DNA from: Candidatus Villigracilaceae bacterium
GTDB lineage: Bacteria; Chloroflexota; Anaerolineae; Anaerolineales; Villigracilaceae
Direction of reading: 5' to 3'
DNA: 56,344 nucleotides
NCBI GenBank assembly: GCA_026645935.1
Contig: JAPKMP010000022.1
Span: forward strand, 1 to 56,344
Part shown: one piece after another, positions 1-56,344 of the stretch
How positions within the stretch are numbered: the first letter of the stretch is position 1
Layout of the letters: every line of letters starts with the position of its first letter
The notes under the pieces: model-generated
Seen by the model: the letters and a program-made list of their open reading frames with translations, nothing else
Databases searched by the model: none
Told to the model about the DNA's origin: nothing
Translations under genes and position numbers: made by a program

Positions 1-165
1 GTTAGCGGGACCGAGACTTAAGAACAGAGCTTCAAGAAAAGTTGTTTTTCCGCTATTGTTCTTACCAGTGATTAAATTAACATCCCCAAAACCGCTGGCA
101 TGAAGCGAATTAATAACTCGAAAATTCTTTATAGTAACTTCGACAATGGTGAGTCTTTGTGCCAT
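1..165 (-). CDS. AAA ATPase, RecF/OLD-like (partial, N-terminus)
   Basis: Only the first 55 codons are in the window; the gene runs off the left edge on the minus strand. The start is the ATG at 163-165. The peptide begins with a beta strand and 'KNFRVINSL', followed by a Walker A loop 'GKNNSGKTTF' near residues 35-44. This is the layout of the N-terminal half of SMC/RecF/OLD-type ATPases, which bind DNA or act as nuclease-coupled ATPases. It follows the HerA stop by 39 bp on the same strand, so it is probably the last visible gene of the HerA-NurA operon. The C-terminal half, which would show a TOPRIM or other nuclease domain, is not in the window, so a specific function cannot be given. Confidence 0.75.
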   Translation of the reverse strand, partial: MAQRLTIVEVTIKNFRVINSLHASGFGDVNLITGKNNSGKTTFLEALFLSLGPAN

Positions 166-204
166 AAGGATATCCTTGTACTAAGTATTATAGCAAACTC
201 CCTC

Positions 205-1914
205 CTACCCACCAAACCCCAACTCCCTCAAATTCTCCTCGCGGGATTTCTTCCCACCCCCGCTCATCTCCTTCCAAAACGACTCATCATACCTTCTCGA
301 CCGCACAGGCAGCGGCATTGGCACGCCCCAACCGAGCAGCAACACCTCTTCCTTCGGCTGCAAACGCGCCAGCATCCCGCGTAGTGAATCGCGTCCCGAA
401 AGACCCGAAAGCACCGCCTGAATATCCAGGTCATCGCCCAGCCAGCCGCTAATGCGCGTGCCCAACTGACTCATCACCTCATCATAGATCTGCGACGGAC
501 GCTGATCCACGATCAACAACGTCACATAATATTTGCGCAGCTCGCGCGCGATGGTCGCAAAGGTCGTCTGCGCCGCCATCTCGCGGTTGAGCAGTTTATG
601 CGCCTCCTCCACCACAATGATCAACGGCTTCGGTTCCGCTTTGCCGTGCGTGCGGAACTCATTCGTCTTCTTCTCCCACGCCGCGCGGATCTTTCTCGTC
701 AACAAATTCGACACCAGCAGATAATCCAGGTCACTCTCATGCTCGCCGAACGACAGCACCACATGCTTGCCCGCCTCCAACGACTGAATGATCTGCGCCA
801 CCGAATCCGCTGCAGGGTTGTCCACGATATAGGGTTGGCTGAACAGCCGTCGCAGTTTGTCATGAAGCGCTTCCGCCGCCATCACATTCACACCGTTCGT
901 CAACGCCCACTTGGCAACACTTCCCTCCGCAGGTTCCTCTTTCTTCTTTCCTCTTTCATCTTCAAAAACAACCGTATCCCGATTCATCCCGCGAAACTCA
1001 GCGAACCATTTCTCGCGAAACGACATATACAACGCATTCAGAATCGTCGGCGTCGTCTCGCGCAGATTCAACTCGCGTGAAAGCGTCTCAATATCAGATG
1101 TGGAAATATCACCCGTCGAGATTTCCAAATTAAAGTCAACTTGATTGCCTCTGATAGTGCTTCCTGCTCCCAAGCCAACGCATCGGACTCCGCCCTTGAA
1201 CAGGGTCTTCAATCCCGTCACGGCTTTTTTCGTGTCTGACGCCACATCGTCAAAACCATACTCGTTGTGCATATCCAGCACGAACACCGACGCCTGATTG
1301 TGCTTCATCAACCCCGCCAGCACCAAACGCGTCAGGAACGACTTCCCCGTCCCCGTCGCCCCGAACACCCCCGACGACCTCTGCACGAACTTGTCCAAGT
1401 CAATGCACACGGGATGATTCTGCTCACGCGTATACCCGACTACAAAATTGCTTTCCTTGTTCGGGTCACCGAAGATCTCGGCGATATCGCCCTCATTCGC
1501 CAGCGACACGACCGCATGGTGCGGCGGCACATTCTTGACGGGCAAAATGCGCGGCGCATCTTTCAAGCCTGCGTCAATTTTTCCCTGCCAATCCTTATAC
1601 TCTGGCGTGCCCAATTCGGGACCCACCTCCAGCATCAGGTTCGGCAGCACCTCAAGGTTCGCATACAACGTCTGTCCATGCAGCGCCTTGGCGATATGCG
1701 CAGGGAAACGCACCTCCGTCTGCTCATCCGCAAAACGCGGGTCCGTTGCACCCAGTTGGATGTCGGTCACGATCCCATAATAATTCCACCATCCGCTCTG
1801 GATGACGACAAACGCCCCCTCCTGAATCTCCTGCGGAGAAACAGTAAGCCGCACGCGGAAGTTTTCCTTCAATCCGCCACCGACGAGATAACCAATTTGA
1901 GTTCGTTGTTCCAT
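205..1914 (-). CDS. herA: HerA-type DNA translocase/helicase ATPase
   Basis: HerA is a hexameric FtsK-superfamily ATPase that pumps DNA and works with the NurA nuclease in DNA-end processing. The N-terminal ~70 residues form a HAS-barrel-like beta domain ('QIGYLVGGGL', 'FRVRLTV', 'GIVTDIQLG'). A Walker A 'GATGTGKSFL' follows at about residues 185-194, and a Walker B 'LIIVVEEAHKLL' lies in the C-terminal third with a downstream 'LLIVDQRPSQI' sensor-like segment. I take the ATG at 1914 because AAGAGG lies just upstream; an in-frame GTG at 1932 sits inside a repeat. The length (~569 aa) fits the family. A nurA gene 2.1 kb upstream on the same strand supports the call. Confidence 0.88.
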   Translation of the reverse strand: MEQRTQIGYLVGGGLKENFRVRLTVSPQEIQEGAFVVIQSGWWNYYGIVTDIQLGATDPRFADEQTEVRFPAHIAKALHGQTLYANLEVLPNLMLEVGPELGTPEYKDWQGKIDAGLKDAPRILPVKNVPPHHAVVSLANEGDIAEIFGDPNKESNFVVGYTREQNHPVCIDLDKFVQRSSGVFGATGTGKSFLTRLVLAGLMKHNQASVFVLDMHNEYGFDDVASDTKKAVTGLKTLFKGGVRCVGLGAGSTIRGNQVDFNLEISTGDISTSDIETLSRELNLRETTPTILNALYMSFREKWFAEFRGMNRDTVVFEDERGKKKEEPAEGSVAKWALTNGVNVMAAEALHDKLRRLFSQPYIVDNPAADSVAQIIQSLEAGKHVVLSFGEHESDLDYLLVSNLLTRKIRAAWEKKTNEFRTHGKAEPKPLIIVVEEAHKLLNREMAAQTTFATIARELRKYYVTLLIVDQRPSQIYDEVMSQLGTRISGWLGDDLDIQAVLSGLSGRDSLRGMLARLQPKEEVLLLGWGVPMPLPVRSRRYDESFWKEMSGGGKKSREENLRELGFGG

Positions 1915-1926
1915 AAAACCTCTTTT

Positions 1927-2043
1927 CACCACAAAGGGTCACGAAGTGTCACAAAGGATTTTTTACCACGAAGGATCACTAAGGGTCACAAAGATTTAAA
2001 ACCTTTGGTTTTCCTTCGTGTTCCTTTGTGACACTTTGTGGTT
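1927..2043. repeat. Intergenic hairpin repeat, CACAAAGG/CCTTCGTG family
   Basis: The gap between the GxxExxY gene and herA is filled by repeats of a motif like 'ACAAAGGGTCACGAAG'. The complement 'CCTTCGTG...CCTTTGTGACAC' follows after 'TTTAAAACC', so the RNA would fold into a long hairpin. Related copies lie at 2470-2552 and, as a half-site, at 27740-27776. Confidence 0.75.
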
Positions 2044-2050
2044 TTTGCTC

Positions 2051-2452
2051 TTAAACCACTATCCTTTTAATTCCATCTTTCAAATGCACTACATTGAAAT
2101 TGATCAAAAATCCCAAACGAATTCCCGTCAACTTCAAATACGTGATCAACTGCGCATCAAAGATCGGATGCATCGTATCCACAGACTTGAACTCCACGAT
2201 CACACAATCTTCCACGATCATATCTGGACGCAACCCAGCATCCATCTTGATTCCGCGATAGGTCACAGGCAAGCCAACCTGAGTCGGAGCACTCAAACCG
2301 CTTTCCTTCAACTCAAACGCCGTACAAGTCTCATACACTGACTCCAACAACCCAGGTCCTAGTGCCGTATGGACTTTGAACGCTGCATCCAACACGGCCT
2401 TCCCAATCTTCTCCACACTCGGCGGGATGGGCAAATAGATTTTCTTTTCCAT
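2051..2452 (-). CDS. GxxExxY family protein
   Basis: A small single-domain protein of ~133 aa. It carries the family hallmark 'GPGLLESVYE' (GxxExxY) after 'AFKVHTALG', then 'GIKMDAGLRPDMIVEDCVIVEFKSVD'-type strands typical of a PD-(D/E)XK-like fold; the 'RPDMIV' and 'VEFKS' elements would hold the D and E-x-K residues. The start at 2452 is supported by a strong GGAGG six bases upstream; the longer reading frame to 2485 runs into a repeat. Members are common as stand-alone genes between repeats in Chloroflexota and cyanobacteria, and their role is unknown. Its position inside the HerA-NurA operon may be incidental, because repeats sit on both sides. Confidence 0.85.
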   Translation of the reverse strand: MEKKIYLPIPPSVEKIGKAVLDAAFKVHTALGPGLLESVYETCTAFELKESGLSAPTQVGLPVTYRGIKMDAGLRPDMIVEDCVIVEFKSVDTMHPIFDAQLITYLKLTGIRLGFLINFNVVHLKDGIKRIVV

Positions 2453-2469
2453 AACTCCTCCTTTTTCTT

Positions 2470-2552
2470 TACCACAAAGGGTCAATTAGGGTCGCTAAGG
2501 TTTAAAACCTTTTGCTCTTCCTTCGTGTACCTTTGTGACACTTCGTGGTAAA
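2470..2552. repeat. Intergenic hairpin repeat, CACAAAGG/CCTTCGTG family
   Basis: Second copy of the element at 1927-2043. It has 'ACCACAAAGGGTC' at one end, 'CACTTCGTGGTAAAAA' at the other and 'TTTAAAACCTTT' in the centre. The GxxExxY gene therefore sits between two copies of the same element. Confidence 0.75.
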
Positions 2553-2556
2553 AAAT

Positions 2557-3360
2557 TCAAATCGGAACTTTGTAAATCCTCGTAGTCATCACACCATCCT
2601 CGATCCGCACATACCGGTAATGCGGCGGCGCAAGAATCACAAGCGGCTCATCCACTTTTGCAAAGGGAAACGCCGTGGAGCTCAGACCATAAATGGGGAC
2701 TCCGCGGTATTCATCCTCATACGTTATGTGAACATGTCCGCACAGGATGCCCAGCACGTTGTCTTGCCTGGGCAGTACCACATCCCAAAATCCATTGAGG
2801 TTTTCTGCAAGGAAGGCATCCAGCCAGCGGCTGCCGATTCTTTTCACATGCTGATGGCACACGATCACAGACGGCATTTCCGCTTTCAGCACATTCGCCA
2901 GGAACTCGCGCGTTTCGGGGAAGAAATGCGCCTTCGATCTCGGACCCCAATCCATGAACACGAACTGCACGCCTTTATGCTCAAAACTGAAGTTGTATAG
3001 CTTCGGTGACTGCGACTCGGGAAAGAAATACTTCGTCACCAAAGCCCGGTCGTCATGGTTGCCCGGCAGGAAGTAAAAGGGAAAATCCTTCAGCCCTTCG
3101 ATGTTGATGTGCTGCGGTCCCGGCAGCGTGGCGGAAGAATTCACTCCCAACAGTTTCGCCGCACTTTGATAATGTGTCTCCAACTCCGGCTCGACGAGGT
3201 CTCCGGTCGAGACAATGAAATCGATCTTCGATGCGACATGCTCCGAAATATGCCGCATCACCATGCGGAGTGAATATGCCGGGGAAAAACCGTCCCGCAT
3301 CGCGTCTTCCGACTCAAGCAGGTGATGGTCCGTGATCTGGACAAACGAAAATCCGCTCAT
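2557..3360 (-). CDS. Calcineurin-like metallophosphoesterase
   Basis: A ~267 aa metallophosphoesterase of the CpdA/Icc size class, expected to be a di-metal phosphodiesterase or phosphatase. The metal-binding motifs appear in order: 'ITDHH' (D-x-H), 'STGDLVE' (GD), 'LPGNHDDRA' (GNHD), 'VIVCHQHVKR' (H) and 'CGHVH' (GHxH). It starts at an ATG one base after the stop of the upstream HAS-barrel gene, so the two are translationally linked. Its setting between NurA and HerA recalls archaeal loci where the Mre11 phosphoesterase accompanies HerA-NurA, but this protein is shorter and resembles cyclic-nucleotide phosphodiesterases more than Mre11. The substrate is unknown. Confidence 0.85.
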   Translation of the reverse strand: MSGFSFVQITDHHLLESEDAMRDGFSPAYSLRMVMRHISEHVASKIDFIVSTGDLVEPELETHYQSAAKLLGVNSSATLPGPQHINIEGLKDFPFYFLPGNHDDRALVTKYFFPESQSPKLYNFSFEHKGVQFVFMDWGPRSKAHFFPETREFLANVLKAEMPSVIVCHQHVKRIGSRWLDAFLAENLNGFWDVVLPRQDNVLGILCGHVHITYEDEYRGVPIYGLSSTAFPFAKVDEPLVILAPPHYRYVRIEDGVMTTRIYKVPI

Positions 3361-3361
3361 C

Positions 3362-3949
3362 TTAGATACTCACATCGCTCAATGCGCCCAGCACGCTCAT
3401 CAAGGCCGGGTAATCATCCCGCAGGAGCGTGATCACTTCCTGTGTGGCTTTGTCCTTCCAGGTCTTATCCTTATGTGCGGACTGTGCCTGCACGATGTGC
3501 GCGGCAATCACTTCCCCTATTGGTATATCCTTGCCATTCAAGATATGCCGGAAATACCCGAACTTCTCGGTGAACCGTACTATATCCTTATCCTCGCACA
3601 AATAGATCACATCCAAGCTCAGCGGCGGACGCGGCGGCAGCAGATGATGGATATTCCCATCCTGTTCATATCCCACCGCCAGGACAGACATTTCCACGGG
3701 CACAATGCGGCGCTCGCGGTTGTCCTTCATCACTTCCTCGCTGACGCCGTCGGCGGTCACCAACTGACGCACCAGCCCGTCATCGTCGATGTGAATATCG
3801 TGGATGAGCCCATACACCTGATATCCATCCCCCAGCGGCGCGCGGACAAGCGCCCCGAACGAAGGCACGCTCAACTGATTCACACGGCAGCCTGCAATGA
3901 AGCCCGTTGTCCCTGCCCGCAGTAAACGTCCGATCTCGATTTGAGTCAT
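3362..3949 (-). CDS. HAS-barrel-like protein of the HerA-NurA locus
   Basis: A 195 aa protein with an N-terminal beta-rich segment ('IGRLLRAGTTGFIAGC', 'GALVRAPLGDG', 'YGLIHDIHIDDDG') that looks like the HAS-barrel found at the N-terminus of HerA. The rest is a helical region without motifs I recognise. HAS-barrel proteins encoded beside herA/nurA are thought to help assemble the HerA hexamer or dock NurA. That role is inferred here from location and fold impression only. It lies between nurA (61 bp upstream) and the phosphoesterase (1 bp downstream) in the same operon. Confidence 0.65.
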   Translation of the reverse strand: MTQIEIGRLLRAGTTGFIAGCRVNQLSVPSFGALVRAPLGDGYQVYGLIHDIHIDDDGLVRQLVTADGVSEEVMKDNRERRIVPVEMSVLAVGYEQDGNIHHLLPPRPPLSLDVIYLCEDKDIVRFTEKFGYFRHILNGKDIPIGEVIAAHIVQAQSAHKDKTWKDKATQEVITLLRDDYPALMSVLGALSDVSI

Positions 3950-3963
3950 AACACCATCCTTTT

Positions 3964-4013
3964 AACGCAGGGGCGCAAAGTTTTTTTCTTTGCGTCCTGC
4001 CGTCTTTGCGTTA
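3964..4013. repeat. Hairpin repeat ACGCAAAG / CTTTGCGT at the nurA 3' end
   Basis: 'CGCAAAG' (3974-3980) and 'CTTTGCG' (3988-3994) pair across a T7 loop. A second 'CTTTGCGTTAAG' overlaps the nurA stop codon. It could attenuate transcription between nurA and the next gene, or simply be a mobile palindromic repeat. Confidence 0.6.
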
Positions 4014-5213
4014 AGATTTTTTGAAAGACGTCCGTCCCGATAAACCTTTTGCAGAACTCTTATTGGAGCTTTCGTCCACGTCTTCGTTGTTGCGTCTTAA
4101 TTCCTGTTGCAACATCTGCTCGATCTGATATTTTTCTTCGTTCTTTACCACCGCCGTCTCATGCGCGCGATGCAAAAGATACGGATACGGCTTGCTTCCC
4201 ATCATGCGGCATTGATCAACTAAAACTGCATGAAGCAAATCCAGTTGCTTTTTATCATCCACCACCCAGCGCGGAATTTCCACGCGGACGGGCCAGGGGT
4301 GTCCCTCCGTGCCGACGTTGAGGTAGAAGAAATGCAATTCCAAAACGCCTTTGTAGCTTTTTTCGGAACTGGATTGAATTTTGAACACTGCCGAACGATG
4401 ACCGGGTGGAAGCAGTTGAAATAACTTGTTGTTGTAGCCGAACAACCAGCGGTCGGTTACATATTTCAGCGGCGGCGCGATACGCAGTTTTTCCATCTCT
4501 TCGGGGATGGTGATCTGTGTCAGTTCAAGCAGTTTGACAACCAGGCTGGATGAAGGCTTGTCAATATATCCCGCCGAGATAATGCTGCGCCCTTGCAAGC
4601 GCGAGAGAACGGAGATGTACTTATCCACCGTATCGCGGTACATGCTTGGACTATCCACGTCCCTGGTGCGGAAGATTTCAAGCGTACCGTCTGTAAAGGA
4701 AACGACCGAACCTTTCCTTCCCTTGCTGAGTTTCTCGATGACAGACCGTTCGGCAAGGTCACGCCGAAGGGCAACACCGCCGTCGGTGGTGAGTCCGTTC
4801 TCTTCGATGGCATCGCCGAAAAATAATTCGCTGTCTACTTCAACCGATGGCGTTTCCCCGGAGTTCGGTTTCATGATGATCGCCCCGACGTTGATGACGC
4901 AGAACTGCACCGGGCTGTGTCTGTCCGCGATGGATTGGGAACCGTCAGCGGCGATTAAAGTCGCTTGAGGAACAGTATCAGCCGTCGGGTAGTGGGAGGC
5001 GAGCGGTTCCTCAAGCGGCACGGCGCAGCGGATGTTGGCATCGGCCGCTTTGGCAGAATCCACTTTCGAGCGCAGCGCATCCAATTCGGAAGAATAAGTT
5101 TCGAGGAGCTTGCGGGCTCGTTCCTGTGCTTCCTCTTTCTTCTTCCTTCTTTCCTTCGCGCCCAAGCCGGCTTGTTTGATCTGTGCGTAGATTTCCTGGT
5201 AATTAATTGGCAT
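4011..5213 (-). CDS. nurA: NurA-domain 5'-3' nuclease
   Basis: NurA nucleases resect DNA ends together with the HerA translocase. The N-terminus has a charged coiled-coil segment ('AKERRKKKEEAQERARKL'). The RNase H-like NurA core follows with 'LIAADGSQSI' (metal-binding DGS) around residue 90 and 'VSFTDGTLEIF' (DGT) around residue 175. A downstream 'DRWLFGYNNKLFQLL' and a C-terminal 'HRAHETAVV' stretch fit the family's later motifs. Length is ~400 aa. The ATG at 5213 is taken; a TTG at 5228 has a better-placed AAGGG and cannot be excluded. First gene of a minus-strand operon running to HerA. Confidence 0.85.
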   Translation of the reverse strand: MPINYQEIYAQIKQAGLGAKERRKKKEEAQERARKLLETYSSELDALRSKVDSAKAADANIRCAVPLEEPLASHYPTADTVPQATLIAADGSQSIADRHSPVQFCVINVGAIIMKPNSGETPSVEVDSELFFGDAIEENGLTTDGGVALRRDLAERSVIEKLSKGRKGSVVSFTDGTLEIFRTRDVDSPSMYRDTVDKYISVLSRLQGRSIISAGYIDKPSSSLVVKLLELTQITIPEEMEKLRIAPPLKYVTDRWLFGYNNKLFQLLPPGHRSAVFKIQSSSEKSYKGVLELHFFYLNVGTEGHPWPVRVEIPRWVVDDKKQLDLLHAVLVDQCRMMGSKPYPYLLHRAHETAVVKNEEKYQIEQMLQQELRRNNEDVDESSNKSSAKGLSGRTSFKKS

Positions 5214-5328
5214 AGAACATTTGTGCAATTTTAGCCCTTAATGGGGCAAAATTCAAGGACATGTGCGGGAACCTTTTCGGGATGGAAGCGTCTTTATGGT
5301 GCATAATATAAGTATAAAGGAGACAATA

Positions 5329-6051
5329 ATGCGTACCAAATATTTTTCTTTTGCCGTTCTGGCGGTCCTGGCTCTCGTTCTGAGCGCCTGCGGACCGACC
5401 ACCATCAACCAGGCAGCGCCGGAGAACCTGCGGACATTGGACGTGAGCGGCGTGGGTGTTGTGTATCTCACCCCCGACATCGTTTACATCAACATCGGCG
5501 TGAATACCCAGCGCGAGAATGCCGCCGAAGCGGTTTCGATCAATAAGGAACAGACCACTGCGGTCATCCAGGCGATCAGGGATTTCGGCGTGGCGGAGAA
5601 GGACATCCGTACCACGAATTTCAGCATCTGGTCGAATCCGCAGTACGATGAATTCGGCCAGGTCAAGGGTTCCAATTATTCAGTGGATAACACTGTGTAT
5701 GTGACCGTCCGCGACATCGACAAACTGGGCGACCTTCTCGACGCCGCCATCAGCGCGGGCGCGAACAGCATTTACAGCATCCAGTTCGATGTTGAGGATA
5801 AAGCCGAAGCCAACGAGGAAGCGCGTTCTCTGGCGGTCGAGGAAGCCAAGAAACAGGCGCAAGACCTGGCGGACGTTGCAGGGCTCTCGCTGGTCGAGGT
5901 CCAAAAAATCAGTTACTACGAAAGCGGCGCATCGCCCTATTTCTATGGCGGCAAGGGCGGAGGTGGCGGAGGCGCGGAGGCGGCTGTACCGATCCAGCCC
6001 GGTCAACTGGCGGTGACAGTGACCGTCAACATGACATACACCGTCAAGTAA
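5329..6051 (+). CDS. SIMPL-domain (DUF541) lipoprotein
   Basis: A secreted SIMPL/DUF541 protein of 240 aa. It starts at ATG 5329 with AAAGGAG upstream. A signal peptide (residues ~1-22) ends in the lipobox 'LSAC', so the mature protein should be lipid-anchored on the outer face of the membrane. The SIMPL domain begins at 'LDVSGVGVVYLTPDIVYINIGV' and includes the repeated 'NKEQTTAVIQAIRDFGV' helix and the C-terminal 'LAVTVTVNMTYTVK' strand. A glycine-rich run ('GGKGGGGGGA') interrupts the C-terminal third. The biochemical role of the family is poorly defined. It is divergent from nurA and ends in a clear terminator. Confidence 0.88.
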   Translation: MRTKYFSFAVLAVLALVLSACGPTTINQAAPENLRTLDVSGVGVVYLTPDIVYINIGVNTQRENAAEAVSINKEQTTAVIQAIRDFGVAEKDIRTTNFSIWSNPQYDEFGQVKGSNYSVDNTVYVTVRDIDKLGDLLDAAISAGANSIYSIQFDVEDKAEANEEARSLAVEEAKKQAQDLADVAGLSLVEVQKISYYESGASPYFYGGKGGGGGGAEAAVPIQPGQLAVTVTVNMTYTVK

Positions 6052-6071
6052 CCCGCATCTTTCCGAACTTG

Positions 6072-6102
6072 AAGCCTGTCCCTGCAAAGGGGCAGGCTTT
6101 TT
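6072..6102 (+). terminator. Rho-independent terminator after the SIMPL gene
   Basis: 'AAGCCTGTCCC' pairs with 'GGGGCAGGCTT' (one G-T wobble) across a TGCAAA-type loop and is followed by a T-run. It lies 20 bp after the stop at 6051. Confidence 0.85.
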
Positions 6103-6193
6103 GCATCTCACCCTGTGCTCCACCCAAATAACCGTCGTATTTAGGGATGGCTGGGGCTTATAATCCACCCAACCTCACTCAAGGAGTCTCTTC

Positions 6194-7081
6194 ATGTTAA
6201 GAGTTGGCTATATCGGTTTGGGATTAATGGGCAAGTCCATCGCGCGGAATATTATGAAAGCGGGATATCCCATCGTTGTTCACAATCGTTCACGCGCTGC
6301 TGTGGATGAATTAACCGCCGAGGGAGCTGTGCCTGCGACCTCGCCCAAAGAAGTTGCCGAACAGGTGGATATCGTCTTTACGAACCTGCCCGATTCGCCC
6401 GATGTCGAAAAGGTGGCTCTCGGCGAAAATGGCATCATCGCGGGCGCACATCACGGCTTGATATTCGTGGATAACTCGACGATCAAACCGGCAACGGCAC
6501 GCATGATCGCCGAGAAGTTAAAAGAAAAGGGGATTCTCTCCCTCGATGCGCCCGTCTCTGGCGGGGATATCGGCGCGAAGAACGCCACACTGACCATCAT
6601 GGTTGGTGGCGATGCTGAGGCTCTGGAAAAAGGTATGCCTGTCTTCCAGGCGATGGGTAAAACCGTGACACACGTTGGCGAAGCGGGAGCCGGTCAGGTG
6701 GCGAAGGCGGCGAATCAGATCATGGTTGCGGCGCAGATGGTGGCAATGGGCGAATTGCTGGTCTTCTCGAAGAAAGCCGGTGTCGATCCGCGCAAGGTGG
6801 TGGATGCCATCAAAGGCGGCGCGGCGCAGTGCTGGACTCTCGATGTCAAGCCGCTGCGTTTATTCGACGGCAATCGCAATCCGGGTTTCAAGGCACACAT
6901 GCAATTGAAGGATTTAAGGATCGTGCTCGACACGGCAACGGAATACGATATCCCGGTCTCATCGGTGGAGGAACATACGAAGCTCTTCGAGCAGATGATC
7001 AGCCTTGGCATGGGCGAATTGGACAACTCTGCAGTGGTGGGTGTGGTCGAGAAGTTGGCGGGGATTGGGATTTTGGATTGA
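6194..7081 (+). CDS. NAD(P)-dependent 3-hydroxyisobutyrate dehydrogenase family reductase
   Basis: Beta-hydroxyacid dehydrogenase of 295 aa, the family of 3-hydroxyisobutyrate dehydrogenase and tartronate semialdehyde reductase. The Rossmann motif 'GYIGLGLMGKSIA' is at residues 5-17, followed by 'VHNRSR' and 'VFTNLPDSPDV'. The substrate signature appears as 'LDAPVSGGDIGAKNATLTIMVGG' (residues ~115-137) and the catalytic lysine region as 'AGAGQVAKAANQIMV'. AAGGAG lies seven bases before the ATG. The exact substrate cannot be read from sequence. It stands alone between the SIMPL terminator and the convergent GT39-like gene. Confidence 0.88.
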   Translation: MLRVGYIGLGLMGKSIARNIMKAGYPIVVHNRSRAAVDELTAEGAVPATSPKEVAEQVDIVFTNLPDSPDVEKVALGENGIIAGAHHGLIFVDNSTIKPATARMIAEKLKEKGILSLDAPVSGGDIGAKNATLTIMVGGDAEALEKGMPVFQAMGKTVTHVGEAGAGQVAKAANQIMVAAQMVAMGELLVFSKKAGVDPRKVVDAIKGGAAQCWTLDVKPLRLFDGNRNPGFKAHMQLKDLRIVLDTATEYDIPVSSVEEHTKLFEQMISLGMGELDNSAVVGVVEKLAGIGILD

Positions 7082-7110
7082 GCAAGGCCGGATGATCCCC
7101 AACGTTCGAA

Positions 7111-8592
7111 TCATTGTCTCAACCAGCCGCGTTTCTGTTTTGCAATATCTCTCAACCAAAGCCACATCCGATTTACTCCAAATCCTACCAGGAGTGAATA
7201 GGGAATCTGCAAGATCAGGAAATATCTTTGCCAGGAAAGAGAGATCAAAAAGAACAGCAGGATAGCGGAAACAAAGAAAAGCGAATGGATGAAAAATCCC
7301 TCCCCTGTAAACTTTATAAGCAGAACCCATCCGCCAAGGATAGCCAGCGCTGCAATGATTCCGTCGATCAAAAGCGACCCAGTCCGTCCGCCTAATCCCG
7401 AATGTTCGTATATATTTATCTGCTCATGATAAGGCGGGATGTCGAAGCTCGCCGTCTCCATGTACATGACATCCGATGAAATGGTGTTTTCAATCAGGAA
7501 GCCCAATCGGTTCCTTTTGGTCTCGGCGTCGAACTGGTTTGCATCGCCGATGAACGCGCTTTGCCCGGAGACAACGCCCTCTCTGGTTTCGAGCATGGCA
7601 AGCACCGGTGTTGGGATGTCCCGCCATAGCAATGGAGATTTAACGGCCATTCCCGCCATAAGAATGAACCCAACAAGGGCAAATGGAACAGCCATCCGCT
7701 CCGATTTCAGAACAGGCAATTGAAAAAGGATGATGGAAAAGCCGATTAACATGAATGCTGTTTCCCACCAATCCCAAAAGACGGGCATGAACAACAGGAA
7801 GAGGGCATAGGCAATGCAGGTGGCGGCAAAAAGGTAAAGGGAATTTATCAGGAGGAACCGGATTCCCGCTTTATTCCAGACCGGAAGAAGCCCGATCGCA
7901 AAATAGATCGCGACCAGCATTGGAGCGGTATCCTGCTTGGCGGCAAGGGTAAGTCCGCTTGAAAGCCCCAGGAGGGCATACGTCTGCCACCGTATTTTCA
8001 TCGCCTGAAGGTTTTGCAGCACGAACAATGAGAGATAGACCGTAAAAAGTAGAAAGAGAAACTTCGGGCCCTCCTGCATCGCGCGGCGGATATTGACAAG
8101 GACTGCGCCTTGTGTGGCAAATACCAACGTCGCACACCAGGCGGCCAGGCTCGACGAAGATAGTTTGAACGCGGCAAGGAAGAAAAGAATTATACTAATG
8201 GCGCCCATCACGGCTGAAGTCGCCCGCCCCATGGCTAAAAGGCGCGGTGCCGGCATCTTTCCCATTTGGATGTTTTCCTCCCAGGATTCGCCCCATAACC
8301 ACTTCTCGATCGGGTCGTCGTTATCGGTGACATCCCGCAAAAAGCCGATGGAATAGGAAAGGACCGAGCCGGTGGTCAACCGCAAATATTGTTTTGGATT
8401 ACCCTCCGGGGTGTAGAGCACCTTTTCGAAATCCCGGTTTTTCACAACCTGGTCGTAATCTTCACTCAACCAAATGTATGCCGACTCATCTCCGTGGAAG
8501 GGAGTCAGGGAAACCCCGGCAAAGAGATAAACAACGGCAAGGAACAAAAAGGCAATATCCTGCCAATGGATGCGGCGTTCGTTCTTAATCAT
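7111..8592 (-). CDS. GT39-like integral membrane glycosyltransferase
   Basis: A 493 aa polytopic protein. After a first membrane segment ('IAFLFLAVVYLFAGVSL') comes 'TPFHGDESAYIWLSEDY', the acidic loop with adjacent D-E expected of GT-C family enzymes (PMT/ArnT/GT39) that transfer sugars from polyprenyl phosphates. About ten hydrophobic segments follow, with an extracytoplasmic loop between the last ones. I see no further motif that fixes donor or acceptor. It is convergent with the reductase at 6194 and divergent from the redoxin gene at 8677. Confidence 0.7.
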   Translation of the reverse strand: MIKNERRIHWQDIAFLFLAVVYLFAGVSLTPFHGDESAYIWLSEDYDQVVKNRDFEKVLYTPEGNPKQYLRLTTGSVLSYSIGFLRDVTDNDDPIEKWLWGESWEENIQMGKMPAPRLLAMGRATSAVMGAISIILFFLAAFKLSSSSLAAWCATLVFATQGAVLVNIRRAMQEGPKFLFLLFTVYLSLFVLQNLQAMKIRWQTYALLGLSSGLTLAAKQDTAPMLVAIYFAIGLLPVWNKAGIRFLLINSLYLFAATCIAYALFLLFMPVFWDWWETAFMLIGFSIILFQLPVLKSERMAVPFALVGFILMAGMAVKSPLLWRDIPTPVLAMLETREGVVSGQSAFIGDANQFDAETKRNRLGFLIENTISSDVMYMETASFDIPPYHEQINIYEHSGLGGRTGSLLIDGIIAALAILGGWVLLIKFTGEGFFIHSLFFVSAILLFFLISLSWQRYFLILQIPYSLLVGFGVNRMWLWLRDIAKQKRGWLRQ

Positions 8593-8676
8593 GTAAACTT
8601 CCGGATAGTTCCATTATGATCTGGGGTTATTCAATTATATCGTAAGCATTTTTCGAATCTCGAAAGCGCATTCCCC

Positions 8677-9180
8677 ATGGAAATCAACCAACCCGTCCCC
8701 GATTTTGAATTGTCCGATCTCAACGGCATCAGTCACAGACTATCGAACCATCGTGGAAAGATCGTCATTGTCAACTTTTGGTCGTGCGAATGTCCGCACT
8801 CGGAACGAACGGACAAAGCCATCCTGTCCATGTTCGTGCAGTGGCAGGACGATGTGGCCATGCTGAGCATCGGGTCGAACCGCAACGAGTCGCTCGCGGC
8901 GTTGAAAGAGGCTGCTGAAAGCCGTCGCCTGCCACTGGTCCTGCATGATGCGGATTGCCGCGTTGCGGACCTCTTCGGCGCGCAGACCACTCCGCATGTC
9001 TTCGTCATCGACCAGGATGGAATCCTTCGCTACCGCGGCTCGGTGGATGATGTAACCTTCCGGCAGCGAAAACCAACGCGCTTCTTTCTGGACGAGGCGG
9101 TTGAGTCGCTGCTCGAGGGGCATTTACCCCCGCTGAAGGAATCCCCCGCCTACGGCTGCGCCATTGTGCGCGAAGTTTGA
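8677..9180 (+). CDS. Redoxin/TlpA-like thioredoxin-fold protein
   Basis: A 167 aa cytoplasmic thioredoxin-fold protein of the AhpC-TSA/redoxin type. It opens with 'VPDFELSDLNG', the usual redoxin start, and has 'VNFWSCECPHSERT' where TlpA proteins carry W-C-x-x-C. Here the cysteines are spaced C-x-C-P, so a classical disulfide pair is absent; chemistry closer to a peroxiredoxin-like single reactive Cys is possible. 'TPHVFVIDQDGILRYRGSVDD' holds the cis-proline (TP) and the following strand. It ends 12 bp before the next gene, so the two are probably co-transcribed. Confidence 0.82.
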   Translation: MEINQPVPDFELSDLNGISHRLSNHRGKIVIVNFWSCECPHSERTDKAILSMFVQWQDDVAMLSIGSNRNESLAALKEAAESRRLPLVLHDADCRVADLFGAQTTPHVFVIDQDGILRYRGSVDDVTFRQRKPTRFFLDEAVESLLEGHLPPLKESPAYGCAIVREV

Positions 9181-9192
9181 TAGAATCAAATC

Positions 9193-11019
9193 GTGAGCGA
9201 TATCCAAGCGCGCGTCATCCTGCTCGATAAGATTCACCTCTTCAACGGGTTGGATCAGGATCAGCTGGCCGACATTGCCACCAAACTTGAAGACCGGACC
9301 GCCCCCGCCGGGACGGTGATCTTCAAACGCACAGATCCGCCGGATGGTTTTTACATGATCTTCAGAGGAAAGGTTAAAGTCACTATACCCGCTGGAGAGA
9401 AGGGTGAGCGACGGATCGGCGTCCTTTACGGTGGGGATTACTTCGGCGAAGAGGCACTCTTCGAAAACCGCAATCGCTCCGCCACCGTCACGGCGGAAGA
9501 TAACACTGAGTTGCTGTTCCTCTCCCATCCCGGTTTCGATTTCCTGTTGAATCAATACGAAAAACTCAGGCCGAACTTTCAGGTCACGATCAAGAGCCGC
9601 AGGTTGGCACGGTCCACCAATTTCAAATGGCTGGGCAAGAATGAGGTTATTTACTTCATCGCCCGGCGGCATAAGATTCGGCTGTTTCAGACGTTGATCG
9701 CTCCGGTGTTATCCATGCTATTTTCGTTGGGAATGGTCGCATCCGGCGTTATTCTCAATTCGGCAATCCCGCAGGCGGTGGGATGGGCGGCAGCGCTCGG
9801 CGTTTTCTTCTGGGGCATCTGGCGCGCCATCGATTGGAGCAACGATTATTTCATCGTCACCAACCAGCGCGTGATCTGGTTGGAAAAAGTGATCGGACTG
9901 CATGACAGCCGCGAAGAGGCGCCGCTTGGCACCATCTTATCGGTTGGCGTTGAAACGGATACGCTGGGGCGCATCTTGAAGTACGGCAACGTCATCGTGC
10001 GCACCTTCGTCGGGAAAGTCGAATTCGACCACGTGGATCACCCCGTGCAAGCCGCGGATATGATCCGCGAATATTGGGAGCGCACCAAAGCCATTACTTC
10101 ACGCAGCCAGATGGATGTGATGAAGGATTCGATCAAGCAGAAATTGGGTCTTCCCCTGCCGAAACGTCCGCAGGTGGAGCTTTCTCCCATTGTGCCCCTG
10201 GATGAGGATAAGGCGTTGAAGACTCCATTGTGGATTCTGGCGTTGCAAAACTTTTTCCAATTACGGATCGAAGAAGCCGGGAAGGTCATCTACCACAAAC
10301 ATTGGTTCGTGCTGTTTCGAGAGGCTTGGAGACCGATCGGACTCTTCTTTTTAAACCTGGGCTTGCTTGGCTGGCGAATCTACCTGCTCGCCGCTTCGCC
10401 CGACCCCGCTGATACGGTCTTTCATATCAATGCGATCGGAATCCCCGCGCCTGATGGAATTATTGCGTTTCTGATGGTTTTCTTCCTTCCCATCGGGGTC
10501 TGGCTCTGGTATGAATTCACAGACTGGAAGAACGATATCTTCATGGTGACCAACGACGAGATCTTCGACATCGACCGCAAACCCTTCGGCACGGAGGAAC
10601 GCCGCTCGGCCCAAATCGAGAATATCCTGAGCACTTCATACTCGCGAGATGGGATCATCGCCAACTTGTTCAACTACGGAACGGTGAAGATCACGGTCGG
10701 CGGAACGCAGCTGGCATTCGAAGACGTGATAGACCCCGCCGCCGTTCAGGCGGATATCAACCGCAGGCGCGCGGCGCGTATCGCGAAAAAAGGCGAGGAT
10801 GCCGGCAGCGCCGACCGCGAACGCTTCGCCACCTGGATCGCCGCGTATCACAAACATATCAACGAGTTCAACAAACCGATCACGGCTCCGGCTGACACCG
10901 AATCCACGAATCCGTTTGCCGCGGCGGGACAGGACCTGGATGATCTTCCGCTGGGCGGGGACGATGGACTCGGCGGAGAGAACGACCTCGGTGAACAACC
11001 CCAGCCCGGCGAGTTTTAG
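9193..11019 (+). CDS. Cyclic-nucleotide-binding domain fused to tandem membrane PH domains
   Basis: A 608 aa membrane protein starting with GTG. Residues ~10-130 form a Crp-type cyclic-nucleotide-binding domain ('FNGLDQDQLADIA', 'GFYMIFRGKVKVT', 'YFGEEALFENRNRSATV'). Two units follow, each with a pair of membrane helices and a bacterial PH (bPH2/YdbT-like) domain: 'IDWSNDYFIVTNQRVIW' with 'GRILKYGNVIV', and later 'TDWKNDIFMVTNDEIFDID' with 'ANLFNYGTVKIT'. The C-terminal ~60 residues are acidic and low-complexity. The fusion suggests a membrane assembly responding to a cyclic nucleotide, but the ligand and output are unknown. No DNA-binding domain is present. Confidence 0.85.
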   Translation: MSDIQARVILLDKIHLFNGLDQDQLADIATKLEDRTAPAGTVIFKRTDPPDGFYMIFRGKVKVTIPAGEKGERRIGVLYGGDYFGEEALFENRNRSATVTAEDNTELLFLSHPGFDFLLNQYEKLRPNFQVTIKSRRLARSTNFKWLGKNEVIYFIARRHKIRLFQTLIAPVLSMLFSLGMVASGVILNSAIPQAVGWAAALGVFFWGIWRAIDWSNDYFIVTNQRVIWLEKVIGLHDSREEAPLGTILSVGVETDTLGRILKYGNVIVRTFVGKVEFDHVDHPVQAADMIREYWERTKAITSRSQMDVMKDSIKQKLGLPLPKRPQVELSPIVPLDEDKALKTPLWILALQNFFQLRIEEAGKVIYHKHWFVLFREAWRPIGLFFLNLGLLGWRIYLLAASPDPADTVFHINAIGIPAPDGIIAFLMVFFLPIGVWLWYEFTDWKNDIFMVTNDEIFDIDRKPFGTEERRSAQIENILSTSYSRDGIIANLFNYGTVKITVGGTQLAFEDVIDPAAVQADINRRRAARIAKKGEDAGSADRERFATWIAAYHKHINEFNKPITAPADTESTNPFAAAGQDLDDLPLGGDDGLGGENDLGEQPQPGEF

Positions 11020-11041
11020 ACCACCAAAGGAATTAGCCTGA

Positions 11042-11575
11042 ATGACATTAAGACAAATTATTCACCTGCCTGAACCCATCCTGCGAAAAAAGGCAAAGCC
11101 TGTCGCTAAATTCGACAGGGACCTGCAGTCTCTTATAGACGATATGGTCGAGACCATGCGCGAGGCTCCCGGTGTGGGGCTCGCCGCGCCGCAAATCAAC
11201 CTGCCCATGCAACTTGCGGTGGTCGAATACGGTGAACACGAAGATGAAGAGGAACCGAAGGAAGATGCCCCCCCGCCTCCGAAAAAACTTTATGTGCTGA
11301 TCAATCCGGAGATCATCAAGACGTCGGAGGAGAAGGTGATGGGAATCGAAGGCTGCCTATCCATTCCGGGATTGGTCGGCGAAGTGGAACGCCATGAATC
11401 GATTCAGGTTCGCGCACTCAACCGTCATGGCAAACCTGTCAAACACAAAGTGGACGGGTGGATGGCACGCATCTTTCAGCATGAGATTGATCACCTGAAC
11501 GGAGTACTCTTCACCGACCGCGCCGTCCGCGTGTGGAAGCCGAGCGAGGAAGAAGAAGAAATACCGCTGGATTAA
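11042..11575 (+). CDS. def: Peptide deformylase
   Basis: Removes the N-formyl group from nascent proteins; metal-dependent. All three signature motifs are present: 'GVGLAAPQI' (motif 1, residues ~44-52), 'EGCLSIPG' (motif 2, metal-binding Cys) and 'FQHEIDHLNG' (motif 3, HExxH). Between motifs 1 and 2 there is an unusual acidic and proline-rich insertion of about 18 residues ('EDEEEPKEDAPPPPKK'), not usual in compact bacterial deformylases. Length is 177 aa. It starts 22 bp after the CNB-PH gene and lies 63 bp before recF on the same strand. Confidence 0.95.
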   Translation: MTLRQIIHLPEPILRKKAKPVAKFDRDLQSLIDDMVETMREAPGVGLAAPQINLPMQLAVVEYGEHEDEEEPKEDAPPPPKKLYVLINPEIIKTSEEKVMGIEGCLSIPGLVGEVERHESIQVRALNRHGKPVKHKVDGWMARIFQHEIDHLNGVLFTDRAVRVWKPSEEEEEIPLD

Positions 11576-11589
11576 GTAACGGTTCGAAG

Positions 11590-11638
11590 GTTGAAAGTCG
11601 AAGGTTTTGACTTACACCTGCAACCTTCGACTTTCAAC
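11590..11638. repeat. Perfect 17-bp inverted repeat abutting the recF start
   Basis: 'GTTGAAAGTCGAAGGTT' (11590-11606) and its exact complement (11622-11638) are separated by a 15-base loop. The right arm ends on the base before the recF ATG at 11639, so the hairpin covers the whole ribosome-binding region and no Shine-Dalgarno sequence is visible there. Confidence 0.85.
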
Positions 11639-12856
11639 ATGCAATTAAAACACCTCTCCCTCACCAACTTCCGCAGTCTTACCCGCCTGGATGCAGAACT
11701 CCCACGGCGGGCTTTGGTGTTGACGGGTGGCAATGCACAGGGAAAAACATCCGTGCTCGAAGCGATCTATTTTCTTGCGGCGTTCACATCGTTCCAGACC
11801 CATGCAGACAGGCAGATCGTCAACTTTCACGAAGCAAGAAAACCCCTGGCAGTAACTCGGCTCGTGGCGGATTATCAACGCGGAAAGACAAAACACCGTC
11901 TTGAAACAAGGCTGATCCTCGAACCGACCGGCGCAAACGGGCAGCGGCTTCGCAAAGAGATATTGCTCGACGGCGCCAGGCGGCAGGTTAATGATGTGAT
12001 CGGGCATTTCAACGCTGTCATCTTCGCTCCGCAAATGTCGCAGATCATCGAAGGCGGACCCGAGGAGAGGCGTCGTTATCTCAACCTTGCGCTATCGCAG
12101 ACGCTCCCCTCTTATGCGCGGGATTTGGGAGACTATTCGCAGGCACTGACCCAGCGCAACGCACTGCTCAAGGCGTTGAACGAAGGCGCAGGGAACAGCG
12201 AGCAGCTTGAAGTCTGGGATGAAGCGCTGGCGGGAATTGGCGCGCGAATCATTCAACGCCGCATACAGGCGATCCAGGAGATCGAACGGTTCGCCTCGCG
12301 CGTGCATCACGAACTGACTCGCGGGTCCGAGATTCTTCGCCTCGCCTACGAACCCGCTTACGACCCCCTCCCCAAGCCAGAAGGTCAATTGGGGTTGAAG
12401 ATCGATACTTCCATCGACCGCACGTCGCTCAACCTCAAAGAGATTCAAGAAGGTTTTTTCGCAAGGCTAAAACAAATTCGCGGCGAAGAGATCGCGCGCG
12501 GCATGACCACCATCGGACCGCACCGTGACGATCTGCGGTTCATCATCAACAAAGCGGATGTGAGCGATTACGGCTCGCGCGGGCAGGTGCGCACCACGCT
12601 TTTGGCATTGAAACTTGCCGAGGTCGAATGGATGAAGGAACGCACCGGGGAGTATCCGGTCATTCTGCTCGATGAGGTGATGGCGGAACTTGATTCCTCG
12701 CGCCGCAGCGACCTATTGACATATGTGGGCGGGGATCAACAGGTTTTATTTACCACAACCGACCTTTCTCTCTTCTCGCATGAATTCACGGCAAATGCCG
12801 AGGTCTGGGATGTGAAGGGCGGGGTGGTGACGCCGCGTCCGGGGCAGATGACATGA
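11639..12856 (+). CDS. recF: RecF, DNA replication/repair ATPase
   Basis: RecF binds gapped DNA and helps load RecA with RecO/RecR. The start 'MQLKHLSLTNFRSL' is the canonical RecF opening, and the Walker A 'GGNAQGKTSVLEAIY' follows near residue 32. Later come 'GGPEERRRYLNLAL', 'TTIGPHRDDLRF' and the ABC-type signature/Walker B region 'SRGQVRTTLLALKLAE' / 'YPVILLDEVMAELDS'. The start is set by homology; the longer frame from 11591 merely reads through the inverted repeat. Length ~405 aa is a little longer than typical. It ends convergently with the SUMF1-like gene. dnaA, dnaN and gyrB are not adjacent. Confidence 0.93.
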   Translation: MQLKHLSLTNFRSLTRLDAELPRRALVLTGGNAQGKTSVLEAIYFLAAFTSFQTHADRQIVNFHEARKPLAVTRLVADYQRGKTKHRLETRLILEPTGANGQRLRKEILLDGARRQVNDVIGHFNAVIFAPQMSQIIEGGPEERRRYLNLALSQTLPSYARDLGDYSQALTQRNALLKALNEGAGNSEQLEVWDEALAGIGARIIQRRIQAIQEIERFASRVHHELTRGSEILRLAYEPAYDPLPKPEGQLGLKIDTSIDRTSLNLKEIQEGFFARLKQIRGEEIARGMTTIGPHRDDLRFIINKADVSDYGSRGQVRTTLLALKLAEVEWMKERTGEYPVILLDEVMAELDSSRRSDLLTYVGGDQQVLFTTTDLSLFSHEFTANAEVWDVKGGVVTPRPGQMT

Positions 12857-12897
12857 TCTCGAAAAAGATCATCGCACTGTCGGCGATGCCGATCCTC

Positions 12898-13863
12898 TCA
12901 GTTGCCTTCTACATTCACGGAGCGCGCGCATCGGAACCCGGTACGCGGTTCGGAAATGGAATGTGCAGAACTGCGCGTGGAACAGAGGCTCGATACCGCG
13001 ACTTGGTCCAAGTCCGCTGCAGGGTCGTGCCAGGCACTTCCGCGTATGACGCGATTCCACTCCGGCTCCAAATTGACGGGATTCCTCGTGGGCAATTGGG
13101 AATAATCACCCCAGTTGTACCAGTCATAAACCCATTCTGAGACATTGCCGACCATATCCATGACTCCATAGCAACTGGCGCCAGCCGGGTATGAACCGAT
13201 GGGACGTAAACCCAATTGATCGGCGCCAGGAGTGGCTTGCAACAAATTCCAGGCATTCGCCCAAGCCGTGGGCGACCCGTCCCGCTCCGGCTGGGTAAGA
13301 GGCGAAGTCCAATGATCCACGTTGGCGAGTTGCCGATTCCACCTGTTTCCCCATGGGTATAAATTTCCATCTGGACCGCGGCAAGCCTTCTCCCATTCGG
13401 CTTCGGTTGGCATGCGTTTTCCCACCCAGGTGCAATATTCATTTGCGTCTTCCCAACTGATACCAACGACCGGATTGTCTGCCTGACCGGATGGATAGGC
13501 GCCGCCCGTCCAATACGGTGGGGGTTTGTTGTCTGTCGCCAACAAAAATCGGCTATATTGGATGTTCGTCACTTCAAAGCGGTCGATCTCGAACGCATCC
13601 AGATAAACTTTCTGTAATGGACCTTCATTGTAATTTCCCGCGTCATTGCCACGGATGAAATTGCCTGCAGGGATGAACACAACACTTCGCTCCAGCATCT
13701 CCGCCAGGGCGGGGTCGTTGACGGCGGCAAACTTACGCACAAGTTTTATTTCAGGATCGAGCAAGCTGGACTTTGGCTGAATTCCAATTACTACAAAAAA
13801 CCCCGTAACACCGATAAGAAGCGCAAAGCCAATCCATAGACACTTGCAACTCCATGTTTTCAT
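12898..13863 (-). CDS. SUMF1/formylglycine-generating-enzyme-like protein, membrane anchored
   Basis: A 321 aa protein with one N-terminal membrane segment ('CLWIGFALLIGVTGFFVVIG', residues ~9-28) and an extracytoplasmic SUMF1 (FGE-sulfatase, C-type-lectin-like) domain. Family landmarks are 'FIPAGNFIRGND', 'FEIDRFEVTNIQYSRFL', 'PVVGISWEDANEYCTWVGKR', 'PTEAEWEKACRG', 'YPWGN', 'DMVGNVSEWVYDW' and 'VIRGSAW'. True formylglycine-generating enzymes need a Cys pair near the C-terminus. One Cys occurs in 'SSLCSTRS' and another in 'GFRCARS', but I cannot confirm catalytic geometry. Many relatives are non-enzymatic, so a sulfatase-maturing role is not established. No sulfatase gene is nearby. Confidence 0.82.
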   Translation of the reverse strand: MKTWSCKCLWIGFALLIGVTGFFVVIGIQPKSSLLDPEIKLVRKFAAVNDPALAEMLERSVVFIPAGNFIRGNDAGNYNEGPLQKVYLDAFEIDRFEVTNIQYSRFLLATDNKPPPYWTGGAYPSGQADNPVVGISWEDANEYCTWVGKRMPTEAEWEKACRGPDGNLYPWGNRWNRQLANVDHWTSPLTQPERDGSPTAWANAWNLLQATPGADQLGLRPIGSYPAGASCYGVMDMVGNVSEWVYDWYNWGDYSQLPTRNPVNLEPEWNRVIRGSAWHDPAADLDQVAVSSLCSTRSSAHSISEPRTGFRCARSVNVEGN

Positions 13864-13924
13864 TGGCGCCTCCTGTTCACCACAATTTCATTGTACAACG
13901 AATACAGGAGGATTTTCCCCCAAT

Positions 13925-13992
13925 CGCCTCTCACCTTATCATTCCGCCTCCATCTGCCTCCACCACCCGCCCTGCCCTGTGACGGTAGAAGT
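13925..13992 (-). pseudogene. Degraded DUF559 remnant (copy 0)
   Basis: By eye, the stretch around 'CGCCCTGCCCTGTGACGGTA' matches the remnant at 15601-15620 ('AGCCCCGCCCTGTGACAGTA') and its flanks, with an internal deletion. It is the most decayed and most distal of the DUF559 copies and lies just beyond the orphan HigA gene. Confidence 0.5.
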
Positions 13993-13994
13993 CC

Positions 13995-14393
13995 CTACAA
14001 AAACACTGCGCTTGAAACCTTGAACTTTTCTGCAAGGAATCGAATCTGGCGAACATTCAATTCACGCTTTCCATTCAATATCCCAGAAACCACGCCTTGC
14101 GATCCCACTTCTGATAAATCAGATTGGGTTAGACCATGCTCTTCCATAAGGAACCGTAACACTTCTGCACCAGTCGCATCAGGGATTGGGTAATGCTCTT
14201 CTTCATAGATGTGAATGAGAGTTCCAAGCGTATCCAACAACCCATAAAGCGGATGTTTCTCGTTGTTCCCGATCTCACCCAACAGTTCATTGAGTCGCTT
14301 GACCGCCGCATTGTATTCGCGTTCGTTGCGAACAGACAGCAAAGGCGCGATATTTGCCCAGTGGACTTCAAGTTCTTTAGTTGTGAGCGCCAT
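13995..14393 (-). CDS. HigA-like antitoxin (orphan, HTH)
   Basis: A 132 aa protein of the longer HigA type (COG5499): an N-terminal helical dimerisation part ('YNAAVKRLNELLGEIG', 'HPLYGLLDTLGTLIHIYEEEHYPIP') followed by an XRE helix-turn-helix ('LRFLMEEHGLTQSDLSEVG', 'GVVSGILNGKRELNVRQI'). GAGGAG lies nine bases before the ATG. HigA antitoxins bind the HigB RNase and repress their own operon, with the toxin gene normally just upstream. Here the upstream sequence is a DUF559 gene remnant whose stop is 23 bp from this start, so no cognate toxin is present. It may be a relic, or may act on another HigB. Confidence 0.85.
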   Translation of the reverse strand: MALTTKELEVHWANIAPLLSVRNEREYNAAVKRLNELLGEIGNNEKHPLYGLLDTLGTLIHIYEEEHYPIPDATGAEVLRFLMEEHGLTQSDLSEVGSQGVVSGILNGKRELNVRQIRFLAEKFKVSSAVFL

Positions 14394-14416
14394 TTTTCAA
14401 TCTCCTCAATCATATT

Positions 14417-14540
14417 TTACAACTGTTCTCTGATCTTCCCCACCACCGCGGACAGGTTCCTCACGACCTCATCATTCCCAAAGCGGACAATTTTCAACCC
14501 CATATCACTCAACACCTTCTCCCGCCGTTCATCCTCCACC
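14417..14540 (-). pseudogene. DUF559 3'-end remnant (copy 1)
   Basis: About 41 codons matching the C-terminal part of the intact DUF559 gene at 17996-18364, including the segment equivalent to 'RFGNDEVV' and ending 'GKIREQL' with its own TAA (14417-14419). It is truncated on its 5' side near 14540, exactly where the promoter region of the next cassette begins. Confidence 0.85.
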
Positions 14541-14549
14541 ATGATATAA

Positions 14550-14589
14550 TGACGTAATTTGAAAGTCATAAAACGTCAAATAAACGTCA
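14550..14589. promoter_or_regulatory. Inverted TGACGT/ACGTCA boxes before the wHTH-NTase operon
   Basis: 'TGACGT' at 14550-14555 faces 'ACGTCA' at 14573-14578, and a third 'ACGTCA' lies at 14584-14589. They follow a TATAAT at 14545-14550 and end next to the AGGAG of the first gene. This is a plausible autoregulatory operator for the winged-helix protein. Confidence 0.5.
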
Positions 14590-14600
14590 GGAGATACTCA

Positions 14601-14930
14601 ATGATCGAAGTGCTTCTGGGTTCTAAAAATGCGGAGCGGGTTTTGATATACCTCTTCACGCGGGAAGAAGGCTACGCACGCGAGATCGCCAGCTTTTACA
14701 ACACGGACCTGAAACCCATCCAAATGCAGTTGGACAAGTTCGAAAAAGGCGGGGTTCTCGTCAGCCGCTCCATCGGGCGGACTCGACCCTATGAATTCAA
14801 TCCACGTTATCCATTCTTGGCTGAGTTGAAAGTCTTGCTCGAAAAAGCGCTTTCGTTTTATCCTGCCAAGGAGCAGGAAGAACTTCAAATGAATCGACGC
14901 CGTCCGCGCGCGAAGGGGAAGACTCTATGA
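14601..14930 (+). CDS. Winged-helix antitoxin-type regulator paired with an NTase
   Basis: A 109 aa protein with a winged-helix DNA-binding fold: 'VLIYLFTREEGYAREIASFYN' (helices 1-2), 'LKPIQMQLDKFEKGGVLVSR' (recognition helix and wing) and 'GRTRPYEFNPRYPFLAEL'. The tail is basic. AGGAG lies seven bases before the ATG at 14601, which I prefer over the upstream in-frame start. Its stop overlaps the next gene by four bases (ATGA). The arrangement of a small wHTH followed by a nucleotidyltransferase is that of AbiEi/AbiEii-like and MNT-type toxin-antitoxin modules, so it is likely the antitoxin and autorepressor. Confidence 0.75.
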   Translation: MIEVLLGSKNAERVLIYLFTREEGYAREIASFYNTDLKPIQMQLDKFEKGGVLVSRSIGRTRPYEFNPRYPFLAELKVLLEKALSFYPAKEQEELQMNRRRPRAKGKTL

Positions 14931-15454
14931 AAAAGATCAAGAACATGAGCCAGGCAGAACTAGCAGCCTATGTTCAAGACTCATTGCAAGCAGAAGGGAT
15001 TCAAGTTGTGCTTTCAGGCGGGAGCGCCGTTTCGTTTTACAGCAGTAACAAGTATGTCTCAAAAGACTTGGACTTGATCAACACAAGTTTTTCACGGCGC
15101 AGAAAGATCAAAACCGTGATGGAAGGGCTTGGTTTTCACGAGCAGGGACGTTACTTTATCCACTCCGAAACGACGTTTTTCATTGAATTCCCCGATGGAC
15201 CGCTCTCTGTGGGCGAAGAGCCCGTGAAAGAGATCAGCGAATTCGAACTCTCCACAGGAACATTGCGAGTACTTTCCCCCACAGACTGTGTCAAAGACAG
15301 GCTGTGTGCGTTCTATTTCTGGAATGATTTGCAGGGATTGGAGCAGGCAATTTTAGTGACAAAGAGCCAGCAAGTGGATTTGAAAGAGATCAAGCGCTGG
15401 TCAAAGGTAGAGGGAAAAGAAAAAGAATTCAAAGCATTTACAGACAAGCTTTGA
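14927..15454 (+). CDS. Nucleotidyltransferase-fold protein, probable toxin (DUF6036/AbiEii-like)
   Basis: A 175 aa protein with the polymerase-beta-type nucleotidyltransferase signature: 'VVLSGGSAVSFYSS' (GGS) near residue 30 and 'KDLDLINT' (D-x-D) about 15 residues later, then 'SPTDCVKDRLCAFYFWND', typical of DUF6036/AbiEii relatives where the lysine and asparagine follow the sheet. Such enzymes transfer nucleotides to tRNA or protein and act as toxins with a partner regulator. It overlaps the wHTH gene by four bases. The last ~17 bases overlap the 3' end of a convergent DUF559 remnant, showing how tightly the units abut. Activity is inferred. Confidence 0.75.
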   Translation: MKKIKNMSQAELAAYVQDSLQAEGIQVVLSGGSAVSFYSSNKYVSKDLDLINTSFSRRRKIKTVMEGLGFHEQGRYFIHSETTFFIEFPDGPLSVGEEPVKEISEFELSTGTLRVLSPTDCVKDRLCAFYFWNDLQGLEQAILVTKSQQVDLKEIKRWSKVEGKEKEFKAFTDKL

Positions 15455-15673
15455 TTCTCCCCACCACCGCAGACACGTTCCTCACGACCTCATCATTCCC
15501 AAAGCGGACAATCCTCAACCCCAACGCGGACAACACCTTCTCCCGCCTCTCATCTTCGTCCTTCTGCAAATCGTGGATGTCGCCATCCACTTCCGCAACC
15601 AGCCCCGCCCTGTGACAGTAAAAATCAACGATACAGCTTGTGATGACCTGATGCCCAACTTGTTAATATGGCG
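15438..15673 (-). pseudogene. DUF559 3'-end remnant (copy 2)
   Basis: Contains sequence equivalent to the DUF559 catalytic core ('VDFYCH', 'EVDGDIHDLQKDE'-like) through the C-terminus, ending 'GRIKACL' with TAA at 15438-15440. There is an internal deletion near 15651, and homology fades at 15673, two bases before the -35 box of the next cassette. Confidence 0.88.
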
Positions 15674-15674
15674 C

Positions 15675-15703
15675 TTGACGTTTAGTGCGTTGCACTATAT
15701 AAT
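15675..15703 (+). promoter_or_regulatory. Sigma70-type promoter of higBA (near-leaderless)
   Basis: -35 TTGACG (15675-15680), 17-bp spacer, -10 TATAAT (15698-15703). Only six bases separate the -10 box from the GTG start at 15710, so transcription should begin at or next to the start codon and give a leaderless mRNA. Confidence 0.85.
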
Positions 15704-15709
15704 AACCTT

Positions 15710-15991
15710 GTGATCAAAACCTTCAAGGATGCCGAAACAGAAAAAATCTATCATCGCCAGCGTTCGCGAAAGTTGCCATCTGATATCCAGCAGGTAGCGC
15801 TAAGAAAACTAAGTATGATCAACAACGCCATCAACCTTAATGACTTACGAATCCCGCCTGCAAATCAGCTTGAAAAACTTAGCGGCGACCGCGCAGGGCA
15901 ACATAGCATCCGAATCAATGACCAATGGCGAATCTGTTTTGAGTGGCGCGGCAGTGACGCGTTCAACGTTGAGATTACGGATTACCATTAG
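15710..15991 (+). CDS. higB: HigB/RelE-superfamily toxin
   Basis: A 93 aa RelE-fold protein beginning at GTG: 'IKTFKDAETEKIYHRQRSRKLP' is the usual HigB opening and 'LEKLSGDRAGQHSIRINDQWRICFEW' the conserved basic core that cleaves ribosome-bound mRNA. It ends 'NVEITDYH'. It is 11 bp upstream of a HigA-type antitoxin gene, the toxin-first order typical of higBA. A strong promoter lies directly before the start with no room for a leader. The module sits between two DUF559 remnants. Confidence 0.93.
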   Translation: MIKTFKDAETEKIYHRQRSRKLPSDIQQVALRKLSMINNAINLNDLRIPPANQLEKLSGDRAGQHSIRINDQWRICFEWRGSDAFNVEITDYH

Positions 15992-16002
15992 AAAGAGCAA
16001 GA

Positions 16003-16305
16003 ATGACTGATAAACTCTCCCCCATCCATCCTGGCGAAGTATTGCTGGAGGAATTCATCAAGCCAATGAATCTGAGCCAGAACCGACTTGCCATTGACAT
16101 CGGTGTGGACGCGCGCCGCATCAACGAGATCGTCCTTGGCAAACGCGCGGTCACCGCAGATACCGCTTTACGTTTATCTCGTTTCTTTGGCAACTCCCCG
16201 CAATTCTGGCTGGGACTGCAATCTCAATATGACCTTGACGTTGCCGAAGATCTGCTCGGCAAACGGCTGGACCGTGAAGTCCGCCCATATGCAATGGCTG
16301 GATAA
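16003..16305 (+). CDS. higA: HigA antitoxin
   Basis: A 100 aa XRE-family antitoxin with the family start 'IHPGEVLLEEFIKPMNLSQ', HTH 'NRLAIDIGVDARRINEIVLGKRAVTADTALRLSRFFG' and 'SPQFWLGLQSQYDLDVAE'. It should neutralise the HigB encoded immediately upstream and repress the shared promoter. A hairpin terminator follows five bases after the stop. Confidence 0.95.
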   Translation: MTDKLSPIHPGEVLLEEFIKPMNLSQNRLAIDIGVDARRINEIVLGKRAVTADTALRLSRFFGNSPQFWLGLQSQYDLDVAEDLLGKRLDREVRPYAMAG

Positions 16306-16309
16306 AACT

Positions 16310-16336
16310 AAGAGCGACTCGCAATGGGTCGCTCTT
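16310..16336 (+). terminator. Hairpin terminator of higBA
   Basis: 'AAGAGCGAC' (16310-16318) pairs with 'GTCGCTCTT' (16328-16336), loop of nine bases. It lies between higA and the convergent DUF559 remnant, whose stop codon begins at 16339. Confidence 0.75.
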
Positions 16337-16338
16337 CA

Positions 16339-16546
16339 TTATGAAAGCATTTCTCTGATCTTCCCCACCACCGCGGACAAGTCCCTCACAACCTCATCAT
16401 TCCGAAACCTGACCATCCTCAACCCCATCTCACCCAACGCCTTCTCCGCCGTTCATCTTCCTCTTTCTGCAATTCGTGGACATCGCCATCCACTCCAATG
16501 ACCAGCCCCGCCATATGACAGTAAAAATCGACAGCGAATTCCTGAA
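16339..16546 (-). pseudogene. DUF559 3'-end remnant (copy 3)
   Basis: Matches the DUF559 core and C-terminus, ending 'GKIREMLS' with TAA at 16339-16341. A one-base deletion in the region equivalent to 'RREKVL' breaks the frame, and the 5' part beyond the 'VDFYCH' equivalent is missing. Confidence 0.88.
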
Positions 16547-16551
16547 AACAA

Positions 16552-16573
16552 AACTCCGAGTTTCCTCGGAGTT
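16552..16573 (-). terminator. Terminator of the DUF4258-DUF2283 pair
   Basis: 'AACTCCGAG' (16552-16560) and 'CTCGGAGTT' (16565-16573) form a perfect 9-bp stem with a four-base loop. On the minus strand it is followed by a T-rich run, six bases after the DUF2283 stop. Confidence 0.85.
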
Positions 16574-16579
16574 CACTTC

Positions 16580-16786
16580 TTATCCTGCCACAGGCGCAAC
16601 TTGATATTCGATCTTGCTTGGCACACTCACCCGCCGCGAAGCATCGAGTATTTCCAATGAGACGAGATTTCCGCTCTTGTCATAATCTAGAATCACGCCT
16701 GGCTTATCCTCATCACTCTCGGCGACAGGGGTGTCTGTGAAAATCACAGTCAAGGTGTCAGTTTCGCGATCATAAATGACTTTCAT
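16580..16786 (-). CDS. DUF2283 protein (probable antitoxin)
   Basis: A 68 aa DUF2283 protein with the family pattern 'KVIYDRETDTLTVIF', 'PGVILDYDKSGNLVSLEILDASRRV'. DUF2283 genes commonly form two-gene units with DUF4258 or similar small basic proteins and are suspected antitoxins; direct evidence for the family is thin. It starts three bases after the stop of the DUF4258 gene and is followed by a clean terminator. Confidence 0.88.
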   Translation of the reverse strand: MKVIYDRETDTLTVIFTDTPVAESDEDKPGVILDYDKSGNLVSLEILDASRRVSVPSKIEYQVAPVAG

Positions 16787-16789
16787 GGC

Positions 16790-17068
16790 TTATCTCCAAT
16801 ACTTTTCGATCTTGCTCGTTCGATAAACAGTAACCACAAACGGCGGGACAGGTTCAATATCTACAAAGACGCGTAGCAAGTATGTTTTCGGTGGTTCGCC
16901 CATGCCAATTTTTGATTGGTAAACTGCCCGCCCATCTCGAACCATTTCTGTCTGCTCAGGCTCTGCCAAAACCGTTCTTACATCTTCCTGAGTGATTTCA
17001 CGCCGCACCATTTCCTTCAACGCGTGATCGGTGAACACAAAATCAAGGATCGGCTCAAGGCTCGGCAT
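16790..17068 (-). CDS. DUF4258 protein (probable toxin)
   Basis: A 92 aa DUF4258 protein: 'FVFTDHALKEMVRREITQEDVRTVLAEPEQ', 'GRAVYQSKIG', 'TYLLRVFVD' and 'VVTVYRTSKIEKYWR', the usual small RelE/BrnT-like toxin layout. The true start is the ATG at 17066-17068. A much longer open frame (to 17377) exists only because a frameshifted DUF559 remnant upstream happens to read in frame, giving an artificial fusion. A TATACT at 17079-17084 (minus strand) ends ten bases before the ATG, so the message would have almost no leader. The pairing with DUF2283 suggests a toxin-antitoxin module; activity is not shown. Confidence 0.83.
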   Translation of the reverse strand: MPSLEPILDFVFTDHALKEMVRREITQEDVRTVLAEPEQTEMVRDGRAVYQSKIGMGEPPKTYLLRVFVDIEPVPPFVVTVYRTSKIEKYWR

Positions 17069-17091
17069 AGATAACCAAAGTATAGCACAGT

Positions 17092-17440
17092 CTAATGACC
17101 CATTTCCTGTGCCGCAATCAATTGTTTGATTTTCCCCACCACCGCGGGACAATTCCCTCATCACCTCATCATTCCCAAACCTGACCACCGTCAACCCCAT
17201 CTCGCTCAGCACCTTCTCCCGCCGTTTATCTTCCTCTTTCTGTAAATCGTGGATGTCGCCATCGACCTCCACAACCAGCCCCGCTTGATGACAATAAAAA
17301 TCGACAATGAATCCCTGAATGACCTGCTGCCTCCGAAAGTGGACTCCCAACTTATTCGCCCGCAATTCTTCCCACACGCTTCGCAGTTTTCTCGGCGGGA
17401 GTCATGCCATGCCGCAGTTCTTTTGCGCGCAATTTTTGTC
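17092..17440 (-). pseudogene. Near-full-length frameshifted DUF559 gene (copy 4)
   Basis: Covers almost the whole DUF559 gene. The 'MTPAEK' opening and the 'RFRRQQ', 'VDFYCHQAGLVVEVDGDIHDL' and 'RFGNDEV' elements are recognisable, but in different frames. At least one shift falls after 'MTPAEK', and one inserted G in the C-terminal part (around 17147) gives 'SRGGGENQ'. The original C-terminus read 'GKIKQLIAAQEMGH' with TAG at 17092-17094. Confidence 0.88.
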
Positions 17441-17454
17441 AATTTGAGTTGAGG

Positions 17455-17460
17455 TAAAAT
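17455..17460 (+). promoter_or_regulatory. -10 box of brnTA (near-leaderless)
   Basis: TAAAAT, six bases before the brnT ATG. No good -35 is visible at 16-18 bp. The same spacing and nearly the same context (GGTAAAATA..TCCATG) occur before the dcm gene at 23409-23414 on the other strand. Confidence 0.55.
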
Positions 17461-17466
17461 ATATCC

Positions 17467-17760
17467 ATGAGATCCGAGTGGGATTCCACCAAAGCCGAAA
17501 ATAATATTCGGAAACATGATGTCAGTTTCGATGAGGCTGTGACTGTTTTCAAAGACCCGCTGGCATTTATCTTCGATGATGAAGCCCACTCCGAAGAAGA
17601 ACACCGCGAAATTATCATCGGAATGTCAGCTTTGCGAAGGATGCTTTTGGTCTGCTTTGTGGAGAGATTGCAAGATATTGTACGAATTATCAGCGCCCGC
17701 CCAGCGACCCATCAGGAAATAAAAGATTATGAAGAAAACGCCCACAACCAAACCCCGTAA
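17467..17760 (+). CDS. brnT: BrnT toxin
   Basis: A 97 aa BrnT (DUF497) RelE-fold RNase: 'EWDSTKAENNIRKHDVSFDEAVTVFKDP', 'IFDDEAHSEEEHREIIIGMSA', 'RRMLLVCFVER', 'IVRIISARPATHQEIKDYEE'. These are the family's defining segments. BrnT cleaves RNA and is held by BrnA. The downstream antitoxin gene overlaps by 32 bases. A TAAAAT box sits six bases before the ATG. Upstream is DUF559 copy 4, downstream the intact DUF559 gene in convergent orientation. Confidence 0.93.
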   Translation: MRSEWDSTKAENNIRKHDVSFDEAVTVFKDPLAFIFDDEAHSEEEHREIIIGMSALRRMLLVCFVERLQDIVRIISARPATHQEIKDYEENAHNQTP

Positions 17761-17965
17761 AGTTCAGGAAATGGCTTCTGAATATCGCTTTGACTATAAA
17801 AAGGCAAAGCCCAACCGTTTTGCTACGCGGATGAAAGACGAGCCGTTGATTGTGATGATCGAGCCAGACATCGCAAAAGTTTTTACTTCAGCTGAGCAGG
17901 TCAATAAAGCATTGCGAGCTTTGATCTCTGCCATGCCAAAAGAACTTCTAGAAACCACAAAGTGA
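17729..17965 (+). CDS. brnA: BrnA-type antitoxin
   Basis: A 78 aa small basic protein with 'SEYRFDYKKAKPNRFATRM' and a C-terminal ribbon-helix-helix-like 'EQVNKALRALISAMPKEL'. This pattern is the usual partner of BrnT. I use the ATG at 17729, inside brnT, because an AGGAAA lies upstream; an internal ATG at 17771 is a weaker alternative. It is expected to bind BrnT and repress the operon. Confidence 0.83.
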   Translation: MKKTPTTKPRKVQEMASEYRFDYKKAKPNRFATRMKDEPLIVMIEPDIAKVFTSAEQVNKALRALISAMPKELLETTK

Positions 17966-17968
17966 TCA

Positions 17969-17997
17969 AAAAGAGCGTCTCATGTGGGCGCTCTTTT
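17969..17997. terminator. Bidirectional terminator between brnTA and DUF559
   Basis: 'AAAAGAGCG' (17969-17977) pairs with 'CGCTCTTTT' (17989-17997) with an 11-base loop; A- and T-runs on both sides let it work for both convergent genes. The last two bases overlap the DUF559 stop codon. Confidence 0.88.
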
Positions 17998-18364
17998 ATT
18001 TTCCAATAAGTTCCTTTATCTTCCCCACCACCGCGGACACATCCCTCACAACCTCATCATTCCCAAAGCGGACAATCCTTAACCCCATCTCAGTCAACAC
18101 CTTCTCCCGCCTCTCATCTTCCTCTTTCTGCAAGTCGTGGATGTCTCCATCCACTTCCACAACCAACCCCGCTTGGTGACAATAGTAATCTACAATGAAC
18201 CCTTCAATAATCTGTTGCCGTCTAAATCGAACGCCCAGCTTATTGGCGCGGATTTGCTGCCAGAGTAATTTTTCAGCAGGGGTCATTTCACGTCGTAACT
18301 CTTTTGCGCGTTCGAGCTTTGCTTTGGTAACTGCTTGTTCGGTGACAATATTTTTGATCGGCAT
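17996..18364 (-). CDS. DUF559 endonuclease-domain protein (intact parent copy)
   Basis: A 122 aa DUF559 protein, a Vsr-like PD-(D/E)XK nuclease family. Landmarks are 'RREMTPAEKLLWQQIRANKLG', 'RFRRQQIIEGFIVDYYCHQAGLVVEVDGDIHDLQ' (catalytic D and E-V-D), 'ERREKVLTEMG' and 'RIVRFGNDEVV'. This is the only intact copy; four well-preserved and one decayed 3'-end copies follow in its reading direction over the next 4 kb, each beyond a toxin-antitoxin-type cassette. The cellular role of the family is not known; a nuclease role in DNA repair or mobility is plausible. Confidence 0.92.
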   Translation of the reverse strand: MPIKNIVTEQAVTKAKLERAKELRREMTPAEKLLWQQIRANKLGVRFRRQQIIEGFIVDYYCHQAGLVVEVDGDIHDLQKEEDERREKVLTEMGLRIVRFGNDEVVRDVSAVVGKIKELIGK

Positions 18365-18406
18365 GGTTTGATTCTAATTCAGAACAAAGAGCAAACCTCT
18401 CCCCAG

Positions 18407-18511
18407 CCCTCTCCTAAAGGAGAGGGAGCTAGACCCATCCCAGCCAAAGCAGATACCCAACCATCAGAAGTCATCCCGACCAGCAGGCACCCCTTCCCTT
18501 AAGGGAAGGGG
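18407..18511. repeat. Two C-rich palindromes
   Basis: A 20-bp palindrome at 18407-18426 ('CCCTCTCC' TAAA 'GGAGAGGG') and a perfect 22-bp palindrome at 18490-18511 (arms 'CCCCTTCCCTT'). They flank the Vsr end of the restriction-modification operon; a related one lies at 23549-23570 at the other end. Confidence 0.8.
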
Positions 18512-18584
18512 ACGGGGGAAAGGTCCCCCTCACCCCAATCACCGACAGATCCCTCCCCCGTTTGGATTGGAATGTATCCACAAG

Positions 18585-19004
18585 TTATCTTGAATCTTCC
18601 AAATAACCTTTTATCAGTTTAAGTTTCTTGCTATATCTTTTCTTTTCAATCTCACATTCCCAAATTCTGACAACTTTCCACCCGTCTTGTCTTAACGCCT
18701 TGTTCACCTTTTTATCTCGTGCTTGGTTACGCTCAATCTTTTCTTTCCAAAATCCTTTTTTCAGGCTATCCCTTGGCTTTAAGCAAGTATGACCATGCCA
18801 AAAACAGCCATCTACGAAAACAACCAGCCGACTCTTTGGAAAAACAAAATCAGGCTTACCCAACAAAGCCTGATTTCTTCGCCAACCAATAATTTCATAT
18901 TCCCTAAAAAGCCGTATTGTTGCAACTTCGGTGGTTTCATTTCCTTTCGACCGAATTGCGCTCATTATCTTGGAACGTTTTGCTTTTGAAACAAAATCGG
19001 TCAT
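18585..19004 (-). CDS. vsr: Vsr-type very-short-patch/restriction endonuclease
   Basis: A 139 aa Vsr family nuclease: 'MSAIRSKGNETTEVATIRLF', 'GWRRNQALLGKPDFVFPKSRLVVFVDGCFWHGH' (catalytic Asp and the zinc/His-bearing 'DGCFWHGH') and 'WKEKIERNQARDKKVNKALRQDGWKVVRIWECEI'. Classical Vsr nicks T:G mismatches made by deamination at Dcm sites; in systems with MutL/MORC-like ATPases, Vsr proteins are predicted restriction enzymes. It is the last gene of an operon whose first gene is a C5 methyltransferase, 9 bp downstream of the receiver-HEPN gene. Confidence 0.94.
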   Translation of the reverse strand: MTDFVSKAKRSKIMSAIRSKGNETTEVATIRLFREYEIIGWRRNQALLGKPDFVFPKSRLVVFVDGCFWHGHTCLKPRDSLKKGFWKEKIERNQARDKKVNKALRQDGWKVVRIWECEIEKKRYSKKLKLIKGYLEDSR

Positions 19005-19013
19005 GAAGGGATG

Positions 19014-19856
19014 TTAGAGTAGTTCAAGAAGCTCAATGAGGTTTTTATGATGTTTTCGAAGGTCATTGCGGATTTTTACAAAGGTTGCATCTTCAAGCGC
19101 AATAGGCTCTGCTTTTGAAGTTTTCTTTTTGATTACAAGACCTGAATCTGTAACTTCTGTTTTCTGATGTGCAACCGCATTTCGGACTTCAACAACCTCT
19201 TCCTTGAAATCCTTAAATATTTTATTGCACTCATCAATTCTTTTTATCTTTGCTTCATCCTTTTTAGGCAACTTGCTCATCCATTCACTTAAGTCGTTCA
19301 GTATGCCCTTTAATATGTCTACTTTTCTGCCAAAATCAATCGGGGCATTATGATCGTGGAAGAATCTTTTTGAAAATGTATACCCTTCTCGTTGAGTAAA
19401 GCACAGCCCTAACAAATCTGTGACAATCCCTTCCAGTTCGATTGCATCAGCCACAATCCAGCCACGAACACCTGATGGGTCGGATGAACGCCAAAGCTTT
19501 AGTTCTATCAATTCCCTGATTCTGGTTTCCGCGTCTTGTTTGTGAACATAAAACACCCCATCAAATAACGTAGCAGGTAACTCATTTTCTGAATAAAAAA
19601 CTATATCTTGATAACAACCACTATTTCTAATGTCTTTTATAATTTCATCACCATTCTTTTTGTTGAGCCTGTAATCAATTACAATTAATTCTATAGCCCT
19701 ATTCTTAACGTCATCCAGAACATTTTTCTCGTCAGGGCGCATTATTATGTTTAGCTCAAACCCCTTTTTGTCAAGCCATCCTTTCAAACTCATTGCAAGA
19801 GCCTCAATCAACAAGCGTCGATCATCGACCCAAAGCATAAGGAAATCTGTTTTCAT
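19014..19856 (-). CDS. Receiver-domain protein with C-terminal HEPN-like RNase motif
   Basis: A ~280 aa protein. Residues ~1-115 form a response-regulator receiver: acidic pocket 'LWVDDRR', phosphoacceptor Asp in 'LIVIDYRLN', Ser in 'IVFYSEN' and Lys in 'YVHKQD', so the canonical residues are present. The C-terminal ~160 residues are helical and contain 'EEVVEVRNAVAHQKTEV'. R-N-A-V-A-H matches the R-x4-H catalytic motif of HEPN RNases, which are common effectors in toxin-antitoxin and abortive-infection systems. ATG 19856 is preferred, with GAGGG six bases upstream. The gene lies eight bases after the stop of the kinase-like ATPase gene, its likely signalling partner. The RNase role is inferred. 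Confidence 0.75.
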   Translation of the reverse strand: MKTDFLMLWVDDRRLLIEALAMSLKGWLDKKGFELNIIMRPDEKNVLDDVKNRAIELIVIDYRLNKKNGDEIIKDIRNSGCYQDIVFYSENELPATLFDGVFYVHKQDAETRIRELIELKLWRSSDPSGVRGWIVADAIELEGIVTDLLGLCFTQREGYTFSKRFFHDHNAPIDFGRKVDILKGILNDLSEWMSKLPKKDEAKIKRIDECNKIFKDFKEEVVEVRNAVAHQKTEVTDSGLVIKKKTSKAEPIALEDATFVKIRNDLRKHHKNLIELLELL

Positions 19857-19864
19857 ATTTGCCC

Positions 19865-22207
19865 TCACTTTTTCTTGAATGTCAATAAGAACTCTGCGCC
19901 TTGCTCAGAGTCGTCATTAAATACAATATCGCCATCCATCTCATTCATGATTTTTTGGGAATGATAGAGTCCAAGACCTGATCCGTCGGTAGTAGTAAAA
20001 CCAATTTGAAAAAGGGAAGATATATTTTTGCGCGGAATACCTTTCCCATCATCTTTAAAGCTTACAACTAAAGCATCATCTGTACAATCAACAACTATTA
20101 CGTCTATTCTTTTTGTTTTTTGTTTACGAGAATTACTTATTAAATTGTCAAGCACAATGCTTACATTAATCGGGGCGAATTGTGTCTCAAATTTAGCGTC
20201 TTTCGACGCGTCAAAACTAATTATAATTTTTTGCTTATATGGATCTTCCTCGTAGCCACCATATACTACAAGTAAATACTGTTTGATATAGGCAACTAAA
20301 TCAGCGTTGATTTCTTCTGCATCGCCACGGAAATTTGCGCGAGTAGTCAGGCGGCTTGTTGTCAAGATTTTCCTGGCTAAATAATTGATTCTTTCGAGAA
20401 TTGCTTGGAACTCTTCCCTTTTCATTGGCTTACCATCGTCTTTTACAATGGATAGTAAATTAAATGAGAATTGCTCAATGATTCTTGCATCTTGTTTTAT
20501 GCTGTGGTGCAATTCAATAACATGCTCAACATCTGTCGAAAGAGCAGATGTTAAGAAGAGATTTTGAGTTGAGATATTCTCAACTTTGTTTTCAGCATCT
20601 TGTGCTTGTTCTTTTGCTTCTCTTGCCTTTTCTTCCGCCTTTTCTGCTCGTTTGCGTTCTCTTTCGGTCTCTGCTTCAGCTTCTTCTTTTGCCCTTGCAA
20701 GTATAGCTACTTGCTTTTTCGCGCGTTTAATTTCTTTATCAAGCTCATTACTTCCCTGTTCTGATGCAATTCTTTCAAGGTTTTTCAACAAAGACGTAAC
20801 ACTCTCCGCAGACCTGTTCTCTAAAATATTCAGAACATCTTTGTTGTAATTAATAAGAACAACATCTTTTGATTGAGTGAGTTTGACAATAAGGTCAAAC
20901 GTAAGCTGCCTTTGCTCCGCGCTATCTGGGTCCGAGAGCTCAGGAAAATCCCCACCAATTCCAAATTTTGTTAAGTTGACAACAAAATTTTCTAGTCGTT
21001 TTAATGCATATTCAGAAAATAAATCTATTAAGGCGTCAAATGCCTCATTTTTTATAAGTCCACCATCACGGCTACTTGTTTCTTGAAATTCAGTATTTCT
21101 CCCGTTGATTTCTATTCTTCCAGAGAGTTCACGTGAGCCTAAGTTTCTGAAAATCCCTTGCTGTTTTCTTCGATCAAGTCCTAATGCATCATTTTTTGCG
21201 TCACCATAGGGGTGAATCCTAAAGCCGTTTTTATAAAGAAAGACAGAACCGTATTGAACATGGGGTAATCCCATCCGCCGAGTAAAAGCAACTTTCGCTG
21301 CTCTGTTCATATGAAAAAGGTTTATCTGAATATCAAATAATATATCTTTGTATGGATTGTGCTCTATTAGTTCATACACAAGTGTGCCGCGATCATTCAA
21401 TTTTGTAAATAGTAATTCTCCATCCCTGTCAATCTCTAATTGTATTTGTGTTGTTTTAAGTTCTAACGCCTCAAACAGAAAATTCCTTATCGGACCATTG
21501 ACAATCCCCCAAGGCTCGTCAGGTTTATTCTTTTGAAGTTCTTTGTCTTCATCTTGTTCGTCAGGAGCGGTAAGGAGAATTGTAAATTTTTCAGAGTCAT
21601 TTTCTTGATGCGGGTTGATTAGTCGCTCAAGTGATTGTCGCAACTTGAGAAGTTTTTCTCTATTCCAATCTTTATTTCTCAACTCGGAAATTTCAAGAAC
21701 TGTCCCGTGTTGCAATTTTGGCACTGATATATCGCTAGATTGAGTTAACTGAGCCTTGATAGTACGAAATTCTACAGTGGGGTCTTTCTCAAAATCGCTC
21801 CAGTCAACGTCAAGAATATTCCAGCTTTCTGTTCGCTTTTTTCTCGTTATTAATTTGAGGTTGACTCCTAGCCTATCGCATGAAAAACGCCCGATTCCTT
21901 TTGCTCCTGCAAAAATACGCTTGGGGTTTATCTTGTCACGGTAATCTTGTTCTAGTTTCCTAGCAGAATATGCAACAAAAAGCCATTTGTTTTTAAGATC
22001 ATCTTCGTCCATACCCTCGCCATTATCTTTGATGATAATGCGGGGGTTTTCCGATTTTAGTCCCTCAAAAATAATTTCCACTTCGCGTGCATTTGCGTCA
22101 AAAGCATTTTTGACAAGTTCATATACTGCAATGAAATCATCTGTGATGAGTTCCTTGCCAATTATATTTTTTAATGCTGAGCTGATTTTGAAGGTGACGT
22201 TACTCAT
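19865..22207 (-). CDS. MORC/MutL-like GHKL ATPase with C-terminal histidine-kinase-type ATPase domain
   Basis: A 780 aa protein with two GHKL folds. The N-terminal one is Hsp90/MutL/MORC-like: 'AVYELVKNAFDANA' (Asn of motif I), 'IIIKDNGEGMDEDDL' (motif II) and 'GAKGIGRFSCDRLG' (motif III), followed by an S5-like middle domain. A charged coiled coil (residues ~480-545, 'AKEEAEAETERERKRAEK') leads to a kinase-like module: a possible H-box 'EHVIELHHSIKQDA', N-box 'VLDNLISNSRKQ', 'FKDDGKGIP', 'LFQIGFTTTDGSGLGLYHS'. It overlaps dcm by eight bases and precedes the receiver-HEPN gene. MORC/MutL-type ATPases in restriction-modification operons are known; the added kinase domain makes this one unusual. 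Confidence 0.85.
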   Translation of the reverse strand: MSNVTFKISSALKNIIGKELITDDFIAVYELVKNAFDANAREVEIIFEGLKSENPRIIIKDNGEGMDEDDLKNKWLFVAYSARKLEQDYRDKINPKRIFAGAKGIGRFSCDRLGVNLKLITRKKRTESWNILDVDWSDFEKDPTVEFRTIKAQLTQSSDISVPKLQHGTVLEISELRNKDWNREKLLKLRQSLERLINPHQENDSEKFTILLTAPDEQDEDKELQKNKPDEPWGIVNGPIRNFLFEALELKTTQIQLEIDRDGELLFTKLNDRGTLVYELIEHNPYKDILFDIQINLFHMNRAAKVAFTRRMGLPHVQYGSVFLYKNGFRIHPYGDAKNDALGLDRRKQQGIFRNLGSRELSGRIEINGRNTEFQETSSRDGGLIKNEAFDALIDLFSEYALKRLENFVVNLTKFGIGGDFPELSDPDSAEQRQLTFDLIVKLTQSKDVVLINYNKDVLNILENRSAESVTSLLKNLERIASEQGSNELDKEIKRAKKQVAILARAKEEAEAETERERKRAEKAEEKAREAKEQAQDAENKVENISTQNLFLTSALSTDVEHVIELHHSIKQDARIIEQFSFNLLSIVKDDGKPMKREEFQAILERINYLARKILTTSRLTTRANFRGDAEEINADLVAYIKQYLLVVYGGYEEDPYKQKIIISFDASKDAKFETQFAPINVSIVLDNLISNSRKQKTKRIDVIVVDCTDDALVVSFKDDGKGIPRKNISSLFQIGFTTTDGSGLGLYHSQKIMNEMDGDIVFNDDSEQGAEFLLTFKKK

Positions 22208-23402
22208 TTTTTAAAGCTTTTTTGATAGCAAGCCCAACTTGTTCAGCAAACAATGGCGGGACAGCATTACCTACTTGGGTGTATCGCGGGGTTTGTTTTA
22301 CCCTTCTTGGTCCACCAGTGGTGTATGGACCTTTGAATTCAAACCAATCAGGAAAGGTCTGGAGCCTTGCACACTCGCGGACTGTCATTACCCTTGGCTC
22401 AGAGTAATGAACAAAGTCGTCGGGAATAGTTGTAATAGTCAAAGAAGGTTGTCCAGGGTCAAGGACAGTTACATTTCTCTTTTTAATCCCATATTCTGCC
22501 CTTGCTTCACCCATAATCCGCTTGTTGCGCGGGGCTTCTTCAAGCAAGTAACTGAAAACTTTTTCAGCGTCTTCTGTATGGTTTACGAATCGATGACTAT
22601 CTGGCATGTAAGTTTCCTTGCCAGGAATTCGCAGGTATTTTTGCAAATTGGTTTTCGCTTTCGATGAAACTCCCGACATAAAACCGTTTGTGTCAGGGCA
22701 GGCATCCACGCCATGCTTGCTTTCAAGGTCTGAAAGGGCATGATAAGTTGTAGCCTTTGCGGGAAGTCCGTTTGATTTCAAAAACTCAGTACGTCCATCA
22801 AATAAGTTTTGGAAAATCTTGTCCGCTAAACCTTCGCGCGTTGCAATCACAATAAAGCGTTTCCTGCGTTGTGGAACGCCAAATTCCGACATGTCAATAA
22901 TTTCGCCCCTAGCATCGGTATAGCCTAATTCATGTAATTTGCTAATCACAATTTCAGAATATGCCCGCTTGCCATTTCTTTTTGCGTTCGAAAACTTCAC
23001 AGTAAAACCGTAAACATTTTCAAACATAATGACACGGGGTTTAACAAGCTCGACAAATTTCAAGTATGAATGAATCAACCTGTTTCGCTTGTCCGTAGCG
23101 CGGCGTTCACCAACAAGTGAAAACCCTTGGCATGGCGGTCCGCCAACAACAAGGTCAACTGTGCCTTGCAGTGACTTCAATTCACTTTCTTTATTTTTCA
23201 GAAGGGTATCAATATTCCAGTTTTTTGCTGGAAGCCAAGGAGCCCACTTGAAATGTTTATGCGTATCGATAAGATTGTATTTCAGGGTTGAAAAAGCATC
23301 TGGATTTTTCTCAACAGCAAATAAACCTTGTAGCCCCGCTTTGTGCAGACCAAGGCTGATTCCACCGCAACCAGCGAATAAATCAACATATCTGACTGTC
23401 AT
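22200..23402 (-). CDS. dcm: DNA (cytosine-5) methyltransferase
   Basis: A 400 aa C5 methyltransferase with all major motifs: 'YVDLFAGCGGISLGL' (I, AdoMet), 'VVGGPPCQGFSLVG' (IV, catalytic Cys), 'IMFENVYGF' (VI), 'FGVPQRRKRFIVIA' (VIII) and 'YTQVGNAVPP' (X). The target-recognition region lies at residues ~220-320; specificity cannot be read. It protects self DNA and is the first gene of the Dcm-ATPase-receiver/HEPN-Vsr operon. A TAAAAT box ends six bases before the ATG, suggesting a leaderless message. The operon is AT-richer than its surroundings, consistent with transfer. Confidence 0.95.
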   Translation of the reverse strand: MTVRYVDLFAGCGGISLGLHKAGLQGLFAVEKNPDAFSTLKYNLIDTHKHFKWAPWLPAKNWNIDTLLKNKESELKSLQGTVDLVVGGPPCQGFSLVGERRATDKRNRLIHSYLKFVELVKPRVIMFENVYGFTVKFSNAKRNGKRAYSEIVISKLHELGYTDARGEIIDMSEFGVPQRRKRFIVIATREGLADKIFQNLFDGRTEFLKSNGLPAKATTYHALSDLESKHGVDACPDTNGFMSGVSSKAKTNLQKYLRIPGKETYMPDSHRFVNHTEDAEKVFSYLLEEAPRNKRIMGEARAEYGIKKRNVTVLDPGQPSLTITTIPDDFVHYSEPRVMTVRECARLQTFPDWFEFKGPYTTGGPRRVKQTPRYTQVGNAVPPLFAEQVGLAIKKALKNE

Positions 23403-23458
23403 GGAGGTATTTTACCCTAATTCTAGAACCGATTTTCTGCTTTCAACTCAACCGTCAC

Positions 23459-23477
23459 AGTCCGCTTCGAGCGGACT
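23459..23477. repeat. Perfect hairpin AGTCCGCT / AGCGGACT
   Basis: Eight-base-pair stem with TCG loop, upstream of dcm. It is followed by 'TAGCCCG...CGGGCTA' (23487-23517), whose right part belongs to the direct repeat described next. Confidence 0.7.
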
Positions 23478-23503
23478 TCGTAAAAATAGCCCGGGTGATT
23501 CAT

Positions 23504-23545
23504 CCCCGTGCGGGCTACCAGCCTAGCACCCACACCTCGAAACAG
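23504..23545. repeat. Left direct repeat flanking the NB-ARC gene
   Basis: Starts 'CCCCGTGCGGGCTA' and continues 'CAGC.TAGCAC' and 'CCTCGAAAC'. The same ordered blocks recur at 27598-27640 with a few substitutions, in the same orientation, on the other side of the NB-ARC gene. Confidence 0.75.
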
Positions 23546-23548
23546 GCT

Positions 23549-23570
23549 CCCCTTCCCAATTGGAAAGGGG
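23549..23570. repeat. C-rich imperfect palindrome
   Basis: 'CCCCTTCC' CAATTG-type centre 'GAAAGGGG'. It is the same class as the palindromes at 18407-18511; together they bracket the restriction-modification operon. Confidence 0.65.
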
Positions 23571-23680
23571 GCGGGGGGTTAGTTCTATTTGCAAAAGAAT
23601 AAATCTTTCAAGCGAGCCGTTATACACCAATAAAAACCCTCCCCATCACCATCTCTTACCACGTCCGTTTAGCAACATTA

Positions 23681-26600
23681 TCACTTCTTGGAAAACTCCC
23701 TTAATAATTTCAGTGCTTCATCTATTCCTTCCAACAAAGGTTGTTCCAAATGTAATTGTTCTAACTCTTCGATTGCACCTTCCAAATCATTTAGAGATTC
23801 TATTGTTTCTGCACCATGTCGATAGGCACCTAGTGCCTCATCTGTTTTTTTCAAATGCAAGAAGGCTATACCAATGCCGAAGTATGCATCACTCATGCGA
23901 TTATTTAGATTCAAAGCCACCTTGAAGTTTTCAACTGCATCAGCAAAATTCTCTAGCAATGTTGCTAATTCACCACGCCTGAGGAATAAAAAGGCATCAT
24001 TTGGTTCTATCTTCGATGCTTCATCTAAATCATTTGATGCATTATGGGCATTCTTGGACAGAATATGTAGGTGAGCGCGATTGCGCCAAATATACGCACT
24101 ATTTGGTGAGGTTTCTATGGCTTTTGAATAGTATTCGATCGCCTTTGAATAATTTTTCTGTTTCTCAAACACACCTGCAAACAAATTCATAACACTAGCT
24201 TCTTCTTCAGGAGAAATCGATTTTGCAGTCTGGGCTGCTTGTTCAAACAGGGCAAGCGCTTGTTCGTAATTTTTTAATTCTAAATAAGAATTGCCTAATT
24301 CTTGAATTAGTTGGATTTCATTAATCGGATCACCGATCTCGTGAGCTATCACCCATGCTTGCTCAAAGCGGCTTATAGCTTTGTGAATTTCTTTCAAAGC
24401 TTCGAAACTTTTTCCTAATCCATGAAGGTCAAACATTTCCCATTGTTGATTGTTCAATTCTTTATGAATATTCAGAGCCTGATCGTAAAAATAAATTCCC
24501 TTGAGAGCTTCTCCTAGAAGAAGACAACACCATCCAAGTTTGCTCAGAAAAATCCCTTCATTTGGCCGATTATGAATTTCTTGAGAAATCATCAAACCTT
24601 TTTCATAACATGTAAATGCCATGTGGACTTTACCAATATTGGCATATACATTTCCTAGTCCTTCTAGATTTACATATTCCCATTCGCGGTCACCTACCTC
24701 GTGGGCAATTACCAAAGATTGCTGATAAAATTCGATAGCTTTTTGAAAATCCTGCAAATCTGCGTGAGCCATCCCAAGTTTGCTTAAATAGATACACTCA
24801 TTATGGCGATCAGCAATCTCGCGGGCAATCAGCAAGGTCTTTTCATAAAAGACGATAGCTTTTTGAATATCTCCAATCTTTTGGTGCGCAACACCAAGTC
24901 TTCCAAGGTCAAGAATCTCACCACGACGTTGATATTTGATTACTAAATCACTCAAATTCATGTCATGCGTGTACCGATTGACAATCTCACGATCTATTGC
25001 TAAACCTTGTTCATAAAGTTCAATGGCTTTCAGTGTCTCGCCTACGTTGTCGTGTGCAGCCCCCAGGCCGCTAAGAATTTTTCCTTCAGCACGGAGATCG
25101 CCGATACTGCGTGAAATCTCCAAAGCCTGTTCGTAAAGTTTGATAGCTTTAGGAAACTCCTTCAAGTTTTGATAGGCATTTCCTAGCCTAGCTAGATCGA
25201 CCAATTCACCTCGACGATCGCCAAATTTTCGGTCAATTAGTAAAGCTTGTTGGTAGGTTTCAATGGCTTTAGTAGTCTCCCCTAAACTAAGATATGCTTC
25301 ACCTAGGTTGCTGAGTGCATTTCCTTCTCCGCGATGATTATCTGTCTCACGAGCAATTGCCATTGCCTGTTCATAATACTCGATAGCTTTAGAAGTCTTG
25401 CCTAAATCTTTGTAAGCAGCGCCTAAATTATCAAGAATCGCACCTTCAGTGCGGCGGTCACCAAACTCGCGGGCAATCGTCAAAACTTGTTCGTTGAGTT
25501 CGATGGCTTTGTGTGTATCACCAAGATTTGCATAAGCGACACCTAAATTGCCGATCTGCGTTGCCTCAGCCTGACGTTCTCCTATTTCTTGACAAACTTG
25601 GGCTGCTCGTGTACCCCAGAGAATCCATTCAGCCATAAGACTACGCATGTCCCAATATTCCGCTAGCGAGATGGCAAGTTGAATGATGATAATGCGAGCG
25701 AGATCAGGATCTGGCAGCTTCAAACCCTTTCCCTTTGTGTAAGTGACCCATGCCCGCTCCAGTAATGAACGCCACTGAGAACGACTAAGATCTGTATTAC
25801 GCCTTTCACTAGCTGAATCATCATCAGTTTCAACAACTTTCGCATATGATTGCGAATGGTGTCTCAGGGCTAATTCTTGTTCTCCAGATTTTCGAAGCAA
25901 ACGATGTGCATGTTCCCATAAGAGTAAATGCATGCGATATCGCATCTGCTCTCCATCGACTTGTTCAACTTCCAAGAGACCCCTGCGCGTCAGGTAGCTA
26001 AGCGTTTTCTGCGCGTTTTCCAAGCTAACATTCAGTTCATCGTGAAAGCTTTTTACTTTATGTATGTTGATTCCTGTCCATATCCATGCGGCATCTTGGG
26101 AGTAAAAAGGATCGCTTGGCGCTAATGCTCCAAGCCAAGAAAAACGTTTTTGTGTTAATTCATCTAAAATGTCGGTGCTGATCTTGAATGTAAGAAATAA
26201 GCTCTGTTCTCTTATTTTTGGATCGTCGAAATCAAGGCGTTCTGTACCTTGTACTTGAATTAGCGCAGCAAGAATCCTGTCCCATGTGTCATCCAAGCTA
26301 ACTTGTTTGGCAGCCAGTTGCACAGCGAGCGCATGCCAACCCAACCTTGTCATAACTGGTTTAATAGAATTTTCCCAAACTTTATCAGCCACCTCCCCTG
26401 AAATATTCCCAACCAACATTCGAGCTTCCACTTCTGTCAAGGCATCAACATCAATACGATTATTTTTACCTACGCCCAACCGAGTCATTAATTCGCGGTC
26501 ACGTGATGTAAGCAAAAGAGCACATTGATTGGTTCTTACAGAAAGAAAGAGTGTTGCTGCCTCTTCAAACCAAATATCGTCAATGATTAATAGTCGTTTC

Positions 26601-27562
26601 TGTTCTGACAACTGTTTTCGCACTTCTTCCGCTTTATTGGTTGGATTTGGAAACTGTCGCGGATCGGTCTGCAAAGCAATTAGCCAATCGCTGAGGTATG
26701 GGTCGGCAGATTCAATATCTCGAGCATCGGGTCCAAGTGAGGCCCATAGCAATCCGTCTGGAAATGTGACTCGTAGATCGGAATCATTTGCAACCGCCTG
26801 CGCGAGTATAGTCTTTCCAACACCTCCAATACCGAGTAACGCTGTGATAGCAACAGTGCGCCCGCCACCCATACCAACATCCATACCTAACGCAGCTTTG
26901 ATTTGTTTCAATAATTCTTCACGTGAGACGTAAAAATCTGGAAGTGTGCGCGGAACTGTTGGATCTATTTTCACTGCTTGTGAATAAGCAGTTTGCGGCT
27001 GGATAATTTCTGAAATGAAATCAATTTTGCTTTCAATCCGTGCAGTTCGCTCATCAATTCGCTCTGTGCGCATGTCAGTTCGCAGGGTTGCAAGTTTCGT
27101 GACAATATCCCCAAAGCCTTCTACATTGAGTAATTGTATGCGCAGACAATTGAGATAAATTCCCACCCCTTCTCGCAATTCGGCGGGTGTAAATTTCCCT
27201 CTCCAATCATCATCAATTATTTTTTTGAGATCGTGAGCAAGAAACTCTTCATCTAGGTGTTCTGGAAGACTGGCAAGAGCTTTCTGAAACAAATCATTAT
27301 CAAAGAGTGGAAAACTGGTAACGGCTTGAATTAGTTCATCGCTTTTCAATTGTCTTCGAGCTTCGAAGCGAAAATTGCTTTCTGCTTTTTGTGTAGCATC
27401 TAACAATTCGCCATGAAGTCTTGGTTGATTCAAAAAATTATCTAGTTGATCGCGAAATGACCCAATTGCAGATTTTGTAACAGCATCTACAGGTTTGGGT
27501 AGTAAGCTCGGTAAAAAATCTAGAAGAAACCCAGCAATTTGTTCGGAAGGAGATTTAGCCAT
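23681..27562 (-). CDS. NB-ARC STAND ATPase with long TPR array
   Basis: A 1293 aa protein. The N-terminal ~190 residues are helical with a run 'DMRTERIDERTARIESKIDF' and no effector domain I recognise. The NB-ARC follows: Walker A 'GIGGVGKTILAQAVAND' (~residue 240), Walker B 'KRLLIIDDIWFEE', 'ALLLTSRDRELM' and a GLPL-like 'WHALAVQLAAKQV', then winged-helix elements. From ~residue 650 to the end there are about 14 TPR units of ~40 residues with recurring 'GNLGVAYANLGDTHKAIE' patterns. STAND ATPases of this shape sense ligands with the repeat domain and often act in phage defence, where an N-terminal effector kills the cell. The gene is AT-rich and bracketed by direct repeats. Confidence 0.85.
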   Translation of the reverse strand: MAKSPSEQIAGFLLDFLPSLLPKPVDAVTKSAIGSFRDQLDNFLNQPRLHGELLDATQKAESNFRFEARRQLKSDELIQAVTSFPLFDNDLFQKALASLPEHLDEEFLAHDLKKIIDDDWRGKFTPAELREGVGIYLNCLRIQLLNVEGFGDIVTKLATLRTDMRTERIDERTARIESKIDFISEIIQPQTAYSQAVKIDPTVPRTLPDFYVSREELLKQIKAALGMDVGMGGGRTVAITALLGIGGVGKTILAQAVANDSDLRVTFPDGLLWASLGPDARDIESADPYLSDWLIALQTDPRQFPNPTNKAEEVRKQLSEQKRLLIIDDIWFEEAATLFLSVRTNQCALLLTSRDRELMTRLGVGKNNRIDVDALTEVEARMLVGNISGEVADKVWENSIKPVMTRLGWHALAVQLAAKQVSLDDTWDRILAALIQVQGTERLDFDDPKIREQSLFLTFKISTDILDELTQKRFSWLGALAPSDPFYSQDAAWIWTGINIHKVKSFHDELNVSLENAQKTLSYLTRRGLLEVEQVDGEQMRYRMHLLLWEHAHRLLRKSGEQELALRHHSQSYAKVVETDDDSASERRNTDLSRSQWRSLLERAWVTYTKGKGLKLPDPDLARIIIIQLAISLAEYWDMRSLMAEWILWGTRAAQVCQEIGERQAEATQIGNLGVAYANLGDTHKAIELNEQVLTIAREFGDRRTEGAILDNLGAAYKDLGKTSKAIEYYEQAMAIARETDNHRGEGNALSNLGEAYLSLGETTKAIETYQQALLIDRKFGDRRGELVDLARLGNAYQNLKEFPKAIKLYEQALEISRSIGDLRAEGKILSGLGAAHDNVGETLKAIELYEQGLAIDREIVNRYTHDMNLSDLVIKYQRRGEILDLGRLGVAHQKIGDIQKAIVFYEKTLLIAREIADRHNECIYLSKLGMAHADLQDFQKAIEFYQQSLVIAHEVGDREWEYVNLEGLGNVYANIGKVHMAFTCYEKGLMISQEIHNRPNEGIFLSKLGWCCLLLGEALKGIYFYDQALNIHKELNNQQWEMFDLHGLGKSFEALKEIHKAISRFEQAWVIAHEIGDPINEIQLIQELGNSYLELKNYEQALALFEQAAQTAKSISPEEEASVMNLFAGVFEKQKNYSKAIEYYSKAIETSPNSAYIWRNRAHLHILSKNAHNASNDLDEASKIEPNDAFLFLRRGELATLLENFADAVENFKVALNLNNRMSDAYFGIGIAFLHLKKTDEALGAYRHGAETIESLNDLEGAIEELEQLHLEQPLLEGIDEALKLLREFSKK

Positions 27563-27597
27563 AACCACTCACAATTGGCGATGATAGCAATATTTTA

Positions 27598-27640
27598 CCC
27601 CGTGCGGGCTAACAGCGTAGCACAAAGCCCCTCGAAACCG
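27598..27640. repeat. Right direct repeat flanking the NB-ARC gene
   Basis: Partner of 23504-23545: 'CCCCGTGCGGGCTA', 'CAGCGTAGCAC', 'CCTCGAAAC' in the same order and orientation, roughly three quarters identical by eye. Confidence 0.75.
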
Positions 27641-27649
27641 AACCAACCT

Positions 27650-27676
27650 CCCCCGTAGCCCGAAGCGGGGGTTTTT
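27650..27676 (+). terminator. Orphan terminator-like hairpin
   Basis: 'CCCCCG' (27650-27655) pairs with 'CGGGGG' (27666-27671) and is followed by five Ts. No plus-strand gene ends upstream, so it may be a relic of a lost gene or a repeat. Confidence 0.55.
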
Positions 27677-27739
27677 CATCTCCAAAAAGAATCAGTCTGC
27701 GTTCATCTGCGCGCTTCGCGGTCAGCGTCCCATTAAACC

Positions 27740-27776
27740 TTCGTGCCCCTTAGTGACCCTTCGTGGTATAAAAATT
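27740..27776. repeat. Half copy of the CCTTCGTG repeat
   Basis: 'CCTTCGTGCCCCTTAGTGAC' and 'CCTTCGTGGTATAAAAATTC' resemble one arm of the hairpin repeats at 1927-2043 and 2470-2552. The rest of the 27563-27874 gap holds the flanking repeat, an orphan hairpin and the ettA upstream region. Confidence 0.6.
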
Positions 27777-27874
27777 CATCCCTCACCCTTCATCATTCAT
27801 CCTTCCCCCTTCATCTGATACAATACGCCCGCTTTACTAATCTCTAATCATCTAATCTCTACTCACTGGTAACT

Positions 27875-29581
27875 ATGGCAAACGAAACCACCCAAGTCAT
27901 CTACTCCATGAACAAAGTGGGACGCATCGTCCCGCCCAACAAACAAATCCTGCGCGACATCTCCCTCGGCTTCTACCTCGGCGCAAAGATCGGCGTGCTC
28001 GGTCTTAACGGCGCGGGCAAATCCACCTTACTGCGCATCATGGCAGGCGTGGACAAAGACTACATCGGCGAGATCTCCCGCGCAGCGTCCAAAGGCTACA
28101 CCGTCGGCTTGCTCGAGCAGGAACCCAAACTCGACGAAAGCAAGACCGTGATGGAAGTCGTCAAAGAAGCGGTGCAGCCCATCGTCGAAATGCTCGCGCG
28201 CTTCGATGAGGTTAACGCCAAGTTCGCCGAACCCGACGCCGACTTCGATGCCCTCGTCGCCGAACAAGCCAAACTGCAGGAACAGCTTGACAAGCACGAC
28301 GCCTGGAACCTCGAAAGCCGCCTCGAACTCGCCATGGACGCCCTGCGCTGCCCGCCGTCGGATACGCCCATCAACGTCTGCTCAGGCGGAGAAAAGCGCC
28401 GCGTCGCCCTCACCCGACTCCTGCTCACCGAACCCGACATTCTCCTACTCGACGAACCCACCAACCACCTCGACGCCGAATCCGTGGCGTGGCTCGAACA
28501 TCACCTGCGCGACTACAAAGGCACCGTCATCGCCGTCACCCATGACCGCTACTTCCTCGATAACGTCGCAGGCTGGATCCTCGAACTCGACCGCGGCTAC
28601 GGCATCCCGTACAAGGGCAACTACTCCTCGTGGCTCGAACAAAAAGAAGAACGCATCCGCCTCGAAGAGAAAGCCGAATCCAAACGTCAGAAGACCCTCC
28701 AGCGCGAACTCGAATGGATTCGCATGTCGCCCAAAGCGCGTCAATCCAAGGGACAGGCCCGCGTCAGCGCCTACGAAAAATTGCTCAACCAGGAAGCCGA
28801 AGCACGCCGCGAAGAACTGGATATCTACATCCCGCCCGGACCGCGCCTCGGTGACGTCGTCTTCGAATTTGACAAGGTGACTAAGTCTTACGCCAGCCCC
28901 GTCAGCAATGGTGACGGGGGCGACCGCCTCATTCTTGACGAGTTTTCTGCTTCTGTTCCCCCAGGCAGTATCATCGGGATAGTGGGTCCCAACGGCGCAG
29001 GCAAGACCACCCTGCTCAAGATGATCACAGGACAGGAAAAACCCGACAGCGGCACAGTCAAGATCGGCGAGACCGTCAAACTCTCGTATGTGGACCAGAA
29101 CCGCACCCTCGACCCCGAGAAGACCGTCTACGAAGAGATTTCGCAAGGCGCCGACTTCCTCGAACTCGGCAAACGCAAAGTCAACTCACGCGCCTACTGC
29201 GCCTCCTTCAACTTCCAGGGCTCCGACCAGCAAAAGAAGGTCGGCATCCTCTCGGGCGGTGAACGCAACCGTGTCCATCTCGCCAAGACCCTCACCGAAG
29301 GCGCCAACGTCATCCTGCTCGACGAACCCACCAACGATCTCGACGTCAACACCCTGCGCGCCCTCGAAGAAGCCATCGAAGAATTTGCAGGCGTCGCCCT
29401 CGTCGTCAGCCACGACCGCTGGTTCCTCGACCGCATCTGCACCCACATTGTTGTGTTTGAGGGGGATTCACAAGCCAAAATGTACATCGGCAACTGGTCA
29501 GACTACGAAACAATGATGACAGAGAAATTTGGGAAAGACTTAACTCCGCATCGGGTGAAGTATAGGACGATGAAGAGATAA
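27875..29581 (+). CDS. ettA: ABC-F ATPase EttA, translational throttle
   Basis: A 568 aa ABC-F protein that binds the ribosomal E site and gates translation according to ATP/ADP. Two ATPase modules are visible: 'VLGLNGAGKSTLLRIMAGV' with 'VCSGGEKRRVALTRLLL' and 'DILLLDEPTNHLDAESVAWLE', then 'IVGPNGAGKTTLLKMITG' with 'ILSGGERNRVHLAKTL' and 'VILLDEPTNDLDVNTLRALEEA'. The arm and linker lie between. The C-terminus 'NWSDYETMMTEKFG' / 'PHRVKYRTMKR' is the family's usual end. At least three, probably four, diverged copies of this 3' end follow at 32768, 33577, 34989 and 35164. Confidence 0.95.
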   Translation: MANETTQVIYSMNKVGRIVPPNKQILRDISLGFYLGAKIGVLGLNGAGKSTLLRIMAGVDKDYIGEISRAASKGYTVGLLEQEPKLDESKTVMEVVKEAVQPIVEMLARFDEVNAKFAEPDADFDALVAEQAKLQEQLDKHDAWNLESRLELAMDALRCPPSDTPINVCSGGEKRRVALTRLLLTEPDILLLDEPTNHLDAESVAWLEHHLRDYKGTVIAVTHDRYFLDNVAGWILELDRGYGIPYKGNYSSWLEQKEERIRLEEKAESKRQKTLQRELEWIRMSPKARQSKGQARVSAYEKLLNQEAEARREELDIYIPPGPRLGDVVFEFDKVTKSYASPVSNGDGGDRLILDEFSASVPPGSIIGIVGPNGAGKTTLLKMITGQEKPDSGTVKIGETVKLSYVDQNRTLDPEKTVYEEISQGADFLELGKRKVNSRAYCASFNFQGSDQQKKVGILSGGERNRVHLAKTLTEGANVILLDEPTNDLDVNTLRALEEAIEEFAGVALVVSHDRWFLDRICTHIVVFEGDSQAKMYIGNWSDYETMMTEKFGKDLTPHRVKYRTMKR

Positions 29582-29591
29582 CCATCATTCC

Positions 29592-29685
29592 GTCATTGCG
29601 AGACGGCGTTCTTCCGTCGAAGCAATCTCCTCGTCGATTCGGGGATTGCTTCGGGCAAAGAGCAAGAGCGCCCTCGCAATGACAT
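29592..29685. repeat. MITE-like repeat, GTCATTGCGAG family (copy 1)
   Basis: Ends are perfect inverted repeats 'GTCATTGCGAG' / 'CTCGCAATGAC'. The interior has 'GAAGCAATCTCC' and 'GGGGATTGCTTCGGGC', which pair with each other. It starts ten bases after the ettA stop. Other copies: 32868-32993, 35082-35159, 48193-48293, 51270-51350. Confidence 0.9.
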
Positions 29686-29696
29686 ATATTTTGCCC

Positions 29697-29723
29697 TTGA
29701 CACCTAGCAATACTAGGTATAAA
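29697..29723 (+). promoter_or_regulatory. PadR promoter with palindromic operator as spacer
   Basis: -35 TTGACA (29697-29702), -10-like TATAAA (29718-29723). The 15-base spacer is the palindrome 'CCTAG' CAATA 'CTAGG'; an overlapping 'ATAC' TAG 'GTAT' also fits the usual PadR half-sites. A repressor bound here would block the promoter directly. Confidence 0.75.
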
Positions 29724-29732
29724 CTCTAATAC

Positions 29733-30050
29733 ATGAACAATGAAACCCTGAAAGGTCATCTTGATTTTCTTCTGCTCTCTATCCTTGCAAATGGCGCGGC
29801 GCATGGCTACGCCGTGATCGAATCTCTGCGCCAGCGCAGCGGCGGTCACTTTGACCTGCCCGAAGGTACTATTTATCCTGCGCTTCATCGTTTGGAAGAG
29901 CAAGGCTTGCTCAAAAGCCGTTGGGATGAAACTGCTCCGCGCCGCCGAAAAGTCTATTCACTGACGGCGAAGGGACAGCAATCTTTGTCGAAGCGCCAGG
30001 CGGAATGGCTGGCGTTCTCCAAAGCGATCAACGCAACGGCGGGGATTTGA
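29733..30050 (+). CDS. PadR-family transcriptional regulator
   Basis: A 105 aa PadR winged-helix protein: 'GHLDFLLLSILANGAAHGYAVIESLRQRSGG', 'LPEGTIYPALHRLEEQGLLKSRWDE', 'RRRKVYSLTAKGQQSLSKRQAEW'. PadR proteins are ligand- or partner-responsive repressors. The stop is one base before the next ATG, so it is co-translated with a HAAS-domain membrane protein, a common PadR partner. The palindromic promoter upstream suggests autorepression. Confidence 0.93.
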   Translation: MNNETLKGHLDFLLLSILANGAAHGYAVIESLRQRSGGHFDLPEGTIYPALHRLEEQGLLKSRWDETAPRRRKVYSLTAKGQQSLSKRQAEWLAFSKAINATAGI

Positions 30051-30051
30051 T

Positions 30052-30585
30052 ATGAATACTATTGCATCCTATCTAAAATCCCTCGAACGCGAGATGAAAA
30101 AGAACGGCACATTTCATCCAGACACACTGGCAGAGATCGAGAGCCACTTAATGGAATCGGTGGAGGGGAATCTCCGTCGTGGACTGAATCAGGCTGAGGC
30201 GGAGGAGGAGGCGTTACAAAGGTTCGGTTCGATCAAGGTCGTTCTATCTTCATTCAATAAAGAAAGGTTTACTGTCATGCAAAAAATTCTGATTGGGATC
30301 GCGGCAATTGCGGGCTTGTTCTCTCTGTATGTGGATACCCGACCAAACTGGGATGATACGGGTGTTCTTGCAATGGGAATTCTTTTTGTGTGCGGACTGC
30401 TGGCATTGATCGGATTTCAGCGCCCGTGGCTGTTGGCTCTCGTCGTCGGTGTGTGGATTCCGCTGCACGGGATTCTCATCGCCCGCAATTATGGCTCGAT
30501 CATCGCGCTCATCATCGCCTTCATCGGTGCGTATGCGGGTTGGGTAGTCCGTGCGGGGTTCAATAGATTTCGCCATTCTGCATGA
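30052..30585 (+). CDS. HAAS/permease-prefix-domain membrane protein
   Basis: A 177 aa protein. The N-terminal ~75 residues form a HAAS/permease-prefix-like helical domain ('YLKSLEREMKKNGTF', 'EIESHLMESVEGNLRRGLNQAEAEEEALQRFGS'), and the rest has four membrane segments from 'MQKILIGIAAIAGLFSLYV' to 'IIALIIAFIGAYAGWVVRAG'. HAAS proteins encoded with PadR are thought to relay membrane or peptide stress to the regulator. The detailed role here is unknown. A terminator follows 37 bp after the stop. Confidence 0.83.
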   Translation: MNTIASYLKSLEREMKKNGTFHPDTLAEIESHLMESVEGNLRRGLNQAEAEEEALQRFGSIKVVLSSFNKERFTVMQKILIGIAAIAGLFSLYVDTRPNWDDTGVLAMGILFVCGLLALIGFQRPWLLALVVGVWIPLHGILIARNYGSIIALIIAFIGAYAGWVVRAGFNRFRHSA

Positions 30586-30621
30586 CGAAATTTTGGTGCA
30601 AGCATCCTCTCTAATGGAACA

Positions 30622-30656
30622 AAAGTGACGGTCACCTCGCAGGTGGCTGTCACTTT
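30622..30656. terminator. Terminator between convergent genes
   Basis: 'AAAGTGAC' (30622-30629) pairs with 'GTCACTTT' (30649-30656), with an inner 'CACCT'/'AGGTG' stem. It serves the PadR unit and the aldo-keto reductase gene. Confidence 0.85.
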
Positions 30657-30657
30657 A

Positions 30658-31620
30658 TTACTTCCTCCACGCCATCGTTGCCTGACTCAGCCTCTGCACT
30701 TCCTCCGCCGTCAACGAAAACGTCAATGCCTCCGCATTATCCGCCGCTTGTTTCCCATTCTTTGCCCCAGGGATTGGAAGCACAGCGGGATTCTCGATCA
30801 ACCACCGGAGCGCCACCTGACTCGGCGTCTTCGAATATTTTTCACCGATCTCGCGCAGAAGTTTGATCACAGGCTGCATTTCCTCCATTGCTTTGCGGCT
30901 GTATTGCGGGAGAATGCGCCTGAACAACCCACCCGCCCGGTTCTGTGCGGAATACTTTCCCGTCAACCTGCCCCCCGCCAGCGGCGTCTGCGCGATCAGT
31001 GTGATTCCCAACTCGCGGCAGGCCTCCAAAACGCCATCCACCTCAGGCTTGCGATTCAGGAGCGAATATTCCACCTGATTCGACGCCAGCGGGATGCCCC
31101 GTTTGGCAAGCGCGGCGTGCGCCTCCCGCAGCTGCTCCGCCGAATAATTGCTCACCCCCACCGCCTTGACCTTCCCCGCCTCGACCACATTCGCAAGTTG
31201 ATCCATCAGTTTCGGGATGGATATCTTCGGCATGGGATAGTGGTGCTGATATAACTCGATGTACTCCCGCCCCAAACGCTTCAAACTCGCCTCAAGTTGC
31301 TTCGGTAGTTCTTCCTCCTTCATGGAAAACCCGCCTGGAAATTTCGTGGCGATGATGACATCTTTCCCGCGCGCCAGCTCACCGAGACGAAGTTCCGCCG
31401 CGCCGTTGCTGTACATCGCGGCAGTGTCGAACAGATTCACGCCCGCCTCGAGGCTAAACTCAAGAGCGCGCTTCTCCTCTTCAAATCCGTGTGCGCCGCC
31501 GTAGGCTGTTTTGGCAGGGTGCAGACGCGCCAAACCTTTTGCATCACCCCACGTCATCGCGCCCACGCCCAAGCGCGGCACGCGCAGATTGCTTTTCCCT
31601 AAAAATGTTTTGTGTTCCAT
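30658..31620 (-). CDS. Aldo/keto reductase
   Basis: A 320 aa NADPH-dependent TIM-barrel oxidoreductase. The catalytic tetrad is in place: Asp and Tyr in 'LFDTAAMYSNGAAE', Lys in 'VIIATKFPG', His in 'ELYQHHYP'. Cofactor-binding segments 'VGVSNYSAEQL', 'NQVEYSLLNR', 'LIAQTPLAGGRLTGKY' and 'IPGAKNGKQAADNA' follow. The substrate is unknown. It lies downstream of a broken PPOX-type gene on the same strand and probably belonged to the unit controlled by the divergent TetR regulator at 32196. Confidence 0.92.
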   Translation of the reverse strand: MEHKTFLGKSNLRVPRLGVGAMTWGDAKGLARLHPAKTAYGGAHGFEEEKRALEFSLEAGVNLFDTAAMYSNGAAELRLGELARGKDVIIATKFPGGFSMKEEELPKQLEASLKRLGREYIELYQHHYPMPKISIPKLMDQLANVVEAGKVKAVGVSNYSAEQLREAHAALAKRGIPLASNQVEYSLLNRKPEVDGVLEACRELGITLIAQTPLAGGRLTGKYSAQNRAGGLFRRILPQYSRKAMEEMQPVIKLLREIGEKYSKTPSQVALRWLIENPAVLPIPGAKNGKQAADNAEALTFSLTAEEVQRLSQATMAWRK

Positions 31621-31662
31621 ATCAACCTTCTTTCTCCATACATTGTTCCTCGCCGACTGAAA

Positions 31663-32087
31663 TCAAACAGTTCTGCCAGTCCATGGACCCACTCCCTCGA
31701 TTCGCTTGACCTTCACGCGTGTAATAAACCCTCGCGGCGGATTGTCCATCGGCGGGAACTTCACCCCAGGTCCGATGTAGACCTCAGCCAATTTCTGCAA
31801 CAACTCGGGCGCTCCGCCTTCTTCGATCTGCGCCTCGCCATAAAGCACGGCATACTCGGTCAACCCCATGGCGCTCTTCGTACTTGCTTGAGGCGAGATT
31901 ACCACGCGCGGATCGCGGCGGATATTCTTGACCTTGCGGTTTTCGGGCAGGTGCGCCGCAACGATGTCGTCTCCGTCGAGCCCGATCCAGACAAGAGTGA
32001 GTTGCGGACTGCCATCTCGATGAGCGTGACCAAATGAGCGGGTGTTCCCGATTCGATGAGTTTCCTAACCTCTTGCGGTATTTTCAT
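31663..32087 (-). pseudogene. PPOX-class flavin/F420-type oxidoreductase, single frameshift
   Basis: The first ~22 codons from ATG 32087 ('KIPQEVRKLIESGTPAHLVTL') are followed in another frame by 'RDGSPQLTLVWIGLDGDD', 'AHLPENRKVKNIRRDPRVVI' and 'YIGPGVKFPP', the normal order of a PPOX-class (pyridoxamine-oxidase-like, deazaflavin or FMN) enzyme of ~141 aa. One base is missing near 32022, between 'LVTL' and 'RDGSP'. This is either a recent inactivating deletion or an assembly error, since the rest of both frames is clean. AAGGAG precedes the start. Confidence 0.85.
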
Positions 32088-32125
32088 GTGAAGGATCTCC
32101 TTGTAAAATATCGTGAAATATGCTA

Positions 32126-32178
32126 CGATACAGACCTGTATCGAATTAACTCAAGTATACGATACAGACTTGTATCGT
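32126..32178. promoter_or_regulatory. Twin TetR operators
   Basis: Two copies of the palindrome 'CGATACAGACYTGTATCG' at 32126-32143 and 32160-32177, spaced 34 bp start to start, in the divergent region between the PPOX gene and the TetR gene. They are almost certainly the binding sites of the adjacent TetR regulator, controlling both directions. Confidence 0.85.
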
Positions 32179-32195
32179 GTCAAGAGGAAATACCG

Positions 32196-32762
32196 ATGAA
32201 AAAAGAAGTCACCCCCAAAGACCAGGTTTTCCAGACCGCTGGCAAACTTTTCTATCAACACGGCTATCGTGCCATCGGCGTGGATACCATCGCGGCGGAA
32301 TCGGGCATCGGCAAGATGACTCTCTACCGCCATTACCCATCCAAGGACGATTTGATCGTCGCCTATCTCAAAGACAGCGATGAACTTTTTTGGAAAAATT
32401 TTGAAGAACTCACAAAAAATACCCCCTCTGCTCGCGAAAAATTATTGGCTTTCTTCGTTGGCTTGCAGGAATATGTGACGACACCCGCCTGTTACGGCTG
32501 TCCCTTCCTTAATGTGGCAACAGAATATCCCGAAACAGATTATGCGGGTCATCAAGTGGCAATTGAACACAAGCAGACCGTCCGCGCGCGTTTCCGTCAA
32601 ATGGCAAAAGAAGCGGGCGCAAAGAAACCTGACATTCTTGCCGACCAGCTTTTCCTGCTCATGGACGGCGCATACATGGCGTCGCGCATGTTCGGCGCGG
32701 AGAATCCCGCCGCGCATCTCGCCGAGGCCGCGCGGGTTTTGATCGATTCTGCTTTGGAATAA
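32196..32762 (+). CDS. TetR-family repressor
   Basis: A 188 aa TetR regulator. The DNA-binding domain is 'VFQTAGKLFYQHGYRAIGVDTIAAESGIGKMTLYRHYPSKDDLI' (residues ~9-52), and the ligand domain contains 'TPACYGCPFLNVATEYPE', a cysteine-bearing segment seen in AcrR/YcdC-like members. ATG 32196 is chosen because GAGGAAA precedes it and the operators lie upstream; the longer frame to 32034 overlaps the operators and the PPOX gene. It probably represses itself and the divergent PPOX/aldo-keto reductase unit. The stop is six bases before an ettA tail remnant. Confidence 0.93.
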   Translation: MKKEVTPKDQVFQTAGKLFYQHGYRAIGVDTIAAESGIGKMTLYRHYPSKDDLIVAYLKDSDELFWKNFEELTKNTPSAREKLLAFFVGLQEYVTTPACYGCPFLNVATEYPETDYAGHQVAIEHKQTVRARFRQMAKEAGAKKPDILADQLFLLMDGAYMASRMFGAENPAAHLAEAARVLIDSALE

Positions 32763-32767
32763 GATTC

Positions 32768-32859
32768 AACAACGAGTCCGATTACGAAACCATGCTGAGC
32801 AAGAATTCGGCAAAGATTTGACCTTGCATCGCGTCAAATATAGAACGTTAAAACGATAA
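32768..32859 (+). pseudogene. ettA 3'-end remnant (tail A)
   Basis: Matches the last ~31 codons of ettA: 'SDYETMLS' then, after a one-base deletion, 'KFGKDLTLHRVKYRTLKR' and TAA. The diverged but synonymous-rich sequence shows that it comes from an ettA allele, not from the local gene by recent duplication. Confidence 0.9.
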
Positions 32860-32867
32860 ATAAGATT

Positions 32868-32993
32868 CATGTCGTTGCGAGCCTGTTGGTCGAGTAAGCG
32901 GCGGCGAACGTTCCGCCGCTGTATCGAGACCACAGGGCGAAGCAATCTCCTCATCGTGTAGGAAATTGCTTCGGGTCATGACCCTCGCAACAC
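32868..32993. repeat. MITE-like repeat, GTCATTGCGAG family (copy 2) with nested palindrome
   Basis: 'ATGTCGTTGCGAG' ... 'CCCTCGCAACAC'. The interior carries a second inverted repeat ('GGTCGAGTA' ... 'TATCGAGACC' around a 'GGCGG..CCGCC' core), making this copy longer than the others. Nine bases after tail A. Confidence 0.85.
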
Positions 32994-33052
32994 TTGCACC
33001 TGGCGCACACTTGCCCCGGACGCAAGTGCCGGGGAGTACAGGTGTGACACAT

Positions 33053-33088
33053 AAAAAAACGTCCCGAAGGTTGTGAACCTTCGGGACG
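33053..33088 (-). terminator. Terminator of the second DUF2283 pair
   Basis: 'CGTCCCGAAGGTT' (33060-33072) and its exact complement (33076-33088) form a 13-bp stem with a three-base loop; on the minus strand it is followed by a T-run. It lies seven bases after the DUF2283 stop. Confidence 0.93.
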
Positions 33089-33095
33089 CTCTGTC

Positions 33096-33305
33096 TTAGG
33101 TGGATGTCATCGCTGGTATTCTTTGGTAGAGAAATTCCCGCATATCGCTGGATGCGCTGGCATGTTCAATCGTGATACTGACCACGTTTCCATCTCTGTC
33201 CAGATCCAGGTAGATGTTTTCGTTTAGTTCGCGCGTTTCCACAGGCGGGTTGCTGGAAAGTTCAACCAGCGTGGTATCGGTATCTTCAAAATATTTGATA
33301 CGCAT
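33096..33305 (-). CDS. DUF2283 protein (second pair)
   Basis: A 69 aa DUF2283 protein: 'KYFEDTDTTLVELSSNPPVETRELNENIYLDLDRDGNVVSITIEHAS'. It is only distantly similar to the DUF2283 protein at 16580, so the two pairs are not a recent duplication. It starts three bases after the stop of the companion gene and is followed by a strong terminator. Confidence 0.88.
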   Translation of the reverse strand: MRIKYFEDTDTTLVELSSNPPVETRELNENIYLDLDRDGNVVSITIEHASASSDMREFLYQRIPAMTST

Positions 33306-33308
33306 GGC

Positions 33309-33545
33309 TTACTCCTTAAAGTTTCGATCAAAGAAAGCGTTGTGAACGGTCTCACCGTCCTCGAGCAGGATGACCCGCAACACGCGGTTTTCCATTTCTG
33401 GGATCCGCGCCCAGCGGCGAATCCTGCCGTCGGATTGAATCTCCTCATGCAATGGGCTTTGAACAACCCGCTCGATCCATTCACCCAGAATTAAAATACG
33501 GTCAGGGCGTTGACGGGTATATTGAAAATACTGCGTGGTCTTCAT
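33309..33545 (-). CDS. Small DUF2283-partner protein (DUF4258-like, possible toxin)
   Basis: A 78 aa protein: 'RPDRILILGEWIERVVQSPLHEEIQSDGRIRRWARIPE', 'VLRVILLEDGETVHNAFFDRNFKE'. This is the standard companion of DUF2283, with a DUF4258-like plan (a helix with E-W-I-E-R, then strands ending in a 'D-G-E-T-V-H-N-A-F-F-D' block). ATG 33545 is taken; TATAAT on the minus strand at 33555-33560 ends nine bases before it, so the leader would be minimal. The promoter lies against an ettA tail remnant. The toxin role is an inference from gene pairing. Confidence 0.8.
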   Translation of the reverse strand: MKTTQYFQYTRQRPDRILILGEWIERVVQSPLHEEIQSDGRIRRWARIPEMENRVLRVILLEDGETVHNAFFDRNFKE

Positions 33546-33576
33546 TTTTCTTTGATTATACTTGAAGTAGAAGACC

Positions 33577-33702
33577 CTCGAAAGCGACACTGTCGCCAAG
33601 ATGTACACCCGCAACTGGTCCGATTACGAAACGATGGTGCAAGAGAGATTCGGCGCAGACATCACCCTCCATCGGGTCAAACACCGAATGATGAAACGGT
33701 AA
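33577..33702 (+). pseudogene. ettA 3'-end remnant (tail B), frame intact
   Basis: The last 42 codons of an ettA-like gene, still open: 'AKMYTRNWSDYETMVQERFG' then 'ADITLHRVKHRMMKR' and TAA. It differs from the local ettA at many residues (T-R for I-G, V-Q-E-R for M-T-E-K), so it derives from a different allele. Its own terminator follows. Confidence 0.93.
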
Positions 33703-33709
33703 CCTAACG

Positions 33710-33747
33710 AAAAATCCCCTGCTCAAAACTTGAAGCGGGGGATTTTT
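33710..33747 (+). terminator. Terminator after ettA tail B
   Basis: 'AAAAATCCCC' (33710-33719) pairs with 'GGGGATTTTT' (33738-33747). It is correctly placed for an ettA transcript and also serves the convergent cupin gene. Confidence 0.85.
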
Positions 33748-33772
33748 CATTTGCAATATACTGAGATGTTTT

Positions 33773-34258
33773 CTACCCAAGAATTTCCATGCCATACTTT
33801 TGCACGATCGGCATTAATTGCTCCATCTCTTCATCCGTGGGCGGCGCTGCCAGTGGCGGCAAAATGGCAGACGGTGCAGGCTCACTTGTCTCACGGATAA
33901 AATCCTCAAAGCCTGATGGCGTAAGAATGAACAACAACCGCGCGGATCCCTTGTTGACGGTGTAGCGGTGCGGCACATTTTTGGGTCCGAATAGGAACGA
34001 ACCTGCCTCCGCCTGAATGGTTTTATCGCCCACTTCAAAGGTCAATGAGCCTTCCAATATCCAAAAGGCTTCATCTTCATTATGATGGACATGTAAAGGC
34101 GCTTCGGCTCCTTCATGTTCCACCACTTCCACCAGCGCATACTGATTATTGGTGTCTTTTCCTGAAGCTTTGATCAACGCCAGCGACCCCATCCACCAAA
34201 ACGCTTCACCCTCATTTGCATTCATCGCATAGACTCGGCTTGCATGGTTTGTGTTCAT
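33773..34258 (-). CDS. Cupin-2 domain protein
   Basis: A 161 aa single-cupin protein: 'APLHVHHNEDEAFWILEGSLTFEVG' (motif 1, H-x-H...E) and 'PKNVPHRYTVNKGSARLLFILTPSGFEDF' (motif 2 His). Similar proteins include quercetin-dioxygenase-like cupins. It follows a TetR gene by 33 bp on the same strand with AAAGGAG before the ATG, so it is probably its target and partner. The C-terminal 'PPTDEEMEQLMPIVQKYGMEI' is a helical tail common in this subgroup. Enzymatic activity is not established. Confidence 0.88.
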   Translation of the reverse strand: MNTNHASRVYAMNANEGEAFWWMGSLALIKASGKDTNNQYALVEVVEHEGAEAPLHVHHNEDEAFWILEGSLTFEVGDKTIQAEAGSFLFGPKNVPHRYTVNKGSARLLFILTPSGFEDFIRETSEPAPSAILPPLAAPPTDEEMEQLMPIVQKYGMEILG

Positions 34259-34291
34259 TCTATCTCCTTTGACAATAAAGAAAAGCCGCCG

Positions 34292-34891
34292 CTAACTCGA
34301 GGACCTGACGACTAAACATAACAGCAATTCATTCATCATCTGTTCGATCTCCGCACGTGACATTCCTCGCCGCCGAAACGATAAATAGACAGGCACATCC
34401 AGCAAGGCGCTCATAGCCTCCGTCGTTCGTTTGTTCGGCTTGATGGGTTCAAGCGCGATACGCGTCAACCCGTCAATGAGTTCTTTGAGGTATGTCTCCC
34501 ACTCCTGAACCGACTCAAGCATGCGCTCCTGATGGTCTATTTCCAGATACGGCTCCCCGCGCTCGTAAAAATCGAAGAGGGTTTTCACCAACCTTGCGAT
34601 TCGCTCCTCAACCGTTGAAGCATCCGCAAAGATCGTATCCGCATCCTCCAGCGACGGCGGCTGGGCGATGGCAGCCATCAACTTCCCGCACGCAGGGACA
34701 AGTTCATCGAGGGAAGGGAAGTAGTTATACACCGTCGCCAGCGAGACATCGGCATGTTGCGCAATATCCTTCCACGAGGTGCCGAAGATTCCTTTTTGGC
34801 TGTGTAACGCCAGCGTGGACTTCAGAATCCGCTGTCGGATCGCTTCAGAATTTGATACGCATTTAGTCTTGTCATATTTTCGTGGAGACAT
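34292..34891 (-). CDS. TetR-family regulator
   Basis: A 199 aa TetR protein with DNA-binding domain 'AIRQRILKSTLALHSQKGIFGTSWKDIAQHADVSLATVYNYFPSLDELV' (residues ~17-65) and a helical ligand domain. First gene of a two-gene unit with the cupin. The AT-rich upstream region has an inverted repeat (34909-34923) that may be its operator. Confidence 0.92.
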   Translation of the reverse strand: MSPRKYDKTKCVSNSEAIRQRILKSTLALHSQKGIFGTSWKDIAQHADVSLATVYNYFPSLDELVPACGKLMAAIAQPPSLEDADTIFADASTVEERIARLVKTLFDFYERGEPYLEIDHQERMLESVQEWETYLKELIDGLTRIALEPIKPNKRTTEAMSALLDVPVYLSFRRRGMSRAEIEQMMNELLLCLVVRSSS

Positions 34892-34908
34892 AAAAAGCCT
34901 GATTTATT

Positions 34909-34923
34909 TAGAAAAAATTTCTA
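34909..34923. promoter_or_regulatory. Candidate TetR operator
   Basis: 'TAGAAA' AAA 'TTTCTA', 18 bases upstream of the TetR start in an AT-rich stretch. Only one copy, so weaker evidence than the twin sites at 32126. Confidence 0.4.
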
Positions 34924-34988
34924 TATAAATTTATCAAAATAAGAGACACCTGTCAAGCCCTGGAGCAGTTTATTATTCCCTAGGCGTA

Positions 34989-35072
34989 TCAGAATACGAA
35001 ACGATGATGCAAGAAAAGTTCGGCAAAGATTTAACTCCGCATCAGGTGAAGTATCGGACGTTGAAAAGATAA
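34989..35072 (+). pseudogene. ettA 3'-end remnant (tail C)
   Basis: The last 28 codons, frame open: 'SEYETMMQEKFGKDL' then 'TPHQVKYRTLKR' and TAA. A third distinct allele. It is followed after nine bases by a MITE-like copy, as in tail A and ettA itself. Confidence 0.92.
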
Positions 35073-35081
35073 ACCACGATC

Positions 35082-35159
35082 ATGTCGTTGTGAGTCTTCG
35101 AGAAAGCAATCCTCTCGTTGTGTCAGGGATTGCTTCGCAACCTGCACTCGCAATGACAT
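35082..35159. repeat. MITE-like repeat, GTCATTGCGAG family (copy 3)
   Basis: 'ATGTCGTTGTGAG' ... 'CACTCGCAATGACAT' with inner 'GAAAGCAATCC' / 'GGGATTGCTTCG'. It lies between ettA tails C and D. The 34892-35336 gap otherwise holds only these remnants and about 110 bases with nothing recognisable. Confidence 0.88.
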
Positions 35160-35163
35160 GGCT

Positions 35164-35207
35164 GGCAACTGATCCGATTATGAAGCGATGATGATTGAGA
35201 AATTAGG
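35164..35207 (+). pseudogene. Decayed ettA remnant (tail D)
   Basis: 'GGCAACTGATCCGATTATGA' followed by 'GCGATGATGATTGAGAAATT' matches the ettA segment encoding 'GNWSDYEAMMIEKLG', with Trp changed to a stop and homology lost after about 15 codons. It is the most distal and most decayed copy. Confidence 0.7.
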
Positions 35208-35336
35208 CATTGAGCACGACTTGTCGGGTTTATCTTGTAAAAAAGTTCCACCTTCTACTTTACCCCTCCCGGGTGAACCATGGAAGCGTGATCGAGCATG
35301 ATCAGGTTCTGCAAATTCGAGCCCTTACATCTCAAA

Positions 35337-37595
35337 TTAAAACATCATCATCTGCCCGACCGCCTTTTCCACCGGGTCGCTGGTGATCTGTTCATCGAAT
35401 GTCTCGCGCGTGAGAATGGGGAGTTCGAGCAAGCCGCGCAGCGTGCGGTATTTTACCAGGCGGTGTTTTTTCAACCCCTCCTTCAATGACGGGTCTCGCT
35501 CCTGTTTATACGCCACAAGCGCCGCGCGACCACCGGGAAAGACCATGACGGTTTGCCCGCCCGCCTTTTCCAACGCGCGGTGGACCAGGGCGGAAGCGAG
35601 GACATAGAACCTACGGACAGGCTTGCCTTTCTCGAGCCATGTCAATACCGGATGATCCCGCTTCGAACCGTAATCGAGGCGTTTACCGATCTCTTCAAGC
35701 AGATCGAAAACCTTTTCCATTTCGTCGCGGCGCGCAGAGGCGAAATCCTCCCTGCGGAGGGTCCAGCTCCCACCGTCCTTTTCTGCATACGAATTCAGGA
35801 CTGCATAGATCAACGCCTTGGATGGAGTCATCAGCCCCGGGAACTGATTGTTCAACTCCCCTTCCACTTCAAGATAGATCGCGTTTGGGTTCTTCTGCAA
35901 ATAGGTCACAACCGCAACTTCCACTTTATCGGATAATGATTCGCCTTCAGCGGACACTGAGCGCTGAAGACGAAGGGTGGGCAAGGGATTCTTTGCTTCG
36001 CTCAGAATGACATTACCCAGCCCCCACATCCCCGTATCCACGCCCTCCCCCGTCGAGTAATGGAAGAACCCATCCCCTTCCTTCAAAGCTTCTTCCATCG
36101 CGTTGTGGGTTTTGCGCAATGCCGTATCGAACTCGTCTTCAGTCTGTTTCAACGCATTTGCTTGCGCCAGCGCGATCAATCCCGCCGTGTGCAGATGAAG
36201 ATACCCCGCCGGTTCGCCGCGCGCGGATAAAAACTCGCGCATCGCTTTTCGTATGGTTTCGATCTCCATCTGCGCCGGCTGCAGTTTGCTCCCGCTCTTC
36301 CAAACGATCTGCACAGGGTCGAGCGCGGTGCGCAGTGCGATACTTTCCAGAACAAATCCCGCCGCCTGCGCCGCCGTCAACGCCGAGGTCATGAAAGGCG
36401 CTTCGGGTTCGGGCAGAACGCCAAAGACCGGCACACCGTCTGCGAGTAGCTCGTTCAAATGGCTGAACATCGCGTACAACGCGGTCGCGTTCCACGCCCA
36501 ATCGTACCTTCTGCGCCGCAATGCGATCTTATACGGCTCGACCGCATCCCTGCCCCAAAGCCATCCCGCCCACAGCGCCGAAAGAGTCCAGAACGCCTGG
36601 TTTGGTCTTGGGATGGAACCGATCACCGCCGCGATGGGAATCTCCCGTTTGACTTCATGCGCAAGGTCTTTGAGACGGCCGTCATAGATGCATATCCCGC
36701 CCGTTTCGGGAATTTTTTTCGGCCACGCCTCGAGCGGGACGGGTGAGCCTGAACCTGCAAACAAACCGACCCCACGCTCGAGCATCATCCAAAGATTATC
36801 CTCGCGGTATTGATTCGGCGTGGATAACTGCTTCGGGCGCGGACGTTCCGCCGGGTGCGCCCAAAGCGAGTTGCCCGCATCGAAAGCCAGCAGCAGGAGC
36901 GCGGTCAATGCGCGCTTGCGGTTTGGAGAAAGATTCATACCATCGAGCCGGTTCAGGATCGTGCCGATGACATACAATGGGCGCGGTTGATAATGCTCGA
37001 TGGCTTCCTCGGCATAGAAACGGTCTTCGTCTTTGAGAGAGACCACCCGCTCGAACAGGCGCGTTCGATGCAGGGTATCCGTCGCGGCGATGCGATTTGC
37101 GTTTTCCCTGTCCTCCTCCGTTGCCGGTCTCTCGCCCGAGTCTCCGCATTGTTTGCATTCGTAGATCTTCGCGTACGGCTCAACCTCTCCTTTACGCCAG
37201 AGAAAAGCCTGCGCCTGGGTCTTTTGTTCGCATTTTTCGCATTTGGTCAGGTATAACGATTGCAGGTGAAGTTCGAGTCTCTCGTCCCCTTTTTTGACCG
37301 CGCCCAGGTCTGCGAGCGCGGCAATGAATTCTGACTCTGGCGGCGGGTCGGCAAATATTTCAAGAAGAAAGCGTGTCACTGGGTTGTTGGCTGTCACCAG
37401 CACGCGGTAACCGCTGCGTGCGGCTTCGAGAGCAACTTTCGGGGCGAATCCGAACGGGTCGAGCAGCCAGGTTCCGGCTAAGTCAAGATGCGAAAGCCAT
37501 CCCGAGATGACGCCATCCTCCAATGCGGGTAAAAATCGGGAGAGGGGTCCAACCTCCGCGGGTTTGAATCCGGGAATGTAGGGTTTGAAGTCCAT
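35337..37595 (-). CDS. Degenerate DNA-methyltransferase-like protein with zinc ribbon
   Basis: A 752 aa protein resembling DUF1156-type adenine methylases in layout but not in key residues. The AdoMet-loop position reads 'LLDPFGFAPKVALEAARSGYRVLVTANNPVTRFLLE', retaining 'DPF' but not the usual glycines. A zinc ribbon 'CEKCEQKTQ' ... 'CKQCGDSGE' lies at residues ~119-150. Where active enzymes have D-P-P-Y, this one has 'GSIPRPNQAFWTLSALW'. It is therefore probably not a functional methylase. A mobile-repeat-derived stretch ('NVILSEAKNP') is inserted in frame around residue 530. It starts one base after the GT2 stop. The role is unknown. Confidence 0.55.
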   Translation of the reverse strand: MDFKPYIPGFKPAEVGPLSRFLPALEDGVISGWLSHLDLAGTWLLDPFGFAPKVALEAARSGYRVLVTANNPVTRFLLEIFADPPPESEFIAALADLGAVKKGDERLELHLQSLYLTKCEKCEQKTQAQAFLWRKGEVEPYAKIYECKQCGDSGERPATEEDRENANRIAATDTLHRTRLFERVVSLKDEDRFYAEEAIEHYQPRPLYVIGTILNRLDGMNLSPNRKRALTALLLLAFDAGNSLWAHPAERPRPKQLSTPNQYREDNLWMMLERGVGLFAGSGSPVPLEAWPKKIPETGGICIYDGRLKDLAHEVKREIPIAAVIGSIPRPNQAFWTLSALWAGWLWGRDAVEPYKIALRRRRYDWAWNATALYAMFSHLNELLADGVPVFGVLPEPEAPFMTSALTAAQAAGFVLESIALRTALDPVQIVWKSGSKLQPAQMEIETIRKAMREFLSARGEPAGYLHLHTAGLIALAQANALKQTEDEFDTALRKTHNAMEEALKEGDGFFHYSTGEGVDTGMWGLGNVILSEAKNPLPTLRLQRSVSAEGESLSDKVEVAVVTYLQKNPNAIYLEVEGELNNQFPGLMTPSKALIYAVLNSYAEKDGGSWTLRREDFASARRDEMEKVFDLLEEIGKRLDYGSKRDHPVLTWLEKGKPVRRFYVLASALVHRALEKAGGQTVMVFPGGRAALVAYKQERDPSLKEGLKKHRLVKYRTLRGLLELPILTRETFDEQITSDPVEKAVGQMMMF
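35941..36012. repeat. Palindromic repeat inserted in frame in the coding region
   Basis: Minus-strand reading 'GTCATTCTGAGCGAAGCAAA' is the start of a widespread bacterial intergenic repeat, and the other end forms a palindrome ('CTTCAGCG' ... 'CGCTGAAG'). Here it encodes about 24 residues without breaking the frame. Confidence 0.75.
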
Positions 37596-37596
37596 C

Positions 37597-38565
37597 TCAC
37601 ACCAGAGGTTTGCTCAAAGCCTTGCGCGGGGCGGCGTTGAGGTCGATCTCGACGGCGGAAAGCAATATTTGAATTGCGAGGATGACCGAAAGGGTAGGCA
37701 GGATGACCGTGCCCGTGGGGGCAGGGATGCCAAGTCTTGCGTAATGGATCCATTTGGTGATGCCGAAGATCAAACCAAACAATAGAAGCGGGATGCCCGT
37801 CAGCAGGTAGATGGAGGTCATCGAGAAATCGAAAATGAAATATTTCAACACGACGCGGCGAAGCAATGTGCGCGTGAGTTTGAAAGGAAACTCGAAAAGA
37901 ACGCGCCGAATGGAAAGATTGGAGGTCTCGCCGCCGTACCGCGCAGGCATGGTCACATCCTGGACGCAGGCGCCGAGCAGATACAAGCGCGAGAGCATCG
38001 AGGTTTCGAAGAAATACCCTTTGTCGAGTTTGTCCATCGGTAACTGCGCAAGGATCTCGGCGCGAATGGCGAAATAGCCGTTTGTCGGGTCGAAGATGTT
38101 CCAATAGCCGGTGGCGGCTTTGGTGAGAAAGCTCAACCCAAGGTTGCCAAGGCGGCGGATGAACGGCATTTTTTGCAAGGCGGGAAAATTACGAAAGCGG
38201 TTGCCCTTGGCGTAATCGGCTTCGCCGGCGATGAGGGGAGCGATCAGGGCGGGGATATAGCCCGGGTCCATCTGTCCGTCGCCGTCCACTTTGATCACGA
38301 TGTCGCTTTTCAATTCGAGCGCTTTCCTGAAACCCGTCGCCATCGCGCCACCCACGCCCTGGTTTTTTGCGTGACGAATCAGCGTGATGCGTTTATCGCG
38401 TTTGGCGGCGGCGGCCACGAGGTCCGCGCTCGAGTCGGGCGAAGCGTCGTCCACCACGATGATATGACGGATAAAGCCAGGAACCCCCCCGAGGACCGTT
38501 TGAATTTCCTTTTCCGTCCGATACGCAGGGATGACCACTGCGATCTTGTACCGCGTGAAATTCAT
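37597..38565 (-). CDS. GT2 glycosyltransferase, dolichol-phosphate-mannose-synthase-like
   Basis: A 322 aa membrane-anchored GT2: 'IAVVIPAYRTEKEIQTVLGGVPG', 'HIIVVDDASPDSSAD', 'NQGVGGAMATGFRKALE' and the D-x-D region 'IVIKVDGDGQMDP'. The central part has 'DPTNGYFAIRAEIL' and 'FFETSMLSRLY'. Two C-terminal membrane helices ('SIYLLTGIPLLLFGLIFGI', 'TVILPTLSVILAIQILLSAV') follow. It is expected to make a polyprenyl-phosphate sugar, a donor for GT-C enzymes such as the one at 7111. It precedes the methyltransferase-like gene by one base. Confidence 0.9.
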   Translation of the reverse strand: MNFTRYKIAVVIPAYRTEKEIQTVLGGVPGFIRHIIVVDDASPDSSADLVAAAAKRDKRITLIRHAKNQGVGGAMATGFRKALELKSDIVIKVDGDGQMDPGYIPALIAPLIAGEADYAKGNRFRNFPALQKMPFIRRLGNLGLSFLTKAATGYWNIFDPTNGYFAIRAEILAQLPMDKLDKGYFFETSMLSRLYLLGACVQDVTMPARYGGETSNLSIRRVLFEFPFKLTRTLLRRVVLKYFIFDFSMTSIYLLTGIPLLLFGLIFGITKWIHYARLGIPAPTGTVILPTLSVILAIQILLSAVEIDLNAAPRKALSKPLV

Positions 38566-38616
38566 GCTTAAGATTGTAATCGAAAAGGTGATAGAATTTC
38601 TTCAAGGAGAACTTTC

Positions 38617-39768
38617 ATGGCAACCGGGGAACGTATTCTCATTGTCGAAAACGACCCAGATATCGCCGATCTGATCGGCAGACAGGCTCTCAAACCGCTC
38701 GGTTACCAGGTGAATGTGGTGGGAGATGCCGGTTCCGCGATCAAGCTCGCGGTTCAGACTCCTCCAGACCTGATCCTCGCCAATATCAACCTGCCCGGCC
38801 TGAGCGGAAAGGACCTGCTGGCGGCTCTTGGTTCTCAAAACGTCAAATCCCCCGTGATTGTCATCACCGAAAAGGGACAGGAACACGATGCCATCCAGGC
38901 ATTCCGCCTCGGAGCAACGGACGTTCTGTTCTGGCCCTTGCGCGATGCGGAGGTGGTCTCCATCGTCGAGCGCGCCCTGAGTCAGACCCAGGAGGCGCGC
39001 GAGCGTCAAAAGCTCGACCGTCAATTGAAAGCAACCAACGAGGAACTGCACAAACGGCTGCGCGACATGACCACCATCCTATCAGTCGCAAAAGCGGTCA
39101 CCTCCATCACCGACCAGCGTTATCTTTTCGACCGGATCCTCGAAAGCGCCATGCAGCTGGGCGAGTCGGATATGTGCTGGCTGATGCTGCGAGAGGAAAA
39201 GGGGAATCAATATCTGATGCGCGCCCAGCGCGGACTCCCCGAAGCCTGGTCGAAGAAAATGAACCAGCCGATGGACGACGGCATCAGTTCGCTGGTTGCG
39301 CTCTCGGGTGAAAGCCTGTTCATGAACGGCGTTCCCCTCCAGAAATTCAAGATCGCTTCGCTCGGAAAATCCGCCGGGGTCGTTCCCATCAAGATCAAAA
39401 ACGAAGTCATCGGCTTATTGATCGTGGCTCGCAAAGCCGACCGCGAATTTACGCGTGATGCCCAGACCATGCTCGAAGCCATGGCTGATTACGCATCGAT
39501 ATCGCTCGTCAACGCCAGATTGTTCCGCGCCCTCGAACAAACGGCGGAGGGCGCACGTGCCGGGGAAAAAGCCCGCCAGAGTTCGCTTGAAAACCTGCGG
39601 AGATCCATCCATACTGAAGTGGAGGCGGCGATCTATCCGCTCAATCTGGTGTTGACCGAGATGCCCGGCGCTCTCAACGCCGAACAGAAGAGAGCGCTCG
39701 AAACCGTAAAATCCGCGCTGGAACGTTTGATGCGCTCATCCGAAAAAACGGTTCCCCCGGCCAGGTAA
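38617..39768 (+). CDS. Pseudo-receiver/GAF signalling protein
   Basis: A 383 aa protein: receiver-like domain (1-120), coiled coil ('QEARERQKLDRQLKATNEELHKRLRDM'-type helix), GAF domain (~150-310) and a helical tail resembling a dimerisation helix without a kinase catalytic domain. In the receiver the phosphoacceptor position reads Asn ('LILANINLPG' where 'LLDINLPG' is expected) and the conserved Lys-Pro is Trp-Pro ('DVLFWPLRD'), so it should not be phosphorylated normally. AAGGAGA precedes the ATG. It is 19 bp upstream of a hybrid kinase gene and probably acts with it. Confidence 0.88.
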   Translation: MATGERILIVENDPDIADLIGRQALKPLGYQVNVVGDAGSAIKLAVQTPPDLILANINLPGLSGKDLLAALGSQNVKSPVIVITEKGQEHDAIQAFRLGATDVLFWPLRDAEVVSIVERALSQTQEARERQKLDRQLKATNEELHKRLRDMTTILSVAKAVTSITDQRYLFDRILESAMQLGESDMCWLMLREEKGNQYLMRAQRGLPEAWSKKMNQPMDDGISSLVALSGESLFMNGVPLQKFKIASLGKSAGVVPIKIKNEVIGLLIVARKADREFTRDAQTMLEAMADYASISLVNARLFRALEQTAEGARAGEKARQSSLENLRRSIHTEVEAAIYPLNLVLTEMPGALNAEQKRALETVKSALERLMRSSEKTVPPAR

Positions 39769-39787
39769 ACTGCCTCTCATCGAAACA

Positions 39788-41236
39788 ATGGCAAAACAGG
39801 ACCTGATTCTGCTCGCAATGGATCCCTCGCCTTCGCTTGAATTATTGGTGAAGGCTCTGCGGGCATCGAATTTCGATCTTGTTCTCGCGCATGACCGCGG
39901 GGGATTGGACAAATTAACGCAAAACAGCATTCCCGCATTGGCAGTGATCGGGGATTCGTTTGCCGGGCAGGATGGATTTTCCATCGCCGCAGGCATGCTG
40001 GAACGCTTTCCAACCATGCCTATCGTCCTGTATTCAGAAGGAAATTCCCCCGACCTCGCCATGAAGGTGTTGAAAACGGGCATTACCGGATATATCCATC
40101 CGCCGTTGACGATGGAAGAGATCGTGGAGGAGATACGGCGCGCCTTGAAACGCGCACGAACCCTGGGAGATTGGGTGCGGCGTGAAGTGAAACGAACCAC
40201 TGCCTCACTGGAGCAAAAGGCGAGAATCTCCGAATCAGAGCGCGTCAAACTCGAAGCGATCATCTCCAACATCCAGGACGGCGTTCTTGTACTGGACGAA
40301 CAGCATCACATCCTGATCGCAAACCAGACGATTTACGAAATGTTCAGCCTGGACGGGACACCGATCGTCGGCAAATATGTCAAGGATATCATCCCGAATG
40401 CCGACCTGAGCGCCCTGATCGACCGCGCGCGCGACGGCATTTTGAAATACCACGAGATCAATTTCGACGATGGGCGCGTGTTTAACGCCCAATACACCCC
40501 GCTGGCACGCATCGGCAGTGCAGTGACCATGCAAGACATCTCCTATTTAAAAGAGATCGACCGCTTGAAGAACGAGTTCGTTCACACCGTCTCGCACGAC
40601 CTGCGTTCGCCGTTGACCGCCATCCTGGGTTACATGGAATTGATCGAACGTGTTGGCTCGCTGAACGACTCCCAGCGCGATTTTCTCAACCGGCTACAGG
40701 CCAGTGTCCAACACATGACCAGCCTCGTCAACGAATTGCTCGATGTTGGCCGGCTCGAAGCCGGATTCGATACCCGGCGCGAAGTGGTCGATATCAGCAA
40801 TCTGTTTGAATATTCCCTGACCGTGTTCGACAGCCAGATCCGGAAGAAGAATCTGCGCCTAACCGTCGACCATGGCGATACGCCCAAATCCCTGCGTGCC
40901 AACCCGATCCGCATCAGACAGATGATCGACAACCTGATCGGCAATGCCATCAAATACACGCCGCCGGGAGGCGATATCAGGGTGAGTATTTCCTCGCAGG
41001 AAAACCAGGTCATTTTACAAGTTTCGGACAGCGGCCCGGGCATCCCGCCTGATGAACAAAACCGGGTGTTCGAAAAATTCTATCGCGCCTCGAACCGCCC
41101 CGGAAATGTGGAAGGATCGGGGCTGGGTCTCGCCATCGTAAAGTCGATTGTCGAAAGTCACCATGGGAGGGTGTGGGTGGAGTCCAAAGTGGGCGTCGGC
41201 TCGACCTTTATCGTGCTGCTCCCCGTGCATGAGTAA
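39788..41236 (+). CDS. Receiver-PAS-histidine kinase
   Basis: A 482 aa soluble sensor kinase: receiver-like domain (1-125), PAS ('IISNIQDGVLVLDEQHHILIANQTIYEMF', ~160-270), HisKA with H-box 'FVHTVSHDLRSPLTAILGY', and HATPase ('RQMIDNLIGNAIKYT', 'VSDSGPGIP', 'FEKFYR', 'GSGLGLAIV'). The receiver lacks Asp at the usual position: 'VIGDSFAGQDGF' has Gly there and Asp one residue later. The kinase core is complete. It is co-oriented with the pseudo-receiver/GAF gene and ends at a perfect terminator. No membrane segment is present, so the signal is cytoplasmic. Confidence 0.9.
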   Translation: MAKQDLILLAMDPSPSLELLVKALRASNFDLVLAHDRGGLDKLTQNSIPALAVIGDSFAGQDGFSIAAGMLERFPTMPIVLYSEGNSPDLAMKVLKTGITGYIHPPLTMEEIVEEIRRALKRARTLGDWVRREVKRTTASLEQKARISESERVKLEAIISNIQDGVLVLDEQHHILIANQTIYEMFSLDGTPIVGKYVKDIIPNADLSALIDRARDGILKYHEINFDDGRVFNAQYTPLARIGSAVTMQDISYLKEIDRLKNEFVHTVSHDLRSPLTAILGYMELIERVGSLNDSQRDFLNRLQASVQHMTSLVNELLDVGRLEAGFDTRREVVDISNLFEYSLTVFDSQIRKKNLRLTVDHGDTPKSLRANPIRIRQMIDNLIGNAIKYTPPGGDIRVSISSQENQVILQVSDSGPGIPPDEQNRVFEKFYRASNRPGNVEGSGLGLAIVKSIVESHHGRVWVESKVGVGSTFIVLLPVHE

Positions 41237-41262
41237 TGTACGAACCACAATGGTTAAAAAAT

Positions 41263-41293
41263 GTTGACGCCGGGCTGTTCACCCGGCGTCAAC
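41263..41293 (+). terminator. Terminator after the kinase operon
   Basis: 'GTTGACGCCGGG' (41263-41274) and 'CCCGGCGTCAAC' (41282-41293), perfect 12-bp stem, then TTTCG. The remaining ~130 bases before the next gene contain no clear feature. Confidence 0.88.
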
Positions 41294-41425
41294 TTTCGCC
41301 AAAGGAGGAGACTGGGATCTTTGTTGGAGGTGTCTGCAACCGTCTCCAGTTCGATATTAATGCACGATGCCCGATTTGAGCATCGTAATTTGTCACCGTT
41401 CCAGCATGATGAAGCGCATAAAAAA

Positions 41426-41842
41426 TCAGGACGTGCGCAGAAAATGCCCAGCGCGACGGAGTGCCTCTTCGAAAGTGGAATAGACTTCAACTCGAAGAGC
41501 GGGATCAGGATTGCCCGTGATCATCCTGGAGACTTTACGCCCCTCCTGGTATAGACAAAGTGTCGGTTTCTTCAAAGTCAGGGCATATCCGATCTCATAG
41601 CCGACGCCATGCGATGGCACGCTGACTTCAGCGATCAGTGCGTCACACTCGCGGATCCATTTCACGTCGCGCTCATAGACATCAAGCGGAGTCAACACCC
41701 GCTCCCCTTCCAGGGCTTCGGACCGGGCAAGATGCGATGTTGGGATGATGTGTCCCTGCGCTTCGAGCGCGGCGACGAATTGTCGATAAAAGCCTTCGAG
41801 TTCTCGTCCCCCGGTGATGGAACAGGCAAAATAGATATTCAT
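41426..41842 (-). CDS. Nucleoside 2-deoxyribosyltransferase/DNPH1-like hydrolase
   Basis: A 138 aa protein starting 'MNIYFACSITGGRELEGFYRQFVAALEAQGHIIPT', the signature of 2'-deoxynucleoside 5'-phosphate N-hydrolases (Rcl/DNPH1) and nucleoside deoxyribosyltransferases. The catalytic Glu region appears as 'DALIAEVSVPSHGVGYEIGYAL'. Such enzymes cleave modified deoxynucleotides and sanitise the nucleotide pool. ATG 41842 is chosen by homology; the longer frame to 42034 overlaps the neighbour. Confidence 0.88.
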   Translation of the reverse strand: MNIYFACSITGGRELEGFYRQFVAALEAQGHIIPTSHLARSEALEGERVLTPLDVYERDVKWIRECDALIAEVSVPSHGVGYEIGYALTLKKPTLCLYQEGRKVSRMITGNPDPALRVEVYSTFEEALRRAGHFLRTS

Positions 41843-41915
41843 TAGATTTTGTGGAATCTGAAGTTTCCTAACTTCGGATGGTAAAGCCAACACCCAGAGG
41901 TGCTGGACCCCGCAA

Positions 41916-42527
41916 TTACTTTTTCGGAAGCTTCGATAATATGGAAATATCGCGCCGGTGCTCCACGACAGGAGCCTCGCCCCCGTGACGCATACTGTCC
42001 ATCTCAGCCCCGAAACGCATCCAGTCTGAAACAAGGATGACGATATGAGGCGACTTATCCTTGAAGAAGAGCGGTGAGAGGAAAAGCCGCAGGGCAGATC
42101 GAGACATGGGAAGCGCGTTGACCTCGATGACGATCGCTGTCATTTTTGCGATCGGTTCAACGATATCCACAAGCGACTTCGGGATGCTTTTGGGCGGGAA
42201 GATCGAGACCATTGTCGCCGTGGCTGTACGCCGGAAGCGTTTGTATGAAATATTCAAACGCAGGAAAGGCGTGACAAGCCGCAGATGATCGTTGAACGGC
42301 TGGACATACGCGCTTTTTCGAATCAACCACATGCCAAGGCCGATCATGGCGGTGACCACGCCCAACGCGGCGAACGTCATCCAACGCCATTGCTCGAAAC
42401 CCCACGAGTAAATCGCCCATGCCAGCCCGAGCATTGCCAGACCAAGCGTAAAAACCGCCGTCCACCAGCGGCTCATCATATGCGTAAATACGACCAGCGG
42501 GTAGCGTCGTCCGCCTTTCCCTGCCAT
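41916..42527 (-). CDS. Two-TM membrane protein of unknown function
   Basis: A 203 aa protein with two adjacent membrane helices ('WWTAVFTLGLAMLGLAWAIY', 'FAALGVVTAMIGLGMWLI', residues ~20-70) and a C-terminal cytoplasmic domain of strands and helices ('HLRLVTPFLRLNISYKRFRRT', 'MTAIVIEVNALPMSRSALRLFL') that vaguely resembles a PH-like fold. I do not recognise a named family. It lies three bases after the translin-like gene and is likely co-transcribed with it. Confidence 0.75.
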   Translation of the reverse strand: MAGKGGRRYPLVVFTHMMSRWWTAVFTLGLAMLGLAWAIYSWGFEQWRWMTFAALGVVTAMIGLGMWLIRKSAYVQPFNDHLRLVTPFLRLNISYKRFRRTATATMVSIFPPKSIPKSLVDIVEPIAKMTAIVIEVNALPMSRSALRLFLSPLFFKDKSPHIVILVSDWMRFGAEMDSMRHGGEAPVVEHRRDISILSKLPKK

Positions 42528-42530
42528 GAC

Positions 42531-43220
42531 TTAATCGTCCTCGTCCATGATGGGTAAGGTCCCGTCTCCTTCGGGACCTCGAACCTGGCTGCCGCCCAAC
42601 CGGTCGATCAGATTCCCGATGGCTTTTTCCAAATGTCCTCCGCGCAGGCTGAAGGTAATATCGCCGCGCGTCTTCTCGATGATGCCGCGCGCCAGGTCCG
42701 TCTGACGGCGCAAACCGTTGGTGATGGCATCGGGGTAATCCATGGTGACAAGCACGGAATAAATTTCGTCCATCACGCCGAGCAGGCGTTCCGCTTCGGT
42801 GGAATATCCGTGGCGCAAAATGTCCAGTGTGCGGCGGCGCAGTTCGCCCACGACCTCCGCCAACCCGTTGAGAAAAGTTGCGGGTTCAACGACCAATTCC
42901 TCCGGAGTCGGAAGCGGTTGATTCCGGATCAAAGAACAAGTGATGTTGGCTTCCACGTATTCCTTCAACGCGTCCTGTGTGTATCCTGAGTGATAAAGGT
43001 CTGGATGGGCTAAGAGGGAACTGCGGAGCGTATCCGCAAGTTGACGCGCTTCGCGCAATTGCGCATGCATGTTCGCCGTATCATCACGATGGACTGCGCG
43101 GATGGCGAGCGAACAGGCGCGCGTGAGTTGACGCGCATGGGCAAGCGCCTGCTCACGAGCGGCAGTGCGAGAGTCGAAACTTTTACGGATCTGATCGGCG
43201 ATGGATTCGAGCTTGTGCAT
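42531..43220 (-). CDS. Translin-like protein
   Basis: A 229 aa all-helical protein with the translin pattern: 'LREARQLADTLRSSLLAHPDLYHSGYTQDALKEYVEANITCSLI', 'FLNGLAEVVGELRRRTLDILRHG', 'MDEIYSVLVTMDYPDAITNGLRRQTDLARGIIEKTRGDIT'. Eukaryotic translin/TRAX bind nucleic acid and degrade RNA (C3PO); archaeal and a few bacterial relatives are known. The acidic residues of the TRAX active site are plausibly present (E in 'EYVEA', 'VGELRR'), but I cannot confirm RNase activity. It lies two bases after a DUF3467 gene and near ssb. Confidence 0.75.
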   Translation of the reverse strand: MHKLESIADQIRKSFDSRTAAREQALAHARQLTRACSLAIRAVHRDDTANMHAQLREARQLADTLRSSLLAHPDLYHSGYTQDALKEYVEANITCSLIRNQPLPTPEELVVEPATFLNGLAEVVGELRRRTLDILRHGYSTEAERLLGVMDEIYSVLVTMDYPDAITNGLRRQTDLARGIIEKTRGDITFSLRGGHLEKAIGNLIDRLGGSQVRGPEGDGTLPIMDEDD

Positions 43221-43222
43221 GA

Positions 43223-43558
43223 TTATTCTTTTGGAGGCTCGGGAGGCTGTTGGTACGGGCGGAACAAGTTGTCGGCGAGGGTGGAATTGACGGGGACTTG
43301 AATCTCACCATAGGCAGCCTCATAACGCGCAATGTTCTCCGTAAGCGCTCTCAACAATAGTTTCGCGCTGAGCGGCGTCATGACCACCCGCGAACGGATT
43401 CGCGCGCGCGGCTCGCCGGGCAGGAGGTGGGCAAAATCAAACACGATATCGGACGGCGAGTGGGCGATGCGTGCTAGGTTGACGTATTGCGGTTCCAGGT
43501 TGGGGGGAATTTCGAGCACCGGACCGGCAGGTTTGGGAGGGGTTTGGGGAGTGGTCAT
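43223..43558 (-). CDS. DUF3467 protein
   Basis: A 111 aa protein with the DUF3467 core 'PQYVNLARIAHSPSDIVFDFAHLLPGEPRARIRSRVVMTPLSAKLLLRALTENIARYEAAYGEI'. Proline-rich ends surround the domain. The function of the family is unknown. It is encoded between ssb and the translin-like gene in one direction with minimal gaps. Confidence 0.9.
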   Translation of the reverse strand: MTTPQTPPKPAGPVLEIPPNLEPQYVNLARIAHSPSDIVFDFAHLLPGEPRARIRSRVVMTPLSAKLLLRALTENIARYEAAYGEIQVPVNSTLADNLFRPYQQPPEPPKE

Positions 43559-43609
43559 GGCTTTTTATGGAGACCCCAAAAGTCTTGAAAACCTTCAGGG
43601 TCTTTGAAT

Positions 43610-44038
43610 TTAGAATGGAATCTCATCTTCGGGCGGGAGTTCAGCCATCTCCATGCCGCCGCTGGAGGGAATGGGTCCGGCTTCGCTTTCGGCGCGCGAT
43701 GAAAGGAAACGCACAGTCTGGGCAGTGACTTCAAAGGAAGAACCTGCCGAGCCGTCCTGCTTTGTCCAAATGCGCGGACCGCCGGTATTTTTATCGGGTG
43801 TGAGGCGTCCTTCGATCAGTACCTTGGCGCCTTTCTTTAAATATTGATTGCACGCTTCGGCAGTCTTCCCCCAGGCTGAGATGCGAAACCAAATGGTTTC
43901 CTTGACCTGCTCTCCGTTCCCGGCAGTGTACTGCCTGCTGGTGGCGACCGAAAACGAAGTGACTGCCTGACCGGTGGGGGTGTAACGCATCTCCGGGTCC
44001 TTGCCGACATTGCCTGCGATGATGATCGTGTGATACAT
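43610..44038 (-). CDS. ssb: Single-stranded DNA-binding protein
   Basis: A 142 aa SSB: OB fold 'TIIIAGNVGKDPEMRYTPTGQAVTSFSVATSRQY', 'TIWFRISAWGKTAEACNQYLKKGAKVLIEGRL', and a C-terminal tail ending 'PPEDEIPF', the acidic tip that recruits partner proteins (D-D-I-P-F type). ATG 44038 has AAGGAG upstream; the longer frame to 44341 has no support. Confidence 0.95.
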   Translation of the reverse strand: MYHTIIIAGNVGKDPEMRYTPTGQAVTSFSVATSRQYTAGNGEQVKETIWFRISAWGKTAEACNQYLKKGAKVLIEGRLTPDKNTGGPRIWTKQDGSAGSSFEVTAQTVRFLSSRAESEAGPIPSSGGMEMAELPPEDEIPF

Positions 44039-44185
44039 GGGGAATGCTCCTTGAGGTAAAGGTACCCGCCGAAACACGGCGGGGAAAATGGATACGAACA
44101 TGTCCATTTTACACCCGTCAGACCTTGTAAGAAAGGAATTTAAGGGATTGTCTTGTATGCAACGAAAATAATGAGGAGAAATACC

Positions 44186-44719
44186 ATGTCTGAGACCACC
44201 CCCAAGAGATACCACTCTGCGCATGTCGCCATTCATTGGTTGATGGCGCTGCTTGTGATCATGATGCTTGGCATTGGCAAATTTGCCATGCCGGGCATCC
44301 CGCCGGAAGATCCGCAAAAGCCGATGATGTTGCAAAGCCATGCTTACATCGGCGGCGCGATTGCGTTGTTATTGATCGTACGCCTTGTGCTGCGATACAC
44401 CACCACGCGTCCTGCTCCGGCAGATGCCGGTAATGCCTTCCTGAACTTCCTTGCCAAGGCTGTTCATTTCCTGTTGTATTTGATTCTGGTGGGCATGGCA
44501 ATCAGCGGGCTGGGGCTTTTCCAAATGGCGAACCTGCCCGCCGTGTTCAGCGGAGCCGCGCCTTACCCTGCCAATTTCTTTGACTATCTGCCGCGCGGCG
44601 GTCATGGGCTGCTTTCATGGTTGCTGCTTGCGCTTGTATTACTGCACTTTGGCGCGGCGATGTTCCATCAGTTCATCAGGAAGGATAACTTGCTGGCAAG
44701 AATGTGGTTCGGGAAGTAG
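44186..44719 (+). CDS. Cytochrome b561 family protein
   Basis: A 177 aa four-helix membrane cytochrome: 'YHSAHVAIHWLMALLVIMMLGIG' (first haem His), 'MMLQSHAYIGGAIALLLIVRLVLR', 'FLAKAVHFLLYLILVGMAISG' and 'GGHGLLSWLLLALVLLHFGAAMFHQFI'. The His pairs expected for two b haems are present. It probably moves electrons from the quinone pool. ATG 44186 follows GAGGAGA. It converges on rsmG. Confidence 0.92.
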   Translation: MSETTPKRYHSAHVAIHWLMALLVIMMLGIGKFAMPGIPPEDPQKPMMLQSHAYIGGAIALLLIVRLVLRYTTTRPAPADAGNAFLNFLAKAVHFLLYLILVGMAISGLGLFQMANLPAVFSGAAPYPANFFDYLPRGGHGLLSWLLLALVLLHFGAAMFHQFIRKDNLLARMWFGK

Positions 44720-44729
44720 TCAAACCCAC

Positions 44730-45440
44730 TCACAACGGCGTCTTCATCGGGATCCCCGCTTTTCTCGGATACTTGGGTGGGGTGGCGGCGATCTTTTCCA
44801 CCAGCACAAGATAGCGGTCATCCGCCACGCCTGGCAGGTGGACGGGGATCAACTGCTTCAATTTGCCGCCCAATAATTTCATTGCCTTTTCAGCGGACTG
44901 TGCCTCGGCGGGTCCGCTTTCGCCTTTTTGAGCAAGCATCGTTCCGCCGAGTTTGACAAGAGGGAGCAGGTATTCGGCAAGAATGTTCATATTCGCCACT
45001 GCGCGCGCCACCGCCCAATCATAGGTTTCGCGATGCGCAGGGTCATGCCCCGCATCTTCAGCGCGTGCATGAATGACTTCTATGTCATCCAACCCCAAAG
45101 TTTGAATCACGTGCTGGCAGAACATGGCTTTCTTGCCGACAGATTCCACCAGTGTCACATGCATGGTCGGGTAGATGATCTTCAAGGGAATGCCTGGAAA
45201 GCCTGCGCCTGTCCCAACATCCACAAGGCGGCGCGGCGGGTTGGCTTTCCATGCCAGCACACAGGAGAAAGAATCCAAAAAATGCTTCGAGCGGATGGAA
45301 TCCACATCGCGGATGGCGGTCAGATTGAATTTCCGGTTCCACTCGATCAACTCCCGCTCATAATTGACGAGCGCCGCCACCTGGCGCGTTGTGAGATGCA
45401 CGTTGAAAATCGTTTTTGCGTCGTGAATAAGGGAATCCAT
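44730..45440 (-). CDS. rsmG: 16S rRNA (guanine-527-N7)-methyltransferase RsmG
   Basis: A 236 aa AdoMet-dependent rRNA methyltransferase (GidB). Motifs are 'YERELIEWNRKFNLTAIRD', 'KHFLDSFSC', 'LVDVGTGAGFPGIPLKI' (AdoMet-binding), 'VTLVESVGKKAMFC' and 'DWAVARAVANMNILAEYLLPLVKLGG'. ATG 45440 is chosen by homology. Many genomes carry rsmG near the origin; no other origin gene is adjacent here. Confidence 0.95.
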   Translation of the reverse strand: MDSLIHDAKTIFNVHLTTRQVAALVNYERELIEWNRKFNLTAIRDVDSIRSKHFLDSFSCVLAWKANPPRRLVDVGTGAGFPGIPLKIIYPTMHVTLVESVGKKAMFCQHVIQTLGLDDIEVIHARAEDAGHDPAHRETYDWAVARAVANMNILAEYLLPLVKLGGTMLAQKGESGPAEAQSAEKAMKLLGGKLKQLIPVHLPGVADDRYLVLVEKIAATPPKYPRKAGIPMKTPL

Positions 45441-45573
45441 GTCTGGCAGGATTATATAACAATTGCATCCCCCACCTTTCAAACGCGCATCGATCCCACC
45501 CGAACAACATCGCGTTATGATGGCAAAAACTTACCCCCACACCTTTTCATTCTTTCGATGCAGGGCGTTTTGT

Positions 45574-45990
45574 CTACTTCTTTATACCAGCCTCTTCGAA
45601 ATACTTCCGAACTTTCGCCATGATCTGGCGGTCGGTCATCTTATCTGCAGATTCGATGCCTTCGATATGAGTATGATCTTTCCTGTGTTCGAGGCGCTGT
45701 TTCAACTCGTGCTTCGCCTCGCCGGGACCAAAGATCAGAACTGCGTCCGCGCCGCGGAGCATGCCAATTACTTTTTCATAATACTTATTGAGATATCCCT
45801 TGTATTGTTTGTCGAGCTGGTCATCCCCTTTTTGATATTGGGCGCTGTATGGAGTGCGGGGGCGGGTCAGGCCCCGATAGCGGAGGTGTCGTCCGATGCC
45901 CGACTCGACCACCTGCAGGAATTCGTTGTCATTCAAAGTCAGGATCACCGCCCTCTTGTGGTCGATCCAAAGCCCGATCTGTTTGGTCAT
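45574..45990 (-). CDS. baeRF/eRF1-domain-3-like protein
   Basis: A 138 aa small alpha/beta protein: 'KQIGLWIDHKRAVILTLNDNE', 'YLNKYYEKVIGMLRGADAVLIFGPGEAKHELKQRLEHRK', 'KMTDRQIMAKVRKYFEE'. The 'FGPGEAKHEL' block is typical of the domain-3 fold found in eRF1, Pelota and bacterial relatives, here without the tRNA-hydrolysing domains. A role around ribosomes or translation stress is possible. The start at 45990 has AAGGA upstream; an in-frame ATG lies three codons earlier. Confidence 0.75.
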   Translation of the reverse strand: MTKQIGLWIDHKRAVILTLNDNEFLQVVESGIGRHLRYRGLTRPRTPYSAQYQKGDDQLDKQYKGYLNKYYEKVIGMLRGADAVLIFGPGEAKHELKQRLEHRKDHTHIEGIESADKMTDRQIMAKVRKYFEEAGIKK

Positions 45991-46202
45991 GCAGTCCATC
46001 CTTTCCTGTCGTGTGCGCTCAAACCCTCATAAATAGTATAGGACGTTATAGACAGCAAATCAACAGGGTACAGGACAAACATAATTAATCCTGAATTTAA
46101 TTTGGAATGCTGAAGAGCACGGACCGTGAAGCGCGCGCAAAACGACCAAAGAATCCGCGTTTTCAGAGCTTCTCCGTATCCCATTTGCTCTTAAAAACGA
46201 AA

Positions 46203-46230
46203 TCACCCGCGATGCTGACATTTCGGGTGA
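46203..46230 (-). terminator. Terminator of the surface-glycan operon
   Basis: 'TCACCCG' (46203-46209) pairs with 'CGGGTGA' (46224-46230); on the minus strand it is followed by 'TTTCGTTTTT'. It lies 60 bases past the last glycosyltransferase. The rest of 45991-46292 shows nothing else. Confidence 0.7.
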
Positions 46231-46292
46231 GTCATGTTTTAACAGGGAAGGTGAAAACCGGACCAGAGGACGAGACAACTCGAAAGTTCGAT

Positions 46293-47240
46293 TTACGAAT
46301 AATACCAGTTGAAGATCCTGTTATAGACTGCCATCAGCATCTTCTTGATAAATACGATTTCCAGGACCCGTCTCCCAAACGAGGCAGACTTCCTCCTCCC
46401 TGAATCCTTTAATTCACCGCGCAAATACCCCAGCGTATTGGACATATTCATCGCCAGCGGATCGCTCACCATCAGCCGCAGTAATCCCGCGTCGTTCATG
46501 CGCTTGTCCAACTGGCGGACCTGCCCCATCGGCTTGTCCATGTCGAAAGGCAGGAATTGTTCCAGCGTGGACTTGTACGCTGTAAACTGCCAATGACTTG
46601 CGCCAGCCATCGCGTTGACTCCCTTATAAACTATTCTCCAGTCTCTAGTTTCCGCATACACTTTCTTATTCTCTTCTTCAGTTTGCCCAAGCGACAAGTT
46701 GAATTCCAAAAACGTCTCCCACGGGATAAATTGACCTTCCTCCAGTCTGGCGTTTTCGCGCGCCCACTTCAAAGTTGACTCATAATATTCTGGCGGCGTG
46801 CGGAAGGGACGCGCGGTCACCATGCCGACATTCGGAAAGGTTTCGAGAATTTCCACCGAACGCGAAAGCCATTTCGGGGAGAATAGTACATCCGCATCGG
46901 TGTAGGCGATGATCTCGCCAGGCGCGCCCGCCAGCATCACATTCCACGCGCCGCCCTTGCCCATGTTCTTCTCGGAAAGGATCAAATATTGGATTCGCCC
47001 TTCCTCCTTTTCTTTCACAAGAAAGTCACGCACCTCGGCGCATGAGCCGTTGTCGAAAACCATCAGATCGAAAGGCAGACCCGCGTCCTTGCGCATGGAC
47101 TCGAGCGAGACTTTCAGCACATCGAGAGTCTCGGCGTAGAATCCGCTCAGGAACGGGATGTAATTCAACAGCGCGGCTGTGATCCGTTCGGGGCGGGAAA
47201 CATCTTTGACGAACTTGGCGGGGTTTTGTCCTTTTCGCAT
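46293..47240 (-). CDS. GT2-family glycosyltransferase
   Basis: A 315 aa GT-A fold enzyme: 'ITAALLNYIPFLSGFYAETLDVLKVSLESM', 'FDLMVFDNGSCAEVRDFLV', 'SEKNMGKGGAWNVMLAGAPGEIIAYTDADVLFSPKWL' (D-x-D as 'DAD'). The C-terminal part is unremarkable apart from a hydrophobic end. Last gene of the operon, 32 bp after another glycosyltransferase. Sugar specificity is unknown. Confidence 0.88.
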   Translation of the reverse strand: MRKGQNPAKFVKDVSRPERITAALLNYIPFLSGFYAETLDVLKVSLESMRKDAGLPFDLMVFDNGSCAEVRDFLVKEKEEGRIQYLILSEKNMGKGGAWNVMLAGAPGEIIAYTDADVLFSPKWLSRSVEILETFPNVGMVTARPFRTPPEYYESTLKWARENARLEEGQFIPWETFLEFNLSLGQTEEENKKVYAETRDWRIVYKGVNAMAGASHWQFTAYKSTLEQFLPFDMDKPMGQVRQLDKRMNDAGLLRLMVSDPLAMNMSNTLGYLRGELKDSGRRKSASFGRRVLEIVFIKKMLMAVYNRIFNWYYS

Positions 47241-47272
47241 TAGGTATCAGGTCCCAGGATTCAGGTATCAGG

Positions 47273-48181
47273 TTATGATTTGAAGAGTTTAGCAATTCGC
47301 TTTTGCCATCGTTTTGGGCGGGCAATGTTTTCGATCATATTTTCAGGCAGGAAGAAAAACACAGCGCGCAGAAACAACTCGACCTTCCTCATGAAGTGAG
47401 CCGATGTCATCTTCGGGCGGGCAAGCTGCCCATCGAACAATTCATGCGTCGCATCCAGGCTTGTGTAACGGATGTTCGCCTGTCCGCCCGCAAGACGGAT
47501 ATTGTCGTTGGTCTCGGGATGTTCATAATGCGGCTTGCCTTCAGGCAGATGCGAGTAATCGTGGTTTTGATGCACAATCATGATGGAGGGCGTGCAGTCA
47601 ATAACCGCCCAACCTTCTTTGCGAGCCTTGTAGATCATCCAATTATCCCAGCCTGCGCGACCGATGGTAAAGTCGGGAATATCCTGATAACAGGATTTTG
47701 GAAAAAGGAAAAAATCGCTTCCCGCGGGACGGTGAAGTTGATCCTGTTTCCGGACGCTTTCCCTCAGCTTTGACTCCCACCCTTCGGCAAAATCAATTGG
47801 AGACGCAATGTCATAATCCCAGCGCTGGCTGAGCAAAACGTATTTATCACGCAACGTGCGCGAGCTCCGCGCCGTTTCGAAGAAATCGAGCATGAGTATC
47901 ATATCCGTATTAATGATGCAGAGCAGGTCGCTGTTCGAGTTTTCGCGAGCAAGTCGAAACATGGACGAGATCAGCGGCGCGCCCGATTCGCTACGTGCCA
48001 CGTTGGGGATTTGCCTGACGCCGAGTTCTTTTGCAGTTTCAGCAAGACCCGTCTCTTCGCCGAGGAGGATGACTTCGACATCAGGAAGCAAAGTCCATGA
48101 ATTGATCGCGTTGCCTTGAATCAGCGCGATGTGCGGATCGGTGAAGGGTTTGGGAGCGGAAAAGAGAGTGATTAGTGGCAT
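47273..48181 (-). CDS. Glycosyltransferase-A-like protein
   Basis: A 302 aa protein: 'LITLFSAPKPFTDPHIALIQGNAINSWTLL', 'DVEVILLGEETGLAETAKELGV', 'DLLCIINTDMILMLDFFETA' (N-T-D in the D-x-D position) and 'AGWDNWMIYKARKEGWAVIDCTPSIMIVHQNHDYSH'. The His and Asp elements fit a GT-A glycosyltransferase. A hydrophobic C-terminal helix may bind the membrane. In the nonulosonate operon; donor unknown. Confidence 0.75.
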   Translation of the reverse strand: MPLITLFSAPKPFTDPHIALIQGNAINSWTLLPDVEVILLGEETGLAETAKELGVRQIPNVARSESGAPLISSMFRLARENSNSDLLCIINTDMILMLDFFETARSSRTLRDKYVLLSQRWDYDIASPIDFAEGWESKLRESVRKQDQLHRPAGSDFFLFPKSCYQDIPDFTIGRAGWDNWMIYKARKEGWAVIDCTPSIMIVHQNHDYSHLPEGKPHYEHPETNDNIRLAGGQANIRYTSLDATHELFDGQLARPKMTSAHFMRKVELFLRAVFFFLPENMIENIARPKRWQKRIAKLFKS

Positions 48182-48192
48182 GAGTAATCAGT

Positions 48193-48293
48193 ATGTCGTT
48201 GCGAGCCCTGAGGCTTAAACGCCGAGTGGGCGAAGCCATCTCCCGTTTAATTGGAGACTACTTCGTCGCAAAGAGCGCTCCTTGCAACGACAT
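48193..48293. repeat. MITE-like repeat, GTCATTGCGAG family (copy 4)
   Basis: 'ATGTCGTTGCGAG' ... 'CCTTGCAACGACAT' with inner 'GAAGCCATCTCC' and 'GGAGACTACTTCG'. It fills the gap between spsF and the next glycosyltransferase gene and touches the spsF stop codon. Confidence 0.85.
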
Positions 48294-49105
48294 TATTTTA
48301 AAGCTCTTTTATCAATATCCTTCAAAGTTTTGTGTTGCACTCCTGCATTGAGCTTCATCAATTCAGGTTTGTCGTGAACGAGATCAAGCACTTCTTTCCA
48401 CGAAAAGTCATCGCGCCCATCAAAGTGACTGTAGACCTGGCGCATGAATTCCAAGTCTTCGGGGGTGTCCACCGTCCAGCGGTAATCGCCGAAATCGGTG
48501 GTGTGCTGGAGGAGGGCGATATTATATCCTCGTGGAGAGGTTCCTGTTTCAAGAGTTCGACTTTGACGGGTTAGTTCAACTCCTTCGTAGAAGTAGGGCA
48601 TAGCGTGTTCGCGATGCTGCGGCTCTTTGGCTTCCTTCCACGCTTTGGCAAGGACTTGGAACTTGCAAGCTTCCACATCCAGCCCGATGGGATAGGTGCG
48701 ATGCCAGGGAGGCGGAAGTCGGTTGCAGACAAAATCATATTCGCCTTCGAGTAATGTGTTTACTACATTATCTATTAGTTCAGGATCAATGACGGGACAA
48801 TCCGCGGTGATACGGACAACATAATCCGCTTTAGCTTGTTTGGCGGCTTGATAGTAACGGTCAAGCACATCGTAGAGACTGCCGCGCGTGAAAGGGATTC
48901 CGCTGAAGTCGCAGTATTCGGCGACGGGGTCGTCGGAGGGATCAGTCGTCGTGGCGAACAAGGTTTGGGAAACAGAAGCAGCCCGCGAGGTCCGCATGAA
49001 GACGCGCTGCAACATGGGTTGACCGGCGATATCGACAAGGATCTTACCAGGCAAACGCGATGAGGACATGCGTCCCTGAATGATGGCTACTACGTTTTCA
49101 GTCAT
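48293..49105 (-). CDS. SpsF-type cytidylyltransferase (sugar-nucleotide activation)
   Basis: A 270 aa GT-A-fold nucleotidyltransferase: 'VVAIIQGRMSSSRLPGKILVDIAGQPMLQRV' (nucleotide loop), 'YVVRITADCPVIDPELID', 'DFVCNRLPPPWHRTYPIGLDVE' and 'YRWTVDTPEDLEFM'. SpsF/NeuA relatives make CMP-activated nonulosonic acids or related sugars. With the NeuB-type synthase at 52473 it would activate the product. It overlaps the upstream gene by four bases. Confidence 0.9.
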   Translation of the reverse strand: MTENVVAIIQGRMSSSRLPGKILVDIAGQPMLQRVFMRTSRAASVSQTLFATTTDPSDDPVAEYCDFSGIPFTRGSLYDVLDRYYQAAKQAKADYVVRITADCPVIDPELIDNVVNTLLEGEYDFVCNRLPPPWHRTYPIGLDVEACKFQVLAKAWKEAKEPQHREHAMPYFYEGVELTRQSRTLETGTSPRGYNIALLQHTTDFGDYRWTVDTPEDLEFMRQVYSHFDGRDDFSWKEVLDLVHDKPELMKLNAGVQHKTLKDIDKRALK

Positions 49106-50427
49106 TGAGTCTGCCCTTCGGACGGGATCGGCTGAGGAGTCACGAATCCTTTTGCTTTAAATTTTTCGACGTACTCGTACACAGTTTGATAATCGAGACC
49201 GACCTGTTCGGCGATATCAAAAATCGTGTGTTCACCTTCGAAGCGCATCATGATCTTTTCGATGGCACGGTTGAGCGCCCAGTTGTCGCGCCAATCGACC
49301 CAGAGACCGTGACCGCTGAGAAAAACGGGACCGCGGAAAGTGCGCTTGGGGATGTAGTTGCTGGCGTAGATGCGGATGATCTCTTCGGCAGTTTGCGCCG
49401 CGCCGACGAGCATATCTTCGTGCATGATGTCGAGATTGTCGTCGGTGGTGTGATACTCGTCGTAGGGGAAACGGTTGAGCGAGATACATGGCACGTTGAC
49501 ACCAGGTCCGTTGATGACGCGTTCATCATTGGCGGGGGCGGCGGCGAAATCACGGGACTCGTGAGGTGTATTGCGTAATACGTAATTCGTAATTCGATCA
49601 AGCAGGTGAGTATGTTGCCTGGTGTGATGCCATGCAATTTGATTCTGATTGCCCGTCATCTCCATGAAGATGCCACCGCGCAGAGTCGGGATGAGTGACT
49701 CGTTGTGCGCCAGCCAGGCGATCGTACCGATGGTCTCGGGTCCAAACCAAAAGCGGACGCTCATCGAGCCAGCAGGAAGCGGATTCTCAGCGAGTCGCCG
49801 CGCCAACTCGATGGTGCTGACCACGCCCGCGCCGTCGTCGTTGGCTTGCATGGGGTGACAGGTATGCGCCTGCACAAGGAACTCACCCGCTTCGGGATTT
49901 GGTCCGCCTAGAGGGTGGACAACCGCAGTCGCGACCTTGAATCCCCGTTTGGGGTCGGTGACAAACTCTGATCTGATCACCGCATGATATTTTTTATCAC
50001 GCGAAAGTTCATCAAACGTGTTCTTCGGCAGACAGAAACCCCAATCACGTTCGTAGTATTTAAATATCCACGGTACGGTATGCGGACGTTTCTCGTCGAA
50101 ATACAAATGCGGCTGAAGTTCTTCGAAGCTCAGCACTTTGTCAGTTGGCAAAGAATACGAAACTATGTGAAGCGGATTGTCCTTGAAGTCCACGACGCGT
50201 TCGCCGTCTTCCGTTTCGAGAAACGCCTCATGGACAACATATCGCTCCGGTACTTTCCAGGTCCAGACGGGAGTCAGCGGCGCGTACGTCTCGATGGTGT
50301 AGTTCGAAGAATCGGGCATGTATGAGCCGACGATCTCCAATGTTTTATCGTGGTCGTCGGAGGCGATAGTGCGATGCAGAGGGAAGAATTCCGCGAGGAT
50401 GGATTTGAGGGAGGTGTAGGGTTTCAT
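49102..50427 (-). CDS. DUF4910 M28-like peptidase-fold protein with C-terminal winged helix
   Basis: A 441 aa protein of the DUF4910/COG4310 aminopeptidase-like family found in polysaccharide loci. Likely zinc ligands are His in 'VQAHTCHPMQANDDGAGV' with the Asp of 'DDGAG', Glu in 'FGPETIGTIAWL' and His in 'PYDEYHTTDDN'. The C-terminal ~75 residues ('RFEGEHTIFDIAEQVGLDYQTVYEYVEKFKAKGFV') form a winged-helix. It probably removes an amide- or ester-linked group from the glycan precursor or acts on a peptide; the substrate is unknown. It overlaps spsF by four bases. Confidence 0.85.
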   Translation of the reverse strand: MKPYTSLKSILAEFFPLHRTIASDDHDKTLEIVGSYMPDSSNYTIETYAPLTPVWTWKVPERYVVHEAFLETEDGERVVDFKDNPLHIVSYSLPTDKVLSFEELQPHLYFDEKRPHTVPWIFKYYERDWGFCLPKNTFDELSRDKKYHAVIRSEFVTDPKRGFKVATAVVHPLGGPNPEAGEFLVQAHTCHPMQANDDGAGVVSTIELARRLAENPLPAGSMSVRFWFGPETIGTIAWLAHNESLIPTLRGGIFMEMTGNQNQIAWHHTRQHTHLLDRITNYVLRNTPHESRDFAAAPANDERVINGPGVNVPCISLNRFPYDEYHTTDDNLDIMHEDMLVGAAQTAEEIIRIYASNYIPKRTFRGPVFLSGHGLWVDWRDNWALNRAIEKIMMRFEGEHTIFDIAEQVGLDYQTVYEYVEKFKAKGFVTPQPIPSEGQTQ

Positions 50428-50442
50428 TTTTTAGACACGCAG

Positions 50443-50460
50443 GGGCGAGGTTCCCTCGCC
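50443..50460. repeat. GGCGAGG..CCTCGCC hairpin repeat
   Basis: 'GGCGAGG' (50444-50450) TTC 'CCTCGCC' (50454-50460). Imperfect relative of the element at 52442-52462. Confidence 0.65.
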
Positions 50461-50496
50461 TTGTTTTGGTTTTATCTAATTTAGGGCGGGGAAACC

Positions 50497-51258
50497 CTAA
50501 TACTTCGCCTCTTCGATGTAATGCAACTTTTCAGGGTGCTCGCGCACGATAATCGACATATTATCGTAAAAATCATTCGCCGTTGCAAAATGGATCTTCG
50601 CCGCGCCGACCTGCACTTCCTTGATGACACCCGCCGCCAGCAATTCGTTCATGCCCGGGTTGATGTAGGTCTTCACGCGTTCATCATTGCGGACGAACAT
50701 CGAATACATTTTGATCTGCGGCTTGCGGTCATAGCCGACATAAATTCCGGAAAACTCCTTTACGCGCCGGTAATTGCAGCCGACATTGTATTCGATGTAA
50801 TGATGCATCGAGAACGTGCTATTGAAATCCAAACCGATGCTCACAATTGTGCCATTGATCTTGTGAAATAACGCAAACGCCGAGTTCGGTCCGTAGGCTT
50901 CCACATCTTCGGTTTTGGAAAATTCCTTCGCCCTCGCCCCAAGCGCGGAAAAACTGTAAATTGGGTGAGGCGTACGCAACGCATTCGGCCTCAACCGCGC
51001 AATCTCGGTGATCATCCCCATCTTCGAAGGACTCTCCATGACATCGAAATAATGCGTCTCCGTCCACGATTGAAAATTGAACGCAGGGAACAATACCGTT
51101 CCGGTTTTACCGACCATTTCGCACATCACATCGATGACCGTGTCCGCGCCGCCCTCCACCCCGCCCAGCGATTTATACGACGTATGCACAATGATCGTCT
51201 CGCCCTCTCTCAGGTTGAGTTGACCAAAACCAGCCAGCAAATCCTTCTTACTTAACAT
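50497..51258 (-). CDS. AAC(3)-family N-acetyltransferase
   Basis: A 253 aa member of the aminoglycoside 3-N-acetyltransferase fold: 'ETIIVHTSYKSLGGVEGGADTVIDVMCEMVGKTGTVLFPAFNF', 'GMITEIARLRPNALRTPHPIYSFSALGARA' and 'GPNSAFALFHKINGTIVSIGLDFNSTFSMHHYIEY'. In surface-glycan operons such proteins acetylate amino sugars; antibiotic resistance is unlikely in this context. It is the fourth step upstream of the glycosyltransferases. Confidence 0.88.
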   Translation of the reverse strand: MLSKKDLLAGFGQLNLREGETIIVHTSYKSLGGVEGGADTVIDVMCEMVGKTGTVLFPAFNFQSWTETHYFDVMESPSKMGMITEIARLRPNALRTPHPIYSFSALGARAKEFSKTEDVEAYGPNSAFALFHKINGTIVSIGLDFNSTFSMHHYIEYNVGCNYRRVKEFSGIYVGYDRKPQIKMYSMFVRNDERVKTYINPGMNELLAAGVIKEVQVGAAKIHFATANDFYDNMSIIVREHPEKLHYIEEAKY

Positions 51259-51269
51259 GTTTTCCTTTC

Positions 51270-51350
51270 ATGTCATTGCGAGCCGCAATGCGGCGAAGCA
51301 ATCTTTTTGTTATAGGAGATTGCTTCGGGCTATCGCCCTCGCAATGACAT
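51270..51350. repeat. MITE-like repeat, GTCATTGCGAG family (copy 5)
   Basis: 'ATGTCATTGCGAG' ... 'CTCGCAATGACAT', perfect 13-base inverted ends, with inner 'GAAGCAATC' / 'GATTGCTTC'. It supplies the last codons and the stop of the GT4 gene at 51330. Confidence 0.92.
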
Positions 51351-52430
51351 TTGATTATAGACATTCATCAACACCGCGGCATTCTTTTTCCAATCCGCGC
51401 GCCTCTCGGCGGACCTGCGGGCTGCTTCGCCGATCCCCGGCAGTTTCTCACGCTGATTCATCGCCGCGAGGATCTTTTCCGCCAGATGATCCGTATCTCC
51501 ATCGCGGAAAAACCAGCCGTTTTCGTCCTCCACCACCCATTCTTTGTTTGCGGGGATATCCGAAACCAAACAGGGCAGCCCGCACGCCAGCGCTTCCATC
51601 AATGACACAGATGAACCATCCACATGCGAAGGCGAGATGTACAAATCCGCCATATGATACCAGCGCGGAAGCTCTGTCTGCGAAATCTGCCCGCCGAAGG
51701 TGACGTATTCCTCCACGCCGCCACTTTGTAAAATTTTACGGATATTTGCTCCCTGCGAACCGCCGCCCAAAAGGATCAAGCGGATGTCTTCGCGGCGCCG
51801 TGTAACTTCCACAAATGCGCGCGCTAACACATCCACGCCATAGCGTGGCTCCCATGCGCGGTTGCAGAAAAGCACAAACCCTTCCTGAACCAATTTGCCT
51901 TCCGCCTTCCTCATTCTGAAATGCTGCAGATCCACACCCCAGGGAATGACAACCGTCTTTCCAGGGTTCATGCCGTAGGTGGCTGCCTTATCCCGCGTTA
52001 CGTTGGCGTCACTGGTGAAAAAATCTGTGCGGCGCAACACGTAGTGCGTAACCCATTCCATCCACTTGTTTTTGTGAACATCGTCCATCAAGTCGAAACC
52101 CCAGGACATGGTGAGGATGGGGTGGAATCCGCTCAGGGTGGCGATAAACGCGCAGGTCTGAATCGGTCCCGCATGGATAAGGTCAGGCTTGAGGTCCCGC
52201 AAGAGGCGTTTGAAGTCCATCACCAAAGCGGGAAGTTTGCTCCAAGTAAATGGTTTACGCCCGCCCTTCCAACTGACTTGATACACATTTTCAGGCACCG
52301 GGCGGCTTTCAACCTGTCTGCGATTCCCTTCGAGTTGCACGAAATAAACCTCGTGCCCGCCATCGGAGATGGCTTTGAGAAAACGATAATCGTGTGTGGA
52401 ATAGCCGGGGGAGAAGTAAAGAATCTTCAT
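51330..52430 (-). CDS. GT4-family glycosyltransferase
   Basis: A 366 aa GT-B glycosyltransferase: 'KILYFSPGYSTHDYRFLKAISDGGHEVYFVQLEGN', 'KPDLIHAGPIQTCAFIA', 'VIPWGVDLQHFRM', 'RLILLGGGSQGANI', 'YISPSHVDGSSVSLMEALACGLPCLVSDIPANKEWV' (E-x7-E region). ATG 52430 is chosen by homology; the longer frame comes from a palindromic repeat. The final residues 'MSLRGR' and the stop lie inside a MITE-like repeat, so the native C-terminus has been replaced. Confidence 0.93.
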   Translation of the reverse strand: MKILYFSPGYSTHDYRFLKAISDGGHEVYFVQLEGNRRQVESRPVPENVYQVSWKGGRKPFTWSKLPALVMDFKRLLRDLKPDLIHAGPIQTCAFIATLSGFHPILTMSWGFDLMDDVHKNKWMEWVTHYVLRRTDFFTSDANVTRDKAATYGMNPGKTVVIPWGVDLQHFRMRKAEGKLVQEGFVLFCNRAWEPRYGVDVLARAFVEVTRRREDIRLILLGGGSQGANIRKILQSGGVEEYVTFGGQISQTELPRWYHMADLYISPSHVDGSSVSLMEALACGLPCLVSDIPANKEWVVEDENGWFFRDGDTDHLAEKILAAMNQREKLPGIGEAARRSAERRADWKKNAAVLMNVYNQMSLRGR

Positions 52431-52441
52431 ATGCCAACATA

Positions 52442-52462
52442 GGGGCGAGGTAACCTCGCCCC
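52442..52462. repeat. Perfect GGGGCGAGG/CCTCGCCCC hairpin repeat
   Basis: 'GGGGCGAGG' (52442-52450) TAA 'CCTCGCCCC' (52454-52462), in the gap between the NeuB-type gene and the GT4 gene. Confidence 0.85.
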
Positions 52463-52472
52463 TCCACATTTA

Positions 52473-53540
52473 TCACGCGCCCAGGTCGGTCCAGCGCAAT
52501 TCCCTGCCTTTGGGCATGTCGATAAGCGCCTTGGTACCAATGACATTTTGAATCTCATGCGGCTTGACCGCTCCCGGTGTGGCGGGACGCAGGACATCGA
52601 TCATGTCGCGGGTGAAGGTTTCACCGGCTTTGATATCGCGCGCGGTACGCAAACAGCGTCTCTGAACGACCTTGGTCTCCTGTTCATTGGCGGCGATGAT
52701 TTTATCGGGACTGCCAAACGAGCGTTCGAGCAGGCGGGTCTCCTCGACCATCTTCGTCCAGTTTTCGGGATTCATCGCGAACTTGTGGTCGGGACCTTCG
52801 CGGTCGTTGCTGTCGGTAAAGTGGCGTTCGATCATGCGCGCACCCAAAGTCACCGCGCCGAGAACTGGTGCAAGGGCATGGGTGTGATCGGACAGACCTA
52901 GAACCACATCAGGATACATGGCGGCAAAGGTTTTGAGCGTGTTGATATGCAGATGGTCGTAGTTATCGGGGCTGGCAGTGTAATTGGTATTGCACTGCAT
53001 GAGGCACAGTTGCTTGTTGATCTTGAGGATCGCATGGACGGCGCGCTGCACGTCGGTGATATCCGCCGCGCCGCAGGCAATGATCATCGGCTTGCCCTTG
53101 GATGCCATGTGTTCAAGCGCCTCGATCCAGTCGATTTCGCCGGATCCCGCCTTGAAGGCTGGGATATACGGATTGACATGCTCAATGGAATCGTAATCGT
53201 AGGGCGAGGTGAAGAAGTCAATGCCGACCTTGTCGCATTCCTCTTTGAGGATGGGCGTCCAACTCTGGGAGACGGAAGCGGCAGCATACACTTCAGTAAC
53301 GGATTTTTTCCAAGTCGCCTGATGGCTGACCTTGGAATTCATGTGAGTGAAGCCATACTCCGAAACGATCTTGGGCGCTTGAAAATGCTGGAACTTTGCC
53401 GCATCGGCTCCCGCTTCTTTGGCGAGTTTGATCAGTTTCTTCGCCCGCTCCAGATCGCCGTCATGGTTTGCCGCGATGTCGGCGATGAAGTAGGTGGGAT
53501 GGTTCAAGCCGATGGTGTGGTTGTTGATCTTGAATTCCAT
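52473..53540 (-). CDS. NeuB/SpsE-type nonulosonic acid synthase
   Basis: A 355 aa enzyme condensing phosphoenolpyruvate with a six-carbon amino sugar to give a sialic-, legionaminic- or pseudaminic-type acid. The TIM-barrel domain shows 'YFIADIAANHDGDLERAKKLIKLAKEAGADAAKFQHF', 'FFTSPYDYDSIEHV', 'AFKAGSGEIDWIEAL', 'LMQCNTNYTASPDNYDHLHI' and 'GLSDHTHALAPVLGAVTLGARMIERHFT'. A C-terminal SAF/antifreeze-like domain follows ('RCLRTARDIKAGETFTRDMIDVLRPA'). With PseB upstream the pseudaminic route is most likely, but specificity cannot be read. ATG 53540 has GAGGAAC upstream. Confidence 0.92.
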   Translation of the reverse strand: MEFKINNHTIGLNHPTYFIADIAANHDGDLERAKKLIKLAKEAGADAAKFQHFQAPKIVSEYGFTHMNSKVSHQATWKKSVTEVYAAASVSQSWTPILKEECDKVGIDFFTSPYDYDSIEHVNPYIPAFKAGSGEIDWIEALEHMASKGKPMIIACGAADITDVQRAVHAILKINKQLCLMQCNTNYTASPDNYDHLHINTLKTFAAMYPDVVLGLSDHTHALAPVLGAVTLGARMIERHFTDSNDREGPDHKFAMNPENWTKMVEETRLLERSFGSPDKIIAANEQETKVVQRRCLRTARDIKAGETFTRDMIDVLRPATPGAVKPHEIQNVIGTKALIDMPKGRELRWTDLGA

Positions 53541-53563
53541 GTGTTCCTCCAGACAATTATATT

Positions 53564-54130
53564 TTATCCATAGCCATTTCGGACATTTTTCCAATAATCT
53601 ATAAAATCTAGGTCTGTTTCAGGGTCAAGATAAGGGTCAAAGTGGATGTCATGTTCTTTACAATACAACTTGTATAAATACTTGATGAACTCGATTTCAA
53701 CATCTTCTCTCTCACGATCAAACCACCACCCATCCCCATATCGTCTCATGGCAAAGCCGCTTAACCTTGCCTCATAATATGCATCTATCCTGCGCTCTTC
53801 TGTTTCATCATCTCTATCAGCATCAGCATTTCTATGACACGGAAAGCATAGGACTACTAAGTCGTCGAGTCTTTCATTTCCAACGCGCTCATACGTGAGA
53901 TGATGCACATCAGGATCAAGAATAATTGATTTGCATCTTTCGCATTTTCCATTAGCACGAGTTAACACTTGTCTGCGTTTGTCTTTCCATAAATTTGACT
54001 TTAAGTAGTCGCGATAAACTTTTTGCCATTCCTCGTGATTACTATATGCCTTATTAAAGAGTGTTATCCATTTCTCTATTTCTCTTTGCCGTAATTTATT
54101 ATTTTCCCATTCTCGCCAATCGTTATTCAT
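53564..54130 (-). CDS. HNH endonuclease
   Basis: A 188 aa protein with a zinc-finger HNH domain: 'GKCERCKSIILDPDVHHLTYERVGNERLDDLVVLCFPCHRNAD' (two C-x2-C pairs and the H-H/N/H active site, residues ~75-120). The N-terminus is charged and helical; the C-terminus is acidic. It is markedly AT-richer than the glycan genes around it, which suggests a foreign insertion into the operon. ATG 54130 has AAGGGAA upstream. Possible roles are homing, restriction or repair; nothing nearby decides among these. Confidence 0.87.
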   Translation of the reverse strand: MNNDWREWENNKLRQREIEKWITLFNKAYSNHEEWQKVYRDYLKSNLWKDKRRQVLTRANGKCERCKSIILDPDVHHLTYERVGNERLDDLVVLCFPCHRNADADRDDETEERRIDAYYEARLSGFAMRRYGDGWWFDREREDVEIEFIKYLYKLYCKEHDIHFDPYLDPETDLDFIDYWKNVRNGYG

Positions 54131-54164
54131 GGTGCTTATTCCCTTGAGTTGGATAATCTGCTGT

Positions 54165-54515
54165 TCATCTCCCAATCCTTCCCAAATGTGTGTTCTGGAA
54201 GGCGTCTTCGTGCTTCAAGCCGTAGCCGAAGACCCGGTCAAGGCTGGAGTGGGCGAAAAGCAGAATGCCGGTAAAGGTTAGCCAGGGAGTAACAAGTAGG
54301 ACGCCCAAGGCATAGAGCGTAATCCCAAGCCCTTTGTGGTGGATCAGGTTATAGGTCCACGCGCCGAAGCGGGGGTTGATCAGGTAGCCAATCATGCTCA
54401 GATCGGGAGCAAGAAAGAGGAGGGCGAAAAGCCCCCAAGAGGCATCCAATCTCGAAAAAAGAAAGAGGGCGAGGGCAAACATCAATAATTCTTCAAGATT
54501 AAGAAGGGATTTCAT
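54165..54515 (-). CDS. DUF4260 membrane protein
   Basis: A 116 aa four-helix membrane protein of the DUF4260 family: 'LEELLMFALALFLFSRL', 'WGLFALLFLAPDLSMIGYLINPRFGAWTYNLIHHKGLGI', 'TLYALGVLLVTPWLTFTGILLFAHSSLDRVFGYGLKHEDAF'. The 'APDLSMIGY' and 'HSSLDRVFGYGLK' blocks are diagnostic. Function unknown. ATG 54515 with AAGGA upstream; its promoter region is the DnaA-box cluster. Confidence 0.9.
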   Translation of the reverse strand: MKSLLNLEELLMFALALFLFSRLDASWGLFALLFLAPDLSMIGYLINPRFGAWTYNLIHHKGLGITLYALGVLLVTPWLTFTGILLFAHSSLDRVFGYGLKHEDAFQNTHLGRIGR

Positions 54516-54525
54516 GTGGGTTCCT

Positions 54526-54802
54526 TGTGAATAACGACAAAACGACTGTGGATAAGTTGGGAATATCTGTGGATAACTGGGGTCAAAATCTAAGTTTATC
54601 CACAAAAAGCGCCCAATCTCTGTGGATAACTACCCGTTTAAGTGGGTGAAGCTGTGGATAAATTGCCTGAAAAGCGGTTCACATGGGGTTATGGCTGTTG
54701 ATAACTGCGGATTTTCTGTGGATAACCCTGTTCGTGTTGTGCGTAAAACTCCTCCAAACCTGTGGAGAAATCGGGTAAATCCTCGCCCAGGTCTGTGGAT
54801 AA
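54526..54802. other. DnaA-box cluster (possible oriC or datA-like site)
   Basis: Seven exact TTATCCACA boxes: minus strand at 54547, 54568, 54621, 54653, 54717 and 54794, plus strand at 54596 (first bases). There is also a TTATTCACA at 54526 and two one-mismatch boxes at 54696 and 54761. That is ten sites in 277 bp, most sharing the extended form CTGTGGATAACT, with 21-bp steps at 54526/54547/54568 and 54696/54717. Less than one exact site would be expected by chance in the whole window. The cluster covers the DUF4260 upstream region and the last ~38 codons of the RmlD-like gene. An obvious AT-rich unwinding element and dnaA are not beside it. Confidence 0.85.
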
Positions 54803-55606
54803 CTTGCGGGTGGAAAGCCATAAATTGTTGGAACGTTTGGCGATAAGACCGGAAAAGTTGACGGACTTTGGGGTTATGTCGCTTTCGCGCATGTGGAAAC
54901 GCCGCGCGATCTCGACCCCGAACTGGTACTTGCTCATGGCTTGCGGACCGACAAGATGATACAAACCCTTTAACTCTCGCTTCAACATCTTGACGAGAGT
55001 TCGGGCGGTATCGTTCACCAACATTGGGCAAAAGATGACGTCGGTGAAACCGCTCATGCTTTTATTGTTCGAGAGATTGTTGAAGAAGAACTCGGCGAGA
55101 CTGCGCCGGCCGTTCAAGCTCCAGCCGTAAAAGTTGACGCGCGCCACGATGGCTTTGGGGTTCTCAGTCAATGCCGCCCATTCGCCGTCGAGCTTGGTCT
55201 TGGAATACACCCCAACCGGGCTGGGCGGGTCTTCCTCGCTGTAGTAGCCGTCCTTTTGCCCGTCGAAAACGGCATCGGTTGAGATGTGGGCGAAAGGGAT
55301 ATTCCGAATTTTGCAGGCACGCGCGAATCGGCGTGGGAGGTCGGTGTTGAGCTGTTTGGCGAGGTCCGGCTCTTCTTCGCAGACATCGAGGTCTGCGAGA
55401 GCCGCACAGTTGACAATCCAGTCGGCTTGGGCGGCATCGAGGATCGACTCCACCGAATTCCTTTCGAGCAGGTCGTATTTCAGAACCTTGAACGGCGCGT
55501 TGACCAGTTTGCCGCGGTCCACGCCGATGACCTCATGCTCATTCATCATCTCCTGTGCAAAGTTGATGCCGAGCAATCCGCTGACGCCGGTGAGTAGAAG
55601 TTTCAT
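54689..55606 (-). CDS. RmlD-like NAD(P)-dependent sugar reductase
   Basis: A 305 aa extended SDR: 'KLLLTGVSGLLGINFAQEM' (Gly-rich loop), 'VNCAALADLDVCEEEPDLAKQLN', 'FAHISTDAVFDG', catalytic 'YSKTKLDGEW' (Y-x3-K) and 'FFNNLSNNKSMSGFTDVIFCPMLVNDTARTL'. The dTDP-4-dehydrorhamnose-reductase fold; in this operon it probably reduces a keto-sugar intermediate after PseB. The last ~38 residues are encoded by the DnaA-box cluster, whose TTA-TCC-ACA reads L-S-T, so the native end may have been replaced. Confidence 0.88.
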   Translation of the reverse strand: MKLLLTGVSGLLGINFAQEMMNEHEVIGVDRGKLVNAPFKVLKYDLLERNSVESILDAAQADWIVNCAALADLDVCEEEPDLAKQLNTDLPRRFARACKIRNIPFAHISTDAVFDGQKDGYYSEEDPPSPVGVYSKTKLDGEWAALTENPKAIVARVNFYGWSLNGRRSLAEFFFNNLSNNKSMSGFTDVIFCPMLVNDTARTLVKMLKRELKGLYHLVGPQAMSKYQFGVEIARRFHMRESDITPKSVNFSGLIAKRSNNLWLSTRKLSTDLGEDLPDFSTGLEEFYAQHEQGYPQKIRSYQQP

Positions 55607-55614
55607 GGGTCAAG

Positions 55615-55650
55615 TTCCAGGTGTCAGGTAACAGGTAACAGGTTTCAGGG
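55615..55650. repeat. Short CAGGT-type tandem repeat
   Basis: Repeats of 'CAGGT' with 2-4-base spacers ('GTCAGGTAACAGGTAACAGG'). A similar stretch lies at 47247-47270. Simple intergenic repeats filling the gap between pseB and the RmlD-like gene. Confidence 0.6.
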
Positions 55651-55689
55651 ATTAACCTGACACTTGATATCTGGCACGTGACACTTTCC

Positions 55690-56344
55690 TTATCCTTCCA
55701 ATTTTCCCTGAAGGAACAATTCCTCGAACGGGGCGATGTATTTCTTGATGCCTTCCACGTCGAGCCATTCGCTGTTGTTGTCGCTGGAGTATGAAAAACC
55801 TTCGCCGGGAATTGTACCCCTATCCTGCCAGGAGTAGCCGAACCAGGTCGCCTCGGCGGGCTGGACGACGAACATTTTCTCCAACTCAACCGTGTGCCGC
55901 GCCTCGTCTTCCGAGATCAGAACCTCGTGCAATTTTTCGCCGGGGCGAATGCCGATGATCTCCAGTTCCGCGTCCGGGGCGATGGCGCGCGCAAGGTCGG
56001 TCACTTTGGTGCTGGGAATCTTCGGGACGAAGACCTCGCCGCCCTCCATCTGCTCGATGCAATGGATGACGAATCTCACGCCCTGCTCCAGCGAAAGCCA
56101 GAAGCGCGTCATGCGTTCGTCGGTGACGGTGACTTTGCCGGTGGCGCGCCGTTTGAGGAATAACGGGACGACCGAGCCGCGCGAGCCGACGACGTTCCCG
56201 TATCGGACGCAGGAGAAGCGGGTTGCCGAACCCCCGGCATAGGCGTTACTCTGAATCGTTAACTTCTCCGCCGCGAGTTTGGTCGCGCCATATAAATTTG
56301 CCGGGCTGACAGCCTTATCCGTGCTGACGGTGAGGACTTTCTGC
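55690..56344 (-). CDS. pseB: UDP-GlcNAc 4,6-dehydratase (inverting), PseB-like (partial)
   Basis: The C-terminal 218 codons of an SDR enzyme entering from the right edge: 'VLTVSTDKAVSPANLYGATKLAAEKL' (the S-T-D-K and Y-x3-K catalytic elements typical of PseB/FlaA1/CapD), 'RFSCVRYGNVVGSRGSVVPLF', 'VTDERMTRFWLSLEQGVRFV', 'GGEVFVPKIPSTKVTDLARAI' and 'GIRPGEKLHEVLISEDEA'. It catalyses the first step of pseudaminic-acid synthesis. First visible gene of the minus-strand glycan operon; the N-terminal NAD-binding part is outside the window. Confidence 0.92.
   Translation of the reverse strand, partial: QKVLTVSTDKAVSPANLYGATKLAAEKLTIQSNAYAGGSATRFSCVRYGNVVGSRGSVVPLFLKRRATGKVTVTDERMTRFWLSLEQGVRFVIHCIEQMEGGEVFVPKIPSTKVTDLARAIAPDAELEIIGIRPGEKLHEVLISEDEARHTVELEKMFVVQPAEATWFGYSWQDRGTIPGEGFSYSSDNNSEWLDVEGIKKYIAPFEELFLQGKLEG

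Follow-up and report, generated by a model that had tools for sequence, protein, structure and literature searches.

A conserved, one-way array of DnaA boxes overlapping an rmlD-like gene in Villigracilaceae (Chloroflexota): a probable origin-proximal site of DnaA titration or initiation control

Clusters of DnaA boxes outside oriC are a known kind of bacterial locus. In Escherichia coli, datA is described in the consulted text of two sources as a non-coding site that needs IHF, with several DnaA boxes outside, but near, oriC that are kept across strains (PMC4585315, PMC5295017), its position close to oriC having been noted in E. coli strains (PMC4585315). DARS1 and DARS2 of the same species are likewise conserved non-oriC DnaA-box loci acting on DnaA, which, according to the review text consulted, they reactivate (PMC5295017). 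For Bacillus subtilis, the same text reports six oriC-proximal DnaA-box clusters (DBCs) whose joint removal leads to early initiation (PMC5295017, citing Okumura et al. 2012), and it also calls the role of these clusters not significant (PMC5295017). In the portions consulted of two further sources, the enrichment of boxes near oriC is treated as a trait suited to titration (PMC12371093), and B. subtilis DnaA peaks within genes are listed in vitro (PMC4447404).

The locus analysed here lies in a genome of a Candidatus Villigracilaceae bacterium, in a stretch of 56,344 nucleotides that is referred to as a whole as the window. Like datA, it holds several DnaA boxes outside, but near, the probable oriC and is kept among relatives; unlike datA, with which it was compared without a homology test, it comprises about eleven phased boxes, of which ten face one way and five fall within protein-coding sequence. 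It shares its proximity to the probable oriC with the B. subtilis DBCs, but a single dominant cluster is present in those genomes of the genus for which all exact boxes were listed, as opposed to six in B. subtilis, and an overlap with a gene under synonymous constraint is not mentioned for the DBCs in the consulted text of PMC5295017. Its conservation recalls that of DARS1 and DARS2, but nothing at this locus points to reactivation of DnaA. What appears to be new is a phased, one-way array lying half inside a gene under synonymous constraint, in the Chloroflexota. Among the open-licence papers searched, none was found that treats a DnaA box under the names Chloroflexota or Anaerolineae, nor one joining DnaA boxes within coding sequence to DnaA titration; four mention Chloroflexi together with oriC, a DnaA box and a replication origin.

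The array occupies 277 bp (54526-54802) and contains seven exact TTATCCACA boxes, one TTATTCACA box and three weaker boxes (Table 1). The original prediction had counted ten DnaA-box-like sites here, and all of them (the seven exact boxes, TTATTCACA, TTATCAACA and TTCTCCACA) are present, together with an eleventh, TTACGCACA at 54738, which differs from TTATNCACA by one mismatch. Ten of the eleven boxes face the same way, the box at 54596 being the exception, and the successive same-direction spacings are 21, 21, 53, 32, 43, 21, 21, 23 and 33 bp.

Table 1. Positions, in window coordinates, of the DnaA boxes of the array and of the two genes that flank or overlap it
Feature	Coordinates	Strand	Remarks
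DUF4260 gene, downstream of cluster	54165..54515	-	match in 14/33 genus loci; flanks short in some
DnaA box TTATTCACA	54526..54534	-	intergenic; same register in several congeners
DnaA box TTATCCACA	54547..54555	-	intergenic; neighbour 21 bp off
DnaA box TTATCCACA	54568..54576	-	intergenic; neighbour 21 bp off
DnaA box TTATCCACA	54596..54604	+	sole opposite-facing box; among the 33 genus loci, this register otherwise in G032 only
DnaA box TTATCCACA	54621..54629	-	intergenic
DnaA box TTATCCACA	54653..54661	-	intergenic
rmlD-like gene, 305 aa	54689..55606	-	RmlD_sub_bind PF04321; five boxes in last 37 codons
Weak DnaA box TTATCAACA	54696..54704	-	inside rmlD, codons 301-304 (S-Y-Q-Q)
DnaA box TTATCCACA	54717..54725	-	inside rmlD, codons 294-297 (G-Y-P-Q)
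Weak DnaA box TTACGCACA	54738..54746	-	inside rmlD, codons 287-290; some congeners TTATGCACA or TTATACACA
DnaA box variant TTCTCCACA	54761..54769	-	inside rmlD, codons 280-282 (F-S-T); congeners often TTTTCCACA
DnaA box TTATCCACA	54794..54802	-	inside rmlD, codons 269-271 (L-S-T)

The earlier statement that the boxes exceed chance is borne out at several scales. Allowing up to one mismatch, TTATNCACA matches the window 63 times against 32.5 expected and a maximum of 47 in 100 shuffles, and 11 of the 63 matches fall in the 277 bp. Genome-wide, exact TTATCCACA boxes outnumber a reversed control pattern by 60 to 10 in the source genome (G000), and the further genome-wide counts are 61 against 10, 46 against 16 and 70 against 18. 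Seven of the 60 exact boxes of the source genome lie in the cluster; the group that comes second in tightness spans 862 bp of contig C8 and has three. Same-strand pairs of exact boxes separated by no more than 30 bases are confined in that genome to the cluster (two matches). In G000, G021 and G032, the genomes with all exact boxes listed, no other site packs exact boxes as densely as the cluster, and in the 799 kb scanned of G026 (about 18%), at least three boxes per 300 bp are found only at the rmlD cluster and at the oriC candidate discussed below. Exact boxes in G026 number 3.28 per 100 kb near the origin and 0-0.62 far from it, an enrichment that is suggestive only, as the near figure counts both the cluster and oriC, and 8 of 399 permuted 9-mers were as frequent as TTATCCACA or more. 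The source assembly comprises 4.33 Mb in 70 contigs, the window being the whole of contig C14, and the cluster lies 1.5 kb from the end of that contig. An assembly artefact is nonetheless unlikely, because the locus recurs, 99% identical, within a 4.74 Mb contig of the separate assembly G032, where six of its seven exact boxes are present. An Rfam scan of the window gave no match.

The cluster sits between the DUF4260 gene and the gene for the RmlD-like reductase, both on the minus strand, in a gene run that also includes neuB, a glycosyltransferase and others. The RmlD-like protein scores 174.8 bits, below the NCBIfam rmlD equivalog cut-off of 224.05. Whereas a NeuB match is found downstream in 30 of 33 genus loci, the gene immediately beside the array varies, being a DUF4260 match in 14 of the 33 and otherwise neuB or other sequence, so DUF4260 is not a fixed partner of the cluster. 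Elsewhere in the window, a low-GC block (37-45%) at 18000-27600, possibly an acquired, defence-like island, encodes a C-5 cytosine methylase (22200-23402), a protein with two HATPase regions (19865-22207), a response-regulator match below cut-off (19014-19868) and an NB-ARC/TPR protein (23681-27568).

The overlap with rmlD is larger than originally claimed, extending over five boxes (codons 269-304), and the translation of the box as L-S-T given at that time is correct for one of them, that at 54794. The intragenic boxes are in fact read in two frames: one gives L-S-T or F-S-T, and in the other, used by the G-Y-P-Q and S-Y-Q-Q boxes and by the weak box at codons 287-290, the box starts on the third codon base. 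The choice of synonymous codons at these positions was compared among 28 full-length rmlD-like genes (5 of 33 being dropped as partial or frame-broken), over 190 scored codons with conserved degenerate residues. Mean codon homozygosity is 0.794 for box codons (n = 17) against 0.487 for codons 1-264 (n = 159; p = 1.5e-7), and the box codons also exceed the 14 non-box codons from position 265 on (0.568; p = 0.0026). The contrast holds for residues with at least four codons (0.873, n = 8, against 0.432, n = 95; p = 7.8e-6) and for two-codon residues (0.724, n = 9, against 0.575, n = 58; p = 0.028). In the TTATCAACA box, genes with the commonest residue use AGT in 23 of 23, TAT in 28 of 28 and CAA in 25 of 25 cases. 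Since both codon sets share one tree, relatedness alone does not account for the contrast. In G015 and G017 (L028, L031), the reading frame of the rmlD-like gene appears to be disrupted, by sequencing error or by decay, while DnaA boxes remain.

Conservation of the cluster in relatives, a check proposed with the original prediction, was assessed across the genus. A search for cluster DNA succeeded in 32 of the 36 further genomes of the genus and gave no match in G002, G003, G010 and G014, which are 71-79% complete. When one mismatch is tolerated and the 480 bp surrounding the reductase end are counted (less in two shorter loci), all 33 genus loci, the source locus included, hold 4-11 boxes, with a mean of 7.5. 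Intragenic boxes, where present, occupy fixed places at -107, -74, -51, -30 and -9 from reference codon 304, and intergenic boxes shift among congeners yet hold near 21-bp steps. Across the 33 loci, box direction is 242 against 5, and the commonest same-direction spacings are 21, 44, 33, 22 and 43 bp (67, 24, 23, 13 and 12 of 209, respectively). In the source genome, the ten same-direction boxes are phased with R = 0.91 at a fitted period of 10.7 bp (0.59 at 10.5), a value reached by no retained draw among 5,000 random ones, overlapping draws having been skipped. Of the 31 loci for which the 480 bp are complete, 27 have an intergenic array of at least three boxes, and in every one of these arrays R at 10.6 bp exceeds 0.7, a level that 18% of random placements attain; these genus-wide counts of phasing and direction come from related, non-independent genomes.

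Beyond the genus, the array fades with distance. Among 24 genomes from other genera, eight gave some match to cluster DNA; of the matches examined, four are rmlD 3' ends with 1-5 boxes (L088, L089, L090, L092), and three (L091, L093, L094) are box groups elsewhere than at the rmlD end. In G043 and G049, exact boxes 21 bp apart, three (L091:2927-2977) and two (L094:2977-3006), immediately precede a membrane-protein gene that is similar in both and looks DUF92-like by eye; they perhaps represent another DnaA locus. A protein search returned 79 named loci, some from the same genomes as the G-numbered set and one from Chloroflexi bacterium OLB14 (L152), with the region covered in 77 (not L144 or L165); the search may lean towards relatives that carry boxes, since one of its six peptides overlaps a box. 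At reductase identities of at least 66%, all 36 loci have at least four boxes; at 57.5-66%, all 14 have at least two and seven have at least four; at 48.5-57.5%, seven of 17 have at least two and eight have none; and below 48.5%, boxes are found in none of ten. The background rate in flanks is 0.106 boxes per 480 bp, or 0.51 for a cruder background that still includes clusters. As 18 of the 27 covered relatives below 57.5% identity lack a box, some lineages of the group can do without the array. Every covered box-free locus keeps a polysaccharide or neuB gene as neighbour, so the gain or loss of the array took place in fairly constant gene surroundings.

The density of the array had raised the possibility that it is the chromosomal origin of this lineage, and a sequence with the appearance of a more complete origin was found elsewhere. 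At C8:74660-75380 of the source genome (L011:14660-15380), a core of 0.4 kb at about 75.0-75.4 kb adjoins spoVS (PF04232, 120.5 bits) and combines paired boxes and a GC-rich spacer with the sequence TAATANTAGTAGG, readable as DnaA-trios, and with a set of three boxes spaced by 20-21 bp. This layout fits the basal unwinding system as published in the consulted text of PMC8287927, in whose main text a text search for Chloroflexi found no mention. The rmlD array resembles an oriC with such a system, and the probable oriC itself, in the spacing of its boxes by about two helical turns, but unlike them the window contains zero matches to the trio motif or to a trio-plus-box pattern; this is a comparison rather than a general test for an origin, because both patterns were modelled on the C8 locus. 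The trio motif is present at the spoVS locus in all ten genus genomes examined (chosen from 37, the source genome included), and in eight of these ten (not in L065 or L069) the trios are adjoined by the 60 bp of highest AT content in the extracted locus. Furthermore, dnaN (C8:54334-55467) lies about 20 kb from the C8 candidate, two parS-like sites with two mismatches each are found at C8:52467 and 53191, and parS-like sites with at most one mismatch occur 14-46 kb from the spoVS locus in six of eight genomes (G018, G021, G023, G026, G027, G032). At that threshold G000 has no parS-like site, and the window, which ends 1.5 kb past the cluster, has none at up to three mismatches; a reversed parS control gave one match per strand in G021. 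The original prediction was right that neither dnaA nor dnaN is near the cluster, the two genes being on contigs C2 and C8 and the cluster on C14. It had also set a denser cluster next to dnaA against an origin at this site; none is present, the 20 kb stretch around dnaA holding no exact box and three one-mismatch matches. At C11:44915-45952 (L002, L003) of the source genome, one 528-aa frame carries two weak Bac_DnaA-like AAA regions, and pairs resembling these are seen in several congeners.

In favour of an origin at the cluster, its exact boxes outnumber those of the spoVS locus, the sole parS-like hit of G017, a degenerate one, lies 39 kb from the cluster and far from spoVS, and neither GC skew nor box polarity chooses between the two places. 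In the sampled stretches of G026, GC skew is weak and follows gene direction; after correction for gene strand it is -0.021 for 150-505 kb (17 stretches), slightly favouring the site at 505 kb, but values of -0.007 just past 505 kb and of +0.037 for 0-150 kb (three stretches, with nearly all weight on one) do not fit; at greater distance the estimate is +0.052 between 0.7 and 2.0 Mb and -0.029 between 2.1 and 4.4 Mb. In G021, single exact boxes are strand-biased by chromosome arm, with none of 200 shuffles matching when the origin is placed at the oriC candidate, but placing it at the cluster gives the same score (21 against 21). G032 shows no signal: 53 of 200 shuffles reach the score, and the best fit lies elsewhere. 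Nor does the best 40-bp AT content (77.5% at the C8 locus, 72.5% beside the cluster) separate the sites. Given the better oriC elsewhere, with its trios, parS-like sites and dnaN, and the lack of any match in the window to its trio-plus-box pattern, the reading of the cluster as chromosomal origin is not supported and is considered very improbable, and the spoVS locus is the probable oriC of the genus, with putative DnaA-trios and away from dnaA. In the six genomes with both loci on one contig (G017, G021, G023, G026, G027, G032), which are related and non-independent and do not include G000, the cluster is separated from this candidate by 237-465 kb, or 5.7-9.6% of the genome; the genome sizes behind these percentages are rounded for G023 and G027 and taken from the main contig for G032.

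Plasmid origins often carry DnaA boxes, and the cluster had also been proposed as an origin borne by an integrated element, that is, the remnant or carried origin of a plasmid or phage. The pattern is instead vertical, the rmlD/neuB neighbourhood and the intragenic register being shared by the genus and by relatives outside it, and this reading, too, is not supported and is scarcely credible. A role in transcription deserves more weight but is still judged unlikely. Acting as a transcription factor or roadblock, DnaA on the array would tune read-through from rmlD into DUF4260 and neuB with the cell cycle, as befits an array between co-directional genes with a NeuB match so often downstream; terminator-like matches on the coding strand number 5 against 1.7 expected, although two of the five are one stem, and one is formed by the inverted box pair at 54596-54629, which is present in G000 and G032 only. 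In the consulted text of PMC4447404, B. subtilis DnaA is a transcription factor at some bound regions. However, the gene next to the array differs among congeners while the intragenic boxes hold their register, box-free loci retain their polysaccharide or neuB neighbours, and five boxes in the upstream gene would, in our judgement, be unusual for a promoter. A scan limited to a sigma-70-like pattern found one promoter-like match in 1.6 kb, inside rmlD, against 1.2 expected. The DnaA-regulated promoter suggested earlier is weakened by the variable downstream gene and by promoter matches at the level of chance, and is less favoured, the cluster staying at the rmlD 3' end whatever gene follows; an effect on transcription could nevertheless leave the same traces as titration. 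Equally unlikely is that the array goes beyond plain titration and serves as a nucleotide switch, promoting DnaA-ATP hydrolysis as datA does or reactivation as the DARS loci do. A phased, directional array could suit a DnaA oligomer, and its origin-proximal position is that of datA, but the E. coli datA and DARS loci depend on IHF or Fis in the source text consulted (PMC5295017, PMC4585315), and sequence alone cannot tell a switch from titration.

Weighed against these alternatives, a conserved, origin-proximal locus of DnaA titration or initiation control outside oriC is the favoured explanation and a probable one. The sites, their direction and phasing, their conservation, the synonymous constraint, the distance to the probable oriC and the absence of the trio motif of that oriC were all computed; from them we infer binding of DnaA to the boxes, with titration or another negative control of initiation as its effect. 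The DnaA protein of G000 has its N-terminal, ATPase and DNA-binding domains, which, together with the known parallels, favours an early-copied DnaA sink or control site. In the proposed mechanism, DnaA would bind cooperatively, as an array, to about eleven boxes, ten of them one-way and roughly on one helix face. Lying 6-10% of the chromosome from the probable oriC, the locus would be copied soon after initiation, and the doubled sites would then withdraw free DnaA and guard against early re-initiation. The DnaA-titrating site like datA put forward in the original prediction is accordingly retained as the best fit of four readings. A more adventurous form of this idea, to which we give little credence, is a datA-like site without a fixed bending-protein layout, at which a DnaA filament on the phased one-way array would change its own nucleotide state; with half the array in sugar-gene codons, transcription through it could couple envelope synthesis to replication timing.

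The synonymous constraint on rmlD provides evolutionary evidence for intragenic DnaA sites outside oriC, and the search for an alternative origin has yielded, as a by-product, a likely oriC for the genus, with putative DnaA-trios and away from dnaA, that holds fewer exact boxes than the rmlD cluster. Replication control outside the Proteobacteria and Bacillota seems little studied. If the favoured explanation is true, a further phylum would use an origin-proximal DnaA-box sink, and the titration idea would become testable by comparison.
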